From positions 1 through 64,000 of the forward strand of contig JALCNP010000015.1 of the NCBI GenBank assembly GCA_022649135.1: a stretch of DNA of 64,000 bases. The letters are read 5' to 3'. The notes under the pieces are model-generated. The model had not been told where the DNA came from and searched no databases. It was given only the letters and a program-made list of their open reading frames with translations. The stretch's first letter is position 1. Each line of letters opens with the position of its first letter. Origin of the DNA: Bifidobacterium sp. (GTDB lineage: Bacteria > Actinomycetota > Actinomycetes > Actinomycetales > Bifidobacteriaceae). This document shows positions 1-64,000 of this stretch, one piece after another. A program made the translations under genes and the position numbers.

Positions 1-332
1 TGACCCGCACCTGCTTTCCAATCGCGATTTTTCATGTTCAGCGACTGAAAATCGTACACAGGCCACGGGCCATGCTCCATCACCTCAAAAAACACCCACC
101 AATTTGCGCAAAAAACCGGACGTTATCAGACCGTTGATGTAACCCATCGGATGTCAGGAAGTAATCTAGCGAACTCCCCGTTGCACCGTTATTTGTTGAT
201 CGTACATTGATATTCGGAAAGATCTGCTGTTCGGTTGAATCGTGTATTGCTACCTTTACGAAGAAAGATGGTGAACCTGGTGTTTTTGAGCCGCGATAAC
301 GGTTATGTGTCAGATTGGGATGATGATGCCGT
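1..332. other. AT-rich intergenic or gene-edge segment
   Basis: No convincing coding frame was found here. The segment is AT-richer than the bulk of the window and lies upstream of the first ABC ATPase, so it probably carries that gene's promoter. No clear -35/-10 pair could be fixed. A gene may end just outside the left edge. Confidence 0.4.
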
Positions 333-1127
333 GTGAGTAGAGAAAATCAGGATGGAGAAGTTTCCAATTCTCTCCAAGCGATTACGGTACAGCACGTGAA
401 TTTTGCCTATCATCACAATGATCTAGTGCTTGAGAACATTAGTTTTGAGGTTCAGTGCGGGCAATCACTCTGTATTCTTGGGATAAATGGGGTGGGAAAA
501 ACAACCCTACTCAATCTGATTGTCGGCTTGCTTAAACCCAAATCTGGTAGAGCGATAATTAATCAGACTGTTGCACACTCATATCGTGATGTGTTTCTGC
601 TGACTGACATGTCGAACCTTTCAGAAGATATGAGTGTTCGTGACAACATCGCTTTTAAGATAATGCTGATGAATCGTCATCACACATCACACAATGATAC
701 GCTACCAAATATGGGCAGCTTGGAAGAAGAGCCCCTCATAAAAGCATTTGAGCTTGAATCTCAACTCGATAAGAAAGTATCGACCCTTTCTTCAGGGATG
801 CGTAAACGTGTGGGAATAGTGACGGGCATGCTGTTTAACCCCCGGATCATCATGCTTGATGAACCAACTAACTCTATCGACCCGTTCACGAGACAACTGT
901 TGATAGAGTACATGAACGAACTACATAAGGCTGGTAGGACACTACTTACAGTTACTCATGATCTTGAGTTCTGCTGGAAAACAGCAACACGGGTCATCAT
1001 TCTTAATAACCGGCAGATTATCAGAGATATGATGCTCGGCGAGTATGAGAGCTTTGAAGATTTCAGTTACGCGGCCGGGCTAACGAGTCAGGCGATCCAC
1101 AAGGATTTTGGTATCACGACCACTTAA
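333..1127 (+). CDS. ABC transporter ATP-binding protein (module A)
   Basis: A 264-residue ATPase subunit that would energise a partner permease in the membrane. Walker A is GINGVGKTT (about residues 51-59), the signature is LSSGMRKRVGI, Walker B is IIMLDEPTNSID, and the H-loop lies in TVTHDLEF. The start is a GTG; the N-terminus runs straight into the ABC fold. It is followed by the permease open frame at 1242-1937, which carries a stop codon, so this ATPase may now lack a working partner. It is a clear paralogue of the ATPase at 1992-2774 (same TNSID/TNSVD Walker B context and similar C-terminus). Single-domain ATPases of this size beside small six-helix permeases often act in bacteriocin immunity or peptide export; that role is inferred from the C39 exporter nearby. 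Confidence 0.85.
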   Translation: MSRENQDGEVSNSLQAITVQHVNFAYHHNDLVLENISFEVQCGQSLCILGINGVGKTTLLNLIVGLLKPKSGRAIINQTVAHSYRDVFLLTDMSNLSEDMSVRDNIAFKIMLMNRHHTSHNDTLPNMGSLEEEPLIKAFELESQLDKKVSTLSSGMRKRVGIVTGMLFNPRIIMLDEPTNSIDPFTRQLLIEYMNELHKAGRTLLTVTHDLEFCWKTATRVIILNNRQIIRDMMLGEYESFEDFSYAAGLTSQAIHKDFGITTT

Positions 1128-1241
1128 CAGTATTGCTATCATTCACAGCCGTTGATAGTGATAATGCGGCTATTTAATCTGGATTGAGTTTTCACTCTTG
1201 GCGAGAGGTTACAGCATGTTGAAATTGTTTGAGGTGTTGCG

Positions 1242-1937
1242 ATGAGAGCGGTTATCTGGCGTGATTGGCATCTGTTCAACGGGAAAATATCATCATGGGT
1301 GAATATCGTGTTTGTGATTGTGGGAGTGTGGGTGTCTGAAAGCATCGTCATGTACATTCTTTCGTTGCGGTTGCAAGCTGGTAGGCTGTCTCAGGCGGAA
1401 GTAGTCGTAGGAGTTTGCTATGCGTTGTTAATGGGAGTTTTTGGGTCTTATCCGTCCGTGTCAACTGCTTACGGGGATTGGCAGGATGGTATTGTTTCCG
1501 CGTTCCGTCAATCGGGTAGACCCATGATTGAGTATCTTGCGGGCAAGACAGTGATACCACTATGTATGTCGACTGCACTATTCACGATCAATCTGGTTGT
1601 AATGGAATTCATGGGTATACCAGTCATCTCAACTCAAAGTATATTGTCTGTGGTGGAATATTTATTAATCTGTTGGACTTGCGTGTGCTTTGCCACATAG
1701 GTTTCGCTCACTATCGGAGCACTGTCGAAGAAGGTTCCGATGATCGCGTTTATGCTCACATTCATGGCAGCACTATTATGTGCCGTTATGCTGATGATCT
1801 TGATTCAAGATGTCCCATTGCTCTCACTACTGTTTATTATGCTCTTACTGACGATCACAATCGGAACTTCCACATTCTTTTATCATCAACGATACGTGAA
1901 CACAATTCAACGAATCAATAATCAATGTAATAGTTGA
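1242..1937 (+). pseudogene. ABC-2 type permease interrupted by an in-frame amber codon
   Basis: The frame opening with ATG at 1242 encodes a hydrophobic protein that stops at a TAG at 1698-1700 after 152 codons. The same frame continues without shift through VSLTIGALSKK into another hydrophobic segment and ends near 1937. Read through, the product would be 231 codons long, matching the intact 227-residue permease at 2777-3460. The two share layout and the local motif FRQSGRPMIEY / FHQSSRSLISY. The simplest reading is a single nonsense mutation in a small ABC permease belonging with the upstream ATPase. A sequencing error or a functional truncated form cannot be excluded from one sequence. Confidence 0.75.
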
Positions 1938-1991
1938 ACTATTTTTCAGGTTTGGTTTCCTGTGGTTAGAAGCGTCTCTGATATGGGAGGT

Positions 1992-2774
1992 TTACACGGG
2001 GTGGATGCCGAAATTAATGTCGTGTTGTTCGCGTCCGAATGATGTTGCTTCGGTGAATGACTTAAAGTTGGGAAACTCGGTCAGCATTCGATCAGAAATT
2101 ATTCGTTTCCTGTCGAGGATGAGTATGCGTTCTGCTGTTCTCCATGTGTAGTCAAGATCGTGCGTAACAGTAATCAAAGTATGTCCTGTGCTCCGTAACT
2201 GTCGAGAAAAATCAACCAGTAGTTCACGTGTTGTCGGATCAACCGAGTTGGTTGGCTCATCAAGCAAGACCACATCAGGATTGAAGAGCATACCAATAGC
2301 AATACCCGCACGCCGTCGAAGCCCCGACGAGAGATCAGCCACCACGGTGTCAAGATGAGAGGCCAAGTCGAAAGCTGTAATAACCGGTGCCGTATCAATG
2401 GATACGGAATCCTTGTCATCATTCTGACTTTCTCGACGAGTTTGGAAAGCAAGCTGATGCAGGTGAATGTTTTCTCTAATGGTGAGTTTTGGTACCATGT
2501 TCTCGCCCTCTGTCATGAGGAACACTGTGGAAATCGAAGACACCAGTGACTGATTGATAACAGATTGCCCCGAGCAAGGGCGTAACAGTCCTACTATCAA
2601 CTGTAAGAGTGTGCTTTTCCCCGCGCCGTTGACACCGAGAATAGCCAAGGACTGGCCTTGTGGAACCGTGAAATCAACATGCTCGAGTACACTCATGCCT
2701 TTCTTGTAGCCGAATGACAGGTCATGCACGGCGATGATTGTCTGATGATCGATTGTATTGAATGAATTCGTCAT
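1992..2774 (-). CDS. ABC transporter ATP-binding protein (module B)
   Basis: A 260-residue ATPase with Walker A GVNGAGKST, signature LSSGLRRRAGI, Walker B VVLLDEPTNSVD and H-loop TVTHDLDY. Its start lies 2 bp beyond the stop of the upstream permease (2777-3460), so the two are one transcription unit. It faces the 333-1127 module head-on and is its paralogue. The substrate is unknown. Its place beside a C39-peptidase exporter suggests peptide export or self-immunity; that is inference. Confidence 0.87.
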   Translation of the reverse strand: MTNSFNTIDHQTIIAVHDLSFGYKKGMSVLEHVDFTVPQGQSLAILGVNGAGKSTLLQLIVGLLRPCSGQSVINQSLVSSISTVFLMTEGENMVPKLTIRENIHLHQLAFQTRRESQNDDKDSVSIDTAPVITAFDLASHLDTVVADLSSGLRRRAGIAIGMLFNPDVVLLDEPTNSVDPTTRELLVDFSRQLRSTGHTLITVTHDLDYTWRTAERILILDRKRIISDRMLTEFPNFKSFTEATSFGREQHDINFGIHPV

Positions 2775-2776
2775 AC

Positions 2777-3460
2777 TTATCTCTCTGGCTTCCCGTTTGA
2801 AGCAGTATTCACTGGGATAATGCCAAGTGGCTGCACATACCTACGGTGCAGTATTTGCAGCGATACCAGAAACGCGACCACTGCCATGAGCAGTGGGATA
2901 ACGATCGACAAGAAGAGAAAAATGGAGGTTTGGCCAAGACTCACAAATACTTCCGCGATGGTCATACACATGACCACACCTCCCTGAATAACGGCAGTCA
3001 ACGATTGATAGTGCTGCATCGACGCGCGACGTGTCTGCAAACACAAAGGAAGCACACAGACCAGTGAAATCACGAGAGTCGAGATAAGCGTCACATATCC
3101 GATAAGTATGTGCACAGTCAATTGGCCTATGCAAAACAGATACACAGTACCCAGGAAATACCCCACTACACTCAATCCTAAAGGTACGAGCATTTTCAAA
3201 AACACATAGGAAATCAAACTACGTGACGACTGATGAAACATTGCCAGAATCCCATTCGCAACATCTTCCATAATGCTTGAAGCCGCCAAATATGAAGGAA
3301 TAAACGCGTAAAACGGTGCAAGACAAACATTCAGCATCTGAGCATCCTTTGAACCGATAACAGGCATCCAAAAGATTAGTGATACTGGCACCAAAAAGTT
3401 TAATAACCAATTACCAAGCGTATTATAGAATTTCCCATCAAGATAAAGCACTACCCGCAT
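2777..3460 (-). CDS. ABC-2 type permease (module B)
   Basis: An intact 227-residue protein with about six hydrophobic segments and no soluble domain, as expected for the membrane half of a small ABC exporter. It is transcribed just ahead of, and nearly touching, its ATPase. The N-terminus MRVVLYLDGKFYNTLGNW resembles MRAVIWRDWHLFNGKIS of the broken permease at 1242, which supports duplication of a whole ATPase-permease unit. No family could be assigned by motif. The call rests on hydrophobicity, length and context. Confidence 0.7.
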   Translation of the reverse strand: MRVVLYLDGKFYNTLGNWLLNFLVPVSLIFWMPVIGSKDAQMLNVCLAPFYAFIPSYLAASSIMEDVANGILAMFHQSSRSLISYVFLKMLVPLGLSVVGYFLGTVYLFCIGQLTVHILIGYVTLISTLVISLVCVLPLCLQTRRASMQHYQSLTAVIQGGVVMCMTIAEVFVSLGQTSIFLFLSIVIPLLMAVVAFLVSLQILHRRYVQPLGIIPVNTASNGKPER

Positions 3461-3585
3461 AAGTGATCAACCCTTCCAACATTGATTAAAAAAATTATCG
3501 ATAGGATAATAAGCCACTCGAATTTCAGGAACCTGTCCTCCTCTAGACGACATAGTCTGCCTGAAAACCGCGTAGAATCAAAATG

Positions 3586-4284
3586 TCAGAATGAATTCAG
3601 TCTCTGCGTACGCAACAGCGCGGTGTTAGATATTATGGCAACAACCGTCAGACCGAAGGCCAAGAGAACGATGATACACAATCCTGCCACCCCACCGGGG
3701 AAGATGAGATATGTCCTTCGACTCTCAATCAGCAAGGATACAAGCAATCCGATCACACCTGCACACAGTAGCGAACCAACCCATATTCTACGCGCCAACG
3801 ATACAGACAAATCCATGATGCAACTACCGTTTTTAGGGTCCGTCAACAGGGTCCTGTGAGACTTCACCGATACTCCTCCCGATAATATGAGACATACCGA
3901 CAGGACTACGGTGAAAACGCTCACGGGAAGAGGATAACTAGCTTGCCTGTTGCCGTCGGAATTACTTAGCATCATTGTGGCCGCACACCCCAATACTCCC
4001 GTTAGGAAGGGAAGAAACACGTCGATAACGTCAACGACCGCGCCAACCCCACGGAATGCAACCAATACACAGCGCAGCACGGTCGCCACAACCGTCAGTA
4101 TGACGAGAATGATAGGGATCACCAACGCATTAGATTTCGGCCCCCACGCGTCAACAACTCCGGGGAAACTCCAATGAGTCGGAACGGTCGACGGCAAGCT
4201 ACCATAATCCACAAAAAATATCACAGCCAGAACAGCAGAAAGCAGTATCGAACAGACCAGTGAAGGCGAAACGAATTTTCTCAT
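3586..4284 (-). CDS. DUF1648/SdpI-like membrane protein
   Basis: A 232-residue membrane protein. Residues about 30-70 (a hydrophobic helix, then LPSTVPTHWSFPGVVDAWG and another helix) match the DUF1648 pattern, where a short loop containing P-x-H-W/F follows the first helix. DUF1648 also occurs in SdpI, the immunity protein for the Bacillus SDP toxin. About four to six further membrane segments follow. The start is ATG with a GGAAG-like site upstream. It lies on the same strand as module B, 125 bp upstream of the permease. A role in immunity or its regulation is plausible from context but not shown. Confidence 0.6.
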   Translation of the reverse strand: MRKFVSPSLVCSILLSAVLAVIFFVDYGSLPSTVPTHWSFPGVVDAWGPKSNALVIPIILVILTVVATVLRCVLVAFRGVGAVVDVIDVFLPFLTGVLGCAATMMLSNSDGNRQASYPLPVSVFTVVLSVCLILSGGVSVKSHRTLLTDPKNGSCIMDLSVSLARRIWVGSLLCAGVIGLLVSLLIESRRTYLIFPGGVAGLCIIVLLAFGLTVVAIISNTALLRTQRLNSF

Positions 4285-4943
4285 GTCACATCTTCCAAGT
4301 CAACGAGTTTGAATACGGTTCACCATAATTCAACATCTTCATTCCTCCATTATCGAATAAGTTGTTGTACACTTAACGGTCACATGATCTCATCAAACTG
4401 TTCACGAAAGAATAGTGGAGCACCCATTGGGTTACAGAAGGTTGAGAAGAAGGACTCTACTCTCGGAAGAATAAGGTGCATGATGCGCTTATTGACGTTA
4501 CCTAATCTCGATGTTGGGAATGATGCAGAATCACAAAGGAAACTTATAAATGAGAGCGTTATAGTATCGTGAGCGATCGTTTCACGATAATTGGTCCGTA
4601 CCACGTGCAGTGTTTACCACGGCCTCAGTTTGATTGTTTTTCGATTCTAAGTCTATATCAAGCCCCGTCTGAATCACTGGTCAATTTGCGAATGCGCTAT
4701 TGCATCTCCTATTTCAGTTTTCATATTATTCCACACAACAATGGTAAACAGAAAACTTAAATGATATGTAACTACGGATTGGAATACAGGCCACGGTGTG
4801 TGTCCTGAACTCATGCATGTTGAGCTCGTGCCCCGCTGTATATGTTTCTGGCGTGGTCAGTTCCAGGTTTCGTTGAGGTGAGTTCTGAGGATCATCTGTC
4901 ATTGTACGACCTGGATTACTGAAGTATCGAAAGGAAATAGACG
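4285..4943. other. AT-rich intergenic region in front of the C39 exporter
   Basis: This 659-bp gap separates divergent genes and must hold both promoters. I looked for a short precursor peptide with a double-glycine leader on both strands and found none. Two short frames (4309-4572 plus, 4380-4604 minus) have no recognisable features. The region contains one striking nested palindrome, listed separately. Confidence 0.5.
4565..4589. promoter_or_regulatory. Nested palindrome, candidate operator
   Basis: TATCGTGA at 4565-4572 is exactly inverted as TCACGATA at 4582-4589, and the 9-bp spacer contains the palindrome CGATCG. The site lies mid-gap between the divergent DUF1648 gene and the C39 exporter. 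It could be an operator for either promoter; a terminator is less likely because no T-tract follows. Confidence 0.45.
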
Positions 4944-7175
4944 TTGCAGAATTGCAAAGAAGCCCCCGACACTGGTCAACGGTTCAGGATTCGACATCAT
5001 CTCTCAGTCCCAGTCATGGAGCAGTCCGAGCATAGCGAATGCGGGCTAGTCTCTTGTGCAATGATTATTGCCGCTTTTGGTCGCCCTGTGAATATGGAGA
5101 GTCTGAGAACCCGTTACGGAGTGCCACGTAATGGCACTAGTCTTGCCAATTTAAACAGCATTCTCAGTGATTACGGGATTCGCAGTCGAGGCGTACGTAT
5201 CGACGATGTTCATGCTCTCCGCGACATGGCAACGCCGATCATTTTGCATTGGGATAAGGATCATTTCGTGGTATTCGACCGATACCTATTTGGCAGGTAT
5301 CATGTCATTGATCCCGCAGGAGGAAGAAACGCGTACAACGAGGCAAATTTCATCCAGCACTACTCCGGTGAGGCCTTGATCCCCAATCCACATGATGTTG
5401 TGCAAGCATCCACGAAGGGTTTGCATATGACAGCCCGTTCATACTTCTATGAGTTTGTGAAGCTGAAACCCGGTTTGATGTTCCTTACCCTGATTTTCTC
5501 ATTGATGATTCAAAGCCTCGGTCTTGCCATTCCCTCCGGAACTCGATATATTATTGATCATCCCTCATGGGTAGCATCGCAGCGTTTCTTCATGATTACT
5601 CTTCTTATTATTGCAGGATCGTTTTTTATTTACTATGTGATTAATGTGTTCAGCGGGTTAGTGCTGACTCACATGCAAGTTGCGTTCGGGAGTTTCTTGT
5701 TCCGTAAATATATGACTGGCGCATTGAAACACGACTACTCGTTCTTCGTCAATCGATCCAGCGGTGACATGATCTATCGAGCTAGTCTCATCATGGTTAT
5801 TGAGCAGACTCTCACATCCGGTTTCATCAGCAGTATGGTCTCACTGTTGTTCCTAGTGATCTATTTGATCACGATGCTCGCTTACTCCATCCCACTCACT
5901 GTAATGACACTCTGCATATGCCTGATCATTCTATTAGTATCAATGCTGTTTGCCGCGAAGAACAACCAGCTGGTTGAAGGGGAAACCATAGCTCAGACGG
6001 AAGTACAAAAATCGTTTATTCAAATTTTCACCGGTATTGAAACTATCAAAAGCCTTAATCTGGAACGTCATTTCTACGGGCAATGGTCACATAACCTCGA
6101 TACGCAACTGGCATTCCAAAAGCGCCGTGGCAGGCTCTCAGCTTGGCTGTCATCACTCTCCACGGCCTTAATATTTATCCTGCCTATTAGCATCGTTGCC
6201 TTCGGCATGTTCATGAATGCGCGTGGGATCATCGGGCTTGGAACCGTTGTAGGATTCATGACATTAGCATCATCGTTTGTTTCTCCGTTTTCGAACATCA
6301 CAACCGTCATCAGTCAGTTCGTTGCCATAGGAACATACGTGCGAAAAGTCACCGAAATACTACCAGTCAGTGCGCTACGAAACAACAACATGAATGGTAT
6401 TGATATGCAAGATCAGGCAACGGTAAACCCCAGAGATATTTACAGCATCCATATCAACAATATATGCTTCTCCTACACGGTTTTCGACCAGCCAGTTCTT
6501 CATGACATTGATTTTCGGATTCAAGGCGGCGAAAAGATCGCTATCGTCGGGCCGACCGGTTCAGGCAAAAGCACCCTGCTCAAGATAATTGCAGGTCTCA
6601 TCACGCCTACCCAAGGTTCGGTTCAAGTCAATGACCGGTATCAAATCGAATCCACGTCAAGACCATGGAGAGCGCACAATATTGCCTACCTTCACCAAGA
6701 CTCCACTGTTTTCAATGACAGCCTCGAAGACAACATCATCCTGCATCGCAAGGATATTCCGTCGAATATCCTCCACAAGGTTTGCGAACAGGTTGGCATT
6801 GACACGGCCATGACAGGAGGAGATCAAACCCTATCCACCATGATCAGCGAACACGGCATGAATCTCTCAGGAGGACAAAGGCAGAAGATCGCTATCGCAC
6901 GAGCGTTGGTCGGGCAACCCTCCCTACTGCTCATGGACGAACCCACGAGCTCACTCGACAACGATTCTGAGCGAAGAATCATGGATTACCTGCTGCATTC
7001 GTCAACCACCTGCGTAGTAGTTGCACACCGCCTTGCATCCATCAGACAATTCAATCAGATATATGTCATGGAACATGGCACAATCACAGAACAAGGCACT
7101 CATGAACAACTCATAAAACGCCAAGGATTATATTCACATCTCTACAGGTCACCGGACAACACCAATCACGATTGA
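4944..7175 (+). CDS. Peptidase-containing ABC exporter (C39 bacteriocin processing type)
   Basis: A 743-residue, full-length exporter that would cut a leader peptide and export the cargo. Residues about 20-130 are a C39 cysteine protease. Gln27 and Cys33 lie in the EQSEHSECGLVSC block, His107 in HWDKDHFVVFD, and the Asp in VIDPAGG, so the catalytic set is complete. A six-helix transmembrane domain follows (about residues 165-450). The nucleotide-binding domain has Walker A GPTGSGKST, signature NLSGGQRQKIAIARAL, Walker B LLMDEPTSSLD and H-loop VVAHRL. The start is TTG at 4944, chosen because AAGGAAA lies about 7 bp upstream. The family handles double-glycine peptides (class II bacteriocins, some lanthipeptides). 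No precursor or modification enzyme is in view. Confidence 0.9.
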   Translation: MQNCKEAPDTGQRFRIRHHLSVPVMEQSEHSECGLVSCAMIIAAFGRPVNMESLRTRYGVPRNGTSLANLNSILSDYGIRSRGVRIDDVHALRDMATPIILHWDKDHFVVFDRYLFGRYHVIDPAGGRNAYNEANFIQHYSGEALIPNPHDVVQASTKGLHMTARSYFYEFVKLKPGLMFLTLIFSLMIQSLGLAIPSGTRYIIDHPSWVASQRFFMITLLIIAGSFFIYYVINVFSGLVLTHMQVAFGSFLFRKYMTGALKHDYSFFVNRSSGDMIYRASLIMVIEQTLTSGFISSMVSLLFLVIYLITMLAYSIPLTVMTLCICLIILLVSMLFAAKNNQLVEGETIAQTEVQKSFIQIFTGIETIKSLNLERHFYGQWSHNLDTQLAFQKRRGRLSAWLSSLSTALIFILPISIVAFGMFMNARGIIGLGTVVGFMTLASSFVSPFSNITTVISQFVAIGTYVRKVTEILPVSALRNNNMNGIDMQDQATVNPRDIYSIHINNICFSYTVFDQPVLHDIDFRIQGGEKIAIVGPTGSGKSTLLKIIAGLITPTQGSVQVNDRYQIESTSRPWRAHNIAYLHQDSTVFNDSLEDNIILHRKDIPSNILHKVCEQVGIDTAMTGGDQTLSTMISEHGMNLSGGQRQKIAIARALVGQPSLLLMDEPTSSLDNDSERRIMDYLLHSSTTCVVVAHRLASIRQFNQIYVMEHGTITEQGTHEQLIKRQGLYSHLYRSPDNTNHD

Positions 7176-7690
7176 TAAACGACATTTGAAGCCATAATCA
7201 CCTGAGTCCCTGTCGCCATGCTTGCAGAAACACCTGAGAAGAAAATGAAATGACATTCTCCACTATTTCCACAACTCTTTTTGCTGGAGTCACATGCGTT
7301 TGGATTGTAACGGTTGAGGTTTCTGTGATATGTGGGTTCTGTGTCATTAAGAGCATGGCTGGTTTTGATCGTTGATTGGGCGGACGCGGCTCGTCTCGTT
7401 CCTGGGCCAGAACGTGGGGGTCCGCTAGGCCATCTGCTTCACCAATGCCATGGTTACTTCAGCACAAGTCCAGCATCCCTGCACCGGTCGATGCTCGTAT
7501 CCGTTATTTTTTGGTCGGAACGGCTTGCTTCAGAGTTCACTTCACAAGATTCTTGTGTGAATCGCCTCTGCTTCCGATGCTTAACGAATCCCGTTCGGAT
7601 GATGTTCCGCATGAGCACGATTCCCGGACTTCAGATCGAGAACGTTGTCCGCAGCGCAGACCCCGACTTTGAGAGTCAGGGTCTGCGCTC
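7176..7690. other. Intergenic boundary between AT-rich island and GC-rich backbone
   Basis: Base composition rises sharply in this gap. Short plus-strand frames from about 7330 to 7690 have no recognisable domain and may be the remains of a broken gene. The only structured element seen is the hairpin at 7653-7689. Confidence 0.4.
7653..7689 (-). terminator. Hairpin immediately downstream of the helicase gene
   Basis: Two 16-nt arms (7653-7668 and 7674-7689) pair with one mismatch around a 5-nt loop. The hairpin begins 2 bp after the helicase stop codon on the minus strand. No T-tract follows, so it would be a weak or factor-assisted terminator. Confidence 0.6.
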
Positions 7691-10600
7691 CTAGAGGGGA
7701 GACTCTCCGGTCAGATGTCGGAAAAGCTCCGGGTCTACTGGGGATTGCAGTTTCAATGTGGATACCACGACCTTGACTTTGCTCGGCTTTCCCTGCGAAG
7801 AATGCGTGGTTTCGCGCAGGTTGCCGATCGACGTCGCTTTTCCGACGAAATAGTAGGATCCCTCGACGGACTCCTTTTTACGCCGAATAAACACGGGGAC
7901 GAAATGCGTTGCCTCCCAGGCCCGGGTTCCTGGTGTGCCATGCAGAAGCCAGCGATACTCGGCGGATTTCAGGGACCGCTGATTTTTGCTATACCACTGC
8001 AATTCCTGTGAGCTGAGAAAACGGTCCTCGTATTGGCTGGTTTCGTATTTGATGAAGATGGGCAGGGAGTCCGTTTCCTCATCGAGGCGGTATCCGCCGA
8101 CGTTCTGCGCGATCTGTTCCTGCTTCCAGCCGCATAGTCTCATCACTTCGAAGATGTCGTATTTTTCACCGTAGACGAATCCACGCTCGACAGTGAGGTG
8201 CTTGTGTTCGGTTTCCCGATACCGTGCTTTGCAGTTGGACAATCCGGCCCGGACGGTGTCGGCGAGGAACCGTGCGAATGTCTGATTGTCGTCCAGCAGA
8301 CGCACGAATCTTTCGGACATGGCCCATCGCACACCATCATGGGTGCAGATAAGCGCAGTGTTGCCGAAACGCGACCGATTCGGCGCGGTGAAATAGGAAT
8401 AGTCGAGCACCCGTAAGGCTGAGAGGCTTTGACGAGGGGAGGAGTCCGCCTGCGGAATGAATCGTTTCACCATGTCGCAGAGTTCATCGACGGTTATCGA
8501 ACGGCCGTTGTTTCTCGTGGCGGGTGTCTCCCGTCCGTGAGATTGCGCAGTGGATTCGGAGCCACCGGGAATGCCACACAGATAGGACAGGGCCAGAAGC
8601 TCATGGGGGCGCGCCCCACGTATCTGTGTCGCCGTCAGCATCTTCATAATCGAATCATGCTCGTCCGATGTCGGTTGGAGCTCGTGCAGATACGAGGTTT
8701 CGGTTCCCGTCCCCATCGCCGATCCGGACTCTGTTTCCCCTGATTCTGCATCCTTTGTGCCTGTTCGTCGGGAAAGGCTGCGTTCCCGGGAGCGGACGAA
8801 ACTCAGATAGTCTCCCGACTTCATCGCGAGAGTGGAAACAAGAGAGGGGTCGGTAAGGGAGAAATCCATGAGCATGGGTATTCGAGCGAGCTGGAAACGC
8901 AGCTGTCTGTACTGTTCGCTCAGAAGTTTCATCTCAGACAGGTTCGCCGTATCCAGCGCGGCGAGGATTCGGTTTCGTGCGATGGGGTCGAAGCTGATCG
9001 ATGTGATGCCCATCGATTCGCGCTGCATGTTCTTCCGTGCCACATCCCGATCTCCGGTATTGCCGTATAGGGCAAGGGGAATGAGATAGTTGTTCGTGTA
9101 ATTGCCAACGAAATCGATGACGACAAGGCAGTCCTTGTTCGCCGTTTTACGCAGTCCACGTCCGAGCTGCTGCGTGAAGATGATGCTGGACTGTGTTGGG
9201 CGGAGCATCACTATCTGATTGATGACGGGGATGTCGATACCCTCATTGAACAGGTCGACGGTGAAGATGTAATCAAGATCTCCGGTGTTGAGCGAATCGA
9301 TGGCTTGTTCTCTTTGCGCGGTCGGAGTGTCACCTGTTACCGCGCGTGTGTGGTAAGGCCGCTCGGCCTGCTGGTTGAATTGCTGGTTGAACAGTTCTGA
9401 GAGACGTTTCGCCTCGTCGCGTCTGCTGCAGAACATAATGCCATGTACCGGTGTTCCCGCCTGCGAATACACCTGAATCATGTCGATGATGTACCGGATC
9501 CGTTCTGGACTGGTAAGACGCTCGAGCCAGCGTGCCAATGGTGAGCCGTCCCCCATGGAGCGCAGGGAGCGGGTCAACGGTTCTGTGGAGCCGTTCTCCT
9601 CGGGGTTCTCCTCAATATATTCATGAACGCCGTAATAATGAAATGGACAGAGCATGTTTTGTTCAAGGGCCTGCTGCAATCTGATCTCATAGGCGATATT
9701 GTTCCCGAACAGCGTGAATATGTTCGCACCGTCCGTGCGTTCCGGGGTGGCGGTCATGCCGAGCATGAAACGTGGCGTGAAATGATCGATGATGCGTCGG
9801 TAGGAACTCGCGGCGGCATGATGCACCTCGTCTATGAGAATGTAGTCGAAATAATCACTGTCGAAAGTTGCCAGAACCTCGGGCTTCGACATGGTCTGCA
9901 CGCTGGCGAAGAGATAATCGGCGTCACTTCGCCTATTGGCACCGGAAAGAATTCCGTATCGGTGGCGGGGACCCATGACAGTGCGGTAGACACGCATGGA
10001 ATTAGTGAGGATCTGCTCCTGATGGGCAAGATACAGGAGGCGACGGGGATGACATTGCAGGGCATCGAGTGCGGACAGATATGTTTTTCCCGTTCCCGTG
10101 GCGGAAATGACGACGGCCTGGCTTTCGCCCCTTTCCCGGAGGCCATCGAGCCGCTGCAGCGCCTCGTTCTGCATGGCATTGGGAGATATGGGCTTCGAAT
10201 CGTGTGATGGCATCGGAGCGGGATGACGGATCGGTGCATACTTGCTGAAGTCCCTCTCGTATTGACGCAGCCAGTCCTCGGTGAGGGGATCCGACTCACG
10301 CAGCTGCCGGTCGATTTCCCGGGCCATCTGCGACACCAGGGATCCGTCTCGCAGGGCCGATACCCTTAGATTCCACTCGCGGTTCGTCGTCAATGCGTTG
10401 TCGGTGAGATTGGAACTTCCGATGTATGCGCAATACAGCGGTCCTCCCGGATGCTCGTGCTGGAAGATGTATCCCTTGGGATGATAGGGGTAGCTTGCGA
10501 TGCTCTGATCCATGGCATGGCCGGCGTCGGGACGCCAGATGAAAACGTCTATGCCAGCGTGACGATGGAGATTGAGCAGCTCCCGGAACGTTTTCGGCGA

Positions 10601-10948
10601 ATTGAAGTAATTGTATGTGGATGTGAATATCCGACCCGAATGAGGCCGGGTTCCTTTCCGGAAATCAAGAAAATGCTGTTTGAGACCTTGCAGGGCGCTT
10701 TGCGATACGAAGGCCACGGACATATCGAAGCGTGTGCTTGATTCAAGCTCGTCTGCAATGGCGTCGCCCATGGTCCGGCCGTCGTGATTGGCGATAAGAA
10801 GAGGCTCGTGGTTCGTCTCGGCAGCGTCGTTGCGGTGGACGAAGCCGGAGAGAACCGATTCGACGAGGGACTTGTCCGCGGGATCGTCTGAAGCTCTTCT
10901 TAAGCGTGAATCAGCGAAACGGTAAGGCTCGTCGAAGGTTTCAATCAT
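7691..10948 (-). CDS. PLD-nuclease/SF2 helicase/DUF3427 protein
   Basis: A 1085-residue multidomain protein. Residues about 60-230 form a phospholipase-D-like nuclease module: HPK at 156-158 and IGSSN around 177-180 fit one HKD half-site. The helicase core follows: Walker A SATGTGKT (282-289), DEVH box (373-376), motif III GMTATPERTD and motif VI QQLGRGLRKT. The last ~200 residues look like DUF3427 (FIKYETSQYEDRFLS, YYFVGK). Proteins of this design are thought to remodel and possibly cut nucleic acids; no exact substrate is established. The start overlaps the end of the NUDIX gene by 8 bp, so they are translationally linked. With Vsr divergent next door, a repair or anti-phage role is a reasonable inference. 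Confidence 0.88.
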   Translation of the reverse strand: MIETFDEPYRFADSRLRRASDDPADKSLVESVLSGFVHRNDAAETNHEPLLIANHDGRTMGDAIADELESSTRFDMSVAFVSQSALQGLKQHFLDFRKGTRPHSGRIFTSTYNYFNSPKTFRELLNLHRHAGIDVFIWRPDAGHAMDQSIASYPYHPKGYIFQHEHPGGPLYCAYIGSSNLTDNALTTNREWNLRVSALRDGSLVSQMAREIDRQLRESDPLTEDWLRQYERDFSKYAPIRHPAPMPSHDSKPISPNAMQNEALQRLDGLRERGESQAVVISATGTGKTYLSALDALQCHPRRLLYLAHQEQILTNSMRVYRTVMGPRHRYGILSGANRRSDADYLFASVQTMSKPEVLATFDSDYFDYILIDEVHHAAASSYRRIIDHFTPRFMLGMTATPERTDGANIFTLFGNNIAYEIRLQQALEQNMLCPFHYYGVHEYIEENPEENGSTEPLTRSLRSMGDGSPLARWLERLTSPERIRYIIDMIQVYSQAGTPVHGIMFCSRRDEAKRLSELFNQQFNQQAERPYHTRAVTGDTPTAQREQAIDSLNTGDLDYIFTVDLFNEGIDIPVINQIVMLRPTQSSIIFTQQLGRGLRKTANKDCLVVIDFVGNYTNNYLIPLALYGNTGDRDVARKNMQRESMGITSISFDPIARNRILAALDTANLSEMKLLSEQYRQLRFQLARIPMLMDFSLTDPSLVSTLAMKSGDYLSFVRSRERSLSRRTGTKDAESGETESGSAMGTGTETSYLHELQPTSDEHDSIMKMLTATQIRGARPHELLALSYLCGIPGGSESTAQSHGRETPATRNNGRSITVDELCDMVKRFIPQADSSPRQSLSALRVLDYSYFTAPNRSRFGNTALICTHDGVRWAMSERFVRLLDDNQTFARFLADTVRAGLSNCKARYRETEHKHLTVERGFVYGEKYDIFEVMRLCGWKQEQIAQNVGGYRLDEETDSLPIFIKYETSQYEDRFLSSQELQWYSKNQRSLKSAEYRWLLHGTPGTRAWEATHFVPVFIRRKKESVEGSYYFVGKATSIGNLRETTHSSQGKPSKVKVVVSTLKLQSPVDPELFRHLTGESPL

Positions 10949-11402
10949 CAGAATCCATCATTCCCGCAGCCCCGGGATCCGGAACATGGTGAAGGTCCAT
11001 ATGAGCGATCAGACGCATCGCCTCCCGGTCGGCCGGTGCCCATTGGTATCGCGCGAGTTCCTTGGGTGGCAGCCAGCGTATCCGGCTGTGCTCCGTCACC
11101 GTGGGCATCCCATGAGCCACGTGGCACAGAAAGGTCGAGAGAATCACCGTTCCGAATTCATATCGTTCGCGCGTCGTGCATATCTCTTGTCCCACTCGGA
11201 TGTCGCACAGCAGCTCTTCGCGTATCTCCCGCTCAAGCGCCTCGCGTTGCGTCTCGTGGGGTTTCACCTTTCCTCCGGGGAACTCCCAATACCCCGCCAG
11301 AGATCGTCCGGGACCGCGCTGTGCTCCGAGCACCCTGCCGTTTCGGACGATCGCGGCCGCGACCACGGGTATGTCCCGGCCGATGTCGGTCTGTGACTCC
11401 AT
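10941..11402 (-). CDS. NUDIX hydrolase, MutT-like
   Basis: A 153-residue protein beginning MESQTDIGRDIPVVAAAIV. The NUDIX box is visible: GGKVKPHETQREALEREIREELL matches Gx5Ex7REUxEExGU except that the position after EE is Leu-Leu rather than x-Gly. The segment YWEFPGGK is typical of MutT-type enzymes that clean up oxidised or non-standard (deoxy)nucleoside triphosphates. The open frame extends further upstream with Arg/Pro-rich residues unlike any NUDIX protein, so the start was placed at the ATG at 11402. It overlaps the helicase start by 8 bp and is probably the first gene of that operon. Confidence 0.85.
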   Translation of the reverse strand: MESQTDIGRDIPVVAAAIVRNGRVLGAQRGPGRSLAGYWEFPGGKVKPHETQREALEREIREELLCDIRVGQEICTTRERYEFGTVILSTFLCHVAHGMPTVTEHSRIRWLPPKELARYQWAPADREAMRLIAHMDLHHVPDPGAAGMMDSDD

Positions 11403-11495
11403 TGACGATGCTCCTCGGGAAGGTTCGTTCGCTGTCGGGACCAGGATACATCGAGGCTTGCCGTCCGCTACATGCCCACGTCCATAATGGAAGTC

Positions 11496-12146
11496 ATGAG
11501 TCGGTCGGGAAAGATGCGTTCGGGAAAGAAGACGGTGGAAAAGTATGCTCGCGGAACACGCAGTTATACGATGTCGCATATTCGGGGCAAGGACACGTCC
11601 ATCGAGGTGATGGTCCGGCAGTACCTCTTTTCCCGGGGGCTGAGGTTTCGCAAGAACGACAAGCGCTATCCCGGACATCCCGATGTGGTTCTTCCCCGAT
11701 GGCGTGCCATCGTCTTCGTGAACGGATGCTTCTGGCATATGCACGAGGGGTGCCCGAAGCAGTCGATGCCCAAATCCCACGTCGAATTCTGGAGCGCCAA
11801 GCTGTTGCGCAACCGTGAGCGCGATCGTCTTCAGCATGCCACCCTGGCCGCGCAGGGGTGGCATGTCATCGTGGTCTGGGAGTGCGAGCTGTCCAGGGAC
11901 ACTCGGGAGCGGCGTTTGGAAAGGCTGTACGAGGAGATTACCGGAGGCGAATCCTGTTCCTGGATTCCGGCGGGGGGCGGGGTGGATTCGGCGACGGCGA
12001 CGACGTCGGGTATGGATTCGGCGACGGGTTCGGGGCTGGAGTCCGGACTTGGATGCGATCCGGACGCGGGCGACGGCGTCGAGAAGGGGGATCGTGCGGG
12101 CCACGATTCCGTTCCCCGTGATGGTATGACTGCCGATGGTGGTTAA
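11496..12146 (+). CDS. Very short patch repair (Vsr-like) endonuclease
   Basis: The first ~145 residues are a Vsr-type endonuclease: RGTRSYTMSHIRGKDTSIE near the N-terminus, FRKNDKRYPGHPDVVLP with the metal-binding Asp, and VNGCFWHMHEGC, the hallmark zinc/active-site segment. Vsr nicks at T:G mismatches left by deamination of 5-methylcytosine. Two features are unusual. No C5-cytosine methyltransferase is adjacent, though Vsr usually sits beside one. The last ~65 residues are a low-complexity Gly/Ser/Asp tail. The gene is divergent from the NUDIX-helicase pair and shares its promoter gap. The start is uncertain: ATGs at 11472, 11487 and 11496 are all in frame, and GGAAG lies just before the last. 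Confidence 0.83.
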   Translation: MSRSGKMRSGKKTVEKYARGTRSYTMSHIRGKDTSIEVMVRQYLFSRGLRFRKNDKRYPGHPDVVLPRWRAIVFVNGCFWHMHEGCPKQSMPKSHVEFWSAKLLRNRERDRLQHATLAAQGWHVIVVWECELSRDTRERRLERLYEEITGGESCSWIPAGGGVDSATATTSGMDSATGSGLESGLGCDPDAGDGVEKGDRAGHDSVPRDGMTADGG

Positions 12147-12170
12147 CGCGGATCTCTGAACGCGGGTGCG

Positions 12171-12192
12171 CCAGCTTTTTGTGCTGGTTTTC
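12171..12192 (+). terminator. Rho-independent-like terminator after vsr
   Basis: CCAGC (12171-12175) pairs with GCTGG (12183-12187) around a T-rich loop and is followed by TTTTCTGTT. The stem is short but position and T-run fit a terminator. The remaining ~255 bp to the aminotransferase shows nothing else clear. Confidence 0.6.
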
Positions 12193-12453
12193 TGTTCCGT
12201 CCTTCATATGAGGCTTTCTCCCCGCCCCCGCCTTCTGCTCGTGCCATCCCCGCGCCGTCGCCCGCCGCGTGCGGTCCTCGAGGGGGAGGGCGAACGTGCG
12301 TCTTGCGGTTCTCTTCCTTGTGCTCATTGCGGTTGTGAACGCGGCATAAGAAGAAGGTATAGGGTGCATGGCGTTCCCCGGCGTCCTTTCCTTTTATCAT
12401 GTGGCTAGTCCGGTGATGGGTTCGGGAAAGATCGATTCAGGGAAGAGGTGGAC

Positions 12454-13674
12454 ATGACGACCACGGAGACGATTCGGCCATCGGCGCATGAGGGGCGGGC
12501 TGATGGGGTCGTTGCGCGAAGGGTTCATGGAATACCGTCGAATCCGTTCGCGGTGTCCGATGTCCGCGTGGCGCAGGCGCGCGCGGCGGGAGCCGAGATC
12601 ATCGATCTGAGCAAGGGGAACCCCGATGGACAGCCGCCGGATTTCATGGTGGAGACGGCTGCCAGGGCCTTGCGCGACCCGGCGAATTTCCGTTATCCCC
12701 CCTTCCGCGGCAAGCCGGGTTTCCTCCAGGCCGCTTCGGGATGGTACCGGCGCGAGTTCGGGGTGTCGCTCGATCCCGGGACGCAGCTTCTGGCGGTCGC
12801 CGGAGCGGGGGTGGGAATCAGCGTGGTGATCGAAACGCTGATCGATCCCGGTGATCTTGTGGTTCTGGTCGATCCGTATTACCCGCAGTATGCGGGATCC
12901 ACCGCCGTCGCCCAGGGCGTCGTCCACCGCATCGAGGCTCGCCCGGAGCTGGGTTTCCTGCCCGATCTTGACGCGGTCGACCCTGCGGTATGGGACAGGG
13001 CCAGGCTGCTGATACTCAACTATCCGAACAATCCCACCGGGGCCGCGGCCACGCCGCAGCTGTTCGCCACCGCGGTGCGCCTGGCGAGGGAACACCATGT
13101 CATCATCATGCATGATTTCGCCTATGCGGGAATAGGATTCGACGACCAGCCTCCGATCAGTCTGCTGCAGACGCCGGGTGCCATGGACGTCGGTGTGGAG
13201 GTGTGCTCCCTGTCGAAGATGTACATGATCGCCGGCTGGCGCGGTGGTTTCATTGCCTCCGGTGCCCGTCTCATGGAATCCATCGTCTCGGTGGATGAGC
13301 AGACGAGTCTGATGGCCGGCTCCATTACGCAGGATGCCGGTGCGGCCGGCCTCAACAGCGACCAGTCCAGTGTACGGGTTCTGGCGGAGCGCTATGCGAA
13401 TCGATATCATGCCCTCCGACGGGCCCTGACAGAGGCGGGGCTCGAATTGGAAATATCCCATGGCGGACTCTTCGCATGGATGAGAGTGCCCCCGGCATGG
13501 AATGACGAGGATTTTTCCGTATGGCTGCTCAGCCACGCCCATGTCGCCGTCATCCCGGGATCTGATTTCGGTCCCTCCGGTCGTCGGTTCGTTCGGCTGA
13601 GCCTGCTGGTTCCGCAGACCACCCTTGTCGAGGCGGCCCAGCGAATCCGTCGTGCGCGCGGCGCCGCCTGGTAG
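12454..13674 (+). CDS. Class I/II PLP-dependent aminotransferase
   Basis: A fold-type I aminotransferase of about 406 residues. Visible marks are the N-terminal IIDLSKGNPD block, NYPNNPTGA (substrate and cofactor binding), HDFAYAGIGFD, and SLSKMYMIAGWRGGF, where the Lys would form the Schiff base with pyridoxal phosphate; the final Arg lies in RRFVRLS. It belongs to the broad aspartate/LL-DAP aminotransferase group; the donor and acceptor cannot be named. ATG at 12454 was chosen over GTG at 12448 because GGAAGAGG lies at proper distance. It is followed in the same direction by a ketopantoate-reductase-like gene and a MetQNI importer, suggesting amino or keto acid handling. Confidence 0.85.
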   Translation: MTTTETIRPSAHEGRADGVVARRVHGIPSNPFAVSDVRVAQARAAGAEIIDLSKGNPDGQPPDFMVETAARALRDPANFRYPPFRGKPGFLQAASGWYRREFGVSLDPGTQLLAVAGAGVGISVVIETLIDPGDLVVLVDPYYPQYAGSTAVAQGVVHRIEARPELGFLPDLDAVDPAVWDRARLLILNYPNNPTGAAATPQLFATAVRLAREHHVIIMHDFAYAGIGFDDQPPISLLQTPGAMDVGVEVCSLSKMYMIAGWRGGFIASGARLMESIVSVDEQTSLMAGSITQDAGAAGLNSDQSSVRVLAERYANRYHALRRALTEAGLELEISHGGLFAWMRVPPAWNDEDFSVWLLSHAHVAVIPGSDFGPSGRRFVRLSLLVPQTTLVEAAQRIRRARGAAW

Positions 13675-13792
13675 CCGGGCGGAGCCTGCGACCGGCTCAA
13701 TGCCTCGCCTCCACGGGGCGTCGGTCGTCGCGCGCTCCGGCCGCCGTACGCGTCAAGCGGCGCGCGGCGTCATCACCAGAGAGGAATTCAAT

Positions 13793-14770
13793 ATGAGATA
13801 TGCGGTTATCGGCACCGGCGGGATGGGCACGCAGTACGGCGTCCTGCTCCAGGAGGAGGCCGGGGTGAGCGTGGACTTCATCGACACATGGGAGCCCAAC
13901 ATCCAGGCCATACGCAGGCAGGGGGGCGTCTATGTCTCGCAGGACGAGAAGGATCGCCATCTGGTTGAGATCCGCGTGTTCTCGCCGGAGGAATACACCG
14001 GGGATCCGGACGTGTGGATCGTGTTTCTCAAGCAGATGCAGCTCGAGGGTGTTCTCGCCCGCTGCGCGCATCTGTTCTCCGCGCACCAGTCGGTGTTTTC
14101 GGCCATGAACGGCTACGGGCATTTCGAGGTTCTCGGCCGGTATTTCGATCCGTCGCGCATCTATGGCGGGACGGCTCTCATCGGTGCCGGCATGTTCGGG
14201 CCCGGCGATGTGAACTTCACCGGTGACGCCCATGCCAAATCCATGAGCATGTGCGCCTACGACGGGCATTCGGCGGAGGATGATCCCGTGGAACTCGCGA
14301 TTTTCCGCGATTTTCGCAAGGCCACCCTCAACCCGGCCGTGGCCACGGACTTCATGGGGATGTGCATGGCGAAAATCGTGTTCAATTCCGTGCTCAACAC
14401 GCTGTGCACGATGTACCAGATTCGTTTCGGCGAATTCATGCGCCATCCCGGCGCCCGATGGATGACCGAGCAGCTGGTCGACGAGGCCTACACGGCGGCG
14501 GAGAAGGCGGGGCTGACATTGCTGGGGACCCGGGAGTCGGAGGTGGAGACGATCTGCCATACCGCGGGGGTCGCGCACCCGCTGCACTACCCCTCCATGT
14601 ATCAGGATCTGACCAAGGGACGGCCGACCGAGGTCGACTACATCAACGGGTACATCGCCCGCATCGGGCGCGAGCGCGGATACGTCTGCCGTTTGCATGA
14701 GTTCGTCACCCAGGAGCTGCACCTTGCCGAGCTGGCGTTCTCCGTTCACCATCCGCAGTTCTCCGCCTGA
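13793..14770 (+). CDS. Ketopantoate reductase (PanE/ApbA) family protein
   Basis: A 325-residue protein with an N-terminal Rossmann motif MRYAVIGTGGMGTQYG for NADP(H). Further signs are the KQMQ segment around residue 80, where PanE proteins keep the catalytic Lys, and a helical C-terminal domain containing KIVFNSVLNTL, which matches the conserved K-x2-x-N-x3-N pattern of the family. PanE reduces 2-dehydropantoate to pantoate, but many members act on other 2-keto acids. The gene sits between an aminotransferase and an ABC importer, so reduction of a keto acid formed by the aminotransferase is a reasonable guess. The start is set by AGAGAGG just upstream. Confidence 0.8.
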   Translation: MRYAVIGTGGMGTQYGVLLQEEAGVSVDFIDTWEPNIQAIRRQGGVYVSQDEKDRHLVEIRVFSPEEYTGDPDVWIVFLKQMQLEGVLARCAHLFSAHQSVFSAMNGYGHFEVLGRYFDPSRIYGGTALIGAGMFGPGDVNFTGDAHAKSMSMCAYDGHSAEDDPVELAIFRDFRKATLNPAVATDFMGMCMAKIVFNSVLNTLCTMYQIRFGEFMRHPGARWMTEQLVDEAYTAAEKAGLTLLGTRESEVETICHTAGVAHPLHYPSMYQDLTKGRPTEVDYINGYIARIGRERGYVCRLHEFVTQELHLAELAFSVHHPQFSA

Positions 14771-14782
14771 CGCCTCCGACGG

Positions 14783-14799
14783 TTCCCGGTTCGCGGGAA
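14783..14799 (+). terminator. Short GC hairpin after the PanE-like gene
   Basis: TTCCCG and CGGGAA pair around a 5-nt loop 13 bp after the stop. There is no T-run, so it may be a processing or pause hairpin rather than a full terminator. Confidence 0.35.
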
Positions 14800-14918
14800 G
14801 TGCGGATTGCCGGCACGGAGGGGACGCCGGCGCAGGCGGCATCGATATAAAGAGTCATAAGCAACATGAATAACGCAGTAGGCGTGTGAGTGTTCTCCCG
14901 TGTTTATTCTCAAAGCAC

Positions 14919-14957
14919 GGTTGTGGAGGGCGGTGTTCGAACACGTACTCCACAGCC
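14919..14957. promoter_or_regulatory. Nested inverted repeat upstream of the MetQ-like gene
   Basis: Outer arms at 14919-14928 and 14948-14957 pair over 10 bp with one G-T pair. Inside lies the perfect 12-bp palindrome GTGTTCGAACAC (14933-14944). It sits about 75 bp before the lipoprotein start, where an operator or leader hairpin would be expected. No known riboswitch class was recognised. Confidence 0.5.
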
Positions 14958-15030
14958 GTTCATCAGGCCGACTCGCCGCATCGGGCGGAAGGCATCAGGG
15001 CAATGCAACCACAACAGGAGAGAAAATACA

Positions 15031-15909
15031 ATGATCGGTGCACGGCATAACCATACGAAACGCAAGCTCACGGCAGCGGCGGCGGCTCTCGCCTCCCTGC
15101 TCGTCGCGACGGGACTGTCCGCATGCTCGGGCGGCGCGGCGGCGGGAGGGGACACGCTCAAAAAATCCGGGTCGAGTGCGGCCGTGGTCGTCGGCGTATG
15201 CCCGGGGCCTTACGGGGACATGGTCACCGAGGTCATCGCGCCTCTGCTGAAGGACAAGGGCTATCGGGTGACGACAAAACTATTCAACGACTATGTGCAG
15301 CCCAACAAGGCGCTGAGTTCGGGAAGCATCCAGGCCGATCTGTTCCAGCACATCAACTATCTGAACACCTTCGCGGCCGACAACCATCTTGCGCTGACCT
15401 CCCTCGGGCAGGTTCCGACGCTTGGCCTGGGGATCTACTCCCACCGCTACACCAAGCTCAGCCAGATACCCGAAGGCGCCACCGTCGCCATCGCCAGCGA
15501 CCCCAGCAATCTCGCCCGATCGCTGGAGGTCCTCAGGCAGAATCGGCTGATCACCATCAAGTCCGGCGTTCAGGACACCAAGGCGACGGTGGACGACATC
15601 GCCTCGAATCCCAGGAAGCTGGCGATCAAGACGCTGGACGCGGCTCAGCTTCCCCGATCGCTGGACAGCGTGGACGTCAGCCTCATCCCCGGAAACTTCT
15701 CCTGGTCCGCGGGATTGAAGCCTTCACAGGCTCTCGCCTTCGAACGTCAGTCCTCCGGGGTGATCAACGTCTTCGTCGTCCGAACCGCCGACGTTCACAC
15801 GTCGTTCGCGCGGGACGTCAAGGCGCTTCTGGCGAGCAATCGGTTCAAGCAGGCCATCGCGACGAGCAAGTTCGCGGACTTCGGCAAGCCCACGACGTGG
15901 CAGTCGTAG
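15031..15909 (+). CDS. metQ: MetQ/NlpA-family substrate-binding lipoprotein
   Basis: A 292-residue extracellular binding protein anchored by lipid. The signal peptide (KRKLTAAAAALASLLVATGLSAC) ends with lipobox LSAC. The mature part follows the NlpA/MetQ pattern: VVVGVCPGPYGDMV, LFNDYVQPNKALSSG, DLFQHINYLNTF, GIYSHRY, and VAIASDPSNLARSLEVL. MetQ proteins capture methionine or related amino acids for the MetNI transporter; the exact ligand is not certain. ATG at 15031 follows AGGAGAG. The matching ATPase and permease lie directly downstream, so the three form one importer. Confidence 0.87.
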   Translation: MIGARHNHTKRKLTAAAAALASLLVATGLSACSGGAAAGGDTLKKSGSSAAVVVGVCPGPYGDMVTEVIAPLLKDKGYRVTTKLFNDYVQPNKALSSGSIQADLFQHINYLNTFAADNHLALTSLGQVPTLGLGIYSHRYTKLSQIPEGATVAIASDPSNLARSLEVLRQNRLITIKSGVQDTKATVDDIASNPRKLAIKTLDAAQLPRSLDSVDVSLIPGNFSWSAGLKPSQALAFERQSSGVINVFVVRTADVHTSFARDVKALLASNRFKQAIATSKFADFGKPTTWQS

Positions 15910-16034
15910 TGCAGGGACGTGACAGTGAGGAACGTGCCTGCGAAGAGGGGTCTGCGTCGACGTAACGAGCAGACGGGATGCGGAAAACACGCAATGCGAC
16001 GGACACGGGATGCGACGAACGGACAGGCGAGGAC

Positions 16035-17192
16035 ATGAACATAATCGAATTGCATGACGTGGAGGTTCACTTCCACGAACACGGCGCCGATGTGCCGGCC
16101 GTCCGCGGCGTCTCTCTGTCCATCCGGCAGGGCGAGGTGTTCGGGATCGTCGGGTTGTCGGGGGCCGGGAAAAGCACACTCGTACGGACGATCAATCTTC
16201 TGGAACGGCCGACGGGCGGGCGTGTGGTCGTTGAGGGGAACGACATCACCGATGCCCGCGGATCCCGGCTCCGTGCGATCAGACAATCAATCGGCATGGT
16301 CTTCCAGGGGTTCAATCTGGTCGGGAACGTCACGGTCGGTGCCAACGTCCGGTTCGCCCTGCGTGCAGGGGGGTGGAGCCGGGGGGATTGGGACCGGAGG
16401 ACTCTCGAGCTGCTGCGTCTCGTCGGCCTCGAGGGAAAGGCCGACAGCTACCCCTCCGCGCTCTCGGGCGGACAGCAGCAGCGTGTCGCCATTGCCAGGG
16501 CCTTGGCGAACAATCCAAGGATCCTGTTGTGCGATGAGGCGACCAGCGCCCTCGACGTGGAGACAACACAGGGGATATTGGATCTGCTGAAGACCATCAA
16601 CCGCCGCCTGCACGTGACCATCGTGTTCATCACCCATCAGCTGGACATCGCCAAGCGCATATTCGACCGGGTCGCGGTGATGCAGGATGGAAGAATCATC
16701 GAGCACGGCTCCACCTTCGATGTGTTCGGCTCCCCGAGGCATGCGACAACCCGCTCCCTGATGTCCGCCTATCTGGGCGTGTCCATCCCGAGGGAGCTCT
16801 CCCGGTCCCTGCCTGCGGGCACCCTGGTGCGCCTCAAATACCGAGGGGATGCGGCGTTGGAGCCATTGATAACCGACGTCGCCCGCCGGTTCGACGTGTC
16901 CATCAGCGTGTTGCATGCCAACATCGAGTATTTCGGGCCCCGGCCCGTGGGGGTGCTCATCGTCCTGGTGGACGGTCGGGAGCCTAATCTCGGCGAGGCC
17001 CTGGACCGGTTGCGCTCCCATGTCCTGGATTACCGGGTCCTGTCCCGGGACGCGGTATCCGGGGGAGGGGACGAGCGTGCGCAGGGCGGACAGACGCAGA
17101 ATGATCGTATGAGCGATGGCGCCGTCCAGGCCGACGGTCGCGTGCAGACCGATGGTACCGTTCAGACCGACGGCAAGGAGAGGGGTCGATGA
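16035..17192 (+). CDS. metN: MetN-type ABC ATPase with NIL domain
   Basis: A 385-residue ATPase. Walker A is GLSGAGKST, the signature LSGGQQQRVAIARAL, Walker B LLCDEATSALD, and the H-loop FITHQL. Residues about 265-345 form a ferredoxin-like NIL domain, typical of MetN, where a bound amino acid shuts the transporter down. Beyond it the protein has a ~40-residue hydrophilic tail with a small repeat (VQADGRVQTDGTVQTDG) not usual for the family. ATG at 16035 is preceded by AGGCGAGG. Its stop overlaps the permease start (ATGA). Substrate specificity beyond the MetN family is inferred. Confidence 0.88.
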   Translation: MNIIELHDVEVHFHEHGADVPAVRGVSLSIRQGEVFGIVGLSGAGKSTLVRTINLLERPTGGRVVVEGNDITDARGSRLRAIRQSIGMVFQGFNLVGNVTVGANVRFALRAGGWSRGDWDRRTLELLRLVGLEGKADSYPSALSGGQQQRVAIARALANNPRILLCDEATSALDVETTQGILDLLKTINRRLHVTIVFITHQLDIAKRIFDRVAVMQDGRIIEHGSTFDVFGSPRHATTRSLMSAYLGVSIPRELSRSLPAGTLVRLKYRGDAALEPLITDVARRFDVSISVLHANIEYFGPRPVGVLIVLVDGREPNLGEALDRLRSHVLDYRVLSRDAVSGGGDERAQGGQTQNDRMSDGAVQADGRVQTDGTVQTDGKERGR

Positions 17193-17851
17193 TGGCTCAG
17201 ACGTGGATCATAATCCGGGACAATCTCCCGCAGGCATTGCGAGACACGGCCTATATGGTCGTGACGGCGACTCTGATCGGCGTCATACTGGGGACGGTGG
17301 CCGGTCTGGCGCTTTTTCTCACGCAGAACAGGCTGTTCCACCGCAACCGTGTGGTTAACGCCATCGCCGGATTCCTGGTGAGCGCGATTCGCTCGCTGCC
17401 GTTCCTCATTCTTCTTGTCGTGCTCATACCGGTGGTCCAGTGGCTGATAGGGGATCCCTACACTCCTACGGGGGGAGCGATATCCCTTTCGGTCGCCGCC
17501 GTCGCCTTCTTCGCCAGACTTGCCCAATCCGCGTTTTCCGAGGTGGATGAAGGCGTTCTTGAAGCGAGTCTGTCAACGGGAGCCAGCACCTGGCAAATAC
17601 TCAGAGGGGCCGTTTTCCCGCAGGCCCTCCCGGCGCTGATCCGTGCGGTGGTGGTCACCGTCATCTCGCTGATCGGCTCCTCGGCCATGGTGGGGGCCAT
17701 CGGAGCGGGGGGAGTGGGTGACATGGCCATCCAATATGGATACAACCGCTATGAAACGGGGGTTCTTGCCGTCATCGTCGTGGTTCTTGTCGTCCTCGTG
17801 CAGATCATCCAGTGGGTCGGTGACGGCATCGCGGCGCGGCTCACCCACTGA
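17189..17851 (+). CDS. metI: MetI-type ABC permease
   Basis: A 220-residue membrane subunit with about five to six helices. The coupling region EVDEGVLEASLSTGASTWQILRGAVFPQALPALI matches the EAA motif of amino acid ABC permeases, and the end AIGAGGVGDMAIQYGYNRYETGVL is typical of MetI. It overlaps the ATPase stop by 4 bp, so translation is coupled. Together with the binding protein and ATPase it completes an importer. Confidence 0.9.
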   Translation: MMAQTWIIIRDNLPQALRDTAYMVVTATLIGVILGTVAGLALFLTQNRLFHRNRVVNAIAGFLVSAIRSLPFLILLVVLIPVVQWLIGDPYTPTGGAISLSVAAVAFFARLAQSAFSEVDEGVLEASLSTGASTWQILRGAVFPQALPALIRAVVVTVISLIGSSAMVGAIGAGGVGDMAIQYGYNRYETGVLAVIVVVLVVLVQIIQWVGDGIAARLTH

Positions 17852-17866
17852 CCGTGAACCAGCCGG

Positions 17867-17925
17867 GGCGGGCCACCGACGATTCGTCCATCCTCTGACG
17901 GATCGACGGATCATCGAGTGGCCCG
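17867..17925 (+). terminator. Long imperfect hairpin after metI
   Basis: The CGGGCCAC segment near 17867 can pair with GTGGCCCG near 17918-17925, with further imperfect pairing inside. It ends about 70 bp after the metI stop and is followed by TTTG. A likely operon terminator, but the stem is imperfect. Confidence 0.4.
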
Positions 17926-18020
17926 TTTGCGCATCATGATGGGGAACTGTCCGCCGCGCGTGGGATTGCATGCCGATGCGCCCGCGATCGCAGCAGATGC
18001 GGACGGGGCTGGATGTCAAG

Positions 18021-18093
18021 TGCCCGGAACGCGATTCGAACGCGCGACACCCACTTTAGGAGAGTGGTGCTCTATCCACTGAGCTACCCGGGC
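18021..18093 (-). tRNA. tRNA-Arg (anticodon CCT)
   Basis: The minus strand folds as a 73-nt cloverleaf. The acceptor stem is GCCCGGG/CCGGGC with discriminator A; the D-arm is within GTAGCTCAGTGGATAGAGC; the anticodon stem CCACT/AGTGG frames the loop CTCCTAA; the T-arm contains GTTCGAATC. Anticodon CCT reads the rare AGG arginine codon. No CCA is encoded. Confidence 0.95.
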
Positions 18094-18355
18094 AACGTGT
18101 GCTATTGTACACATCCTTCGGCCGGTTGGTTACTCGGGCGGGGTGCGCATGTCAACGTGTCCCGGGGACGCCACGGCCCCGTGGGCCGGGGCTGACGGGA
18201 AAATCGGCGCAAAAGTGGGGGAAAGGCAAGCATTCGCCGAAAACGACGACCTTTCCCATAACGCACCGCTAAGGTGATCATTCTGGCGCGAAAACCGCGT
18301 GCCGGCCGTTCGGCCATGCCGGACGGGTTCGTCGATGGGAAGGACTGATCGGATC
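18094..18355. other. Intergenic region between tRNA-Arg and the EEP gene
   Basis: This gap must hold the tRNA promoter (minus strand) and that of the downstream plus-strand gene. It contains a short GC-rich self-complementary stretch around 18165-18195. No gene was seen. Confidence 0.4.
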
Positions 18356-19366
18356 ATGATGGCGAAACATGCTCATCGTTTCATGGGGCTCCTGGCGGGA
18401 ATCGCCACTCTGGCCACGGTGGTGGCGACCGGCGCCCGCATGCTTCCCGAAGATCTTCAGTCGCTGCCTTACGTTCCTGTGCTTGTATCCTTCACCCCGT
18501 GGTTCATCGGCGTGTCCGTCGTGGCGCTGATCCTTGCCCTTGCTTCTCGGCGCTGGATCATCGCGCTCATGTCGATCGCATGCCTGATCGTGCAGGTGTG
18601 GTGGCAGTTCCCTTTTTTCCAGCAGTCGGCGGCTCTTCCCTCGCAGGCCGTTCAGGCGGTGGCGGCGAGTCACGCGGACACGCATGACTCCTATGCGAGG
18701 GTGATGACGCTCAACGTCTACAAGGGACATGCCGACCCCGATGCGGTCGTGAGGCTGGTGCGCGATGAGCGTGTCGAGGTCCTTGCCCTCCAGGAGACCA
18801 CCAATGCCTTCGTCAAGGCGCTCAACCAGGCGGGAATCCAGGAGTATCTTCCCTATTCGCAGGTTTCGTCCTCCGATGGCGTGTACGGCAACGGGCTGTG
18901 GTCCGCGACCGAGCTGGGTTCGCCCAGCGACGACGATGTGCAATCGAGCGCCTCCTTCATGCCCGGGGGCACGGTGGCGTTTGGCGGCGGCGCCTCCAGC
19001 GTGCGTTTCGTCTCCGTTCACACCACCTCGCCGACGGCCGGATACTGGAACCAATGGAAGCGATCCCTTGACGAACTGGGACTGATGAGAACCCATAATG
19101 CGCACCGGTATGTTTTCATGGGGGATTTCAACGCGACGATGGATCACACGCCTTTCCGCGATTTCCTCGGAACACGTTTCACCGATGCAACCGAGCAGGC
19201 CGGACACGGCCTGACGTTCACCTGGCCCGCCAATCGTACGAACATCCCCCTGTTGTGCGATATCGATCACATCGTGATGGACAAGGGGATCGTCGCCGGG
19301 CAGGTGCAGGTGGTGCGAGTGCAGGGGTCCGACCATGCCGCTCTGCTCGCCACCATAGCCGTGTGA
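18356..19366 (+). CDS. Membrane-anchored endonuclease/exonuclease/phosphatase (EEP) family protein
   Basis: About 336 residues. The N-terminal ~95 residues hold three hydrophobic helices. The rest is an EEP fold: RVMTLNVYKGHAD (metal-binding Asn), VLALQETT (catalytic Glu), FVSVHTTSP, YVFMGDFNATMDH (Asp and Asn of the GDFN motif) and the C-terminal SDHAALLATI with the general-base His. EEP proteins cleave phosphodiesters in DNA, RNA or lipids; membrane-anchored forms like this one probably act outside the cell. In-frame ATGs exist at 18335, 18356 and 18359; 18356 was favoured by its weak upstream GGAAGGA. Confidence 0.82.
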   Translation: MMAKHAHRFMGLLAGIATLATVVATGARMLPEDLQSLPYVPVLVSFTPWFIGVSVVALILALASRRWIIALMSIACLIVQVWWQFPFFQQSAALPSQAVQAVAASHADTHDSYARVMTLNVYKGHADPDAVVRLVRDERVEVLALQETTNAFVKALNQAGIQEYLPYSQVSSSDGVYGNGLWSATELGSPSDDDVQSSASFMPGGTVAFGGGASSVRFVSVHTTSPTAGYWNQWKRSLDELGLMRTHNAHRYVFMGDFNATMDHTPFRDFLGTRFTDATEQAGHGLTFTWPANRTNIPLLCDIDHIVMDKGIVAGQVQVVRVQGSDHAALLATIAV

Positions 19367-19455
19367 CGGTGTTTGCCGGGTGTGCGGGAGGCGCCGCGGC
19401 GCCCGTGCGCGTCATGCCCGGGTGGGCGGGTCGGCTCTGGTCGGGGGATGCCCCC

Positions 19456-19488
19456 GTCCCGCATCCGGATGGCACCCGGGTGCGGGAC
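19456..19488. terminator. Bidirectional terminator hairpin between convergent genes
   Basis: GTCCCGCATCCGG (19456-19468) pairs with CCGGGTGCGGGAC (ending 19488) with one G-T pair around a short loop. It lies between the EEP gene and xseB, which converge on it. Confidence 0.7.
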
Positions 19489-19489
19489 G

Positions 19490-19891
19490 TCAGTCCAGGT
19501 TGGATTGCGTTCCCGCCGTCGCCGCCGTCGATTTCTGCTCCTCCTGTGCCGCGTCGAGTTTGGCGCGAACCTCGTTGAGCAGGTTTTGCGCCCTCTGGGC
19601 GAGCGCTTCCCCGATCTCCCATTGCCGCATCGACTGATCGAGGTTCAGCCCGCCGGCCTCGAGGGCCTGCACGGCCTGAATGAGCTTGTCCCGTGCCTCC
19701 TCGTAGGGCATCTGCGCGATGCTTTCGAGTTCCTTGCGGCTCAATCCCGAAGCGGCTGCCGTGTGCGTCGCGTTGTCGTCGGGCGCATTCTGCGGGTCGG
19801 AACCGTGCCGCTGCGAGCCGGAGTCCTCGTTCGATGCCGTGGCTGCCGCGATTGTCGTGTCGCCCGGATTTGTCTGTGGCTTGTCGTCCAT
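19490..19891 (-). CDS. xseB: Exodeoxyribonuclease VII small subunit
   Basis: A 133-residue protein. The C-terminal ~65 residues carry the XseB signature: PYEEARDKLIQAVQALEAGGLNLDQSMRQWEIGEALAQRAQNLL, a helical pair that binds XseA. The N-terminal half is a disordered Asp/Thr/Ala-rich extension not needed for the fold. The start was placed at MDDKPQ (19891) because AAGGAAAGG lies upstream; a longer in-frame form begins at 19966. It follows xseA by about 86 bp on the same strand. The enzyme degrades single-stranded DNA from both ends. Confidence 0.9.
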   Translation of the reverse strand: MDDKPQTNPGDTTIAAATASNEDSGSQRHGSDPQNAPDDNATHTAAASGLSRKELESIAQMPYEEARDKLIQAVQALEAGGLNLDQSMRQWEIGEALAQRAQNLLNEVRAKLDAAQEEQKSTAATAGTQSNLD

Positions 19892-19977
19892 GGGTGTTTC
19901 TTGCCTTTCCTTGCGTGGCTGTGATGATGACGGGTGCTGTGTGGTGGTCTGGGTGGGTGTGCCCACGGTGGCGCGAG

Positions 19978-21324
19978 TCAGCCCTCCCGCGTGCGCGTGT
20001 CGGTCTGTGTCCGGGTCGGGCGGATGTCCCGCACGCTCGCCCCGATGGCTCCGCTTTTGAGGGTGATCGAGATCGACTCCGAGAGGCTGACCTGTTCGAC
20101 GGAGTCGATGACCGAGCCCTTGTCGTTCTGCACGACCGCATAGCCGCGATCCAATGTGGACTGCGGGCTGAGCGCGGTGAGGCTGGCATGTGATTTCTCG
20201 ATCGTGAGGCCTGCGTCGTCCACGATCCGGGTGAGTCCCAGACGCATGCGCTGCACCGCCTCGGTGACGAAACGCTCATGGGGCTCCAGTATGGTCTGCG
20301 GATGCCTGAGGCTCGGCCGGTTGGCGTAGCCTTCGACAAGCCGGCTCTCGTTCTCCGCGCGGGCCCGCATGCGCATGCGCATCTGCTGCATCGCGCCGGC
20401 GATCAGCTGCCACTGCTCATGGACGTCCGGTACGACCTTCTTGGCCGCATCGGTGGGGGTGGATGCCCTCACGTCGGCCGCCAGGTCGATGAGTGTCCAA
20501 TCGTCCTCGTGGCCCACTGCGGAGATGAGAGGGGTTCTGCACTCCGCCACGGCCCGGACGACGTCTTCGTTGGAGAACCCGATCAGGTCTTCGAAGCTTC
20601 CCCCTCCTCGCGCCACTATGATCACGTCGACATCAGGGTCGGCATCCAGGCGCCGTATCGCCGCAATCACATCCGGCGGGCACTGCACCCCCTGCACGTG
20701 CGCGTGGATCACCTTGAACCGCACCGCCGGCCAACGCAGGTTGACGTTGGTGATTACGTCGCCTTCCGCGCGCGCCTGGGGCGCGCACACCAGACCGATG
20801 CAGGACGGGAACTCCGGCAGCGGCCTTTTCCTGTCGGCGTCGAACAGGCCCTCCCCCTTGAGCTTCATGCGCAGCTCGTCGATCTGGGCCTTGAGGTCGC
20901 CCGCACCGATTCGGCGAATGTCGTCCGCCACGAAGCTCAGGCGCGTCGCCTTGACCCAGATGTCCGGTCTGCCGTGGATCACCACCCGCTCTCCCTGCCG
21001 GAAGTTCCTGGCCAGGGAGACGAAGTGGCTGAATCCCATCACCGACACGGAGATTTCCTCGGCATTGTCTCGCAGCGTTATATACCCCGAGCTTGATCGG
21101 CGCATGTTGATCTCGACGATCTGCCCTTCGACCCAGGCCGATGGCCACCGTGCGACAGCATTGTGAAACTTCTGGCTGAGAAGGCCCACGGGCCATGGGT
21201 TCTCCGGCGTGGTCTCCCTGGCCAGCCGGGGAATCTGTCTCGCCTGTGCCGATTCCTGCGCCGCCCCCTGTGCCGTTGTCGGGGCGCGCATGCCGGTCTG
21301 GCCGTAAGCGTTATCGAAACTCAT
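19978..21324 (-). CDS. xseA: Exodeoxyribonuclease VII large subunit
   Basis: A 448-residue catalytic subunit. The N-terminal OB fold (WVEGQIVEINMRRSSSGYITLRD) binds DNA. The catalytic region includes IGLVCAPQARAEGDVITNV, VDVIIVARGGGSFEDLIGFSNEDVVRAVAECRTPLISAVGHEDDWTLIDLAADVRASTPTDAA, the strongly conserved XseA core with the GGG and GHE(x)D motifs, followed by a long coiled-coil region. The start MSFDNAYG was chosen because GGAGGAG lies 10 bp upstream; the frame runs open far further but without family character. It shares a divergent gap with nrdD. Confidence 0.93.
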   Translation of the reverse strand: MSFDNAYGQTGMRAPTTAQGAAQESAQARQIPRLARETTPENPWPVGLLSQKFHNAVARWPSAWVEGQIVEINMRRSSSGYITLRDNAEEISVSVMGFSHFVSLARNFRQGERVVIHGRPDIWVKATRLSFVADDIRRIGAGDLKAQIDELRMKLKGEGLFDADRKRPLPEFPSCIGLVCAPQARAEGDVITNVNLRWPAVRFKVIHAHVQGVQCPPDVIAAIRRLDADPDVDVIIVARGGGSFEDLIGFSNEDVVRAVAECRTPLISAVGHEDDWTLIDLAADVRASTPTDAAKKVVPDVHEQWQLIAGAMQQMRMRMRARAENESRLVEGYANRPSLRHPQTILEPHERFVTEAVQRMRLGLTRIVDDAGLTIEKSHASLTALSPQSTLDRGYAVVQNDKGSVIDSVEQVSLSESISITLKSGAIGASVRDIRPTRTQTDTRTREG

Positions 21325-21518
21325 GTCTCTCACACTCCTCCCCATAAGGGACATATCCCGCCGGTCCGTTCCCGATGCGCGCCGCTTCCCCGAACGGATC
21401 GTCCCCCTCCCGATTCCCCGTCTTCCGGGCGGGTTCGGGCCGCCGCGAACGACGCCGTGGGGAAACGCCGCGGGCACCGTTTGCGACACGCAAGATTTTT
21501 TGGCTTTATGTAGCCGAA

Positions 21519-21568
21519 ACCCTATATCTGGGATGTGATGGAAAGCTGAACTACTACATATCGGGGTC
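21519..21568. promoter_or_regulatory. Candidate NrdR boxes upstream of nrdD
   Basis: ACCCTATATCTGGGAT (21519-21534) resembles the actinobacterial NrdR box, and ACTACATATCGGGG from 21553 is a weaker second copy. The spacing of about 34 bp is slightly longer than usual for paired boxes. A third CATAT element lies near 21605. NrdR represses ribonucleotide reductase genes when dATP is plentiful. Confidence 0.4.
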
Positions 21569-21652
21569 AAAATGACGTACACTGATAGTGCAAATGCAGA
21601 GTTACATATGTGTAGTTTGACCGGAACAGGTTCGGTCATGGGAGGATTTCAG

Positions 21653-24046
21653 ATGGAAACACAGATTCTGAACAGCACGGAGACGAACGCCGTCGTCTCG
21701 AAGACCGTGCTTGTGGAGAAGCGCGATGGCCGCGTTGTGGAATTCGACCCGATCAACATCATCAGCGCCGTGAAATCCGCATTCGAGGATCTGGACGAGG
21801 CCGTCGGTCCCCAGGAGGAGCGCCTTATCCGCGATCTCGCCAACCAGGTCGAGGGGGAGATCAAGGAGCGCTACAGCGGTCCGGCAAAGATCGAAGACAT
21901 CCAGAACCTCGTCGAGCACGCGCTTATCGAGGACCACCTGTACGAGGTCGCGCGCAACTATACGAGCTATCGGCTCAGCAAGGACATCCAGCGCGCCAAG
22001 GCGACCGACATCAACGAGGCCGTGAAGCGGCTGGTGAACCGTGACGAGTCGCTGGTGCGCGAGAACGCCAACAAGGATTCGAATGTGTATGCGACCCAGC
22101 GTGACCTGCTCGCAGGGGCCGTCTCCAAGGCATCGGCCTTCTCCATGCTGCCCGATGCGGTGTCGAACGCGCATATGAAAGGCGACATCCATTTCCATGA
22201 CGCCGATTACTCTCCGTTCACTTCCATGAACAACTGCTCGCTTCCCGATTTCGGCGACATGCTTGCCCATGGCTTCGCGCTCGGAAACGCCATGATGGAC
22301 TCCCCGAAGTCGATCGGCACCGCCTCCACACAGATCACGCAGATCATCAAGGACATCGCGGGAGCGCAGTACGGCGGACAGACGGTGAACCGTGCCGATG
22401 AGATGCTCGACCCTTACGCGCGGCGCGATTACGACAAGAACATGACGATGGCCCATGCCATGATCCCGGACTCCACTCCCATCGATGTGGTGCGCAGCAT
22501 GGTCGAGGGGCTGAAGGCCCAGGAGCCGGGCAATCTTCATTTCGAGGACCGCAAGCCCCTGCCGGCCGACGAGCCTTTCACGAAGGACGCCCCCGAGCTG
22601 GAGCAGCTTCGTGAGGTCTATGCCAAGATCATGACCCGCAAGGCCATCTACGACGCCATGCAGACCATGGAATACCAGATCAACTCCAACCGCGTCTCCA
22701 ACGGGCAGACCCCGTTCGTGACCGTGGGCTTCGGACTGGGTACGTCGTGGTTCGCCCGTGAGATCCAGCGTGCGATTCTGCTCAACCGCATTCGCGGTCT
22801 GGGCAAGGAGCGCCACACCGCGATCTTCCCCAAGCTCGTCTTCACCATCAAGCATGGAATCAACGCCGATCCCGCCGATCCCAACTACGACATGAAGCAG
22901 CTGGCCTTGGAGTGCTCGACCAAGCGGATGTATCCCGATGTGGTGTTCTATGAGAACATCGTCAAAATCACCGGATCCTTCAAGGCCCCGATGGGCTGCC
23001 GTTCCTTCCTGCAGGGCTGGACCGACCCGAAGACCGGCGAGGATGTCGAAGACGGCCGCATGAATCTCGGTGTCGTCACCGTCAACATTCCACGCATCGC
23101 GCTGGAGGCCCACGGCGACAAGGACCGCTTCTGGAAGCTGTTCGAGGAGCGTATGGGAATCGCCCACCAGGCGCTGCAGTTCCGCATCATGCGCTGCAAG
23201 CAGGCCACCCCGGTCAATGCGCCGACGCTGTTCCGTTTCGGCGCCTTCGGGCGGCTGGGCGCGAACGACAACGTCGACCAGCTGTTCAACAACGAGCGGG
23301 CGACGGTGTCCCTCGGCTACATAGGCCTGTATGAGGCGACGGCCGCTTTCTACGGCAAGAACTGGATGCGCGACCACGGCTGGGATCCCCAGGGCAAGGA
23401 CTTCGCCCTGTCGATGGTTCGGCGCATGAATCAGCTGTGCAAGCAGTGGAGCAAGGCCGAGGGATACCATTATTCGGTGTATTCGACCCCGGCCGAAAGC
23501 CTCACTGACCGCTTCAACCGCATGGATCGGGAGAAGTTCGGCCGTGTGGAGGGCGTCACCGACCATGACTTCTACACCAACTCCTTCCACTATCCGGTGT
23601 GGCTGCAGCCCACCCCCATGGAGAAGCTCAACTATGAGAAGGACTTCCCCTACTTCGCGTCGGGCGGGTTCATTCACTACTGCGAGTTCCCGTCGCTGCA
23701 GTCCAACGTCAAGGCCCTGGAGGCGGTCTGGGACTATGCCTACAACATCGGCATCGGCTACCTGGGGACCAACACGCCCATCGACCATTGCTTCGAATGT
23801 GGTTTCGAAGGGGACTTCGAGCCCACCGAGGAGGGGTTCAAATGCCCCGAGTGCGGCAACAGCGACCCCGACAAGTGCAACGTGACCAAGCGCACATGCG
23901 GTTATCTGGGCAATCCCGTGCAGCGTCCGATGGTGCATGGGCGCCATGAGGAGATCGCCCACCGCGTGAAGCACATGTCCGGGGAAACCGGCCATGTCAC
24001 GCTGTCCGACGGCACCGACCGCGAGTGGTTCGAGGAGACCAAGTAA
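21653..24046 (+). CDS. nrdD: Anaerobic ribonucleoside-triphosphate reductase
   Basis: A 797-residue class III reductase that makes deoxynucleotides without oxygen through a glycyl radical. Residues about 15-110 are an ATP-cone (VEKRDGRVVEFDPINIISAVKSAF) that senses ATP/dATP. The core follows. Near the C-terminus, HCFECGFEGDF and FKCPECGNS supply the four zinc-binding cysteines, and KRTCGYLGNPVQRP holds the radical Gly in RTCGYLG. ATG at 21653 has GGAGG 8 bp upstream; the open frame starts earlier but without family character. The activase nrdG lies 206 bp downstream. Confidence 0.96.
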   Translation: METQILNSTETNAVVSKTVLVEKRDGRVVEFDPINIISAVKSAFEDLDEAVGPQEERLIRDLANQVEGEIKERYSGPAKIEDIQNLVEHALIEDHLYEVARNYTSYRLSKDIQRAKATDINEAVKRLVNRDESLVRENANKDSNVYATQRDLLAGAVSKASAFSMLPDAVSNAHMKGDIHFHDADYSPFTSMNNCSLPDFGDMLAHGFALGNAMMDSPKSIGTASTQITQIIKDIAGAQYGGQTVNRADEMLDPYARRDYDKNMTMAHAMIPDSTPIDVVRSMVEGLKAQEPGNLHFEDRKPLPADEPFTKDAPELEQLREVYAKIMTRKAIYDAMQTMEYQINSNRVSNGQTPFVTVGFGLGTSWFAREIQRAILLNRIRGLGKERHTAIFPKLVFTIKHGINADPADPNYDMKQLALECSTKRMYPDVVFYENIVKITGSFKAPMGCRSFLQGWTDPKTGEDVEDGRMNLGVVTVNIPRIALEAHGDKDRFWKLFEERMGIAHQALQFRIMRCKQATPVNAPTLFRFGAFGRLGANDNVDQLFNNERATVSLGYIGLYEATAAFYGKNWMRDHGWDPQGKDFALSMVRRMNQLCKQWSKAEGYHYSVYSTPAESLTDRFNRMDREKFGRVEGVTDHDFYTNSFHYPVWLQPTPMEKLNYEKDFPYFASGGFIHYCEFPSLQSNVKALEAVWDYAYNIGIGYLGTNTPIDHCFECGFEGDFEPTEEGFKCPECGNSDPDKCNVTKRTCGYLGNPVQRPMVHGRHEEIAHRVKHMSGETGHVTLSDGTDREWFEETK

Positions 24047-24076
24047 GTGATCTCTGCGCGCCGGAAGACGCGGGGG

Positions 24077-24107
24077 CAGGGCGGTTCGCGTTTTCGTGGC
24101 CGCCCTG
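24077..24107 (+). terminator. Hairpin between nrdD and nrdG
   Basis: CAGGGCGG (24077-24084) pairs exactly with CCGCCCTG (24100-24107), followed by TTTC. It could end part of the nrdD transcripts, making the reductase more abundant than its activase, or protect the nrdD 3' end. Confidence 0.55.
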
Positions 24108-24252
24108 TTTCATCGCCGTGCAACCCGGACGGGAAACCGTCGGAACGCATGACGGGAAGGTCGCGAATGGCGGGCGCGAGGAGTCGACAGCGACGAACGC
24201 GAAGGATGTGGGGCCGTCGATCGGCACCGTTGAACGAGGATGATGAGCAAAG

Positions 24253-24981
24253 ATGGCACAGAACCGGGAAAGGGGCGTGGCAGGTATGAAGCTTCATGAT
24301 TTTGCAGCAGAGGAGAAAGGCGATAGGGGTCCGTGGGTTCCCACGAACCTGTCCAACAATCCCCGGACGGGGCAGTGGAGCAGCGCCAGGATGAGCCATG
24401 ACATGGTCGCCGACTACAAGCGTTTCCTGATGACCGACGGAGAAGGCATCCGCTGCTCCATCTACGTGTCGGGATGCCCCTTTCACTGCGTTGACTGCTA
24501 TAACGCATCCATATGGGATTTCCAGGCGGGGCATCGCTATACGCAGGCTCTGGAGGATCACATCATCGACGATCTCTCCCAGTCGTTCGTGCAGGGCATC
24601 ACCTTCCTGGGCGGGGAGCCGCTGCTCAACACCGGCATTCTGCTTCGACTCGCGAAGCGCGTCAGAAGTGAGTTCGGACACGACAAGGACATCTGGTGCT
24701 GGACCGGGTACACCTGGGAGGAGCTTATGAGACCCGGAGAGGGGAAGGACAAGCTCGAACTGCTTCGTCTCATGGACATCCTGGTGGACGGCCGCTATAT
24801 CAGGACGCTTCATGATTCCCTTCTGCAGTTCCGCGGCTCCAGCAACCAGCGCATCCTCGACATCCCCAAGTCCTTTGCCCAGGGCGGGCCGGTGATCTGG
24901 GAGAGGCTTCACGATCAGGAGCGCTTCATCCCCGAAGTGTATGGAAAGGACCGATCCGCAGGGGAGGGGGCCGCCAGCTGA
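24253..24981 (+). CDS. nrdG: Anaerobic ribonucleotide reductase activating protein
   Basis: A 242-residue radical SAM enzyme that installs the glycyl radical on NrdD. The iron-sulfur cluster motif CPFHCVDC (CX3CX2C) follows YVSGCPF, and GITFLGGEPLLN is the SAM-binding GGE segment. Members are often near 150-200 residues; here the N-terminus and C-terminus are each somewhat longer. ATGs at 24253 and 24286 are both usable; GAGGA precedes the first and AAAGGGG the second. It lies downstream of nrdD on the same strand. Confidence 0.92.
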   Translation: MAQNRERGVAGMKLHDFAAEEKGDRGPWVPTNLSNNPRTGQWSSARMSHDMVADYKRFLMTDGEGIRCSIYVSGCPFHCVDCYNASIWDFQAGHRYTQALEDHIIDDLSQSFVQGITFLGGEPLLNTGILLRLAKRVRSEFGHDKDIWCWTGYTWEELMRPGEGKDKLELLRLMDILVDGRYIRTLHDSLLQFRGSSNQRILDIPKSFAQGGPVIWERLHDQERFIPEVYGKDRSAGEGAAS

Positions 24982-25143
24982 CGGCGGGTGCGCGGATGCA
25001 CGTTCATGGGTGTCACCGCCGGAGTTGTCGGGTATATCACGCTGTGAGAAAACAAATGTCATGCGTGCGGGCCGGGTCACAGACTACTCTTGCATAGGTA
25101 AGACACAAGGGGCAGCCCCTCGCAAACGGATATTGAGGTGCAC

Positions 25144-28100
25144 ATGGTGGATAGCGAGAACGTCTCGTTCACGCGGCAGGGCGGCAGGCCGTTGCGCGTG
25201 GGACTGGATATAGGCTCCACAACCGTGAAGGCGGTGGTGCTCGATCAGAGCGACCGGCTCGGTGAGGCGATATACAGCGACTACCGCCGTCATCACGCCA
25301 ATGTTCGTGCGACGGTGGCCGAGTTGCTGCGGGACATCCGACTCGAGCTGGAGCACCGGGGGCGCGGCGACGAGAGGATTCAGCTGGTGATCACGGGCTC
25401 GGGGGGCCTGGGACTCGCCGACAACATGCACGTTCCCTTCGTCCAGGAGGTGATAGCCGAGACCCGGGCGATAGACGAGGCGTTCCCGCAGGCCGATGTC
25501 ATCATCGAGCTGGGTGGCGAGGACGCCAAGATAACCTATCTCAAACCGACTCCCGAACAGCGCATGAACGGTTCGTGCGCGGGCGGCACCGGGGCCTTCA
25601 TCGACCAGATGGCGACGCTGCTGGATGCCGATGCCGGCGGGTTGAACGAGATGGCGAAGCATTATCAGACCCTGTATCCCATAGCATCACGGTGTGGCGT
25701 CTTCGCCAAATCGGACCTTCAGCCGCTGATCAACGACGGTGCTGCCAAACCGGATCTGGCCGCCTCCATCTTCGGCGCGGTGGCGACACAGACGATCGCG
25801 GGCCTCTCCTCCGGACGGCCCATCCACGGGACCGTCGTGTTCCTGGGAGGTCCCCTCTTCTTTCTTTCCGAGCTCAGGCAGGCCTTCCACAGGGCCCTGA
25901 ACGGCAAGGTCGACACCTTCATCACCCCCGACAGCGCCCATCTGTACGTCGCCTACGGGGCCGCGCTGCTCGCGGGGAGCGACGACCATCTCGACGGCAG
26001 CGAGCCCAGCGTGCCATGCACCTGCGCCGACATCCTGGACGATCTCGACAGACTCAAGGACCTTCCCGGCAACACACCCACCATGCCGCCTCTGTTCGCC
26101 ACCGACAAGGACCGGGAGTCGTTCAACGCACGCCATCACCGCGAGCATGTCCATATAGGGACTCTCGAAGGGGCGACCGGTCCGCACTTCCTCGGCATAG
26201 ACGCCGGATCGACCACCATCAAGGCGACGCTTGTCAACGACGATCGCGAGATAGTGTGGTCATCCTATGCCACGAACGAAGGCAGCCCCCTGACGGCCGC
26301 GGTGTCCATGGTGCGCTCCATCGAACGCGACCTTCCCGAGGGGGCGTACATAGCGCGCAGCTGCGCGACCGGCTATGGGGAGGGGCTGATCACCACCGGG
26401 CTGCATCTTGACGAGGGCGTCGTGGAGACGATGGCCCACTATCGCGGGGCGGAGATGGTCAGCCCGGGGGTTACGGCGGTCATTGACATCGGCGGGCAGG
26501 ACATGAAGTACCTGGCGATCACCGATGGCGTCATCGACTCCATCGCCGTGAACGAGGCATGCTCCTCGGGATGCGGCTCGTTTCTGCAGACGTTCGCGCA
26601 GTCCATGGGCCTGAGCATCGAGGACTTCACCCAGGCCGCGCTGCGCTCCACGAGGCCCGTCGACCTGGGTTCACGCTGCACCGTGTTCATGAACTCCTCG
26701 GTGAAGCAGGCGCAGAAGGAGGGGGCGACGATAGAGGACATCGCCGCCGGCCTGTGCTATTCCGTCGTGCGCAACGCGCTGTACAAGGTCATCAAGCTGC
26801 GCGATTCGGGCGAACTCGGCGACACCGTCGTCGTGCAGGGGGGAACGTTCCTCAACGACGCGGTGCTGCGGGCCTTCGAGCTCCTGACCGAGCGCGAGGT
26901 GACCAGGCCGAACATCGCGGGCCTTATGGGCGCCTACGGTGCGGCGCTTACGGCCCGCATGCACTACAAGGACTATGACGACGAGGAGGACGTTCCCTCG
27001 GCGGGGGGATCCTCGGATGGCGTCGACGACCTCACCCATGCCCGACGTGGCGCACACCGCGTCTCCCGCATTCTCAAAGACGACGCGCTGGACCATCTGT
27101 CGATGAGCTCCGAGCGCGATGTATGCAAGCTCTGCCAGAACCGCTGCAAGCTCACCATCACCACATTCCAGGACGGTTCGCGCTATGTGACGGGCAATCG
27201 ATGCGAGCGCGGCGGCGATTCGACGAAGAGGCGTTCCGACCGCCCGAATCTCTATGACTACAAGTACAAGCGCTGCTTCGCCTACCGCAGGCTGACCGAT
27301 AAGAAGGCCACGCGCGGGGTCATCGGCATTCCCCGGGTGCTGAACATGTACGAGAACTATCCTTTCTGGTTCACCCTGCTCACCAGCCTGGGATTCAAGG
27401 TCATGATCTCCGGGCGCTCCAGCCACGAGCTTTTCGAGAAGGGCATCGAATCCATAGCGTCGGAGAACATCTGCTATCCGGCGAAGCTGGTCCACGGGCA
27501 TATCCAATGGCTTCTCGACAAGGGGATAAAGACCATCTTCTATCCCTGCATCACGTACGAGGAGAACCTCGTGCCCAACACCGACAACCACTACAACTGC
27601 CCGGTCGTCGCGAACTACCCGGTGGTCATCGGCGCCAACATGCCCCAGCTGCGCCAATCGGGCATACGCTACATGCGGCCGTACTTCAATCTGGCCAACC
27701 ATGATCTCATGGTCGACAGAATCGTCGAGGAGTTCGCCTGGGCCTCGGTGAGCCGGGAGGAGGCGCAGACAGCGGTGAGGGCGGCGTACGCCGAGGACAA
27801 GCTCTTCAAGCACGATGTCCAGCGCGAGGGCCTGCGTGCGCTGTCCTACATGAAGGAGCACGACTGCCGCGGCATCGTTCTGGCGGGCCGGCCCTACCAC
27901 ATCGATCCCGAAGTCAACCACGGGATCCCCGAGACGATCTGCGCCCTGGGCATGGTGGTGCTGTCCGAGGACTCCATCTGCGAACTGCAACCCGGTGAGA
28001 ACCTGCATCTGAGCGACTATCTGGGCGAGGGGGAGAGCGACCCCCACGGCAAGGACGCGCACGGGTTCCGGCATGCCGAAAACCTCGTGCCGGCGGCGCG

Positions 28101-30009
28101 CATGCCGCTTCGCGTCACTAACCAGTGGGCGTACCATTCCCGTCTGTACGCGGCCGCGCATTTCGTGGCCGGCTACCCGGGGCTTGAACTCGTGCAGCTC
28201 AATTCCTTCGGCTGCGGCCTGGACGCCATCACCACCGATCAGGTCAGTGAGATACTCGCCGACAAGGCCGATGTGTATACGCTCCTCAAAATTGACGAGG
28301 TGAGCAATCTGGGTGCGGCGAAGATCCGGCTGCGCTCGCTGAAGGCCGCGGTGGAGGAGCGGGAGTCGAACGCCGCCCCATCCGCCGTGACGCCGGTGGA
28401 TTGCGGCGTGCCCGACGCGCAAGGAGATGGATCCGCTGTCTCCGGCTCCGGCCGGCGCGAAGGTTTCCGCCATACCGGCTCCCAGGCGCCCACCCCCGGT
28501 CGTCAGGTTCTTCTGGACACCGTGATGCGCTCCAACCCATCCCTGACGCAGGCCGTCAGAAAAGCCTCCCGGAGGGCTTCGGCGCAGGCTGCGGCCGCAG
28601 GGGAGCGGGGGGCCGCGGGTCAGCGGCGACAGACCTCGCGTGACATCTCGCAGACCGGGTCGGCGGCCGCCCCCCGGGGCAGACGATTCGGACGCAATAA
28701 CGCGACGATGTCGAAATACGCCAACAAAATCCCCTTCGGCAGGTCGATGAAGAAGGACTACACAATCGTGGGCCCCCAGATGAGCCCGATCCACATGTCC
28801 TTGGTGGAGGCGGTTATCCGCTCGGGCGGATACAAATTCGACGTGCTCACCACCGCGAGCCATGAGGATGTCGAACTCGGACTCAAATATGTGAACAATG
28901 ACGCCTGCTACCCTGCGATCATGGTCGTCGGGCAGCTCGTGGACTCCATAGTCCAGGGGAAGTACGATCCGGACAGGGTGGCGCTCGCCATCACGCAAAC
29001 CGGTGGGATGTGCCGTGCCACCAACTATTTCGGACTGATCCGCAAGGCCCTGATCGATGCCGGCTACCCGCAGGTCCCCGTCATCGCTTTGAGCACCCAG
29101 GGGTTCGAGGACAACCCCGGATTCGTGGCGACGCCCGCGCTGCTGCACCGGGCCGTGAAGGCGCTCGTGGTGGGCGACCTTCTGCTCAAATGCCTGATGA
29201 GGGTGCGGCCGTACGAATCCGAACCGGGCAGTGCGAACCGGTTGTATCACATGTGGGACACCATCGTGCGCGAGACGATCGAGCACCACGGCTTCTCCCC
29301 GACCGCCGCGCGCACGATAGGCCGCGGCTATCTTCCCTATCCGGTCCTGCTCAAGCGGATCGTCCGCAGCTTCGACGCGCTTGGTCTGCGCGGAGGACCG
29401 CGCAAGCCGCGTGTCGGCGTGGTGGGGGAGATCCTGGTGAAATACCACCCCGATGCCAACAACCATCTGGTGGATGTCATCGAGTCGCAGGGGTGCGAGG
29501 CAGTCGTCCCGGGGATCATGGAGTTCATGACGACGCGGCCGTACATCACCGACTGGAACGAGCATTACCTCGGGAAGGGCGGGAACCGTCCCCTTTACGC
29601 GCTCATGCGCTGGGGGATCGACCGGTATCTCCATCCCGTCCGCCGCGCCATCGATCTTGCGCATGGCAAGTTCCAGCAGGACATGCCCATGCCCGAACTG
29701 GTCAGGAAGGCCTCGCAGGTCACCTCCGTGGGGGTGCAGGCCGGCGAGGGCTGGCTGCTCACCGGCGAGATCATCGAGCTCGTCGAGTCCGGATGCCCCA
29801 ACGTGGTGTGCGCACAGCCGTTCGCCTGCCTGCCCAACCATGTGACCGGCAGGGGGATGTTCGGCAAGATACGCAGGCTCCATCCCGAGGCCAACATCGT
29901 CTCCATCGACTATGATCCGGGCGCATCCCAGGCCAACCAGCTCAACCGCATCAAGCTGATGATCGCCACCGCCAAGAAGCAGCACCAGTCGTTGGGAACG
30001 GCCGACTAG
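25144..30009 (+). CDS. Two-module acyl-CoA dehydratase activase (HgdC/BcrAD-BadFG family with DUF2229)
   Basis: A very large protein of 1621 residues. It carries two ASKHA ATPase modules: VGLDIGSTTVKAVVLD, GGEDAKITYL and CAGGTGAFIDQMATL in the first; LGIDAGSTTIKATLV, DIGGQDMKYLAI and CSSGCGSFLQTFA in the second. The second half is a DUF2229/HgdB-like region with conserved cysteines (VCKLCQNRCKLT, ICYPAKLVHGH, FYPCITYEE, NSFGCGLDAI). Relatives drive a low-potential electron into 2-hydroxyacyl-CoA dehydratases using ATP, but fused forms like this also occur without a known dehydratase. None is seen nearby, so the substrate is unknown. A variable Ala/Arg/Gly-rich linker spans about residues 1085-1190. 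ATG at 25144 was chosen with GAGG just upstream. Confidence 0.85.
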   Translation: MVDSENVSFTRQGGRPLRVGLDIGSTTVKAVVLDQSDRLGEAIYSDYRRHHANVRATVAELLRDIRLELEHRGRGDERIQLVITGSGGLGLADNMHVPFVQEVIAETRAIDEAFPQADVIIELGGEDAKITYLKPTPEQRMNGSCAGGTGAFIDQMATLLDADAGGLNEMAKHYQTLYPIASRCGVFAKSDLQPLINDGAAKPDLAASIFGAVATQTIAGLSSGRPIHGTVVFLGGPLFFLSELRQAFHRALNGKVDTFITPDSAHLYVAYGAALLAGSDDHLDGSEPSVPCTCADILDDLDRLKDLPGNTPTMPPLFATDKDRESFNARHHREHVHIGTLEGATGPHFLGIDAGSTTIKATLVNDDREIVWSSYATNEGSPLTAAVSMVRSIERDLPEGAYIARSCATGYGEGLITTGLHLDEGVVETMAHYRGAEMVSPGVTAVIDIGGQDMKYLAITDGVIDSIAVNEACSSGCGSFLQTFAQSMGLSIEDFTQAALRSTRPVDLGSRCTVFMNSSVKQAQKEGATIEDIAAGLCYSVVRNALYKVIKLRDSGELGDTVVVQGGTFLNDAVLRAFELLTEREVTRPNIAGLMGAYGAALTARMHYKDYDDEEDVPSAGGSSDGVDDLTHARRGAHRVSRILKDDALDHLSMSSERDVCKLCQNRCKLTITTFQDGSRYVTGNRCERGGDSTKRRSDRPNLYDYKYKRCFAYRRLTDKKATRGVIGIPRVLNMYENYPFWFTLLTSLGFKVMISGRSSHELFEKGIESIASENICYPAKLVHGHIQWLLDKGIKTIFYPCITYEENLVPNTDNHYNCPVVANYPVVIGANMPQLRQSGIRYMRPYFNLANHDLMVDRIVEEFAWASVSREEAQTAVRAAYAEDKLFKHDVQREGLRALSYMKEHDCRGIVLAGRPYHIDPEVNHGIPETICALGMVVLSEDSICELQPGENLHLSDYLGEGESDPHGKDAHGFRHAENLVPAARMPLRVTNQWAYHSRLYAAAHFVAGYPGLELVQLNSFGCGLDAITTDQVSEILADKADVYTLLKIDEVSNLGAAKIRLRSLKAAVEERESNAAPSAVTPVDCGVPDAQGDGSAVSGSGRREGFRHTGSQAPTPGRQVLLDTVMRSNPSLTQAVRKASRRASAQAAAAGERGAAGQRRQTSRDISQTGSAAAPRGRRFGRNNATMSKYANKIPFGRSMKKDYTIVGPQMSPIHMSLVEAVIRSGGYKFDVLTTASHEDVELGLKYVNNDACYPAIMVVGQLVDSIVQGKYDPDRVALAITQTGGMCRATNYFGLIRKALIDAGYPQVPVIALSTQGFEDNPGFVATPALLHRAVKALVVGDLLLKCLMRVRPYESEPGSANRLYHMWDTIVRETIEHHGFSPTAARTIGRGYLPYPVLLKRIVRSFDALGLRGGPRKPRVGVVGEILVKYHPDANNHLVDVIESQGCEAVVPGIMEFMTTRPYITDWNEHYLGKGGNRPLYALMRWGIDRYLHPVRRAIDLAHGKFQQDMPMPELVRKASQVTSVGVQAGEGWLLTGEIIELVESGCPNVVCAQPFACLPNHVTGRGMFGKIRRLHPEANIVSIDYDPGASQANQLNRIKLMIATAKKQHQSLGTAD

Positions 30010-30112
30010 GCCGGGCGACGCCTCAGGGGAGACACGGCGCGCGCACGTGCCATCGATTATTCGTATAGCGCACATCCCGTGGGGGAACGCCATCTCGAAT
30101 ACGATTACGCAC

Positions 30113-31393
30113 ATGAGCGTTATGAGCATGTCACGAACAAGCTATGCCCACATGAACACGGCGGTGAACGCGAAGCATGTGCGTAGTCTCCTGCGGTTCT
30201 TCGAGTCCGGGGCCAAGCCGGTGCGCAACGATGGCTTCGGAGTGGAGATCGAGCATCTTCCCGTCGAGAACGGCTCGGATGCGGCGGCCGACTACTATGC
30301 CCCGAACGGGGTGGAGACCCTCCTCAAGCGGCTGCGGCCCTACTACGACCCGGCGAAGGAATACTGGGAGAACGGTCATCTGGTGGGTCTGGGACGGGAT
30401 CGGATCTCCCTCTCCCTCGAACCGGGTGCCCAGGTGGAATGCTCCATCGGAGTGCTCCGCACCCCTCAGGAGCTGATGCCGGTGTACGCCGATTTCCGCC
30501 GGGAGGCGGATCCGATCATGCGTGATCTCGGCTTTCGTCTCGTCGCCTACGGCTATCAGCCCACATCGAGTTTTGCGGACATCTCCGTCAACCCCAAAAG
30601 CCGCTACGCCGCCATGACCGACTATCTGGGGCGCATCGGGGAGTTCGGCCTGTGCATGATGCGTGCCTCGGCGGCCACGCAGATCAGCATCGACTATGCC
30701 AGCGAGAAGGACTCCATAGACAAGCTGCGCATCGGCAGCGCGGTGGGCCCCATACTGGCGTGGTTCTTCCGCAACTCGCCCTATTTCGAGGGCCGCACCA
30801 ATCCCTACCCGCTGCTGCGCCAGCGGATGTGGGACTATATGGACATCCAGCGCACCAATCTCATCCCCGGCCTCTACGACGACCGTTTCGGCTGGGAGGA
30901 TTATGCCGTCGACGTGCTGTCGACGCCGCTGATGTTCGTCGATCTGACCCACACGCCCGAGGCCGCGGACGAGCCGGAGGAGCGAAAGCATCGGGCCGCC
31001 TTCCGCAGCAACGCGGGCGAGGTCTATCCCGACCGGGAGCTTAACGACTATGAGATATGCCATGTTCTCTCCACTCATTTCAACGACGTCCGGCTGAAGA
31101 ACTTCATCGAGATCAGGCATTGGGACTCCCTGCCCATAGGGCGCGTCGAGCGCCTGGTGCGGATCGTGGGGGCTCTGTTCTACGACGATGCGCTTTTCGG
31201 GCGTCTGCTGTCCTGTTTCGATGGCGTGAGCGAGTCCGAGGTTCTGGAGGCCAAGGCCAATCTGCAGGCCTTCGGAGGGGCGAGCACGCCATACGGCAGA
31301 CCGCTCGAGTTCTGGCGTGATCTTCTTCGGGTTGAGGATGCCGGTGCGGACGAGCCGGGGGACGAGGCCCATCCCGGGGTGTTTCAGGCGTAG
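30113..31393 (+). CDS. gshA: Glutamate-cysteine ligase
   Basis: About 426 residues. The segment NDGFGVEIEHLPVE near the N-terminus, LSLEPGAQVECSIGVLRTPQEL, MRASAATQISIDYASE and the C-terminal NFIEIRHWDSLPIGRVERLVRIVGALFYDD match the GCS2/plant-type glutamate-cysteine ligase family. That enzyme joins Glu and Cys with ATP in the first step of glutathione or gamma-glutamylcysteine synthesis. No glutathione synthetase is nearby. The start is uncertain: no strong ribosome site is visible, and codons at 30047 (GTG), 30113 and several close ATGs are in frame. Confidence 0.85.
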   Translation: MSVMSMSRTSYAHMNTAVNAKHVRSLLRFFESGAKPVRNDGFGVEIEHLPVENGSDAAADYYAPNGVETLLKRLRPYYDPAKEYWENGHLVGLGRDRISLSLEPGAQVECSIGVLRTPQELMPVYADFRREADPIMRDLGFRLVAYGYQPTSSFADISVNPKSRYAAMTDYLGRIGEFGLCMMRASAATQISIDYASEKDSIDKLRIGSAVGPILAWFFRNSPYFEGRTNPYPLLRQRMWDYMDIQRTNLIPGLYDDRFGWEDYAVDVLSTPLMFVDLTHTPEAADEPEERKHRAAFRSNAGEVYPDRELNDYEICHVLSTHFNDVRLKNFIEIRHWDSLPIGRVERLVRIVGALFYDDALFGRLLSCFDGVSESEVLEAKANLQAFGGASTPYGRPLEFWRDLLRVEDAGADEPGDEAHPGVFQA

Positions 31394-31526
31394 CCCCTGG
31401 GCGGGGACTTGGGGAGGCCCGTTCGCATATTTGCGCAGGCCGTCGCTTTGCCGGCATTGCGTTTTTTCCATGCGGATGGCGTCTTTCGTCGTGCCGTGGT
31501 GGCGCGGTTTCGCTAGACTGGCGGGT

Positions 31527-32162
31527 ATGGTGGCACACAGCAGGAACAGGCGGGTCAGAAAGAATCCGGAGGAGCGAAAGCGCGAAATCACCCAGGTGAC
31601 GGCCCGTCTTGTCAGCGAGCGCGGATTCAACGGCATATCGCTCAGGGACGTTGCGGACGCGGTGGGCATGAGTCAGCCGGGACTGCTGCACTACGTGGGA
31701 AACAAGGACGGGCTCCTGTCCCTGCTCATCACCGATCTCTACGACACATCGGGCACCCCTTCCGACTTCATCGCCTCCGGTTTGCCGGGCAGCGACCCTC
31801 GGTCTCTTCTGTTTCCCTCCTATCTTCGTTTTCTGGTTCGGCATAATGCCGGGCGACGCATGATGGTGCAGCTGTACGTCGTTCTCGAGTCCGAATCGTT
31901 GAATCCCCAGCATCCTCTGTATGGCTATTTCCGGGCGCGACCCGAGGAGGTGTGGAAACGCTATTCGCAATTCCCCTGGAGGATCCCGGAGCAGCTCGGC
32001 CCGTGGGAGGAGAGCATGCGGCCCAGGGTGCGGCAGTGCATCGAGGCCATGGACGGCATTCAGCTGCGTTGGCTGCGTGATCCTCCCATCGATCTCTATG
32101 ACGAATGGATAGCGTTCGAGAGGCTGCTTTTCCCTCTTCCCCTGTGGGAAAGCTATATCTGA
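31527..32162 (+). CDS. TetR-family regulator 1
   Basis: A 211-residue regulator. The N-terminal helix-turn-helix is VSERGFNGISLRDVADAVGMSQPGLLHYVGNKDGLLSLLI, a typical TetR DNA-binding domain. The C-terminal ligand domain ends LPLPLWESYI, very like LPLPLWDGYR of the second TetR at 37611-38213, so the two are paralogues. It lies just upstream of an MFS transporter and glycosidases and probably represses them through the palindrome at 32354-32373, with a sugar as inducer. ATG at 31527 was chosen because the upstream frame has no family character. Confidence 0.87.
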   Translation: MVAHSRNRRVRKNPEERKREITQVTARLVSERGFNGISLRDVADAVGMSQPGLLHYVGNKDGLLSLLITDLYDTSGTPSDFIASGLPGSDPRSLLFPSYLRFLVRHNAGRRMMVQLYVVLESESLNPQHPLYGYFRARPEEVWKRYSQFPWRIPEQLGPWEESMRPRVRQCIEAMDGIQLRWLRDPPIDLYDEWIAFERLLFPLPLWESYI

Positions 32163-32320
32163 CCCTGCGTTTCCGGTCTTCTGGCCGATGTCATCAGGGG
32201 CGCCTGTAGGGCATGTCGGCAAGGAGGGGGCGAAGCGTTCCCGAGGGGGCGTGCATGGGGGCGGGGAACGGCGGGGTCGTGCCGGGGGCGTGGTGCTATT
32301 TTGTTGGCTGGTGTTTCGTT

Positions 32321-32348
32321 TTGACAATCAGAGCAGCAGGGATATACT
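32321..32348 (+). promoter_or_regulatory. Strong sigma-70-type promoter for the transporter operon
   Basis: TTGACA at 32321-32326 and TATACT at 32343-32348 are separated by 16 bp. This is close to consensus and is one of the clearest promoters in the window. The operator follows at once, covering the expected start point. Confidence 0.75.
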
Positions 32349-32353
32349 TCTTA

Positions 32354-32373
32354 TATCTAAAGGTTGTTAGATA
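32354..32373. promoter_or_regulatory. TetR-type operator O1
   Basis: TATCTAA (32354-32360) is inverted as TTAGATA (32367-32373) with a 6-bp spacer. It begins 6 bp after the -10 box, where a bound repressor would block the start of transcription. TetR 1 is the natural candidate. Confidence 0.65.
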
Positions 32374-32442
32374 AATTACATAGGTCGTAATTGTCCTTCG
32401 ATCTTTCGATAAAGTCAACGAAGACGAACTAAGGAAGTTCAC

Positions 32443-33771
32443 ATGATGACTGACACCCTCGCTATAGGTCGAGAAGAGCGCTTGGCGGCTCATCGGGAAG
32501 CTGTTTCCGCAGCGGCCTCAAATCCGGAGCTAAGCCCAGAGACGGGAAAGCGTTTATCTAAAGGTTATTTGATACGATTCGGAGCAGGATTCCTCGTATT
32601 CGGGATTCTGTGGATGTCCGGCTTGGGCATAGTCTCGGCGGTTCTTCTCCCCGAACACTACAAGTCGATTGTCGGTATACAGCCGGAGGCCCTTCTCGGC
32701 ATAGTCAACGCCGCGACGGCGATAGCGTCGCTGGTCGCCAATCTCATGTTCGGCACCTTCTCCGACCGCACCAGATCCCGTTTCGGACGCAGGACGCCCT
32801 GGATACTTTTCGGTGCGGTTCTCGGCGGCGCCACCCTGTTCCTCACGGGGACGACAAACAACCCGTGGCTGCTCACCGTGCTCTACTGCGGCAGCATGTT
32901 CGGCCTCAACTGCATGATCGCGCCTCTGGTGGCCATCCTCTCCGACCGGATCCCCGAAAAGGTCCGCGGAACGATGTCCGCCTTCTATGGCGCCGGCGCC
33001 ACCGTCGGTGCGCCCATCGGCACGCTCATAGGCGCATACTTCATATCGAACCTCCTCCCGGGGTTCGCGGTTGCGGGCGTCCTCATGTTCCTCGGCGGTC
33101 TCGTCGCCATGCTCATCATCCCCCGTGAGGAATCGGCCGACTATCTCCCCCGGGAGAACGGGACAAAGGAGGTCCTCGCCTCCTTCCGGCCGCCGCGGTT
33201 CTCCACCGCGCACGACTTCTACAAGGCCTTTGTGGGTCGCTTCTGCATGCTCGTGAGCTATCAGATGATCACGGCGTACCAGCTGTACATCGTCCAGAAC
33301 TATGTGGGACAGTCGACGAAGCAGTCGGCGGCGACGATTTCGGTCATCTCCCTCATCACCATGGTCGTCTCCCTGCTGGGCTCGGTGTTCGCGGGGCCCT
33401 TCTCGGATCTGATCGGTCGGCGCAAGCTCCCCGTCGTCATCGCCTCGGTCTGCTTCGCGCTCGGCATAGCCATGCCCTGGATCTTCCCGACGGCCATGGG
33501 CATGTACCTGTATGCCGCGATCGCCGGTCTCGGATATGGCGTCTATTCCTCGGTCGACCAGGCGCTGCTGGTGGACGTTCTGCCGAACAAGGCCCAGGCA
33601 GGCAAGGACCTGGGGATTCTCAACCTGGCCACCACGCTCGGGCAGATGCTTGGTCCGGTCATCATGTCCTCCATCGTCCTCGCCGCCGGATACGTGTTCG
33701 CCTTCCCTGTCTCCATCGCGCTCGCGCTGGTCGGATGCATCTTCATCCTGCTGATCAGGGGCGTGAAATGA
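32443..33771 (+). CDS. MFS sugar transporter
   Basis: A 442-residue membrane protein with about 12 helices. The loop motif GTFSDRTRSRFGRRTPWILFGA is the MFS A-motif between helices 2 and 3, and DLIGRRKLP is its echo in the second half. It would import a sugar or short glycoside by ion symport. The substrate is inferred from the glycosidases downstream (GH30, GH42). ATG at 32443 follows AAGGAAG. The first ~130 bp of coding are AT-richer than the rest and hold a near copy of the upstream operator. Confidence 0.85.
   Translation: MMTDTLAIGREERLAAHREAVSAAASNPELSPETGKRLSKGYLIRFGAGFLVFGILWMSGLGIVSAVLLPEHYKSIVGIQPEALLGIVNAATAIASLVANLMFGTFSDRTRSRFGRRTPWILFGAVLGGATLFLTGTTNNPWLLTVLYCGSMFGLNCMIAPLVAILSDRIPEKVRGTMSAFYGAGATVGAPIGTLIGAYFISNLLPGFAVAGVLMFLGGLVAMLIIPREESADYLPRENGTKEVLASFRPPRFSTAHDFYKAFVGRFCMLVSYQMITAYQLYIVQNYVGQSTKQSAATISVISLITMVVSLLGSVFAGPFSDLIGRRKLPVVIASVCFALGIAMPWIFPTAMGMYLYAAIAGLGYGVYSSVDQALLVDVLPNKAQAGKDLGILNLATTLGQMLGPVIMSSIVLAAGYVFAFPVSIALALVGCIFILLIRGVK
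32555..32574. promoter_or_regulatory. Second operator copy O2 inside the transporter gene
   Basis: The 20 bp at 32555-32574 match O1 (32354-32373) at 18 of 20 positions. The start-to-start distance is 201 bp, near a whole number of helical turns, so both sites would lie on the same face of DNA. A looped repressor complex is possible. Confidence 0.5.
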
Positions 33772-33957
33772 CGCCCTTCGCGTGGATTCGCCCGACGGGC
33801 GGAACTCGCCCGCCCGTCCGCGGCGCGGCTCGAAAGAGCCTGGGGTGCCGCGGGGGCTCGGACAATTCGCCCACACGGGAACGACGGGGCCGGGGGATGC
33901 AGAGCAGACAGTCGTCGGCGACGACAATCGGTGATGGAAACAAGAGAGGATGAACAG

Positions 33958-35298
33958 ATGATCAGATGGATGGCGACCACGCCGGAGCACCGGCTTGTGG
34001 AATCGACAGTGAACGCCGTGCACGGCGGGCGCGCCCAGGGGCTTGAGCTTACCGGGGAGGCGTTCCAGTCCCTCCGCGGGTTTGGCGGATGCTTCAACGA
34101 ACTGGGCTACCAGGCCATGCAGAAGTATCTTTCCCCCGATGACGAGGAGCGGATATTCAAGGAGCTTTTCGATCCGGGCGAGCTGAACTTCGTGTTCAAC
34201 CGCACTCCCGTCGGAGCCAACGATTTCGCCGAGCAGTGGTACAGCTACGACGAGACCGACGGCGACTACGCGCTGGAGCACTTCAGTGTGGAGCACGACG
34301 AATCGACGCTTATCCCGTACATCCGGCACGCCCGGCGCTACCAGCCCGACATGCAGCTGTTCGCCAGCCCGTGGAGCCCCCCGACGTGGATGAAGTTCCC
34401 GAAGGCCTACAACTTCGGGCGAATCGTGATGACCCCCGACAACCTGGATGCCTACGCGCGGTATTGTGCGGCATACATTCGGGAATACGAGAGGCGGGGA
34501 ATCCCCATCGCGCAGCTGCATGTGCAGAACGAGGTCTTCGCCGATCAGAAGTTCCCCAGCTGCCTGTGGTCGAGCGAGGACATGAAGGTCTTCATCCGTG
34601 ATTACCTGGGACCCACGTTTGCCAGGGAGGGGCTCTCCACCAGCATATTCCTCGGGACGCTCAACGGCCCGGAGGACATGGCCTTCACCGGTGGGTACGG
34701 GATGAGGCTCGACAACTACAGCCGCTACGTCGACGACATCCTCTTCGATGACGAGGCGCGCCGGTACATAGCCGGGGTCGGCTACCAGTGGGCGGGCCAG
34801 CATTGCATCGCGAGGACGCATGAGTCGTGGCCCGGGATGGAGCTCATACAGACCGAGTCCGAATGCGGCGACGGCACGAACTCCTGGGAATACGCGGAGT
34901 ACGTCTTCCACCTCATCAACCACTATCTGCGCAACGGCGCCACCGCATACACCTATTGGAACATGGTGCTCAGCGACATCGTCAGCACGTGGGGGTGGCG
35001 TCAGAACTCGCTGTACAGCGTCGATTCGCGGACGGGCACGTTCACCCGGAACCCGGAGTGGTACGTCATGCGTCATTTCTCGGCGTATGTGCATCCCGGG
35101 GCCCGCGTGCTCGGCACGGTCGGCCATTTCAACGCGATGGGCATCGCCCTGCGCAACCTCGACGGCTCGTTGGTCGTGGTCGTGCAGAATGCGCTCGACC
35201 GCGCCCTGGAGTTCGATTTTTGCGACCCCCAGAATCCCGGGCGGGGGATATGCGAGCAGCTGGAGCCCCGTTCGTTCAACACATTCGTCATCGACTGA
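33958..35298 (+). CDS. Glycoside hydrolase family 30 enzyme
   Basis: A 446-residue enzyme without a signal peptide, so it acts inside the cell. The fold is a TIM barrel plus a side beta-domain. LRGFGGCFNELGYQAM near the N-terminus, LFASPWSPPTWMK, LHVQNEV (acid/base Glu192) and LIQTESECG (nucleophile Glu300) are GH30 marks. Family members remove glucose, xylose or fucose from beta-linked substrates such as glucosylceramide, beta-1,6-glucans or xylans; the exact target is not clear. ATG at 33958 was chosen with GAGAGGA 7 bp upstream. It lies between the MFS transporter and a GH42 enzyme. Confidence 0.87.
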   Translation: MIRWMATTPEHRLVESTVNAVHGGRAQGLELTGEAFQSLRGFGGCFNELGYQAMQKYLSPDDEERIFKELFDPGELNFVFNRTPVGANDFAEQWYSYDETDGDYALEHFSVEHDESTLIPYIRHARRYQPDMQLFASPWSPPTWMKFPKAYNFGRIVMTPDNLDAYARYCAAYIREYERRGIPIAQLHVQNEVFADQKFPSCLWSSEDMKVFIRDYLGPTFAREGLSTSIFLGTLNGPEDMAFTGGYGMRLDNYSRYVDDILFDDEARRYIAGVGYQWAGQHCIARTHESWPGMELIQTESECGDGTNSWEYAEYVFHLINHYLRNGATAYTYWNMVLSDIVSTWGWRQNSLYSVDSRTGTFTRNPEWYVMRHFSAYVHPGARVLGTVGHFNAMGIALRNLDGSLVVVVQNALDRALEFDFCDPQNPGRGICEQLEPRSFNTFVID

Positions 35299-35389
35299 GG
35301 CGACGTCGGCGACGATCGGGGATCACGGGATCGGAGCATCGATTCGGGTTTCCTGCAGGATTCCATGTCAGCGGAGGATGACCACTATC

Positions 35390-37534
35390 ATGACGACCAT
35401 GAAAAAACCGGACCATGTCCTTTACGGGGCGGCCTATTACGACGAGTACATGCCGAGCGGGCTCGACCGGCTGGAAACCGACATGACCATGATGCGATCC
35501 ATCGGGATCAATGTGATCCGCATCGCCGAATCCACCTGGGGGACGTGCGAGTCCCAGCCGGGGGTGTTCGACTTCTCGCACGTCGATCGCGTGCTCGACG
35601 CGGCATCGCGCCATGGAATCGATGTCATCGTGGGCACGCCGACCTATGCGGTGCCCACCTGGCTTGCAGCCATGCATCCCGATGTCATGGCGGACACGCC
35701 TCGGGGGCGCGGGTCGTATGGCCCGCGGCAGACCATGGACATCGTCAGCCCCGCCTACAGGATGCACGCCGAACGCGTCATCCGCACTCTGGTCGGCCAC
35801 GTCGCCTCCCATCCGGCGGTGGCGGGCTACCAGATCGACAACGAGACCAAGTACTACGATTGCGTCAGCCATGACATGCAGGCTCTTTTCGTCAAGCATC
35901 TGCAGGGGAGGTTCGGCGGTGATCTCGGCGCCATGAACGCCGCGTTCGGACTGGACTACTGGTCCAACCGCGTCGACGCATGGGAGGATTTCCCCGACAT
36001 GACCGCCTGTGTCAATGCGTCGCTGCTGGGCGAGTTCGACCGCTTCCGGCGCGCCCAGGTCGCCTCCTTCCTGGCATGGCAGGCCGGCATCGTGCGTGAG
36101 TACGCCCGGGCGGATCAGTTCATCACACAGAACTTCGACTTCGATTGGCGGGGCCATTCCTATGGGGTCCAGCCGTATGTCGATCATTTCAAGGCCGCCG
36201 GTGCCGTGGACATCGCCGGCGTCGACATCTATCATCCCGGTGAGGACGATCTCACAGGCAAGGAGATAGCCTTCGGCGGGGATATGGCGAGATCCATGAA
36301 GGACGGGGCCAACTATCTGGTCGTGGAGACCCAGGCCCAGGGGCAGCCCGGGTGGCTGCCCTATCCCGGGCAGCTGCGCCTGCAGGCATACAGCCACCTT
36401 GCGTCGGGTGCCGACGGGGTGATGTACTGGCATTGGCATTCCATCCATCATTCGTTCGAAACCTACTGGAAGGGTCTGCTCGGGCATGACTTCGAGCCGA
36501 ACCCGACGTACCGGGAGGCCGGAGTCGTCGGCCGCGAGATCGCGCGGCCGGGCGTGTCATCACGTGTGGCGCATCTGCGCAAGGCGAACCGCGTCGCCAT
36601 CGTCGTATCCAACGCGTCCCTGAGCGCACTGGACCGCTTCCGCATCGAAACGGGATTTCCCGACGGGGTGGGGCCCGACTACAACGACATCGTCCGTGAC
36701 GTCTACGACGCGCTTTTCGATCTCAACGTGGAGTGCGATTTTCTTCCGGCGGATGCTGCCGCGGCTGTCCTGCGACGCTATGACCTCATCGTCACCCCGG
36801 CCCTGTACTGCACCTCCGGGGAATTCATCGAGGAGCTGCGCGACTATGTGCACGACGGGGGGCACCTGGTGTCCACCTTCCGGTCCTTTGTCGCCGATGG
36901 CGACGCGGGCGTGTGGCACGATCGCGCACCCCACCGGCTCACCGACGTCTTCGGCATGTCGTACGGCCAGTTCACGCGCCCCCGTGACGTGGGCCTTCGT
37001 CCCACGGGGATGGACGACCCGCATGACTCGGGCCTGGTTCGCGATTCCGGCTCGAATGCGATCATCGAGCTTGTGAACGCCGACGACGACACCACGGTGA
37101 TCGCCTCCTACGACCATTATGCGTGGGGGGATTACTCCGCCATAACCCGGCATGCGTTCGGGCGCGGCTGGGCGCAATGGATAGGCACGAGACTAGATGC
37201 CCCTGCTATGACTGCGGTGCTGGGGCAGGCCGTGCGCTCCGCCGGCCTGCGCCCGACGGGCATGGGTCTGAGTGGAACGGTCAGTGTCAGGGAGGGGATC
37301 AACGGGGCGGGCGAGAAGGTCACCTTCCTGTTCAACTACAGCGCCCGAACCGTTCGGTTCGACAGTCCGGCGGGCGGGGAGGTGGTCATTGCCCCGGAGA
37401 CCATCTCCCCGTCGGGAGAGGTCGTCCCCGGGCCCCGCAGCGGTTCGGCCATGCGCCTCGCGGATGCGGTCGTGCGCGGGGAACGGCTTGAGCTTGGGTC
37501 TTGGGGTCTGGCCGTGATCGCCGGCAAGGGCTGA
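35390..37534 (+). CDS. Glycoside hydrolase family 42 beta-galactosidase
   Basis: A 714-residue cytoplasmic enzyme. Visible family marks are YGAAYYDEY at the N-terminus, IDNET with acid/base Glu152, and VVETQAQGQPGW with nucleophile Glu313. A trimerisation domain and a small C-terminal beta-domain follow. GH42 enzymes of bifidobacteria cut beta-galactosides from oligosaccharides. The start is among ATGs at 35378, 35390 and 35399; GGAGG upstream favours 35390. The gene closes the TetR 1-MFS-GH30 run and is convergent with TetR 2. Confidence 0.9.
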   Translation: MTTMKKPDHVLYGAAYYDEYMPSGLDRLETDMTMMRSIGINVIRIAESTWGTCESQPGVFDFSHVDRVLDAASRHGIDVIVGTPTYAVPTWLAAMHPDVMADTPRGRGSYGPRQTMDIVSPAYRMHAERVIRTLVGHVASHPAVAGYQIDNETKYYDCVSHDMQALFVKHLQGRFGGDLGAMNAAFGLDYWSNRVDAWEDFPDMTACVNASLLGEFDRFRRAQVASFLAWQAGIVREYARADQFITQNFDFDWRGHSYGVQPYVDHFKAAGAVDIAGVDIYHPGEDDLTGKEIAFGGDMARSMKDGANYLVVETQAQGQPGWLPYPGQLRLQAYSHLASGADGVMYWHWHSIHHSFETYWKGLLGHDFEPNPTYREAGVVGREIARPGVSSRVAHLRKANRVAIVVSNASLSALDRFRIETGFPDGVGPDYNDIVRDVYDALFDLNVECDFLPADAAAAVLRRYDLIVTPALYCTSGEFIEELRDYVHDGGHLVSTFRSFVADGDAGVWHDRAPHRLTDVFGMSYGQFTRPRDVGLRPTGMDDPHDSGLVRDSGSNAIIELVNADDDTTVIASYDHYAWGDYSAITRHAFGRGWAQWIGTRLDAPAMTAVLGQAVRSAGLRPTGMGLSGTVSVREGINGAGEKVTFLFNYSARTVRFDSPAGGEVVIAPETISPSGEVVPGPRSGSAMRLADAVVRGERLELGSWGLAVIAGKG

Positions 37535-37537
37535 GGA

Positions 37538-37587
37538 GTCGGCGCTCGGCGTGGCCGGGCCGCGGCGCCCCGCGGCCCGTCGCCGAC
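37538..37587. terminator. Strong GC cruciform between convergent genes
   Basis: GGGCCGCGG (37557-37565) pairs with CCGCGGCCC (37570-37578) around a 4-nt loop; outside it, GTCGGCG (37538-37544) pairs with CGCCGAC (37581-37587). It stands between the GH42 gene and tetR 2 and would stop transcription from both sides. Confidence 0.7.
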
Positions 37588-37610
37588 GGTTCGTGCGTCC
37601 GGAACGCGGC

Positions 37611-38213
37611 TCACCGGTAGCCGTCCCAGAGGGGCAGCGGGAACAGAACGTCCTCGCAGTCCGCCCACATTGCGTTGAGGTCCTTTCCCGGAGTTCTCAG
37701 CCAGCGCAGCTGGATGCCGTCCATCATGCTGAACCCGGCGCGCAGAAGCCGTTCGCAGTCAACTCCCGCGGGAGCGCTCCAGGGGGTGCTCAGCGCGATG
37801 GACACCGTCGCCTGCTCGCGCTGCTCGAAGTAGTCGTGGGCGGGGTGGTGCGGGTCAAGCGCCTCCGCGCTGAGCGTGGAGAACATGTGGACCAGCTGGG
37901 GGCGCTCGGCGTTGACGGCCACGGTGGCCCTCCAGTAGCGCGATATCAGCGGCCGGTCGAGCTGCAGAATGGATTGTGTGACGTGGCTCGTCTGCGAGTC
38001 GTAGATGTCGTTGAGAACCAGCTCCAGCAGGCCCTCCTTGCTGGCGACGTAGTGCAGGACACCCGCCTTCGTTAGGCCCACCGCCGTCGCTATCTTCTGC
38101 AGGGAGGTCCCATAGTATCCGCGTGTGCCGAAGGAGTCGATCGCGGCGTCGAGGATGTCCGCCCGGCGGTCGGATCTCGCCGGCCGGTTTCCAGTGGTGC
38201 GTTGCATGTTCAT
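37611..38213 (-). CDS. TetR-family regulator 2
   Basis: A 200-residue regulator. The DNA-binding helices are in DSFGTRGYYGTSLQKIATAVGLTKAGVLHYVASKEGLLELVL, close to those of TetR 1, and the C-termini are also alike (DGIQLRWLRTPGKDL / DGIQLRWLRDPPIDL; LPLPLWDGYR / LPLPLWESYI). The start was set at MNMQRTTG (38213) because AAGAGG lies 7 bp upstream; longer in-frame starts exist. It is divergent from two GH3 genes and probably controls them and itself through the palindromes at 38340-38371. Confidence 0.87.
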   Translation of the reverse strand: MNMQRTTGNRPARSDRRADILDAAIDSFGTRGYYGTSLQKIATAVGLTKAGVLHYVASKEGLLELVLNDIYDSQTSHVTQSILQLDRPLISRYWRATVAVNAERPQLVHMFSTLSAEALDPHHPAHDYFEQREQATVSIALSTPWSAPAGVDCERLLRAGFSMMDGIQLRWLRTPGKDLNAMWADCEDVLFPLPLWDGYR

Positions 38214-38339
38214 AGACCGCCTCTTCATGATGTCGCGGATGGTGCCGTTGCCGTGTTCTGTCGCGCTCCGGCCGGTGCGAAGACGATTCGGACGATCATG
38301 TCCGGTGATGGACCGGGAAGGGAGGTGTGTTGCATAGAA

Positions 38340-38371
38340 TATCATGATACTATACCTACCAACCGGTTGGT
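38340..38371. promoter_or_regulatory. Paired palindromes, candidate TetR 2 operator
   Basis: TATCATGATA (38340-38349) and ACCAACCGGTTGGT (38358-38371) are both perfect palindromes in the divergent gap between tetR 2 and the first GH3 gene. The second is the more typical TetR-type site. Confidence 0.55.
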
Positions 38372-38558
38372 TATGTTGTGTGGCGTGCAACGCCCCGCGG
38401 CAGGACCACGGCGAGACGCGTCGGGCACGGCGCCCGGCTGAGCGATAGACAGAGCTGTTGACGACACGGGCTGACCGACAAGCCGATAATTCAAAACAAC
38501 CCATATCATCCGACATTCGCATCGCCCCTCATCGACGGCATGCGGGAAACGAGGCATC

Positions 38559-40886
38559 ATGAGCGGAATCGATTCACTACTGGGCGCACTCACCCTGGAG
38601 GACAAGGCAAGTCTTACATCGGGAAGCGATGCGTGGCATCTGCAGGGGATCGAAGGCCGGGGCGTCGCCGGCTATATGATCACCGACGGTCCCCATGGGC
38701 TGCGCAAGACGACCTCCGAGACGGGCGACATCGATCTGGACCATACGGTTCCCGCAACGTGCTTCCCGCCTGCCGCGGGGCTGTCAAGCTCATGGAACCC
38801 CGAACTGATCCGCGAGGTCGGCGAGGCCATGGCCGAGGAATGCATCCAGGAGAAGGTCGCGGTCATTCTCGGGCCCGGCGTGAACATCAAAAGAAACCCG
38901 CTGGGCGGGCGATGCTTCGAGTTCTGGTCCGAGGATCCCTACCTCGCCGGGCATGAGGCGATCGGCGTCGTGCAGGGGGTGCAGTCGAAGGGCGTGGGGA
39001 CGTCCCTGAAGCATTTCGCCGTCAACAACCAGGAAACCGACCGTCTGCGCATCTCGGCGAACCTCTCTCCGCGGGCATTGCGCGAGATCTATCTTCCCGC
39101 CTTCGAATACATCGTCAAAACCGCCCAGCCGTGGACGATCATGTGCTCGTACAACCAGATCAACGCAGTCCATTCGGCCCAGAACCGCTGGCTTCTCACC
39201 GACGTGCTCCGCGGGGAGTGGGGCTTCAGAGGAATCGTCATGAGCGACTGGGGCGCGGACCACGACAGGGTCGCCTCGGTGAATGCCGGGCTGAACCTGG
39301 AAATGCCCCCGAGCTTCACCGATGACCTTGTCGTCGAGGCCGTGCGCGATGGCCGCATCGAGCCCGCCCAGCTCGATCGCATGGCGCGGGGGATGCTCGA
39401 TCTCGTGGAGAAGACGACCCCGGCCATGAACGTCGACGGCTACCGGTTCGACGTGGACCGGCACGATGACGTGGCGCGGCGGGCCGCCTGCGAATCGATG
39501 GTCCTCTTGAAAAACGACGACGGCATCCTTCCCCTGAGCGCCGACTCCGCGCGGGGAACGGGCCGCGCGGGAGAGAAGGCGGCCGGGGGAGCGGAGCCCG
39601 GAATCGCCGTCATCGGGGAGTTCGCCCGCACCCCGCGATACCAGGGCGGGGGGTCGTCGCACATCACCCCGACCCGGATGACGAGTTTCCTCGACGCCCT
39701 TTCGGCGCGTTCCGTCCCGTTCGACTTCGCCCCGGGGTTCACCCTGGACGACGACCCCCAAAACCCGGCGCTTACCGCCCAGGCCGTCGAATGCGCGTCG
39801 AAGGCCGCAAGCGTCATCCTGTTCATGGGGCTCCCCGAGCAGGCCGAATCGGAGGGGTTCGACCGCACCGACATGGATCTTCCGCTCAAGCAGCGCGATC
39901 TGCTCGACGCCCTCGCCCAGGCCAATGAGAACATCGTCGTGGTGCTGTCCAACGGCTCCGTCGTGTCCATGCACGACTGGCGGGAGAGGCCGAAGGCCAT
40001 CCTCGAGTCCTGGCTTCTCGGGCAGGCGGGCGGCTCCGCCCTCGCCGACGTCATCTTCGGGTCGTGCAGCCCCTCCGGCAAGCTCGCCCAGTCGATTCCG
40101 GCGCGCATCGAGGACGATCCCAGCATGATGAACTGGCCCGGAGAGGAACGGCATGTGGATTACGGGGAGGGGGTCTTCGTCGGATATCGCTATTACGACA
40201 CCTACGGCGTCGACGTGGACTATCCCTTCGGATTCGGCCTGAGCTACGCCTCGTTCGCCATCGGGGACGTTCGGGTGCGACGCACCGGGGGGAACCGGGT
40301 CGCCGTAAGTGCGACGGTGACGAACACCTCCTCTGTCCGTGGCGCCGAAACCGTGCAGATATATGTGGCGCCGCACCCCAGCGCCGTGGCCCGCCCCCGC
40401 CACGAGCTCAAGGCGTTTCGCAAGGTGTGGCTTGATGCCGGGGCTTCCGACACGGTGGACTTCGAGCTTGACGAGCGGTCGTTCGCCTATTGGTCGGAGC
40501 TCTATGACGGCTGGCGCGTGGAGCCGGGGGGTTACGCGATCGAGGTGGCGACCTCCAGCCGCGACGTCGACAAGACCCTGACCGTCCGCCTCCCCGGTGA
40601 CGGGAGATGCATGCCCCTGGACGAATGGTCGACCGTCGCCGAATGGCGCGACGACCCCGTGGGCGCCCGAATCGTGCGCCGCGTGGAGGAGAAATCGAGC
40701 CGGGGGGAGCTTCCCTCGCTGCCGTCCGGCGACACGGCGGCCGAGGTGTTCCTCGGCTCCCTTCCCGTCAACACGCTTTCCGTGCTGCTGGGCAGGGACG
40801 GCGCGGAGGTGACGCGGTACATGCTGGATGAATACGCACGGGCTGCCGGCGGCGACGGCGCCCATGACACGAAGGAGAATCAATGA
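38559..40886 (+). CDS. Glycoside hydrolase family 3 enzyme (first)
   Basis: A 775-residue cytoplasmic beta-glycosidase. YMITDGPHGLRK, GPGVNIKRNPLGGRCFEFWSEDPYLAG and KHFAVNNQETDR are GH3 marks; the nucleophile is Asp230 in GIVMSDWGADH. The middle alpha/beta sandwich (about 310-540) carries GGSSH and PEQAESEGFDR, and a fibronectin III-like domain follows (about 590-670). Such enzymes are mostly beta-glucosidases; the aglycone preference is unknown. The next gene overlaps its stop by 4 bp, so the two GH3 enzymes are made together. Confidence 0.92.
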   Translation: MSGIDSLLGALTLEDKASLTSGSDAWHLQGIEGRGVAGYMITDGPHGLRKTTSETGDIDLDHTVPATCFPPAAGLSSSWNPELIREVGEAMAEECIQEKVAVILGPGVNIKRNPLGGRCFEFWSEDPYLAGHEAIGVVQGVQSKGVGTSLKHFAVNNQETDRLRISANLSPRALREIYLPAFEYIVKTAQPWTIMCSYNQINAVHSAQNRWLLTDVLRGEWGFRGIVMSDWGADHDRVASVNAGLNLEMPPSFTDDLVVEAVRDGRIEPAQLDRMARGMLDLVEKTTPAMNVDGYRFDVDRHDDVARRAACESMVLLKNDDGILPLSADSARGTGRAGEKAAGGAEPGIAVIGEFARTPRYQGGGSSHITPTRMTSFLDALSARSVPFDFAPGFTLDDDPQNPALTAQAVECASKAASVILFMGLPEQAESEGFDRTDMDLPLKQRDLLDALAQANENIVVVLSNGSVVSMHDWRERPKAILESWLLGQAGGSALADVIFGSCSPSGKLAQSIPARIEDDPSMMNWPGEERHVDYGEGVFVGYRYYDTYGVDVDYPFGFGLSYASFAIGDVRVRRTGGNRVAVSATVTNTSSVRGAETVQIYVAPHPSAVARPRHELKAFRKVWLDAGASDTVDFELDERSFAYWSELYDGWRVEPGGYAIEVATSSRDVDKTLTVRLPGDGRCMPLDEWSTVAEWRDDPVGARIVRRVEEKSSRGELPSLPSGDTAAEVFLGSLPVNTLSVLLGRDGAEVTRYMLDEYARAAGGDGAHDTKENQ

Positions 40887-43246
40887 GTGACCAATCGCAC
40901 GAAGGCGCGCCGTATCGCGACGCCTCCCTGGGGATCGAAAGCCGGGTGTCGGATCTGCTCGGGCGCATGACGCTCGAGGAGAAGGTCGGCCAGATGATGC
41001 AGCTGGATGCCGGCAGCGGCGACCTGCGGTCGTTGGTCGTCGATCGACATGTGGGATCGATTCTCCACACCGGTCCCGATGATCTTCCTCGAGCGGTGGA
41101 ACTGGTCAACACGCAGACGAGACTGGGGATTCCGCTTATCATCGGCGACGACTGCATCCATGGCTACTCGTTCTGGCCGGGGGCGACCATCTACCCCGAG
41201 CAGCTCGCCATGGCCTGCACGTGGGATCCGGACAAGGCGGGCGCGGTGGCGCGGGCCACCGCCGAGGAGGTGTCCGCGACCGGGGTGCATTGGACATTCT
41301 CCCCCGTCCTGTGCATCGCGAGGGACACCCGGTGGGGGCGGGTCGACGAAACGTTCGGCGAGGACCCCATGCTCATCGGCGAGTTCGCCTCCGCAATGGT
41401 CAAGGGCTACCAGGGCGGAGCCCGGGCGGGAGAGCCGCTCGCCGCCGATGCCATCGTCGCGTGCGCCAAGCACTTCGCCGGCTATTCCGAGACGCAGGGC
41501 GGGCGTGACGCCAGCGAGGCCGATCTGTCCCATCGCAAGCTGCTGTCCTGGTTCCTGCCCCCCTTCGAGCGGGTCGCCCGTGAGGGGTGCGGCACGTTCA
41601 TGCTCGGCTACGAATCCATCGACGGGGTGCCCGTGACCTTCAACCACTGGCTGCTCACCGACATGCTGCGTGGCGAATGGAACTACCGCGGAACGCTCAT
41701 CACCGACTGGGACAATGTCGGCAGGGCGGTGTGGGAGCAGAAGGTCAAGCCCGACTACGTGCACGCCGCCGCCGATGCGGTGCGTGCGGGCAATGATCTG
41801 ATCATGACCACGCCAGGATTCTACGAGGGGGCCATCGAGGCCGTTCACCGCGGCCTGCTTGATGAAGCGCTCATCGACGAGGCGGTCCGTCATATCCTGA
41901 CCCTTAAATTCAGTCTTGGCCTGTTCGAGAACCCGCGCCTGCCCGATCGGGAGCGCATCCGCACGGTCATCGGCTCCGATGCGCACCAGCATCTGAATCT
42001 GCAGGTGGCCAGGGAATCCATTGTGCTGCTGACGAACGACGGGGTCCTGCCCCTCGCCCCGGCCCATGATCCCCACGGGCGAAGCGCATCGGCACGGGAC
42101 GGTTCGGCGAGCCTGGATCACGGCGCGCCCGACACTCCCCGCAGGCCCAGGATCGCGGTCATAGGACCGCTTGCGGACGATGCCCAGACCCAGCTGGGCG
42201 ACTGGGCGGGAAGCTCCGGCCAGGTTCCATGGATGCGCGAGGGCCAGCCGAGATCCATGATCACCACGGTGCTCGACGGTATGAAGGCGCTCGCCCCCGA
42301 TTGCGACGTGACCTATTCGCGCGGGGCCGATATCGTCGAGCTGGTGGCGGACCCGGAGGGTGAATTCTTCCCGGACGGCCAGCCCCGGCCTAAAATCGCC
42401 CGCAGCGTGCCCGTCGACCAGGCGATGCTGGAGGAGGCCGTGGTGAACGCCGAGCGGGCCGATGCCGTCGTGGCGGTTGTGGGCGACGCGATTCCCCTTG
42501 TCGGAGAAGGCCGCTCGACCGCGACGCTCGAGCTGCTGGGAGGGCAGCGAGCACTGCTCGACGAGCTCGCCTCGGTGTCGCACAGAACCGGCAAGCCGCT
42601 CATCGTGGTGCTCATGAGCTCGAAGCCGCAGGTCCTTCCGGATTGCGCGCTGAACGCCGATGCGCTGATCTGGGCCGCAAGCCCCGGGATGAAGGGCGGG
42701 CAGGCGATCGCCGAGATCATTCTTGGAATCACCTCTCCCAGCGGGCGACTTCCGATCACGTTCCCCCGCCATGCGGGCCAGCTTCCCGTGTACTACAACC
42801 AGATCCGGGGCCAGCACGGCGACAGGTACGCCGATCTCACCCAGCGGCCGGCGTTCGCATTCGGCGAGGGTCTGGGATACACGACGTTCGAGTACTCCGA
42901 CCCCGTCATCGAGGATGACGCAGGGGGATACGGGGTCGATGACACCGTGCACGTCTGTGTGGAGGTCACCAACAGCGGCCCGAGGCCCGGGACCGAGGTG
43001 GTGCAGGCCTACGTGAGCGATCTGGTCACCTCGGTGAGCTGGACCGACAAGGAGCTCAAGGCCTTCCGGCGGGTGGATCTCGAGCCGGGGGAGACGGCGA
43101 GGGTCGGCTTTGCGATTCCCGTCCGCGACTGCTCCATCGTCGATGCGGAGCCCAAGCGGATCGTCGAGCCCGGCGAGTTCAGGGTTCTGATCGGGCACTC
43201 CTCCCGGGACGAGGATCTCCGTGGGGTGACGTTCACCGTGCGGTAG
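40883..43246 (+). CDS. Glycoside hydrolase family 3 enzyme (second)
   Basis: A 787-residue beta-glycosidase of a different GH3 branch from its neighbour. Family marks are IPLIIGDDCIHGYSFWPGATIYP, RDTRWGRVDETFGEDP, KHFAGYSETQGGRD and the nucleophile Asp275 in LITDWDNVG. The C-terminal part holds the sandwich domain and a fibronectin III-like domain. A Ser/His/Asp-rich insert near residues 390-415 is not typical. Its relatives include beta-glucosidases and beta-xylosidases. Translation is coupled to the first GH3 gene. Confidence 0.92.
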   Translation: MSDQSHEGAPYRDASLGIESRVSDLLGRMTLEEKVGQMMQLDAGSGDLRSLVVDRHVGSILHTGPDDLPRAVELVNTQTRLGIPLIIGDDCIHGYSFWPGATIYPEQLAMACTWDPDKAGAVARATAEEVSATGVHWTFSPVLCIARDTRWGRVDETFGEDPMLIGEFASAMVKGYQGGARAGEPLAADAIVACAKHFAGYSETQGGRDASEADLSHRKLLSWFLPPFERVAREGCGTFMLGYESIDGVPVTFNHWLLTDMLRGEWNYRGTLITDWDNVGRAVWEQKVKPDYVHAAADAVRAGNDLIMTTPGFYEGAIEAVHRGLLDEALIDEAVRHILTLKFSLGLFENPRLPDRERIRTVIGSDAHQHLNLQVARESIVLLTNDGVLPLAPAHDPHGRSASARDGSASLDHGAPDTPRRPRIAVIGPLADDAQTQLGDWAGSSGQVPWMREGQPRSMITTVLDGMKALAPDCDVTYSRGADIVELVADPEGEFFPDGQPRPKIARSVPVDQAMLEEAVVNAERADAVVAVVGDAIPLVGEGRSTATLELLGGQRALLDELASVSHRTGKPLIVVLMSSKPQVLPDCALNADALIWAASPGMKGGQAIAEIILGITSPSGRLPITFPRHAGQLPVYYNQIRGQHGDRYADLTQRPAFAFGEGLGYTTFEYSDPVIEDDAGGYGVDDTVHVCVEVTNSGPRPGTEVVQAYVSDLVTSVSWTDKELKAFRRVDLEPGETARVGFAIPVRDCSIVDAEPKRIVEPGEFRVLIGHSSRDEDLRGVTFTVR

Positions 43247-43258
43247 GCGGGCGATTGT

Positions 43259-43294
43259 GCATGCCGGGGTGCGCGTCTGCGTCCCCCGGCATGC
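43259..43294 (+). terminator. Terminator hairpin after the GH3 pair
   Basis: GCATGCCGGGG (43259-43269) pairs perfectly with CCCCGGCATGC (43284-43294) around a 14-nt loop, starting 13 bp after the stop codon. The T-tract is lacking. Confidence 0.65.
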
Positions 43295-43737
43295 GTCGCG
43301 CCCTTGGGCGCGTGGCATCCTCCCGGAAGCCTGGTTTCCGGGTTTCCGGGCTTCGCCGGGTTTCCTCGTGGTCCCTGCCTCTCTCGGTTCCCCGCGTCCG
43401 TTCCGCGGCTGTGTTCCCCTGTCTTCCTCCCGGATCGCCCCTGTCCGCATCCCCGGGATTTCCGCCGTTTCTGTGCTTCTGTATCCCCGCCGTGGCCGCA
43501 TGGCTCCCGTCGTTGGCGGTGGGAATGCGGGTGCCTTGAGTCGCTGTCCTCACGCCATGGCCGCATCCGCCGCATCCGCCGCGTCCGGTGCCGTCCGCGG
43601 GCCGGCGGCGGTTCGTTCGAATCCCGAGAATCGCTGCATATGCAACTGTTGTATATGGTAAGTATTATCGTCGGTGGAACGAACGAATGTCGCGGCACGC
43701 GCCATACAGGCGGAGCCGCGGAGGAAACGAGGAAGAC
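43295..43737. other. Intergenic region with an adenine-free tract
   Basis: No gene was seen. The plus strand has no A at all from 43329 to 43433 (105 nt) and is pyrimidine-rich around it. The promoter and operator of marR lie at the right end of the gap. Confidence 0.5.
43637..43657. promoter_or_regulatory. Candidate MarR operator
   Basis: CATATGCAAC (43637-43646) and GTTGTATATG (43648-43657) form an inverted repeat with one mismatch around a central T. It lies about 80 bp before the marR start, as expected for a self-controlled MarR gene. Confidence 0.6.
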
Positions 43738-44235
43738 ATGGACCAGGGGGTTCTCGGCCTGGAGATTCACGGGCTGAGCCGAACGATCAAGCATTACCTG
43801 GCACTGACGATGCCGGAGAAGACGAGAATCGCGACCGGCGGGAACACGCCCATCATCATGTACCTCAACCGTCATCGGGACTCGGATGTCTTTCAATACG
43901 ACATCGAGAAGCGTTTCTGCATCACGAGCTCGACCGCCTCACGCGTCCTTGCGCTGATGGAGAAAAAGGGCCTGATCCGCCGTGAATCCGTCGCCAGCGA
44001 CGCTCGAGTCAAGAAGATCACGCTGACCGGGAAGGCCGACGCCATCGTCGAAGATCTCGCAGAGAACGCCGGGCGCATGGAACGCCGCTTGCTGGAAGGG
44101 TTCACCGAGCGGGAGCGCGATCAGCTGATAGGCTATCTGGCGCGGATGAGGACGAACATCGATGCCGCCCAGCAGGAGCTGGCAGGCGTCGACAGGAACG
44201 CACAGGAGAGAAGAACACAGGAGGATCATCAGTGA
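43738..44235 (+). CDS. MarR-family regulator
   Basis: A 165-residue winged-helix regulator. The recognition region is DVFQYDIEKRFCITSSTASRVLALMEKKGLIRRESVASDARVKKITLT, including the D-x-R wing motif of MarR proteins. It lies directly before and overlaps by 4 bp the first ABC exporter gene, so it very likely controls that pair as well as itself. ATG at 43738 is preceded by GAGGAAG; the frame begins earlier without family character. Confidence 0.9.
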   Translation: MDQGVLGLEIHGLSRTIKHYLALTMPEKTRIATGGNTPIIMYLNRHRDSDVFQYDIEKRFCITSSTASRVLALMEKKGLIRRESVASDARVKKITLTGKADAIVEDLAENAGRMERRLLEGFTERERDQLIGYLARMRTNIDAAQQELAGVDRNAQERRTQEDHQ

Positions 44236-46091
44236 ACACCACGGATTGCGCCGATCGTCAGGATGCCGAGACGTCGGACGTCGAACGCCGGGAAGACGTC
44301 CAAAGCCGGCCGACCCACATCATCCGCACGCTGCTGCGCAGCCTGCGCGAATACAGGAGAACGACCCTGCTGACGCCGGCCTTCGTCGCCGTTGAAGGGG
44401 TGCTGGAGATCATCATCCCCACGATCATGGCGTTGCTCATCGATCAGGGGATCTCCCACGGGTCGATGAGGGCCATATGGAAATTCGGCATCATACTGCT
44501 ATGCTGCTCGGTGGTGTCGCTTCTCAGCGGCTTCCTGTCGGGAAGGTTCGCGGCGGTGGCCTCGGCCGGCCTGGCGAGGAATCTGCGCCATGATCTCTTC
44601 GACAAGGTTCAGTCATTCAGCTTCACCAACATAGATCGCTTCTCCACGGGCTCGATCATCACCAGGCTGACGACGGACGTGACGAACCTGCAGAACTCCT
44701 ATCAGATGATCATCCGCCTGGGCGTGCGCGCCCCGATCATGGTGGTTGTCGCATGGATATTCGCCTTCCGGATCAGCCCCTCGATATCCATGGTCTTCCT
44801 TGTGGCCATTCCGGTTCTGGGGATCGGGCTGTTCGGCCTGACGCTGCTCGTCCACCCGATCTTCGAACGTGTTTTCCATACCTACGACAGGCTCAACAAC
44901 GTCGTCGACGAGAACCTGCAGGGTGTGAGGGTCGTCAAGTCATACAACCGCGAACGCTTCGAGACGCGCAAGTTCGGCAGGATATCGAAGGCCATCTTCA
45001 ACGACTTCACCAAGGCGGAAAAGCTGCTGAGCTTCAACATGCCGCTTCTGCAGCTGTGCATGTACGTGAGCATGATCCTCATCGCGTGGCTCGGCGCCAA
45101 GCAGATCGTCGCCTCCGGCAACAGCGCCGCCCTCGGCCTCACCACCGGAGACCTGACCGCGCTGGTCACCTACGCCATGCAGATACTCATGTCGATGATG
45201 ATGCTGTCCATCGTCTTCGTCATGGTCATCATCTCGCAGGCGTCCGCCGAGCGCATCTGCCAGATCCTGCAGGAGGAAAGCACCATACGCGACCCCGAAG
45301 CCCCGATATTCGAGGTACCCGACGGTTCCGTAGAATTCAGCGACGTGACCTTCCGCTACTCCCGGCAGTCGGAGAAGCCGGTTCTCGACGGCATCGACGT
45401 GCGCATCCCTTCGGGGTCGACGATAGGCATCGTCGGCGGCACCGGTTCGTCCAAGTCGAGCCTCGTCCAGCTCATTGCCCGCCTCTACGACGTGACCGCG
45501 GGATCGGTCAGGGTCGGTGGACACGATGTGCGCGAGTACGACCTGAAGGCATTGAGGGACCAGGTGGCCATGGTGCTCCAGAAGAACGTTCTGTTCAGCG
45601 GCACGATCGCGGACAACCTTCGTTGGGGGAACCCGGATGCCAGCGACCGTGATCTGGTCCGCGCATGCGAATTCGCCCAGGCCGACGGCTTCATACGCGA
45701 GTTCGCCGACGGATACGACACGCATGTGGAGCAGGGCGGGACCAACGTCTCGGGAGGCCAGCGCCAGCGGCTGTGCATCGCCCGAGCCCTGCTGAAGAAA
45801 CCGAAGATACTCATACTCGACGATTCCACGAGCGCCGTCGACACCAAAACCGATATGCTCATCCGCGGCGCTCTGGAGAAGGAGATCCCCGACACCACGA
45901 AGATCATCATCGCCCAGCGAGTGGCATCCGTTCAGGACTGCGACATGATCCTCGTTCTCGACGAAGGCAGGATACTCGACCGCGGGACGCATGACGAGCT
46001 GCTCGTCACCTGCACGGAGTATCGCTCGATCTACGAATCCCAGACCAGAAGCCAGGAGCGGCCCGAGCTGGCGAAGGAGGGTGCACGATGA
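44232..46091 (+). CDS. ABC exporter half-transporter, subunit 1 (degenerate catalytic site)
   Basis: A 619-residue protein: six helices (about 30-320) and an ATPase domain. Walker A is GGTGSSKSS, the signature is VSGGQRQR, and Walker B ends ILILDDSTSAVD, with Asp in place of the catalytic Glu. This is the known pattern of the inactive-site subunit of heterodimeric multidrug exporters. It overlaps marR and the next subunit by 4 bp each, so all three are co-translated. The substrate is unknown; drug, lipid or peptide export is likely. Confidence 0.9.
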   Translation: MNTTDCADRQDAETSDVERREDVQSRPTHIIRTLLRSLREYRRTTLLTPAFVAVEGVLEIIIPTIMALLIDQGISHGSMRAIWKFGIILLCCSVVSLLSGFLSGRFAAVASAGLARNLRHDLFDKVQSFSFTNIDRFSTGSIITRLTTDVTNLQNSYQMIIRLGVRAPIMVVVAWIFAFRISPSISMVFLVAIPVLGIGLFGLTLLVHPIFERVFHTYDRLNNVVDENLQGVRVVKSYNRERFETRKFGRISKAIFNDFTKAEKLLSFNMPLLQLCMYVSMILIAWLGAKQIVASGNSAALGLTTGDLTALVTYAMQILMSMMMLSIVFVMVIISQASAERICQILQEESTIRDPEAPIFEVPDGSVEFSDVTFRYSRQSEKPVLDGIDVRIPSGSTIGIVGGTGSSKSSLVQLIARLYDVTAGSVRVGGHDVREYDLKALRDQVAMVLQKNVLFSGTIADNLRWGNPDASDRDLVRACEFAQADGFIREFADGYDTHVEQGGTNVSGGQRQRLCIARALLKKPKILILDDSTSAVDTKTDMLIRGALEKEIPDTTKIIIAQRVASVQDCDMILVLDEGRILDRGTHDELLVTCTEYRSIYESQTRSQERPELAKEGAR

Positions 46092-48145
46092 GCAACGAGG
46101 AGAGGAAGGAAGAAAAGACAACCGTGAAGGAAGCGAAGAAGGGCGGACCGTCCGCAGGGGGCAGACCGCCTATGCGCAGGGCTGCACCGGGAACCACGAA
46201 ACGGATCTTCGGCTACATCATGCGCTACCGGTGGCGCGTGGTAGTGATCGTGCTGTGCATCCTCGTCGGAGCCGCCGCCCAGGCGGGTTCCGCATTGTTC
46301 CTGCAGTCCCTGGTGGACCGGTACATTCTGCCTCTCGTCGGGGCGAGAAACCAGGACTGGGCTCCGCTTATGCGCGCGCTGTCCCTCATGGCATGCCTGT
46401 ATGCGATGGGAATAGTCAGCACGTGGCTGTGGAACTGGCTGATCGTGACCGTCGAGCAGGGGACTTTGAAGAACATACGCGACGAGATGTTCGCGCACCA
46501 GCAGAGGCTCCCCATCAAATACTTCGACACCCATGAGCACGGCGACACCATGAGCCGCTACACGAACGACACCGACACCCTGCGCCAAGCGATATCGCAG
46601 TCGTTCCCGCAGATGTTCGCCTCGGCGGTCTCCGCGCTGGCCGCGCTGGCCGCCATGCTGTGGCTCTCCATACCGTTCACCGTGTTCACGATTGTGTTCA
46701 CCGTCGTGCTGGTCGTCGTGGTCCGCGTTCTCGTGACCCGAAGCGGCATGTTCTTCATCGGGCAGCAGAGGTTCCTCGGCGAGGTGAACGCCTTCGTGGA
46801 GGAGTCCGTGAACGGGCAGAAGGTCATTCAGGTCTTCAATCACGAGAAGGCCACCGAGGCGGTTTTCGACGCGAAGAACGAGGAGCTGTTTCAGTCGGCC
46901 GCCCAGGCCAACACCTATGGCAACGTGATCATGCCGGTCGTCGGGAACCTCGGATACCTGCTCTACATCATCCTCGCCATTCTTGGCGGAGTTGCGGGAA
47001 TCGCCGGGTGGGGCAACTTCGGCCTGTACGGGGCCGGCACCCTGACGCTGGGGACCATCATCTCCCTGCTGACGCTTTCCCGCTCGTTCATCAACCCCAT
47101 CGGACAGGTCTCCATGCAGTTCAACATGGTGATGATGGCGCTCGCCGGGGCCTCGCGGATCTTCGCGCTCATGGACGAGCCGGTCGAGGCGGATGGAGGA
47201 AGCGTGCGGCTGGTCAACGTGGAGCTGTCCGACGACGGTTCCATGAGCGAAACCAGCCACGAGACCGCGCATTGGGCCTGGAAGAGGGAAGAGGGCGATG
47301 ACGGCACGCGTTCCCTCGCCGTCGCGCAGGGACTCGAAGGCTCCGCAAGGGAAGTCGCCCTGAAGGCGAAGGAGGGTGCGCTCACCTCGCCGGACGGACG
47401 CTATACGCTGCTGCGCGGCGATGTGCGCTTCACGGATGTGACATTCGGCTATAATCCGGACCATCCCGTTCTCCATGACATCACATGGTTCGCCAAACCC
47501 GGGCAGAAGATCGCGCTCGTGGGGGCCACGGGGGCCGGGAAGACAACCGTGACGAATCTGATCAACCGCTTCTACGACATCCAGGAGGGGCAGATTCTCT
47601 ATGACGGCATCGATGTGCGCAACATCCGTAAGCCGGACCTGCGCCGGTCGCTGGGAATCGTCCTCCAGGACGTCAACCTGTTCACCGGAACGGTGATGGA
47701 CAACATCCGCTACGGACGCCTGGGCGCCACCGACGAGGAATGCATCGACGCGGCCAGGCTCACGAACGCCGATGGGTTCATCCGGATGCTGTCCCATGGC
47801 TACGACACGGTGCTGGAGGGGGACGGAAGCGGTCTTTCCCAAGGGCAGCGGCAGCTGATATCCATAGCGAGAGCCGCCGTTGCCGATCCGCCGGCCATGA
47901 TCCTCGACGAGGCCACGTCCTCCATCGACACCCGTACGGAGGAGGTCGTCCAGCAGGGCATGGACGCGCTGATGGAGGGCAGAACGGTGTTCGTGATCGC
48001 GCACCGTCTGTCGACGGTCCGCAATTCGGACGTGATCATGGTGCTCGACCACGGGCGAATCATCGAGCGCGGGTCGCATGACGAGCTGATCGCCCAGCGG
48101 GGCGAATACTATCAGCTCTACACCGGGGCGGTCGAGCTCGAATAG
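46088..48145 (+). CDS. ABC exporter half-transporter, subunit 2
   Basis: A 685-residue partner. It has six helices, an extra ~60-residue acidic insert between the membrane and ATPase domains (about 375-440), Walker A GATGAGKTT and Walker B AMILDEATSSID with the catalytic Glu kept. Its signature is LSQGQRQLI instead of LSGGQ. The degenerate Glu of subunit 1 and degenerate signature of subunit 2 complement each other, as in BmrC/D-like or TM287/288-like heterodimers. It is the last gene of the marR operon. Confidence 0.9.
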   Translation: MSNEERKEEKTTVKEAKKGGPSAGGRPPMRRAAPGTTKRIFGYIMRYRWRVVVIVLCILVGAAAQAGSALFLQSLVDRYILPLVGARNQDWAPLMRALSLMACLYAMGIVSTWLWNWLIVTVEQGTLKNIRDEMFAHQQRLPIKYFDTHEHGDTMSRYTNDTDTLRQAISQSFPQMFASAVSALAALAAMLWLSIPFTVFTIVFTVVLVVVVRVLVTRSGMFFIGQQRFLGEVNAFVEESVNGQKVIQVFNHEKATEAVFDAKNEELFQSAAQANTYGNVIMPVVGNLGYLLYIILAILGGVAGIAGWGNFGLYGAGTLTLGTIISLLTLSRSFINPIGQVSMQFNMVMMALAGASRIFALMDEPVEADGGSVRLVNVELSDDGSMSETSHETAHWAWKREEGDDGTRSLAVAQGLEGSAREVALKAKEGALTSPDGRYTLLRGDVRFTDVTFGYNPDHPVLHDITWFAKPGQKIALVGATGAGKTTVTNLINRFYDIQEGQILYDGIDVRNIRKPDLRRSLGIVLQDVNLFTGTVMDNIRYGRLGATDEECIDAARLTNADGFIRMLSHGYDTVLEGDGSGLSQGQRQLISIARAAVADPPAMILDEATSSIDTRTEEVVQQGMDALMEGRTVFVIAHRLSTVRNSDVIMVLDHGRIIERGSHDELIAQRGEYYQLYTGAVELE

Positions 48146-48384
48146 GCGGGGCGGTCGTTTCCCGATCGACCCCTGACCGCTCCCCTGAGCGTCCTTGTGA
48201 GGGTTCCTTGGATCGTTCGGGCGCGATCCCCCCGTCTCCTGTGGGAGAACGGCGCCGCCGCCCGCCCGTGAGTGATAGGATGGGCGGCATTGAGGTTTCG
48301 CAACCGGCAGGCCGGCCATCGGGCTGCGTGGCGGTCGTGGAATCGCATGCGATGATCCGCCATCAACGGGGAGCTTTCGGAAGA
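48146..48384. other. Intergenic region between the ABC operon and the ileS leader
   Basis: No gene was found. It should carry the promoter for the T-box leader and ileS. Confidence 0.4.
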
Positions 48385-48661
48385 ACGGTCGCACCCGATT
48401 CACCGTAATCGGGGCGATCCATTAGAACCGACGGGATTGGCCCGACACAGCCAGGCTCAAGCGGCCGCGTGCCCCGGATCGTCGGAGGATGCGGCAAGCG
48501 AGGTGGTACCGCGGTGTGGAAGACCCATGGAAGCCCATGGGCGTTGCGCGTCGTCCTCGTGTACGGCACAGGCATTGTCTGCCGTGACGAACCGAAGGAC
48601 GGGCCTCGCCGGCACCGGTCGTTCCCTTCGTCCGCAGGCGTGAGCAGCGAGGAGAGCAGCG
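48385..48661 (+). ncRNA. T-box riboswitch, translational actinobacterial ileS type
   Basis: The leader carries AGGTGGTACCGCGG at 48501-48514, the conserved T-box that binds the uncharged tRNA 3' end. Upstream, GGTCGC (48388-48393) pairs with GCGATC (48414-48419), and inside it CCCGATT with AATCGGG, forming a short Stem I of the ultrashort type. Candidate AUC specifiers lie at 48408-48410 and 48417-48419. CGTCCTCGT downstream of the T-box can mask a ribosome site, and GAGGAGAG precedes the ileS start. There is no terminator, so control would be on translation: uncharged tRNA-Ile frees the start of ileS. Confidence 0.88.
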
Positions 48662-51600
48662 GTGAGCGACACCATGAAACATGTGTATCCCAAGGCGGTA
48701 GCGGACGATCAGGGTGCGAAGGTCGCCCCCAATCCGAATTTTCCCCGTCTCGAGGAATCGGTACTCGGCTATTGGGGCGATGACGACACATTCCAGAAAT
48801 CGATAGATTCCCGTCCTTCCGGGGACAACAGCAGCAACGAGTTCGTGTTCTTCGACGGCCCGCCGTTCGCGAATGGGCTGCCCCACTATGGGCATCTGCT
48901 CACGGGGTATGCGAAGGACGTGATCCCGCGATACCAGACGATGAAGGGCCGCAAGGTCAACCGCGTGTTCGGCTGGGACACCCATGGTCTGCCGGCGGAG
49001 CTCGAGGCCCAGAAGGAGCTGGGGATCGATTCGGTCGACCAGATCGAACAGATGGGCATCGGCGCCTTCAACGCGGCCTGCCGCGCGTCCGTGCTGAAAT
49101 ACACCAACGAGTGGAAGGACTACGTCCACCGCCAGGGACGCTGGGTGGACTTCGACCACGGCTACAAGACGCTGGACACCACCTACATGGAGTCTGTCAT
49201 GTGGGCGTTCAAGCAGCTGTATTCCAAGGGTCTGGCCTACAAGGGCTACCGCGTCCTGCCGTATTGTCCGAAGGACCAGACGCCGCTCAGCGCCCACGAG
49301 CTGCGCATGGATTCCGACGTCTATCAGGACAGGCAGGACACGACGGTTTCCGTCGCCGTGAAGCTCAAGGGCGAGGATGACGCCTACGCGGTGTTCTGGA
49401 CCACCACCCCATGGACGGTGCCGACCAACTTCGCGATCGTCGTGGGCGCCGACATCGACTACGTCGAGGCCAGACCCACCCAGGGCAGGTTCGCCGGAAA
49501 GAAATTCTACATCGGCAAGGATCTCCTCGGCTCCTACGACAAGGAGCTGGGGGAGGGGTACGAGATCCTCCGGGAGCTCAAGGGCAAGGACATGGAGGGC
49601 TGGCGCTACTGGCCGGTGTTCCCGTACTTCGCCGACGAGGCCGCGCTGGGCGACGAGGGGACGCCCGGACCCAACGCCTACCAGATCTTCACCGCCGACT
49701 ATGTGGACACCGTCGAGGGCACCGGCCTGGTCCACCAGGCCCCCTATGGCGAGGACGACATGAACACGCTCAACGCCAAGGGCATCCGATCCGTCGACGT
49801 CCTGGACGCAGGCTGCACGTTCACCTCCCTGTGCCCCGACTACGAGGGACTGTACGTGTTCGACGCGAACCTTCCGATTCTGCGCAACCTGCGCGCCGGA
49901 GACGGCCCGCTGGCCCGCATTCCGGCCGAGCATCGCGCCATCCTGCTCCAGGAGAAAAGCTACGTCCACTCCTACCCGCACTGCTGGCGGTGCGGGACCC
50001 CGCTGATCTACAAGCCCGTCTCCTCCTGGTTCGTCTCGGTCACGAAGTTCAAGGACCGTCTGCTCGCGCACAACCAGGAGATCAACTGGATTCCCGAGAA
50101 CGTGCGCGACGGCCAGTTCGGCAAATGGCTTTCCAACGCACGCGACTGGTCCATCTCCCGTAACCGGTTCTGGGGCTCGCCGATACCCGTGTGGGTCTCG
50201 GACGACCCCCGCCACCCCCGGGTCGACGTCTACGGGTCCCTGGACGAACTCAAAAGGGACTTCGGCGACTATCCGCGCGACGACGACGGTGCGGTCAACA
50301 TGCACCGGCCCTTCATCGACCGGCTGACCAGGCCCAATCCCGACGATCCATCGGGTGCCTCGCATATGCGCCGCATCACCGATGTCCTCGACTGCTGGTT
50401 CGAATCCGGATCCATGCCCTTCGCCCAGTTCCACTACCCGTTTGAGAACAAGGAGTACTTCGAACAGCACTTCCCTGCGGACTACGTCGTCGAGTACATC
50501 GGCCAGACACGCGGATGGTTCTACCTCCTGCACGTCATGTCCACCGCGCTGTTCGACCGTCCCGCGTTCAAAAACGTGATCTGCCACGGCATCGTGCTCG
50601 GCAACGACGGGCAGAAGATGAGCAAGCATCTGAGGAACTACCCCGACGTCAACGGCGTCTTCAACCAGTACGGCTCCGACGCGATGCGCTGGTTCCTGAT
50701 GAGCTCGCCCATCCTGCGCGGAGGAAACCTGATCGTCACGGCGGAGGGGATTCGCGACACGGTACGGCAGGTGATGCTGCCGGTGTGGAGCTCATACTAC
50801 TTCTTCACGCTGTACGCCAACGCGGCGAACGGCGGGAAAGGCTACGAGGCCAGGGAGCTCGCCCCCTCGGAGGTCGCCGGACTGCCGCGGATGGACCGGT
50901 ACCTGCTCGCACGCACGCGCAGGCTTGTGCGCAACGTCGAACAGGCGCTGGACGACTTCGCCATCTCCGACGCCTGCGCTGCGGCCAGCGACTTCATCGA
51001 CGTGCTGACCAACTGGTACATCCGCAACACCCGCGACCGCTTCTGGAACGAGGACGCCAACGCGTTCAACACGCTCTACACCGTGCTCGAGGTCTTCATG
51101 CGGGTGCTGGCGCCACTGGCCCCGATGGAGGCCGAATCCGTGTGGCGCGGGCTGACCGGGGGCGAATCCGTGCATCTTGCCGACTGGCCGTTCGTGGTCG
51201 ACGAGGCAACGGGCAAGGACACCGAGCTCGGGTGCGTTCTCGTGGACGACCCCGCCCTCATCGACGCGATGGACAAGGTGCGAGACGTCGTGTCCAGCAC
51301 GTTGTCGCTGCGTAAAGCCGAGCAGATCCGCGTCAGGCAGCCGCTGTCGAAACTCACCGTCGTCGTGGAGAACCCCGACGCGATCATGGCGTATTCGCCG
51401 ATTCTGCAGTCCGAACTCAACGTGAAGAACATAGAATTCTCCACACTGCAGGACGCGGGCAGCCATGGGCTGACCATAACCAACGAGCTCCGAGTCAACG
51501 CCCGTGCGGCCGGACCCCGACTGGGCCGACAGGTCCAGTTCGCCATCAAGGCCTCCAAAAGCGGGGCGTGGCACGTGCAGGCCGGATCCGGTGGGCCCGT

Positions 51601-51991
51601 CGTGCAGACCCCGTCGGGAGACGTCGAGCTGCAGCAAGGGGAGTACGAGCTCATCAACCGCATCGAGGAGCAGAACGCCGCCGACCAGGCCAACTCCGTG
51701 TCAGCGGCGCTCTCCGGCGGCGGCTTCGTCATCCTCGATACCGCGCTTGACGCCGACCTCATCGCGGAAGGATACGCCCGCGACGCCATCCGCGTGGTCC
51801 AGGACGCCAGAAAGGACGCCGACTTCGACATCGCCGACCGCATAACGCTGCGGCTCGTCGTGCCCGTCTCCGACGTGAGCAAGATCCAGCAGTTCCGCGA
51901 CCTCATCGCGCGCGAAACCCTCGCGACCGCGCTTGACGTCGTGGCCGACGGCAACGCCCAGGAGCTGAGCGCAGAGGTCGCGAAGGCCTGA
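48662..51991 (+). CDS. ileS: Isoleucyl-tRNA synthetase
   Basis: A 1109-residue class I enzyme that charges tRNA-Ile. The HIGH motif is HYGH in FANGLPHYGHLLTGYAKD, and KMSKS appears as GQKMSKHLRNYPD. The editing domain lies between, with WTTTPWTVPTNFAI. Length and layout fit the larger, eukaryote-like type common in Actinobacteria. GTG at 48662 was chosen over the ATG four codons later because GAGGAGAG stands at the right distance. Its expression is set by the T-box leader. Confidence 0.97.
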   Translation: MSDTMKHVYPKAVADDQGAKVAPNPNFPRLEESVLGYWGDDDTFQKSIDSRPSGDNSSNEFVFFDGPPFANGLPHYGHLLTGYAKDVIPRYQTMKGRKVNRVFGWDTHGLPAELEAQKELGIDSVDQIEQMGIGAFNAACRASVLKYTNEWKDYVHRQGRWVDFDHGYKTLDTTYMESVMWAFKQLYSKGLAYKGYRVLPYCPKDQTPLSAHELRMDSDVYQDRQDTTVSVAVKLKGEDDAYAVFWTTTPWTVPTNFAIVVGADIDYVEARPTQGRFAGKKFYIGKDLLGSYDKELGEGYEILRELKGKDMEGWRYWPVFPYFADEAALGDEGTPGPNAYQIFTADYVDTVEGTGLVHQAPYGEDDMNTLNAKGIRSVDVLDAGCTFTSLCPDYEGLYVFDANLPILRNLRAGDGPLARIPAEHRAILLQEKSYVHSYPHCWRCGTPLIYKPVSSWFVSVTKFKDRLLAHNQEINWIPENVRDGQFGKWLSNARDWSISRNRFWGSPIPVWVSDDPRHPRVDVYGSLDELKRDFGDYPRDDDGAVNMHRPFIDRLTRPNPDDPSGASHMRRITDVLDCWFESGSMPFAQFHYPFENKEYFEQHFPADYVVEYIGQTRGWFYLLHVMSTALFDRPAFKNVICHGIVLGNDGQKMSKHLRNYPDVNGVFNQYGSDAMRWFLMSSPILRGGNLIVTAEGIRDTVRQVMLPVWSSYYFFTLYANAANGGKGYEARELAPSEVAGLPRMDRYLLARTRRLVRNVEQALDDFAISDACAAASDFIDVLTNWYIRNTRDRFWNEDANAFNTLYTVLEVFMRVLAPLAPMEAESVWRGLTGGESVHLADWPFVVDEATGKDTELGCVLVDDPALIDAMDKVRDVVSSTLSLRKAEQIRVRQPLSKLTVVVENPDAIMAYSPILQSELNVKNIEFSTLQDAGSHGLTITNELRVNARAAGPRLGRQVQFAIKASKSGAWHVQAGSGGPVVQTPSGDVELQQGEYELINRIEEQNAADQANSVSAALSGGGFVILDTALDADLIAEGYARDAIRVVQDARKDADFDIADRITLRLVVPVSDVSKIQQFRDLIARETLATALDVVADGNAQELSAEVAKA

Positions 51992-52004
51992 GCATACCCG
52001 CTGC

Positions 52005-52055
52005 GGTGGCGGATCATCTGGTTTGCTTGGATTCGTCACCGCCACCACCAAGCAA
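52005..52055 (+). other. Two interleaved inverted repeats (pseudoknot-like) after ileS
   Basis: GGTGGCGG (52005-52012) pairs with CCGCCACC (52039-52046), and TTGCTTGG (52023-52030) with CCAAGCAA (52048-52055). The second pair's left arm lies in the first pair's loop and its right arm outside, the order of an H-type pseudoknot. It starts 14 bp after the ileS stop and may be a 3'-end structure. Confidence 0.5.
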
Positions 52056-52394
52056 GTGTTCGGTCACCTTGCGGTGGGTTCTGCGCGGGACGCGGATTTT
52101 CGTTGTCTGACGAGTCCAGCAGGAGTTCGATTGCAATGTTCTCGTACAGAAATATCAGACGATGCCACTGCCGGCTCCACGGATGTACAGCAGAAGGAAC
52201 ACGAGCCACGACACGTGTCGTGCAAATCCGCAGGTTGATGATGAGCCAGGTTCAGTAATCGAGAAGCAGATGACATTCCCAGGTGATAACACGTTGCTGT
52301 TGGACGCGAGTCGGTCAACACGGTGTCCGCTGCATTCGCCGGAGGGGTGGCTACCTCTATACTGAGAATGTCATCCAGGCCGAATTATGAAGTT
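52056..52394 (+). promoter_or_regulatory. Putative CRISPR leader region
   Basis: This non-coding stretch lies upstream of the array in its likely transcription direction. It has no recognisable gene. TATACT near 52358-52363 could be a -10 box. The opposite end of the array carries a degenerate repeat, as usual for the far end, which supports this side as the leader. Confidence 0.45.
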
Positions 52395-53338
52395 CCGTGC
52401 ACCGCATTCGCGGTGATGATCCGGATCGCATCCATCGCCATGGTGGTCGTCTGTGGTTTGCCCCGCACTCGCGGGGATGATCCGCACATACAAAAACGAG
52501 TGGCGTAAGCCAATTCGTTTGCCCCGCACTCGCGGGGATGATCCGCACTGGAGCGGGTCGATGCGGTTCATCCGACCGTTTGCCCCGCACTCGCGGGGAT
52601 GATCCTTGGAGTCGATGGACTGTTGACGGGAGTTGCGGGTTTGCCCCGCACTCGCGGGGATGATCCGAAAAGCCCCATAGATTTGATCTGCGGGGCTTGG
52701 TTTGCCCCGCACTCGCGGGGATGATCCCAGCCGGAATGGATCGCAGTGGTCATGGCAGGGGTTTGCCCCGCACTCGCGGGGATGATCCTGGGGCGGAGTC
52801 CATATCTCCGCCCCATTGGCTGTTTGCCCCGCACTCGCGGGGATGATCCTGCACACCCGCTCGCCATCCAGCATGATCCCGGGTTTGCCCCGCACTCGCG
52901 GGGATGATCCTAATGCGATTTCTCTTGACGATATCGGTGACAAGTTTGCCCCGCACTCGCGGGGATGATCCTTTCACGGGTTATATCATCCTCATACGCG
53001 ACACGTTTGCCCCGCACTCGCGGGGATGATCCGTGGCTCAGAGGGTTGTCACGGTTACATCCACCGGTTTGCCCCGCACTCGCGGGGATGATCCGACCCC
53101 CATAATTGAAGACTTTGATGGTGGAATGTTTGCCCCGCACTCGCGGGGACGATCCGTCGTCCACGGTGAGACCCGACTGCATTCCAGTGTTTGCCCCGCA
53201 CTCGCGGGGATGATCCGCACGTCATCCCGGATGGGCTCACCGAGCTTTTGTTTGCCCCGCACTCGCGGGGATGATCCCTTCCTGTACCTGCTGAAACAGA
53301 ACTCCACCGAGTTTGCCACGCATGCGCGGGGATGATCC
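52395..53338 (+). CRISPR. CRISPR array with type I-E-like 28-bp repeats
   Basis: Fourteen near-identical 28-bp repeats start at 52456, 52517, 52578, 52639, 52700, 52761, 52822, 52883, 52944, 53005, 53067, 53128, 53189 and 53250; the one at 53128 has a single T-to-C change. A more changed repeat is at 53311-53338, and a degenerate one (about 22 of 28) at 52395-52422. Spacers are 33 bp, one of 34 bp before 53067. The repeat contains the palindromic core CCCCGCACTCGCGGGG followed by ATGATCC, the pattern of type I-E. No spacer is repeated. No cas gene lies anywhere in the window, so the effector must be elsewhere or lost. Confidence 0.96.
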
Positions 53339-53584
53339 CACCAGTGGCATTTTTCGATTCTCGGATTCACCCATTTCCCGATCGTTCCCGACTTCATTCT
53401 TCATTCGGTTTTCGACGACCAGGGGATATCGAACGTTATCTTCGCAGCACGAGAGGAAGAAGCCTTCGTCATTTCATGCGGGCTTCTGTTGTCGAAAGCT
53501 CGCACCCTCACTCTAATGCAGATATTGGGATTGATGAACTCTCTCAACATCGTAGGGTCGTTGAACGGCGTACGATCTCCCTCT

Positions 53585-53673
53585 GATCGTCATATCCGCA
53601 CTCGGAGGTGACGCTGACGTCCCACGCTATCAATGCCGGACAATCGATCGTCATATCCGCACTCGGAGGTGAC
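53585..53673. repeat. Two identical 28-bp repeats at CRISPR spacing
   Basis: The 28 bp at 53585-53612 recur exactly at 53646-53673, with a 33-bp unique stretch between. The period of 61 bp equals that of the main array. The unit has its own small palindrome TCCGCACTCGGA and shares CCGCACTCG with the main repeat. It may be a second, minimal CRISPR. Confidence 0.6.
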
Positions 53674-54282
53674 ACCGGATATCCGAATCCAGCGCAAATC
53701 CCTGTATCTCATGCGGCTGAAATCTCGGTGAAGGCGATGGGATGCGATACGTGCAACAGCCAGGGGAAAGAAGAACTTTCAGCTGCGCTAAACAGCGCCA
53801 ACGATCCAACACGGGCAGAGCATCGACCGCCAACAATCGTCTTGAAGAAGTGATCCGCCATCTCTCGCACCGCGAGCGTGCCAGATCGGCAGGGTTCCCG
53901 AATGAGGGACAATGGTTTTCCTCAGGTCGATTCATCGCCGGATGATGGGCTCGCAATGCTCGTGAGCTTCACTACGTAGAGGCGGGGATGGAATGATCAG
54001 TCGTTGAAGGCCTGGCTGCGGATTGCCGGATTGTCGAGGGACTCCGGATCTCCTCCTAAGACCCGTGCGTGGCCAGGGTGTTCCTGGATGCTGTAGACAG
54101 GAGAAAGCGGAAAAAGCACAGAAAGCGGAGAAAGGAATGGTAGGAAACCCCGGAGCAACGATTTTTTTGCGCACACCGTAAAAGAGCGCGATGGCTTATG
54201 AGAGCACGATCACGCGTGGCGCTCCGCTGCATAGGGCATCACTGTGTAAGGAGGAAAACGGGGAATGGGAAGCATGTCGGTG

Positions 54283-54315
54283 ATGGAAGCGCAATGGAAG
54301 CGCAATGGAAGCGCA
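54283..54315 (+). repeat. 11-bp tandem repeat, three copies
   Basis: ATGGAAGCGCA occurs three times in a row without change at 54283-54293, 54294-54304 and 54305-54315. Confidence 0.85.
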
Positions 54316-54621
54316 CAGGTGATGAAAATCTGTTGCAGACGGAAGCCCGCATAGCCGAGCCGCCGTCAGCGGTTTAGCCTGTGGAATTCTCGATGGGTGC
54401 TCCCGCCCTTGAACCGGTACACTCGTGGGATTCCGTTGAACCTGCCATTGAACCCGTTGCTAAACCGGCCGCGCTCTTCGTGCACCTTCGTCGCCATCTG
54501 CAATTCTGTGTTGCTCAGGCTGTGCACTGTGGCCAATCACGGATGGGGGGCGATGTCCCTTGGGCCCCGCCGCACCCCCTGTCCCCGTCTTTGCTTTCTT
54601 TTGTCCCCCTCGGCCAGCCTT

Positions 54622-54840
54622 GGCCGGTCTTTGTTCGCGCGGGCCGTCTCCGCTACATGGAAAATCGACATCGTAGCGGGAAGGCCGGTCGTTGTCCGCG
54701 CGAGCCGTCAAGCGCATCGCCACGAGGACGATCCGTCGAGACAGGCCGGTTTTGTCCGCCCGGGCCGCTTGCTCTCCAGCAATGACGGGAAGAACGACGT
54801 GCGTGGGTATCCCGGTCCGGTCCTTGTCCGCCTGGGCCGC
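54622..54840. repeat. Degenerate 28-bp units with 61-bp period
   Basis: Similar units of GGCCGGT, then TTGTCCGC, then GGGCCG or GAGCCG start at 54622, 54683 and 54744, exactly 61 bp apart, with unrelated 33-bp stretches between. A fourth, more changed unit follows near 54813, about 71 bp on. The arrangement mimics a decayed CRISPR, but the unit differs from the main repeat. Confidence 0.5.
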
Positions 54841-54894
54841 CTAGACTGGCAGTGTGGCACTGATACTGCGGCATACTATCTGCGAAGGATGGGA

Positions 54895-55452
54895 ATGATG
54901 GCAAAGGCGTTGCTGATCATCGACTACACGAACGATTTCGTCGCCGACAAGGGGGCTTTGACCTGTGGGGCGAGCGGCCAGGCGATCGCGGATTCCATCG
55001 TCGGCCTGGCCCACACCTTCCTCAAGGAGGGGCAGTGGATCATTCTGCCGACCGATCTGCATGTGAAGGGGGATCCCTATCATCCGGAGACGAAGCTTTT
55101 CCCGCCGCACAATCTCAAGGACAGCTGGGGGAGGGGCCTCTACGGTTCGCTGGACGAATGGTACCGGCTCAATAAGAGCAGCGATCACGTCTACTTCATG
55201 GACAAGAACCGCTATTCCGCATTCGCCAACACGAATCTGGAGAACTATCTGCGCAGCCGGGGCATCGACGAGCTGTGGCTGACGGGCGTATGCACGGACA
55301 TCTGCGTGCTGCACACCGCAGTGGACGCGTACAACAAGAACTTCCGTCTGGTCGTTCCCCGGAACGCCGTCGCCAGTTTCAGCCAGTCGGGACATGAGTG
55401 GGCGCTGAACCATTTCAGAACCTGTCTTGGCGCCTCCGTCGTCGACGCGTAG
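54895..55452 (+). CDS. Isochorismatase-family cysteine hydrolase (nicotinamidase-like)
   Basis: About 185 residues. ALLIIDYTNDFVADKGAL holds the catalytic Asp, and LTGVCTDICVLHTAVDAYNKNF holds the nucleophilic Cys in the usual GVxTDxCV setting; the Lys of the triad probably lies in TDLHVKGD or nearby. Family members hydrolyse nicotinamide, isochorismate or similar amides; this sequence looks closest to pyrazinamidase/nicotinamidase-type enzymes, but the substrate is not proven. In-frame ATGs occur at 54889, 54895 and 54898; AAGGA upstream favours 54895. The frame is open further upstream across the degenerate repeats, which is unlikely to be coding. Confidence 0.83.
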   Translation: MMAKALLIIDYTNDFVADKGALTCGASGQAIADSIVGLAHTFLKEGQWIILPTDLHVKGDPYHPETKLFPPHNLKDSWGRGLYGSLDEWYRLNKSSDHVYFMDKNRYSAFANTNLENYLRSRGIDELWLTGVCTDICVLHTAVDAYNKNFRLVVPRNAVASFSQSGHEWALNHFRTCLGASVVDA

Positions 55453-55731
55453 CTTCTGAGACGAGCGAATCGGCTGCGTCCCGAGATGATGGCTGCCGGG
55501 TGGCACAAGCCGCGGTGGGGGTCGGGCGGCCGCGCCCCGGCATGTGCCGGAACGAAAAGATGGGAATCGTCCCATGCCGGCCGCTGTCGTTTCATGCTGG
55601 CCTGTCGTTTCATGCTGGCCGCCGCCGCATGTCGATGCCCGCGTGATGCCGCCGCACGCCCATGCCGGGGCCTGCGATGTGCGTATCATGTATGTGCGTA
55701 ATCGTGATGAAGACAAGGCTGGAGCCGCGTT
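55453..55731. other. Leader region before the TetM-like gene
   Basis: A 279-bp gap with no gene. It contains an exact 18-bp tandem duplication (55585-55602 and 55603-55620), with a weaker third copy just before it. Confidence 0.5.
55585..55620 (+). repeat. 18-bp tandem duplication
   Basis: TGTCGTTTCATGCTGGCC occurs twice in direct succession. A diverged copy precedes it (about 55567-55584). Confidence 0.8.
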
Positions 55732-57774
55732 ATGAAGCAATTGGTGGTCGGCGTTCTGGCGCATGTGGACGCCGGGAAGACCACGCTGTGCGAGGCGATG
55801 CTCTATCGTTCCGGGGATGTCCGTTCGCTTGGCCGCGTGGATCATGGCGACGCTTTCCTCGACACCGATGTGATGGAACGCCGGCGTGGCATCACGATCT
55901 TTTCGAAGCAGGCCATCGTCCATGACGGGGACATGACGCTCACGGTGATCGACACCCCCGGTCACGTAGATTTTTCCGCCGACATGGAACGCACCCTTCC
56001 CGTGCTCGATGTCGCCATTCTCGTCGTCGGCGCCACAGACGGCGTTCGAGGGTACACGAAGACGCTGTGGCGTCTGCTGTCACGATACGGCATCCCCACT
56101 TTCGTCGTCGTGAACAAGATGGATGCCCTGGACTGCGACAGGGACGCTCTTCTTTCCCGGCTGAGGCGGGAGCTGGATGAGGGCTGCATCGATTTCATGG
56201 CAGGGTCCGCGCCCGAAAGGCAGGAGGAGACGGCCATGCTCGGGGAGCGGGCGATGGATGAGTTCGTCTCCGACGGCTTCGTCACCGACGACACGCTTCG
56301 CGCGATGGTCGCATCCCGTCTGCTGTTCCCCTGCTTCTTTGTTTCGGCGCTCAAGCTGGAGGGCATCGGGGATCTGGTGGATGGGCTCTCGGCCTATGCG
56401 ACAGCCCGGCCGACCGGACGGGGTTTCGGGGCGAGGGTCTACAAGGTCTCTCATGATGAGCACGGCGGCAGACTCACCTGGCTCAAGGTCACGGGAGGAG
56501 GTCTGCACGTGAAGGATCGGCTTTCGGGAGGTGGGGATGTCGGACCGGTATGGTCCCAGAAGATCGACCAGATCCGGCTGTATTCGGGTTCGAAGTACGA
56601 TGATTGTGATGGTGTTCCGGCAGGTGGGGTCTGTGCCGTCACCGGTCTGACCCGCACTTTTCCGGGCGAGGGACTGGGGTCGGAATGCGATCTGGGGAGC
56701 CCCTCCTCGCAGCCGGTGATGACATATGCCGTTCTTCCCCGCAACGCCGATTCCCATCGCACTCTTCACGCCCTGCGCATTCTGGAGGATGAGGATCCGC
56801 TGCTGCACGTGCAGTGGGACGAGGAGCTGCAGGAGGTGCGCATGCAGCTGATGGGAGCCGTTCAGCTCGAGGTCGTTGAGCAGATGATGCACGACCGTTT
56901 CGGCGTGGATGTTGGCTTTGGCCCGGGGTCTATTCTCTACAGGGAGACGATCACCGCGCCTGTCGAGGGGGTCGGGCATTTCGAACCGCTTCGTCATTAC
57001 GCCGAGGTCCATCTTCTGCTCGAGCCCACCGGAGTCGGCACCGGCCTGTCATTCGCCTCGCGCTGCAGCGAGGAGATGCTGGCGAAGAACTGGCAGCGGC
57101 TCGTGCTCACCCATCTTCGCGAGCACGAGCATCGGGGAGTGCTCACCGGATCCCCGATCACGGATATGCGGATCACGCTCCTCGCCGGGAGGGCGCATGT
57201 CAAGCATACGGAGGGCGGCGATTTCCGGCAGGCCACATATCGGGCGGTGCGCCAGGGGCTGATGAAGGCCACGAGCATGGTGCTTGAGCCATGGTACCGT
57301 TTCCGGCTGGAGGTTCCCGACAATGCGCTTGGTCGTGCGATGTCGGACATCCAGCGCATGGGTGGGGAATTCGAACCGGCGGAGCTCGTGGGCCGTCGGA
57401 ACGGGCCTGGCGAAAGGCCGGGCGGGGCGTTCGGGGGCGGGCGGCGAGACTCGAACGGTCCGCTGGACGATGGTCATGCCGAGGACGGGTATTCCGGTGG
57501 TTCCGGGGTTGCCGTTCTCACCGGCCGCGCCCCTGCCGAGGGGATGCGCGACTATCCGATGGAGGTGAGCGTGTATTCCCATGGGCAGGGAAACCTCTCC
57601 TGTACATTTGACGGGTATCGGCGATGCCACGACGAGTCCGCCGTCATCGACGCGGCCCGATACGATCCCGAATCCGATGTGAAGGAACCGCCGGATTCCG
57701 TGTTCTGCGCGCACGGCTCGGGGTATACGGTGGCATGGAATCGGGTCGAGGACTTCATGCACGTCCGCTCCTAG
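55732..57774 (+). CDS. TetM-like ribosomal protection family GTPase
   Basis: A 680-residue translation-factor GTPase. G1 is AHVDAGKTT, G2 lies in ERRRGITI, G3 is DTPGH, G4 is NKMD and G5 lies in FVSALK. EF-G-like domains II-V follow. It is closest to the TetM/TetO/OtrA group, which dislodge tetracycline from the ribosome; chromosomal relatives in Actinobacteria do not always confer resistance. A Gly/Arg/Asp-rich insertion of about 40 residues (around 560-600) stands in the C-terminal domain, just before the strand GVAVLTGRAPAEGM, and makes the protein longer than the usual ~640 residues. No mobility genes flank it. Confidence 0.87.
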   Translation: MKQLVVGVLAHVDAGKTTLCEAMLYRSGDVRSLGRVDHGDAFLDTDVMERRRGITIFSKQAIVHDGDMTLTVIDTPGHVDFSADMERTLPVLDVAILVVGATDGVRGYTKTLWRLLSRYGIPTFVVVNKMDALDCDRDALLSRLRRELDEGCIDFMAGSAPERQEETAMLGERAMDEFVSDGFVTDDTLRAMVASRLLFPCFFVSALKLEGIGDLVDGLSAYATARPTGRGFGARVYKVSHDEHGGRLTWLKVTGGGLHVKDRLSGGGDVGPVWSQKIDQIRLYSGSKYDDCDGVPAGGVCAVTGLTRTFPGEGLGSECDLGSPSSQPVMTYAVLPRNADSHRTLHALRILEDEDPLLHVQWDEELQEVRMQLMGAVQLEVVEQMMHDRFGVDVGFGPGSILYRETITAPVEGVGHFEPLRHYAEVHLLLEPTGVGTGLSFASRCSEEMLAKNWQRLVLTHLREHEHRGVLTGSPITDMRITLLAGRAHVKHTEGGDFRQATYRAVRQGLMKATSMVLEPWYRFRLEVPDNALGRAMSDIQRMGGEFEPAELVGRRNGPGERPGGAFGGGRRDSNGPLDDGHAEDGYSGGSGVAVLTGRAPAEGMRDYPMEVSVYSHGQGNLSCTFDGYRRCHDESAVIDAARYDPESDVKEPPDSVFCAHGSGYTVAWNRVEDFMHVRS

Positions 57775-57832
57775 CCGGCGCAATCGAACGTCTGCGTGGC
57801 ATCATGTGCTGCGCCCCGTGCATCGCCCTGCG

Positions 57833-58213
57833 CTAGGGGATCAGAGCGTATCCGACCGCCACGCACGCCAGCGGAAACACCAGGGAGGCCGTCAGGCTCC
57901 ACAGGGAGAGCCCATAGTGCCTGGCCTTGGCGAGCGTAACGACCTCGTTGATGGCTGTGGAGAAGGTCGAGAAGCCGCCCAGGAACCCCGTCGCCAAAAG
58001 AAGGTGCCAGGCTCCGTCCATATGGGCGTTCGCGTAGAGGGCGGCGGTCATCCCGGCCAGCAGTCCGGCGATGACGTTGATCGCCAGCGTGGAGAGGGGG
58101 AAGAAATGCCTGTCTCCCGTCCAATACGCCCGGACGGTTGCGTCGATGATGTAGCGGCAGGAGGCCCCCAGGCCTCCCAGGATGCATGTGGACAATATCA
58201 GGATCATGCTCAT
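57833..58213 (-). CDS. crcB: Fluoride ion transporter CrcB/FluC (second)
   Basis: A 126-residue membrane protein with four helices. ILGGLGASCRYIID, STLAINVIAGLLAG and TGFLGGFSTFSTAINEV are family marks (GxxGxxxR, N in helix 2, GxxGxxTTFSTF-like loop). CrcB dimers export fluoride. It overlaps its upstream partner by 4 bp. Pairs of crcB genes often make heterodimers. ATG at 58213 begins MSMILIL. Both genes lie behind a fluoride riboswitch. Confidence 0.95.
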   Translation of the reverse strand: MSMILILSTCILGGLGASCRYIIDATVRAYWTGDRHFFPLSTLAINVIAGLLAGMTAALYANAHMDGAWHLLLATGFLGGFSTFSTAINEVVTLAKARHYGLSLWSLTASLVFPLACVAVGYALIP

Positions 58214-58662
58214 TGTGCGTCCCTCTTGGGAATCAGGGCCACCGTGGAGCCAATCCACGCTCCGAAGGCCGCGGCGAGCAGGCCAAGGGCGAATGTCACG
58301 CATAGGTACACGAGTCCGTCGAAGACAGCGGATCCGTGCATGGAGAGGAAGCTCTCCACCCCCAGGGTCGACATGGTGGAAAGCCCTCCGCACACTCCCA
58401 TGCCAAGACCCCGGTTGTAGTATTCCTTGCGGCCGGATGTGATCCAGGACGCGTTGAAGAGGAATGCGGACAGGCCCGAATAGACGAGGCATGCCACGAG
58501 GTTCGCGACCAATGTGCCGATGTGGAAGTAGCCCCCGGCCCCTGCCGCGGGAATCTGGGCGAAGGCGTAGCGCGCCGCGGTGCCCACGCATCCCCCGAGA
58601 AAGACGACGCCGATAAGAGGCCAATGAATATCTGGTTGTGCATGAGATGGGGAATGATCCAT
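58210..58662 (-). CDS. crcB: Fluoride ion transporter CrcB/FluC (first)
   Basis: A 150-residue partner with four helices and a longer N-terminus. GCVGTAARYAF, GTLVANLVACLVYS and GVCGGLSTMSTLGVE are the same family marks. It is the first gene after the riboswitch, and its stop overlaps the next start (ATGA). The start is ATG at 58662 with AAAAGG upstream. Confidence 0.95.
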   Translation of the reverse strand: MDHSPSHAQPDIHWPLIGVVFLGGCVGTAARYAFAQIPAAGAGGYFHIGTLVANLVACLVYSGLSAFLFNASWITSGRKEYYNRGLGMGVCGGLSTMSTLGVESFLSMHGSAVFDGLVYLCVTFALGLLAAAFGAWIGSTVALIPKRDAQ

Positions 58663-58729
58663 GTGTACCTTTTCGCAATCATGAGCCGGCGGGGCCTTGG
58701 CTGATCTGGCACAACGGTTCCCTGACTCG

Positions 58730-58796
58730 GTGTGTAGGAACTATCAGCGGTGGCGGTTCGAAGAGCGAATGTCTTCCGGCGGGTTCCATCGCCGTG
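58730..58796 (-). ncRNA. Fluoride riboswitch (crcB motif)
   Basis: On the minus strand the RNA opens with GGCGATGGAACCCGCC and continues to AACCGCC, then GCTGATAGTTCCTAC. GGAAC can pair with GTTCC to make the pseudoknot typical of the class. It lies about 70 bp before the first crcB start. Fluoride binding should turn the exporters on. Confidence 0.93.
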
Positions 58797-58852
58797 ACCA
58801 AGGGTACACCCGGGTGTTCACGGCGATGGAACATGGTGGGTCACGGCGGCTT

Positions 58853-59860
58853 CTACTCGCCTGCTATGGCATCGATGGCGTTGAGTTCGGCATCGGTGAA
58901 GTCCGTGTTGCGCAGGGCCCCGATGTCGTCCAGAATCTGCTCCGGCTTCGATGCGCCGACGAGCACGCTGGTCACGGAGTCGTCATGCAGCAGCCATGAA
59001 AGCGACATCTCGGCCAGCGTCTGACCCCGCTTGCGTGCGATTTCGTTGAGCGACACGATGCGTCCGTGGACCCGCTTGACATCATCCTCGTGGAGGAAGC
59101 GCGGATCCGTCGCGATGCGCGAGTCCGCGGGTATTCCCGTGAGATAGCGGTCGGTGAGCAGCCCCTGGTCGAGCGGGGAGAAGACGATGAGGCCCTTGCC
59201 CAGGCGCTTCGCCATGGACTTGAGGCCGTTGCGCTCCACGGTTCTGTCGAGTATGTTGTACCGGTTCTGATTGATGACGAACGGGACGTGGAGCTCGTCG
59301 AGGATCGCGCTCGCCTTCTCGAGGCGTGGGCCGTCATAGTTCGACAGACCGGCGTAGAGGGCCTTGCCGCTGTGCACCGCCTGGGCGAGGGCGCCCATCG
59401 TCTCCTCAAGGGGCGTGTCGGGGTCGGGGTGGTGGTGGTAGAAGATGTCCACGTAGTCGAGTCCGAGCCTGGTCAGGCTCTGATCGAGCGATGAGAGGAG
59501 ATACTTGCGGCTTCCGAGGTCGCCGTAGGGGCCGGGCCACATGTCGTAGCCCGCCTTGGTGCTGATGACGAGCTCGTCGCGGTAGTGCGCGAAGTTCTCG
59601 CGCAGTATTCGTCCCGCGTTGATCTCGGCGCTTCCGGCCCGCGGCCCGTAGTTGTTCGCGAGGTCGAAGTGGGTGATGCCGTTGTCGAAGGCCGTGAAGC
59701 ACAGCCTTGTCATGTTCTCGTATGGGACGATGTCCCCGAAGTTGTGCCAGAATCCCAGGGAGACCGCCGGGAGGCGAAGACCACTGGTGCCGCATCTGTT
59801 GTAGGGCATGGAATCGTACCGCGTCGGTGCCGGTTCGTATTGTGCCGAAGAGTCGACCAT
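58853..59860 (-). CDS. Aldo/keto reductase (YghZ-like)
   Basis: A 335-residue NADPH-dependent reductase with a TIM barrel. Catalytic residues show as HFDLANNYGPRAG (Asp and Tyr), ISTKAG (Lys) and DIFYHHHPDPDTP (His). VLVGASKPEQILDDI near the end binds the cofactor. It resembles the L-glyceraldehyde 3-phosphate reductase branch. The start MVDSSAQ (59860) has GAAAGGAAA upstream; the frame extends further without family character. It is divergent from a MerR regulator and probably controlled by it. Confidence 0.9.
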   Translation of the reverse strand: MVDSSAQYEPAPTRYDSMPYNRCGTSGLRLPAVSLGFWHNFGDIVPYENMTRLCFTAFDNGITHFDLANNYGPRAGSAEINAGRILRENFAHYRDELVISTKAGYDMWPGPYGDLGSRKYLLSSLDQSLTRLGLDYVDIFYHHHPDPDTPLEETMGALAQAVHSGKALYAGLSNYDGPRLEKASAILDELHVPFVINQNRYNILDRTVERNGLKSMAKRLGKGLIVFSPLDQGLLTDRYLTGIPADSRIATDPRFLHEDDVKRVHGRIVSLNEIARKRGQTLAEMSLSWLLHDDSVTSVLVGASKPEQILDDIGALRNTDFTDAELNAIDAIAGE

Positions 59861-60056
59861 ATGCTTGTTTCCTTTCGTTGCATCCGTCGTCCGATGCCTG
59901 GGCGCATCCATTGCGCTCGGGCATCGGACGGACGTCGGGGGCGCCGTCGGCGATCGTCGGTGCCGGCGCGTCGCTGCCTGTGGAACGTATACAGGCGGCG
60001 CGCATGCCGACATGGACGTCCGCCGGCGACGTAACCTCACCATCCCATCATGATGC

Positions 60057-60072
60057 TTCAAGTACACTTGAA
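60057..60072. promoter_or_regulatory. MerR-type operator
   Basis: TTCAAGT-AC-ACTTGAA is a perfect 16-bp palindrome between the divergent aldo/keto reductase and merR genes. Its size and place fit a MerR-type binding site. Confidence 0.65.
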
Positions 60073-60119
60073 TGCAAGTCGGCGGGCGGTGGTTATCGCT
60101 CAGCGAGGAAAGGTGGATT

Positions 60120-60599
60120 ATGCAGAATTCGGATACGGTGGGGCGACAGAGGGCTGTGACGGCTGCCGAGAGGCCCTGCGAATACTCGGTTCGCCAGGTG
60201 GCGGACATGGTCGACTGCGAGCCTTCGACGCTGCGCTATTACGAGGAATGCGGACTTCTTACCGATGTGGGGAGGACCACGTCGGGGCAGCGCGTGTACA
60301 CCCAGAAGCACCTTGACCGGCTGGGCGCCATCGCCTGCTTCAAGCATGCCGGAATGACGATCGCCGATCTCCGGCGCTTCTTCGCCTATGAGGACGACGA
60401 GAGCGAACACATCGACGATATGGTGGATCTTCTGCGGGAGCGGTGCGCGGCCATCGAAGAGCAGACCCGCGTCCTGCATGAGGCCCATCTGCAGGTCCTG
60501 CGCAAGCTGCATTTCTACGGCGACATCCGTTCCAGCATTCGTCGGGGGACGCCGTCTCCCCGGTGGGATGACTACAGCGATAAGGATTTCATCGATTGA
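60120..60599 (+). CDS. MerR-family regulator
   Basis: A 159-residue regulator. CEYSVRQVADMVDCEPSTLRYYEECGLLTDVGRTTSGQRVYTQKHLDRLGAI is the MerR winged helix with R-Y-Y-E-x-x-G-L, followed by a helical dimer segment and no clear metal-binding cysteine pair. Such proteins often sense aldehydes or other electrophiles and switch on a neighbouring reductase; that fits the divergent aldo/keto reductase. ATG at 60120 follows GAGGAAAGG. Confidence 0.9.
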   Translation: MQNSDTVGRQRAVTAAERPCEYSVRQVADMVDCEPSTLRYYEECGLLTDVGRTTSGQRVYTQKHLDRLGAIACFKHAGMTIADLRRFFAYEDDESEHIDDMVDLLRERCAAIEEQTRVLHEAHLQVLRKLHFYGDIRSSIRRGTPSPRWDDYSDKDFID

Positions 60600-60674
60600 G
60601 GTGCGAGCGCTCCGGATTCCTTCCCGCCCGGTCGGGATGCAGATGGGCCGGGCGGGGGGTGCGTGCGACGGTTT

Positions 60675-61310
60675 CTACCATCTCACGGATATGTGCTCCT
60701 GACGGTTCGTGCCGTGTTCGATGACGTCGAGGATCGCGATGGCGTAGTCGGCATAGCTGATCGCGCTGTTTCCCTGCGCGTCGGTGGTGAACGCATCCCC
60801 CTCCTGCACGTAGTGTCCCGTTCGGGGCCCGTCTGCGTCGAATGAGGCGGCGGGGCTGACGAATGTCCATTGCACGTCGTTGCGTCCGCGTATCTCCTCG
60901 AGCCCGTTGCGCTGGGCGGAGGACAGGGTCGCGTAGGGGGAGCTGGCGAACGGCTCTGTGTCCACGAGTCGTTCGGTGCGGCTCCCGTCGGCGTACAGGC
61001 TTCCGGCTCCTCCGACGATCACCAGCCGGGTGGCGGTTCCGGAAAGGACGTCCGCCAGATGTCCATACGCGTGCGCGAAGCTTTGCGGTTCGGGCCTCCA
61101 GTTGCCGTAGGCGCACGCCACGGCGTCGAAGCCCCGAAGATCGTCCCGCGTGATGGAGGGAATGTCCCGGACCAGGAGGTGCTGGGCGTCCCCACGGCTT
61201 GCGCTCGCGTCGCGTATGATCGCGGTGACCTCGTGGCCCCTGCGCACTGCCTCTCGGGTTATCAGCCTCCCGGCCTTTCCGTTGGCTCCGATGATGGCTA
61301 TTGTCGCCAT
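60675..61310 (-). CDS. NAD(P)-binding oxidoreductase (YwnB-like)
   Basis: A 211-residue atypical short-chain dehydrogenase-like protein. MATIAIIGANGKAGRLITREAVRRGHEVTAI is the GxxGxxG nucleotide-binding motif, and LVIVGGAGSLYAD and WTFVSPAASF are typical of NAD(P)H-binding family proteins. The reaction is unknown. The start has AAGGAG upstream. It is divergent from an HxlR regulator. Confidence 0.87.
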   Translation of the reverse strand: MATIAIIGANGKAGRLITREAVRRGHEVTAIIRDASASRGDAQHLLVRDIPSITRDDLRGFDAVACAYGNWRPEPQSFAHAYGHLADVLSGTATRLVIVGGAGSLYADGSRTERLVDTEPFASSPYATLSSAQRNGLEEIRGRNDVQWTFVSPAASFDADGPRTGHYVQEGDAFTTDAQGNSAISYADYAIAILDVIEHGTNRQEHISVRW

Positions 61311-61420
61311 GGTGTCTCCTTGCTTGTCGACCGCGTCCGGGCGTCGTGTTCGTGCCCGTTCGCGCCTTGGGTGTTTTCTCGGCTCAGTACTGTATCGTCA
61401 TACGGTGTTCATGGGAAGAA

Positions 61421-61436
61421 GGAACATTTTTGTTCC
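61421..61436. promoter_or_regulatory. Candidate HxlR operator
   Basis: GGAACA (61421-61426) is inverted as TGTTCC (61431-61436) around TTTT. It lies between the divergent oxidoreductase and hxlR-type genes. Confidence 0.5.
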
Positions 61437-61489
61437 GTAGTTACCATAATGGATCTATTGTGGCTTTCCGCGCGATCGGAGATGGAAAA

Positions 61490-61831
61490 ATGAATGAGGA
61501 TGCGAACCCTGCCGGGTCGCTGCCGGCGTGTCCCGTCGAGATGACGATGACCTTGATCTCCAACAAGTGGAGGGTGCTCATCGTCCGTGATCTTCTTCAG
61601 GGGACCAAAAGGTTCGGCGAGCTTCGTCGCTCCGTCGGCGGCGTCTCGCAGAAGGTGCTCACGGCGAATCTTCGCGCCATGGAGGATCAGGGACTCGTGC
61701 TCCGCAAGGTCTATGCTCAGGTGCCGCCGCGTGTCGAGTATTCCCTGACGCCGACGGGGCGAAGCCTGCGGTCCGTCATCGACGCGATGCGCGAGTGGGG
61801 GGAGGGGTATCGACGGACGAGGGGCGTGTGA
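61490..61831 (+). CDS. HxlR-family regulator
   Basis: A 113-residue winged-helix protein. CPVEMTMTLISNKWRVLIVRDLLQGTKRFGELRRSVGGVSQKVLTANLRAMEDQGLVLRKVYAQVPPRVEYSLTPTG is the full HxlR pattern, with a single Cys near the N-terminus as in redox-sensing members. It probably controls the divergent oxidoreductase. ATG at 61490 was chosen by the upstream GGAGATGG. Confidence 0.92.
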   Translation: MNEDANPAGSLPACPVEMTMTLISNKWRVLIVRDLLQGTKRFGELRRSVGGVSQKVLTANLRAMEDQGLVLRKVYAQVPPRVEYSLTPTGRSLRSVIDAMREWGEGYRRTRGV

Positions 61832-62004
61832 TGCATGTCGGCGTTCGCATCCGCCGCCGCGCCGCTTTCCCGGTTTTTCTTCGGGGCCGCCGTGGTGCGG
61901 GCGTTTCGGCTGCGACGGCTGCGTCGTGACCGCATCGTGGTGGGGCATGCGGCGACACTTTGCCCCGCGGTCGGGGCGTCGGTGTCGCCGTCATGTGAAT
62001 GCGC

Positions 62005-62619
62005 CTATCGGACTATGGCGAAGCCGCCGGTCCACGGCGTCTGCCCGGTTGCTCCGAGGATGATCTGCAGGGCTCCCATGCCCTCCATGTAGGAGGCCCG
62101 CGCGAGGGGTCCCGCGTCAAGCGCCCGCAGACCGGCCGCGGTGACGACGGAGGACACGAGGGCCTTGGCGTCGGCGTCGTCGGAGGCGACCATGACGCTG
62201 GTGGGCGATCCGTTCACGGTCCCCGCCGCGAGGGTTGCCGCGAAGGTGGTGTTGAAGGCCTTGACGACCGTGGATTCGGGAAGTCGTGCGGCCAGCTCCT
62301 CGGCCGCGGAGTGCACGCCCTGGGGCAGTGCAAGGCCGAAGGATCCGAAGTCGATGGGGTTGCTCGGGTCCACCACCGTCTTGCCGGCCAGCTGCGGGGC
62401 GTAGGTGGACAGAACGTCCGCGTAGGCCGCGTAGGGGAGGGCGAGAACCACGACGTTCCCTGTGATCGGCGAGCCGAAGCCGTCCGCCTTCGCTCCCTCG
62501 ATTGCTTCCGCCTTGTCCCGGTTTCTGTCGATGACCTGTACCTGCGCGCCGGCCTTGATGCCGATCGATGCCACTGCCGACCCGATGTTTCCTGCTCCGA
62601 TGACGGTTATTGTTGTCAT
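62005..62619 (-). CDS. NADPH-dependent F420 reductase-like protein
   Basis: A 204-residue Rossmann protein. MTTITVIGAGNIGSAVASIG binds the dinucleotide, and LALPYAAYADVL, VVDPSNPIDF and VVKAFNTTFA follow the F420:NADP oxidoreductase pattern. Many members of this family do not use F420, and no F420 genes are seen here. The start has AAAGGA upstream. It is divergent from a PadR regulator. Confidence 0.85.
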   Translation of the reverse strand: MTTITVIGAGNIGSAVASIGIKAGAQVQVIDRNRDKAEAIEGAKADGFGSPITGNVVVLALPYAAYADVLSTYAPQLAGKTVVDPSNPIDFGSFGLALPQGVHSAAEELAARLPESTVVKAFNTTFAATLAAGTVNGSPTSVMVASDDADAKALVSSVVTAAGLRALDAGPLARASYMEGMGALQIILGATGQTPWTGGFAIVR

Positions 62620-62680
62620 TTTTCGTCCTTTGGTTGATTGTTGCCGCCTCCGGTGGAAGCGGTGTGTGTCGATTCACAGT

Positions 62681-62731
62681 ATACCCCTATTCGAGATATA
62701 TCGAATAGGGGTGTGTCGAAAAGGGGTATAT
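62681..62731. promoter_or_regulatory. PadR operator with three half-sites
   Basis: ACCCCTATTCGA (62683-62694) is exactly inverted as TCGAATAGGGGT (62701-62712) around GATATA. A third half-site TCGAAAAGGGGT follows at 62717-62728 in the same direction as the second. The sites fill the gap between the divergent reductase and padR starts. Confidence 0.7.
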
Positions 62732-62732
62732 A

Positions 62733-63272
62733 GTGGTATCCATGAGCATGATAGAAATGATGATCCTCGGGTTCCTGTCCCAGAAGCCGATGTGCGGATA
62801 CGAGCTGCGCAAGCGCATGGAGCAGCTGCAGGGCTATGCCCGAACCTTCAGTGACGGAGCCATCTACCCGGCCGCGAAGCGTCTGGTCGACGCCGGTCTG
62901 CTCAGCGAGACCGACGGAACCGTCGATGGACGTCAGCGTCGGCAGTTCGCCCTCACACCCCGGGGAAGGTCGACGCTGGTGGATGCCCTGACCCACGCCG
63001 ACGGCTTCTATCTCACTGATTCCACGCGATGGACCGTGATCCTGACCTTCCTGTCCGTGGTGCCGGACAAACGTGCGCGCAACGCCGTGCTGCGGCGCCG
63101 ATACGACTATCTGAGCACGTCCGACGTACACTACTTCTACTGCGATTCCGGTCGTGGACTGGAGGCCGAGGAGATCGACGACCCCTATCGCAGGGGGATA
63201 CTTGCCATCCACGAGGCTCAGCTCGCCGCCGAGCTCGCGTGGTTGCGGGGGGAGCTCGGGATCGCAAGCTGA
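62733..63272 (+). CDS. PadR-family regulator
   Basis: A 179-residue regulator. The N-terminal winged helix IEMMILGFLSQKPMCGYELRKRMEQLQGYARTFSDGAIYPAAKRLVDAGLL is the PadR domain, followed by a helical effector domain. GTG at 62733 has AAGGGG 8 bp upstream; ATG at 62742 is an alternative. It probably controls the divergent F420-reductase-like gene and itself. Confidence 0.9.
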   Translation: MVSMSMIEMMILGFLSQKPMCGYELRKRMEQLQGYARTFSDGAIYPAAKRLVDAGLLSETDGTVDGRQRRQFALTPRGRSTLVDALTHADGFYLTDSTRWTVILTFLSVVPDKRARNAVLRRRYDYLSTSDVHYFYCDSGRGLEAEEIDDPYRRGILAIHEAQLAAELAWLRGELGIAS

Positions 63273-63324
63273 CGGCCGAATGCCCCGATTCGTGCCTCAG
63301 GCGGATTGATGGACCGGATCGGGA

Positions 63325-63413
63325 GCGGCCCTACGCGCGACAGGAGAGTTGTCGATCTCCCGTGTCCTTGAGGTGTACTATGCCCGGCGGCCCTGCGTGC
63401 GACAGGGGGTTGT
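63325..63413 (+). repeat. Imperfect ~27-bp direct repeat before the SPFH gene
   Basis: A segment of GCGGCCCTACGCGCGACAGG followed by a G-rich run and TTGT starts at 63325 and recurs with few changes at 63387, 62 bp on. It may be part of a promoter region. Confidence 0.5.
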
Positions 63414-63473
63414 AGAATGGGTGGCACGGTGTGCGACGACGCGCGTTGCGCACAGAACAAGGGGAAGACAAGC

Positions 63474-64000
63474 ATGAGCAGTGCATTCGTAGTGTGGATG
63501 GTCGTCATCGTCGTCGTCGTCGCCATCCTGGTCGTGTCGATATTCGTGGTTCCGCAGCAGCAGGCGTATATCGTCGAGCGTTTCGGAAAGTTCCATAAGG
63601 TTCAGTTTGCGGGGATCCACATGAAGATCCCCTTCGTCGATCGCATTTCCATGAAGACGAACATGCGCGTGAATCAGCTCAACGTCAAACTGGAGACGAA
63701 GACACTGGACAACGTGTTCGTGACGACGGTGGCCTCCACCCAGTTCCGAGTGAATCCGGAGAACGTGGCGACGGCCTACTACGAGCTGCGTGATCCCGCC
63801 GGGCAGCTGCGCTCCTACATGGAGGACGCGCTGCGCTCCGCCATCCCGTCCCTCACCCTGGACGACGCCTTCGCCCGGAAGGACGACATCGCCGCGGATG
63901 TGCAGAAGACCGTCGGCAACGAGATGTCGCGGTTCGGCTTCACTGTCGTCAAGACGCTGATCACCGCCATCGACCCCAGCACCCAGGTCAAGAACGCCAT
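63474..64000 (+). CDS. SPFH/band 7 (stomatin-like) protein, cut by the window end
   Basis: The first 175 codons are present. A single N-terminal helix (VVWMVVIVVVVAILVVSIFVV) is followed by PQQQAYIVERFGKFHKVQFAGIHMKIPFVDRI, the start of the SPFH domain, and LRSAIPSLTLDDAFARKDDIAADV. Proteins of this type form membrane scaffolds and often partner with NfeD-like proteins or FtsH. ATG at 63474 is preceded by AAGGGGAAG. The 3' end lies outside. Confidence 0.9.
   Translation, partial: MSSAFVVWMVVIVVVVAILVVSIFVVPQQQAYIVERFGKFHKVQFAGIHMKIPFVDRISMKTNMRVNQLNVKLETKTLDNVFVTTVASTQFRVNPENVATAYYELRDPAGQLRSYMEDALRSAIPSLTLDDAFARKDDIAADVQKTVGNEMSRFGFTVVKTLITAIDPSTQVKNA

Follow-up and report, generated by a model that had tools for sequence, protein, structure and literature searches.

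A SauUSI-type restriction enzyme gene and a NudG-like NUDIX gene as a probable two-gene module in Bifidobacterium

Background

Type IV restriction enzymes are generally regarded as nucleases that act alone and pose no danger to the cell, because host DNA is unmethylated. SauUSI, the type IV enzyme of Staphylococcus aureus (PDB 7clg; PMC7913695), is built in the order PLD nuclease, SF2 ATPase, coupler and SRA-like domain, an order that the enzyme described here has in common with it. The word NUDIX is absent from the SauUSI mechanism paper. The adjacency of NUDIX and SauUSI genes is already in print once, in a figure legend only, where MutT homologs are placed beside those of SauUSI (PMC7641849), and our search of the open-access literature found no proposal of NUDIX substrate matching or of cross-family pairing.

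NudG (Orf135) of Escherichia coli and Q5LBB1 of Bacteroides fragilis are NUDIX enzymes that act as 5-substituted (d)CTP pyrophosphohydrolases. The reported kcat/Km of Q5LBB1 is 4.8e6 for 5-Me-dCTP and 4.4e6 for 5-hydroxymethyl-dCTP (PMC5158307), and that of NudG for 5-Me-dCTP is given as 1.3e6 (PMC5158307) or 3e5 (PMC3744803). The bases recognised by SauUSI are those whose free forms these enzymes hydrolyse (5-methyl-dCTP for both, 5-hydroxymethyl-dCTP also for Q5LBB1). Such relatives are not purely 5mC-specific, since NudG is reported to be active on CTP, dCTP and 2-OH-dATP as well (PMC5158307, PMC3744803) and mycobacterial MutT2 to digest dCTP too (PMC10742078). Hydrolysis of 5-methyl-dCTP is also reported for human DCTPP1 and MazG-like dNTP pyrophosphatases (PMC4491611, PMC10742078), which have a different fold and are absent from the module analysed here.

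Results

Layout of the locus

We analysed a 64,000-nucleotide stretch of a Bifidobacterium sp. contig (hereafter the window), in which the following features were assigned:

7691..10948, minus strand: predicted SauUSI-type type IV restriction enzyme gene (PLD nuclease, SF2 translocase, coupler, SRA-like DUF3427), 1085 aa
10307..10597, minus strand: PLD nuclease domain, residues 118-214, with H156, K158, GSSN and E present
9101..10189, minus strand: SF2 helicase-like ATPase, residues 254-616, with Walker A ATGTGKT and DEVHH
7709..8638, minus strand: C-terminal DUF3427 with SRA-type 5mC site, SauUSI Y831, F841, I842, D858 and W868 conserved
10941..11402, minus strand: NudG-like NUDIX hydrolase gene (PDC-S07), predicted 5-substituted (d)CTP pyrophosphohydrolase, 153 aa
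11403..11471, no strand: divergent gap between the NUDIX and Vsr start codons
11472..12146, plus strand: Vsr mismatch endonuclease gene, a near-core chromosomal neighbour judged to lie outside the module
12170..12188, plus strand: weak terminator-like hairpin 3' of vsr

The open reading frame coordinates agree with the gene positions given in a first-pass annotation, and likewise with its 8-bp overlap, the end of the NUDIX gene and the start of the helicase gene having positions 10941-10948 in common. The NUDIX was called as a 387-aa reading frame that is over-extended, with the conserved protein beginning at about 11402 (MESQTD..., 153 aa). From this start to the first Vsr ATG (11472) runs a divergent gap of ~70 bp, in which a scan for a sigma-70-like site found none. 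Terminator-like sites numbered 6 in the sequence vs. 4.6 +/- 2.1 in shuffles, and the hairpin behind vsr is therefore weak.

A predicted SauUSI-type restriction enzyme

On sequence evidence, the helicase gene encodes a SauUSI-type, 5-methylcytosine-dependent type IV restriction enzyme, one that probably destroys DNA carrying methylated cytosine. Domain models matched DUF3427 (176.9 bits), ResIII (112 bits) and Helicase_C (51.9 bits), with PLDc_2 at 26.2 bits falling slightly below its cut-off of 27. PADLOC called the protein mREase_IV (551 bits), and the SauUSI structure 7clg matched it in two parts (E=3.7e-163; residues 30-718 and 835-1080). All of the catalytic H/K/N/E residues are retained, the HxK, N and E of the N-terminal PLD domain being shared without exception by the 11 aligned relatives, and the Walker A and DExH motifs of an SF2 ATPase are present. 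Five of the six proposed 5mC-site residues are retained in the SRA-like DUF3427 domain: Y, F, I, D and W align, whereas the base-cavity residue M829 does not and is G in the window enzyme. A further difference is the acidic residue of the SauUSI HxKx4E motif (E126), which is Q here, at a position that varies across the family. The predicted structure is a poor model (pLDDT 55.7), and its top Foldseek match, again 7clg (E=5.7e-54, TM only 0.22), adds little beyond the sequence match.

No methyltransferase family was found among the ten window proteins scanned, and the genome itself (95.7% complete) gave 0 matches to the C5-methyltransferase family PF00145. Judged by PF00145 genome-wide, and by every methyltransferase family in the scanned window proteins, the enzyme appears to stand alone without a cognate methyltransferase. 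Catalytic residues, 5mC site, missing partner methyltransferase and NUDIX neighbour are all common to SauUSI and the window enzyme.

A NUDIX with a predicted modified-cytosine substrate

The neighbouring protein scored 58 bits against the NUDIX domain model and 151.7 bits against PDC-S07, a phage-defence candidate that PADLOC lists as a single-gene entry without description and that stands here as partner of modification-dependent restriction enzymes. Its closest solved relatives are 5x1x—identical in sequence to the NUDIX neighbour of SauUSI in S. aureus—together with NudG (2rrk) and Q5LBB1 (3gwy), the latter two belonging to the same fold family and having Nudix residues in common with it. 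Identity is 36% to NudG vs. 20% to MutT, and at the position of MutT Asn119, which we take to be a substrate-specificity position, the window NUDIX has Asp, as does NudG. The catalytic residues of the Nudix box align with those of NudG (GG-K...E...RE..EE). In the window protein L replaces the Gly that closes the classical box (EExGU), and most of its aligned relatives have other residues there. Since the protein falls below the equivalog cut-off of the NCBIfam NudG model (100.9 bits, cut-off 156), we do not claim it as NudG itself; a further difference is that E. coli nudG sits among unrelated genes, whereas the window NUDIX is tied to a restriction gene. Extrapolating activity and role from these relatives, the NUDIX probably hydrolyses the free building block of methylated cytosine.

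Conserved pairing within the genus, with Vsr a neighbour only

A census of 112 genus genomes returned 65 DUF3427 matches in 59 genomes, or 61 places after merging 4 second pieces of split genes. A NUDIX lay within 3.02 kb in 49 of the 61 places, upstream and on the same strand in all 49, and the helicases at places without NUDIX are truncated or split. By our own scoring of intact and broken helicases, and with the genus counts sharing ancestry, all 41 genomes with an intact-scored helicase carry the NUDIX directly upstream. Loss of the NUDIX from an intact-scored helicase was never seen (0/12). A loss polarity in which the NUDIX is never the first to go fits these counts, yet is not significant (about 0.2, computed by hand), as the helicase is seven times longer than the NUDIX.

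The third gene behaves differently. Its product contains a Vsr endonuclease domain (96.2 bits; TIGR00632 127.3 bits, cut-off 97.85; 1cw0 E=9.6e-29), and a C5-methyltransferase, the usual partner of Vsr in very short patch repair, gave 0 matches in the same genome (95.7% complete). Vsr is carried by 94 of the 112 genus genomes and, where the module is missing, still sits in the same surroundings (e.g., L114). Of the 49 modules, 6 have it no more than 5 kb from the DUF3427 match and 13 no more than 10 kb; in 7 it shares the contig at a distance above 100 kb, with distance not measurable in the 22 where Vsr is on another contig or absent. Census and synteny comparison together led us to reject Vsr as a unit member: it is a near-core chromosomal neighbour outside the module. 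Separately, Vsr adjoins a NUDIX in one distant actinobacterium (L068). Of the tight three-gene cluster proposed in the first-pass annotation, the NUDIX-helicase pair thus stands as a recurrent unit, co-occurring above chance in the census, while the inclusion of Vsr did not hold up.

C5-methyltransferases and helicase damage

Using the same intact and broken lists, we found C5-methyltransferases at a distance of up to 5 kb from 6 helicase copies in the genus that are broken or lost, and from no intact ones. Genomes with a C5-methyltransferase made up 15/21 of those with a broken or lost helicase vs. 14/41 of those with an intact one (p=0.007), and 11/14 vs. 14/41 when 7 probable frameshifts were left out (p=0.005); in 14 of the 41, the methyltransferase is thus present alongside an intact helicase. 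Genome-level mutual exclusion of DUF3427 and C5-methyltransferases was not found (26/59 DUF3427-positive vs. 29/53 DUF3427-negative genomes, p=0.34), and an association that fits a conflict with 5mC was seen only for helicase damage and for methyltransferases within 5 kb.

Pairing beyond the genus and with other nucleases

The same NUDIX adjoins the SauUSI gene of S. aureus, and across 396 actinobacterial genomes a NUDIX was present at all 9 SauUSI-like places, one of them that of the window. Of 35 loci beyond the genus, 21 have a NUDIX, in three gene orders, with 8 of the 21 also counted among the 9 actinobacterial places. Among the 14 loci without one are a Fusobacterium enzyme that looks intact and six distantly related members on plasmids. 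A close-relative search of genome contigs yielded 2 loci only, and on viral contigs a NUDIX occurred in only 3 of 80 loci (L119, L122, L127). A NUDIX beside every DUF3427 helicase was rejected as a general rule, as no NUDIX at E<=1e-25 lay within 6 kb of any of the 43 weak-class DUF3427 places in the 396 actinobacterial genomes. At one weak-class place (L046, in genome G434), a weak NUDIX-like gene (44 bits) adjoins. In a NUDIX tree, the SauUSI-linked sequences do not form one clade, so the link between NUDIX and enzyme was established, or re-established, more than once.

Related NUDIXes were also found near McrBC, near AspBHI-type plus GmrSD_N enzymes, and near an MrcB_N-HNH nuclease and McrA-like HNH nucleases, including one fusion to a McrA-like HNH; note that these HNH partners were assigned by nuclease domain alone, with a recognition domain matched only in L197 (MrcB_N). 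MazG-like genes lie 3' of the restriction gene in L083, L085 and L197. Beside lower-scoring NUDIXes (113-149 bits; 17 loci, selected neighbours scanned), no modification-dependent nuclease appeared among the families listed (25 of 59 for Pfam, 25 of 41 for PADLOC).

Discussion

We consider it fairly probable that the two genes form a modification-dependent restriction module, in which a SauUSI-type cutter is accompanied by a NUDIX that guards the host against self-cutting, with Vsr a neighbour only. By a mechanism published for SauUSI and transferred here by homology, the C-terminal SRA-like domain would find 5-methyl- or 5-hydroxymethylcytosine in incoming DNA, after which the SF2 motor would translocate and the PLD nuclease shred the DNA. 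The NUDIX would most likely serve self-protection, blocking re-entry into the host chromosome of modified cytosine nucleotides that may come from shredded DNA, salvaged DNA or phage synthesis, and that, once incorporated, would make the chromosome a target of its own enzyme. As the enzyme would act on the polymer and the NUDIX on the monomer, the pair would address the same chemical mark, and the recurrence of similar pairs in unrelated bacteria suggests a guard against marking the cell's own DNA for destruction. The earlier suggestion of a defence directed at phages whose bases are altered is in keeping with this, given that the helicase is predicted to be a SauUSI-type modification-dependent enzyme, while the accompanying statement that no characterised system has this composition was too strong, SauUSI being characterised and its gene having the same NUDIX neighbour.

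The NUDIX might instead act in offence, draining phage 5-hydroxymethyl- or 5-methyl-dCTP such that modified phages cannot complete protected genomes, with the enzyme cutting DNA already modified. The reported equal activity of Q5LBB1 on 5-hydroxymethyl-dCTP and 5-Me-dCTP (PMC5158307), the listing of PDC-S07 as a phage-defence candidate, and a review suggesting that cells might sense phages by monitoring the 5hm-dCTP pool (PMC12707154) would all suit such a role; we nonetheless regard it as unlikely on the argument, rather than the result, that draining the precursor would leave phage DNA less recognisable to the enzyme, making the two acts partly opposed. Tight co-expression and the NUDIX fusion would be equally expected of a regulator that tunes the restriction enzyme through hydrolysis of a nucleotide which the enzyme uses or senses, and SauUSI is reported to use ATP or dATP (PMC3874153). 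Tuning in place of pool cleaning is highly unlikely, however, in view of the much lower activity reported for Q5LBB1 on canonical NTPs (PMC5158307) and of related NUDIXes accompanying HNH enzymes, for which an NTP need is not expected.

The three gene orders in which the pairing occurs, the several unrelated types of enzyme involved, the fusion, and a link made more than once (the SauUSI-linked NUDIXes not being one clade) all argue against a MutT-type 8-oxo-dGTP hydrolase of the ordinary kind, or another housekeeping enzyme, travelling with the restriction gene without shared function. Several records do annotate relatives as MutT, and 5x1x was deposited as 'Mutator mutT protein', but the lower identity to MutT (20% vs. 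36% to NudG) and the Asp in place of its Asn119 leave this reading very improbable. Least credible of all is the three-gene repair unit raised in the first-pass annotation, taken here as one in which Vsr would mend T:G mismatches from 5mC deamination: although 5mC relates to all three genes, and Vsr is divergent from the NUDIX in the window and adjoins one in the distant actinobacterium (genome G427), its distribution speaks against membership—present in 94 of 112 genomes, no more than 10 kb from the module in 13 of 49 (22 not measurable), in the same neighbourhood without the module, and more than 100 kb off in 7.

Returning to the guarded restriction module, we see about an even chance that modification-dependent restriction is commonly two-level, with a modified-cytosine nuclease and a dedicated, chemically matched nucleotide hydrolase (a NUDIX, in some cases MazG-like) that bars the same base from host DNA, the partner being exchanged between, or repeatedly recruited by, SauUSI, McrBC, McrA-like, AspBHI/GmrSD-domain and MrcB-HNH enzymes. 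If a pool guard is needed, salvage-derived 5mC and 5hmC would be a real threat to cells with type IV enzymes, and self/non-self discrimination would operate at the level of DNA precursors too. PDC-S07 would also gain a function, as would the S. aureus protein deposited as PDB 5x1x, and a directly testable property would be suggested for a well-known barrier to gene transfer.

Pairing of NUDIX and helicase genes within Bifidobacterium

The first-pass annotation had placed a PLD-helicase-DUF3427 gene, a NUDIX gene and a Vsr gene in one tight cluster, proposed as a repair or phage-defence unit, and these genes are arranged as follows:

7691-10948, minus strand: PLD-helicase-DUF3427 gene (1085 aa)
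10941-11402, minus strand: NUDIX gene, overlapping the helicase gene by 8 bp
11472-12146, plus strand: Vsr gene, starting about 70 bp from the NUDIX gene

These coordinates confirm the 8-bp overlap. Of the 112 genomes in the genus set, 59 carry DUF3427, 53 carry NUDIX (E<=1e-20) and 50 carry both, with NUDIX directly upstream at 49 of 61 DUF3427 places. NUDIX is present in all 41 genomes whose helicase we scored as intact. At the 12 places lacking NUDIX within 4 kb, the helicase genes are truncated, fragmented or split (G068 and the second G065 copy being judged from the DUF3427 match listing alone), such as at locus L079, where the helicase begins at residue 176. At locus L078, a deletion joins NUDIX residue 53 to helicase residue 332.

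Vsr does not share in this pairing. It occurs in 94/112 genus genomes and is thus near-core, although 43 of these 94 lack a C5-methyltransferase (MTase, E<=1e-10), and its neighbourhood is retained without the module at six loci (L107, L108, L111, L112, L114 and L116), including L114 (genome G050), where the aminotransferase and metQ/metN genes that lie near it in the window are again close by. These observations favour reading Vsr as a fixed neighbour.

The G+C content of the helicase gene (53-55%) is intermediate between its flanks (44-47% in the first 7 kb, about 58-67% after 11 kb). The AT-rich stretch adjoining the module (window 1-7200), which may be a mobile island, encodes two ABC-transporter ATPases, a DUF1648 protein and a peptidase-C39 bacteriocin-type exporter (4944-7175).

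Predicted targets of the two enzymes

The large protein matches the Staphylococcus aureus type IV restriction enzyme SauUSI (PDB 7clg; 548 bits, E=3.7e-163, residues 30-718 and 835-1080) and is called mREase_IV by PADLOC (551 bits). Passages of PMC7913695 and PMC3874153 describe SauUSI as combining a PLD nuclease, an SF2 motor and an SRA-like C-terminal domain, and as cutting 5-methylcytosine (5mC) or 5-hydroxymethylcytosine DNA at S(5mC)NGS. All 11 aligned relatives share the catalytic H, K, N and E, and five of the six residues proposed for flipped-base handling (PMC7913695) are present in the 7clg alignment (Y831, F841, I842, D858, W868), with M829 replaced by G. No C5-methyltransferase match was found in the window's own genome, as expected for the host of a SauUSI-type enzyme. 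From this homology we infer that the large protein cuts 5mC DNA.

In NCBIfam, the NUDIX protein scores highest against the pyrimidine dNTP diphosphatase NudG (100.9 bits, below the cut-off of 156) and lower against MutT (61.7 bits); identity is 36% to Escherichia coli NudG vs. 20% to MutT. Complete module NUDIXes in our alignment carry Asp at the MutT Asn119 position, which we take to be a specificity position. The best solved relative is 5x1x, followed by NudG (2rrk) and the Bacteroides fragilis hydrolase Q5LBB1 (3gwy). Over 130 aa, 5x1x is identical to a protein encoded directly upstream of the SauUSI gene in one S. aureus record, where the helicase piece that follows aligns near-perfectly to 7clg residues 1-499.

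According to passages of PMC5158307, Q5LBB1 has kcat/Km values (per M per s) of 4.8e6 for 5-Me-dCTP, 4.4e6 for 5-hydroxymethyl-dCTP and 8.5e4 for 5-OH-dCTP, and NudG 1.3e6 for 5-Me-dCTP (3e5 as quoted in a passage of PMC3744803). The same two sources report CTP, dCTP and 2-OH-dATP as further NudG substrates, and dCTP is likewise a substrate of another relative, mycobacterial MutT2 (PMC10742078). Among the substrates destroyed by the closest characterised relatives are thus the free counterparts of those bases which SauUSI detects in DNA, and the window NUDIX would be expected to destroy modified dCTP.

Association beyond the genus and with other nucleases

Among 396 actinobacterial genomes, NUDIX is adjacent at 9/9 SauUSI-like places (including the window's own) vs. 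0/43 weak DUF3427 places. Counting loci outside the genus with helicase scores >360 bits (L040-L060 being excluded because their flanks are too short), and sampling 12 of the 20 plasmid records that matched the helicase and 4 of 9 phage records, we found NUDIX at 21/35 (L062, L063-L070, L083-L087, L119, L122, L127, L229-L232) and none at 14/35 (L088-L094, L117, L118, L120, L121, L123, L124, L126), the helicase matches in L117, L118 and L120 lacking the N-terminus. Where a host is named, it belongs to Actinomycetota or Bacillota, apart from one Bacteroidota plasmid (Hymenobacter). Three arrangements occur: NUDIX lies upstream or downstream on the helicase's strand, or downstream in convergent orientation; at L119, a YgjP-like gene separates the helicase from the same-strand downstream NUDIX.

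This viral contig (L119, 3160-8694) carries in a row a GmrSD_N gene, the PLD-DUF3427 helicase, the YgjP-like gene and NUDIX, placing one NUDIX near two candidate modification-dependent enzymes. In two lactobacilli and one Priestia, a MazG-like pyrophosphohydrolase gene lies 3' of the restriction gene (L083 6868-7188; L085 6945-7256; L197 5656-5985), as if a second dNTP-cleaning enzyme had been added.

Using the S. aureus NUDIX as bait, we retrieved 29 plasmid records and inspected neighbours in 15, the other 14 including 8 from E. coli/Klebsiella. Five of the 15 have a SauUSI-type enzyme, five have another modification-dependent-type nuclease (by family match), and in three (L198, L199, L203) NUDIX lies near HNH or DUF262 genes whose type is uncertain; no nuclease of these types was found among inspected neighbours in L200 and L202. 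NUDIX accompanies MrcB_N plus a weak HNH in L197, McrA-like HNH genes with a 4-bp overlap in L205 and L206 (6ghc, E=2.9e-21 and 7.4e-21, HNH domain only), and an AspBHI-type enzyme about 2.4 kb away in L201 (PADLOC methyl-directed, 340 bits), with a GmrSD_N-domain gene between. In L204, a single 487-aa protein fuses a McrA-like HNH (6ghc, E=9.8e-23, residues 271-368) to a following NUDIX; in both L204 and L205, the HNH domain additionally gives a weak hit to that of IscB, under its cut-off.

Twelve high-scoring NUDIX places (>=154 bits) in the 396 actinobacterial genomes comprise nine SauUSI-type, one McrBC-like and two with neither. The McrBC-like operon (L207) has Pfam McrC at 139 bits, with NCBIfam McrB (138.6) and McrC (57 bits) both under cut-offs and no McrBC call by PADLOC; a gene between NUDIX and McrC (4463-5596) matches NucS_C just below cut-off, its open frame overlapping that of NUDIX by 8 bp. 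Scanned neighbours in L208 and L209 include no modification-dependent nuclease: L209 has tRNA-synthetase and tsa genes, and L208 metabolic genes and genes without family. A nucleoside phosphorylase (Ppnp, 4813-5493) adjoins NUDIX in L208. In L215 (genome G317, 4019-5464), a related NUDIX adjoins a gene that partially matches thymidylate synthase (78.7 bits) and could encode a pyrimidine-modifying enzyme.

In a 57-row NUDIX tree, SauUSI-linked NUDIXes fall in more than one cluster, and AspBHI/GmrSD-linked L201 (L. amylolyticus) is sister to three lactobacillar SauUSI-linked rows (support 100/98), a position that fits partner exchange.

Conflict with cytosine methylation and proposed function

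Within the genus, six helicase copies that are broken or lost (in G001, G087, G018, G023, G043 and G033) have an MTase no more than 5 kb away, the one in G001 at a distance of 20 bp; no intact copy has one in that range. On hand-made lists and with Fisher tests that ignore shared ancestry, MTases occur in 15/21 genomes whose helicase is broken or lost vs. 14/41 in which it is intact (p = 0.0074), or 11/14 vs. 14/41 (p = 0.0054) without seven probable frameshifts. Across all 112 genomes, DUF3427 presence and MTase presence are unrelated (p = 0.34). Although not absolute, the association supports a 5mC target, and silencing of a methylation-dependent enzyme by a restriction-modification system is described in PMC8989522.

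In Streptococcus, a figure legend identifies small 'DNA repair' proteins adjoining SauUSI homologs as MutT homologs (PMC7641849), the section with the legend giving no function for them. Among the matches listed from open-access full text, we found no proposal of NUDIX as modified-nucleotide clean-up for such enzymes, and the link is likewise absent from passages of PMC3874153, PMC7913695, PMC7159879, PMC12707154, PMC12839542, PMC5512222 and PMC12904381. The main rival reading is that NUDIX is offensive, acting against hydroxymethylcytosine phages. What the present analysis shows directly is how the genes are arranged, their homology and conserved residues, the pairing, the fusion and the MTase association, whereas the activities of SauUSI, NudG and Q5LBB1 come from published work. 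The protective purpose that we infer is that NUDIX would prevent the modified-cytosine mark from entering host DNA.
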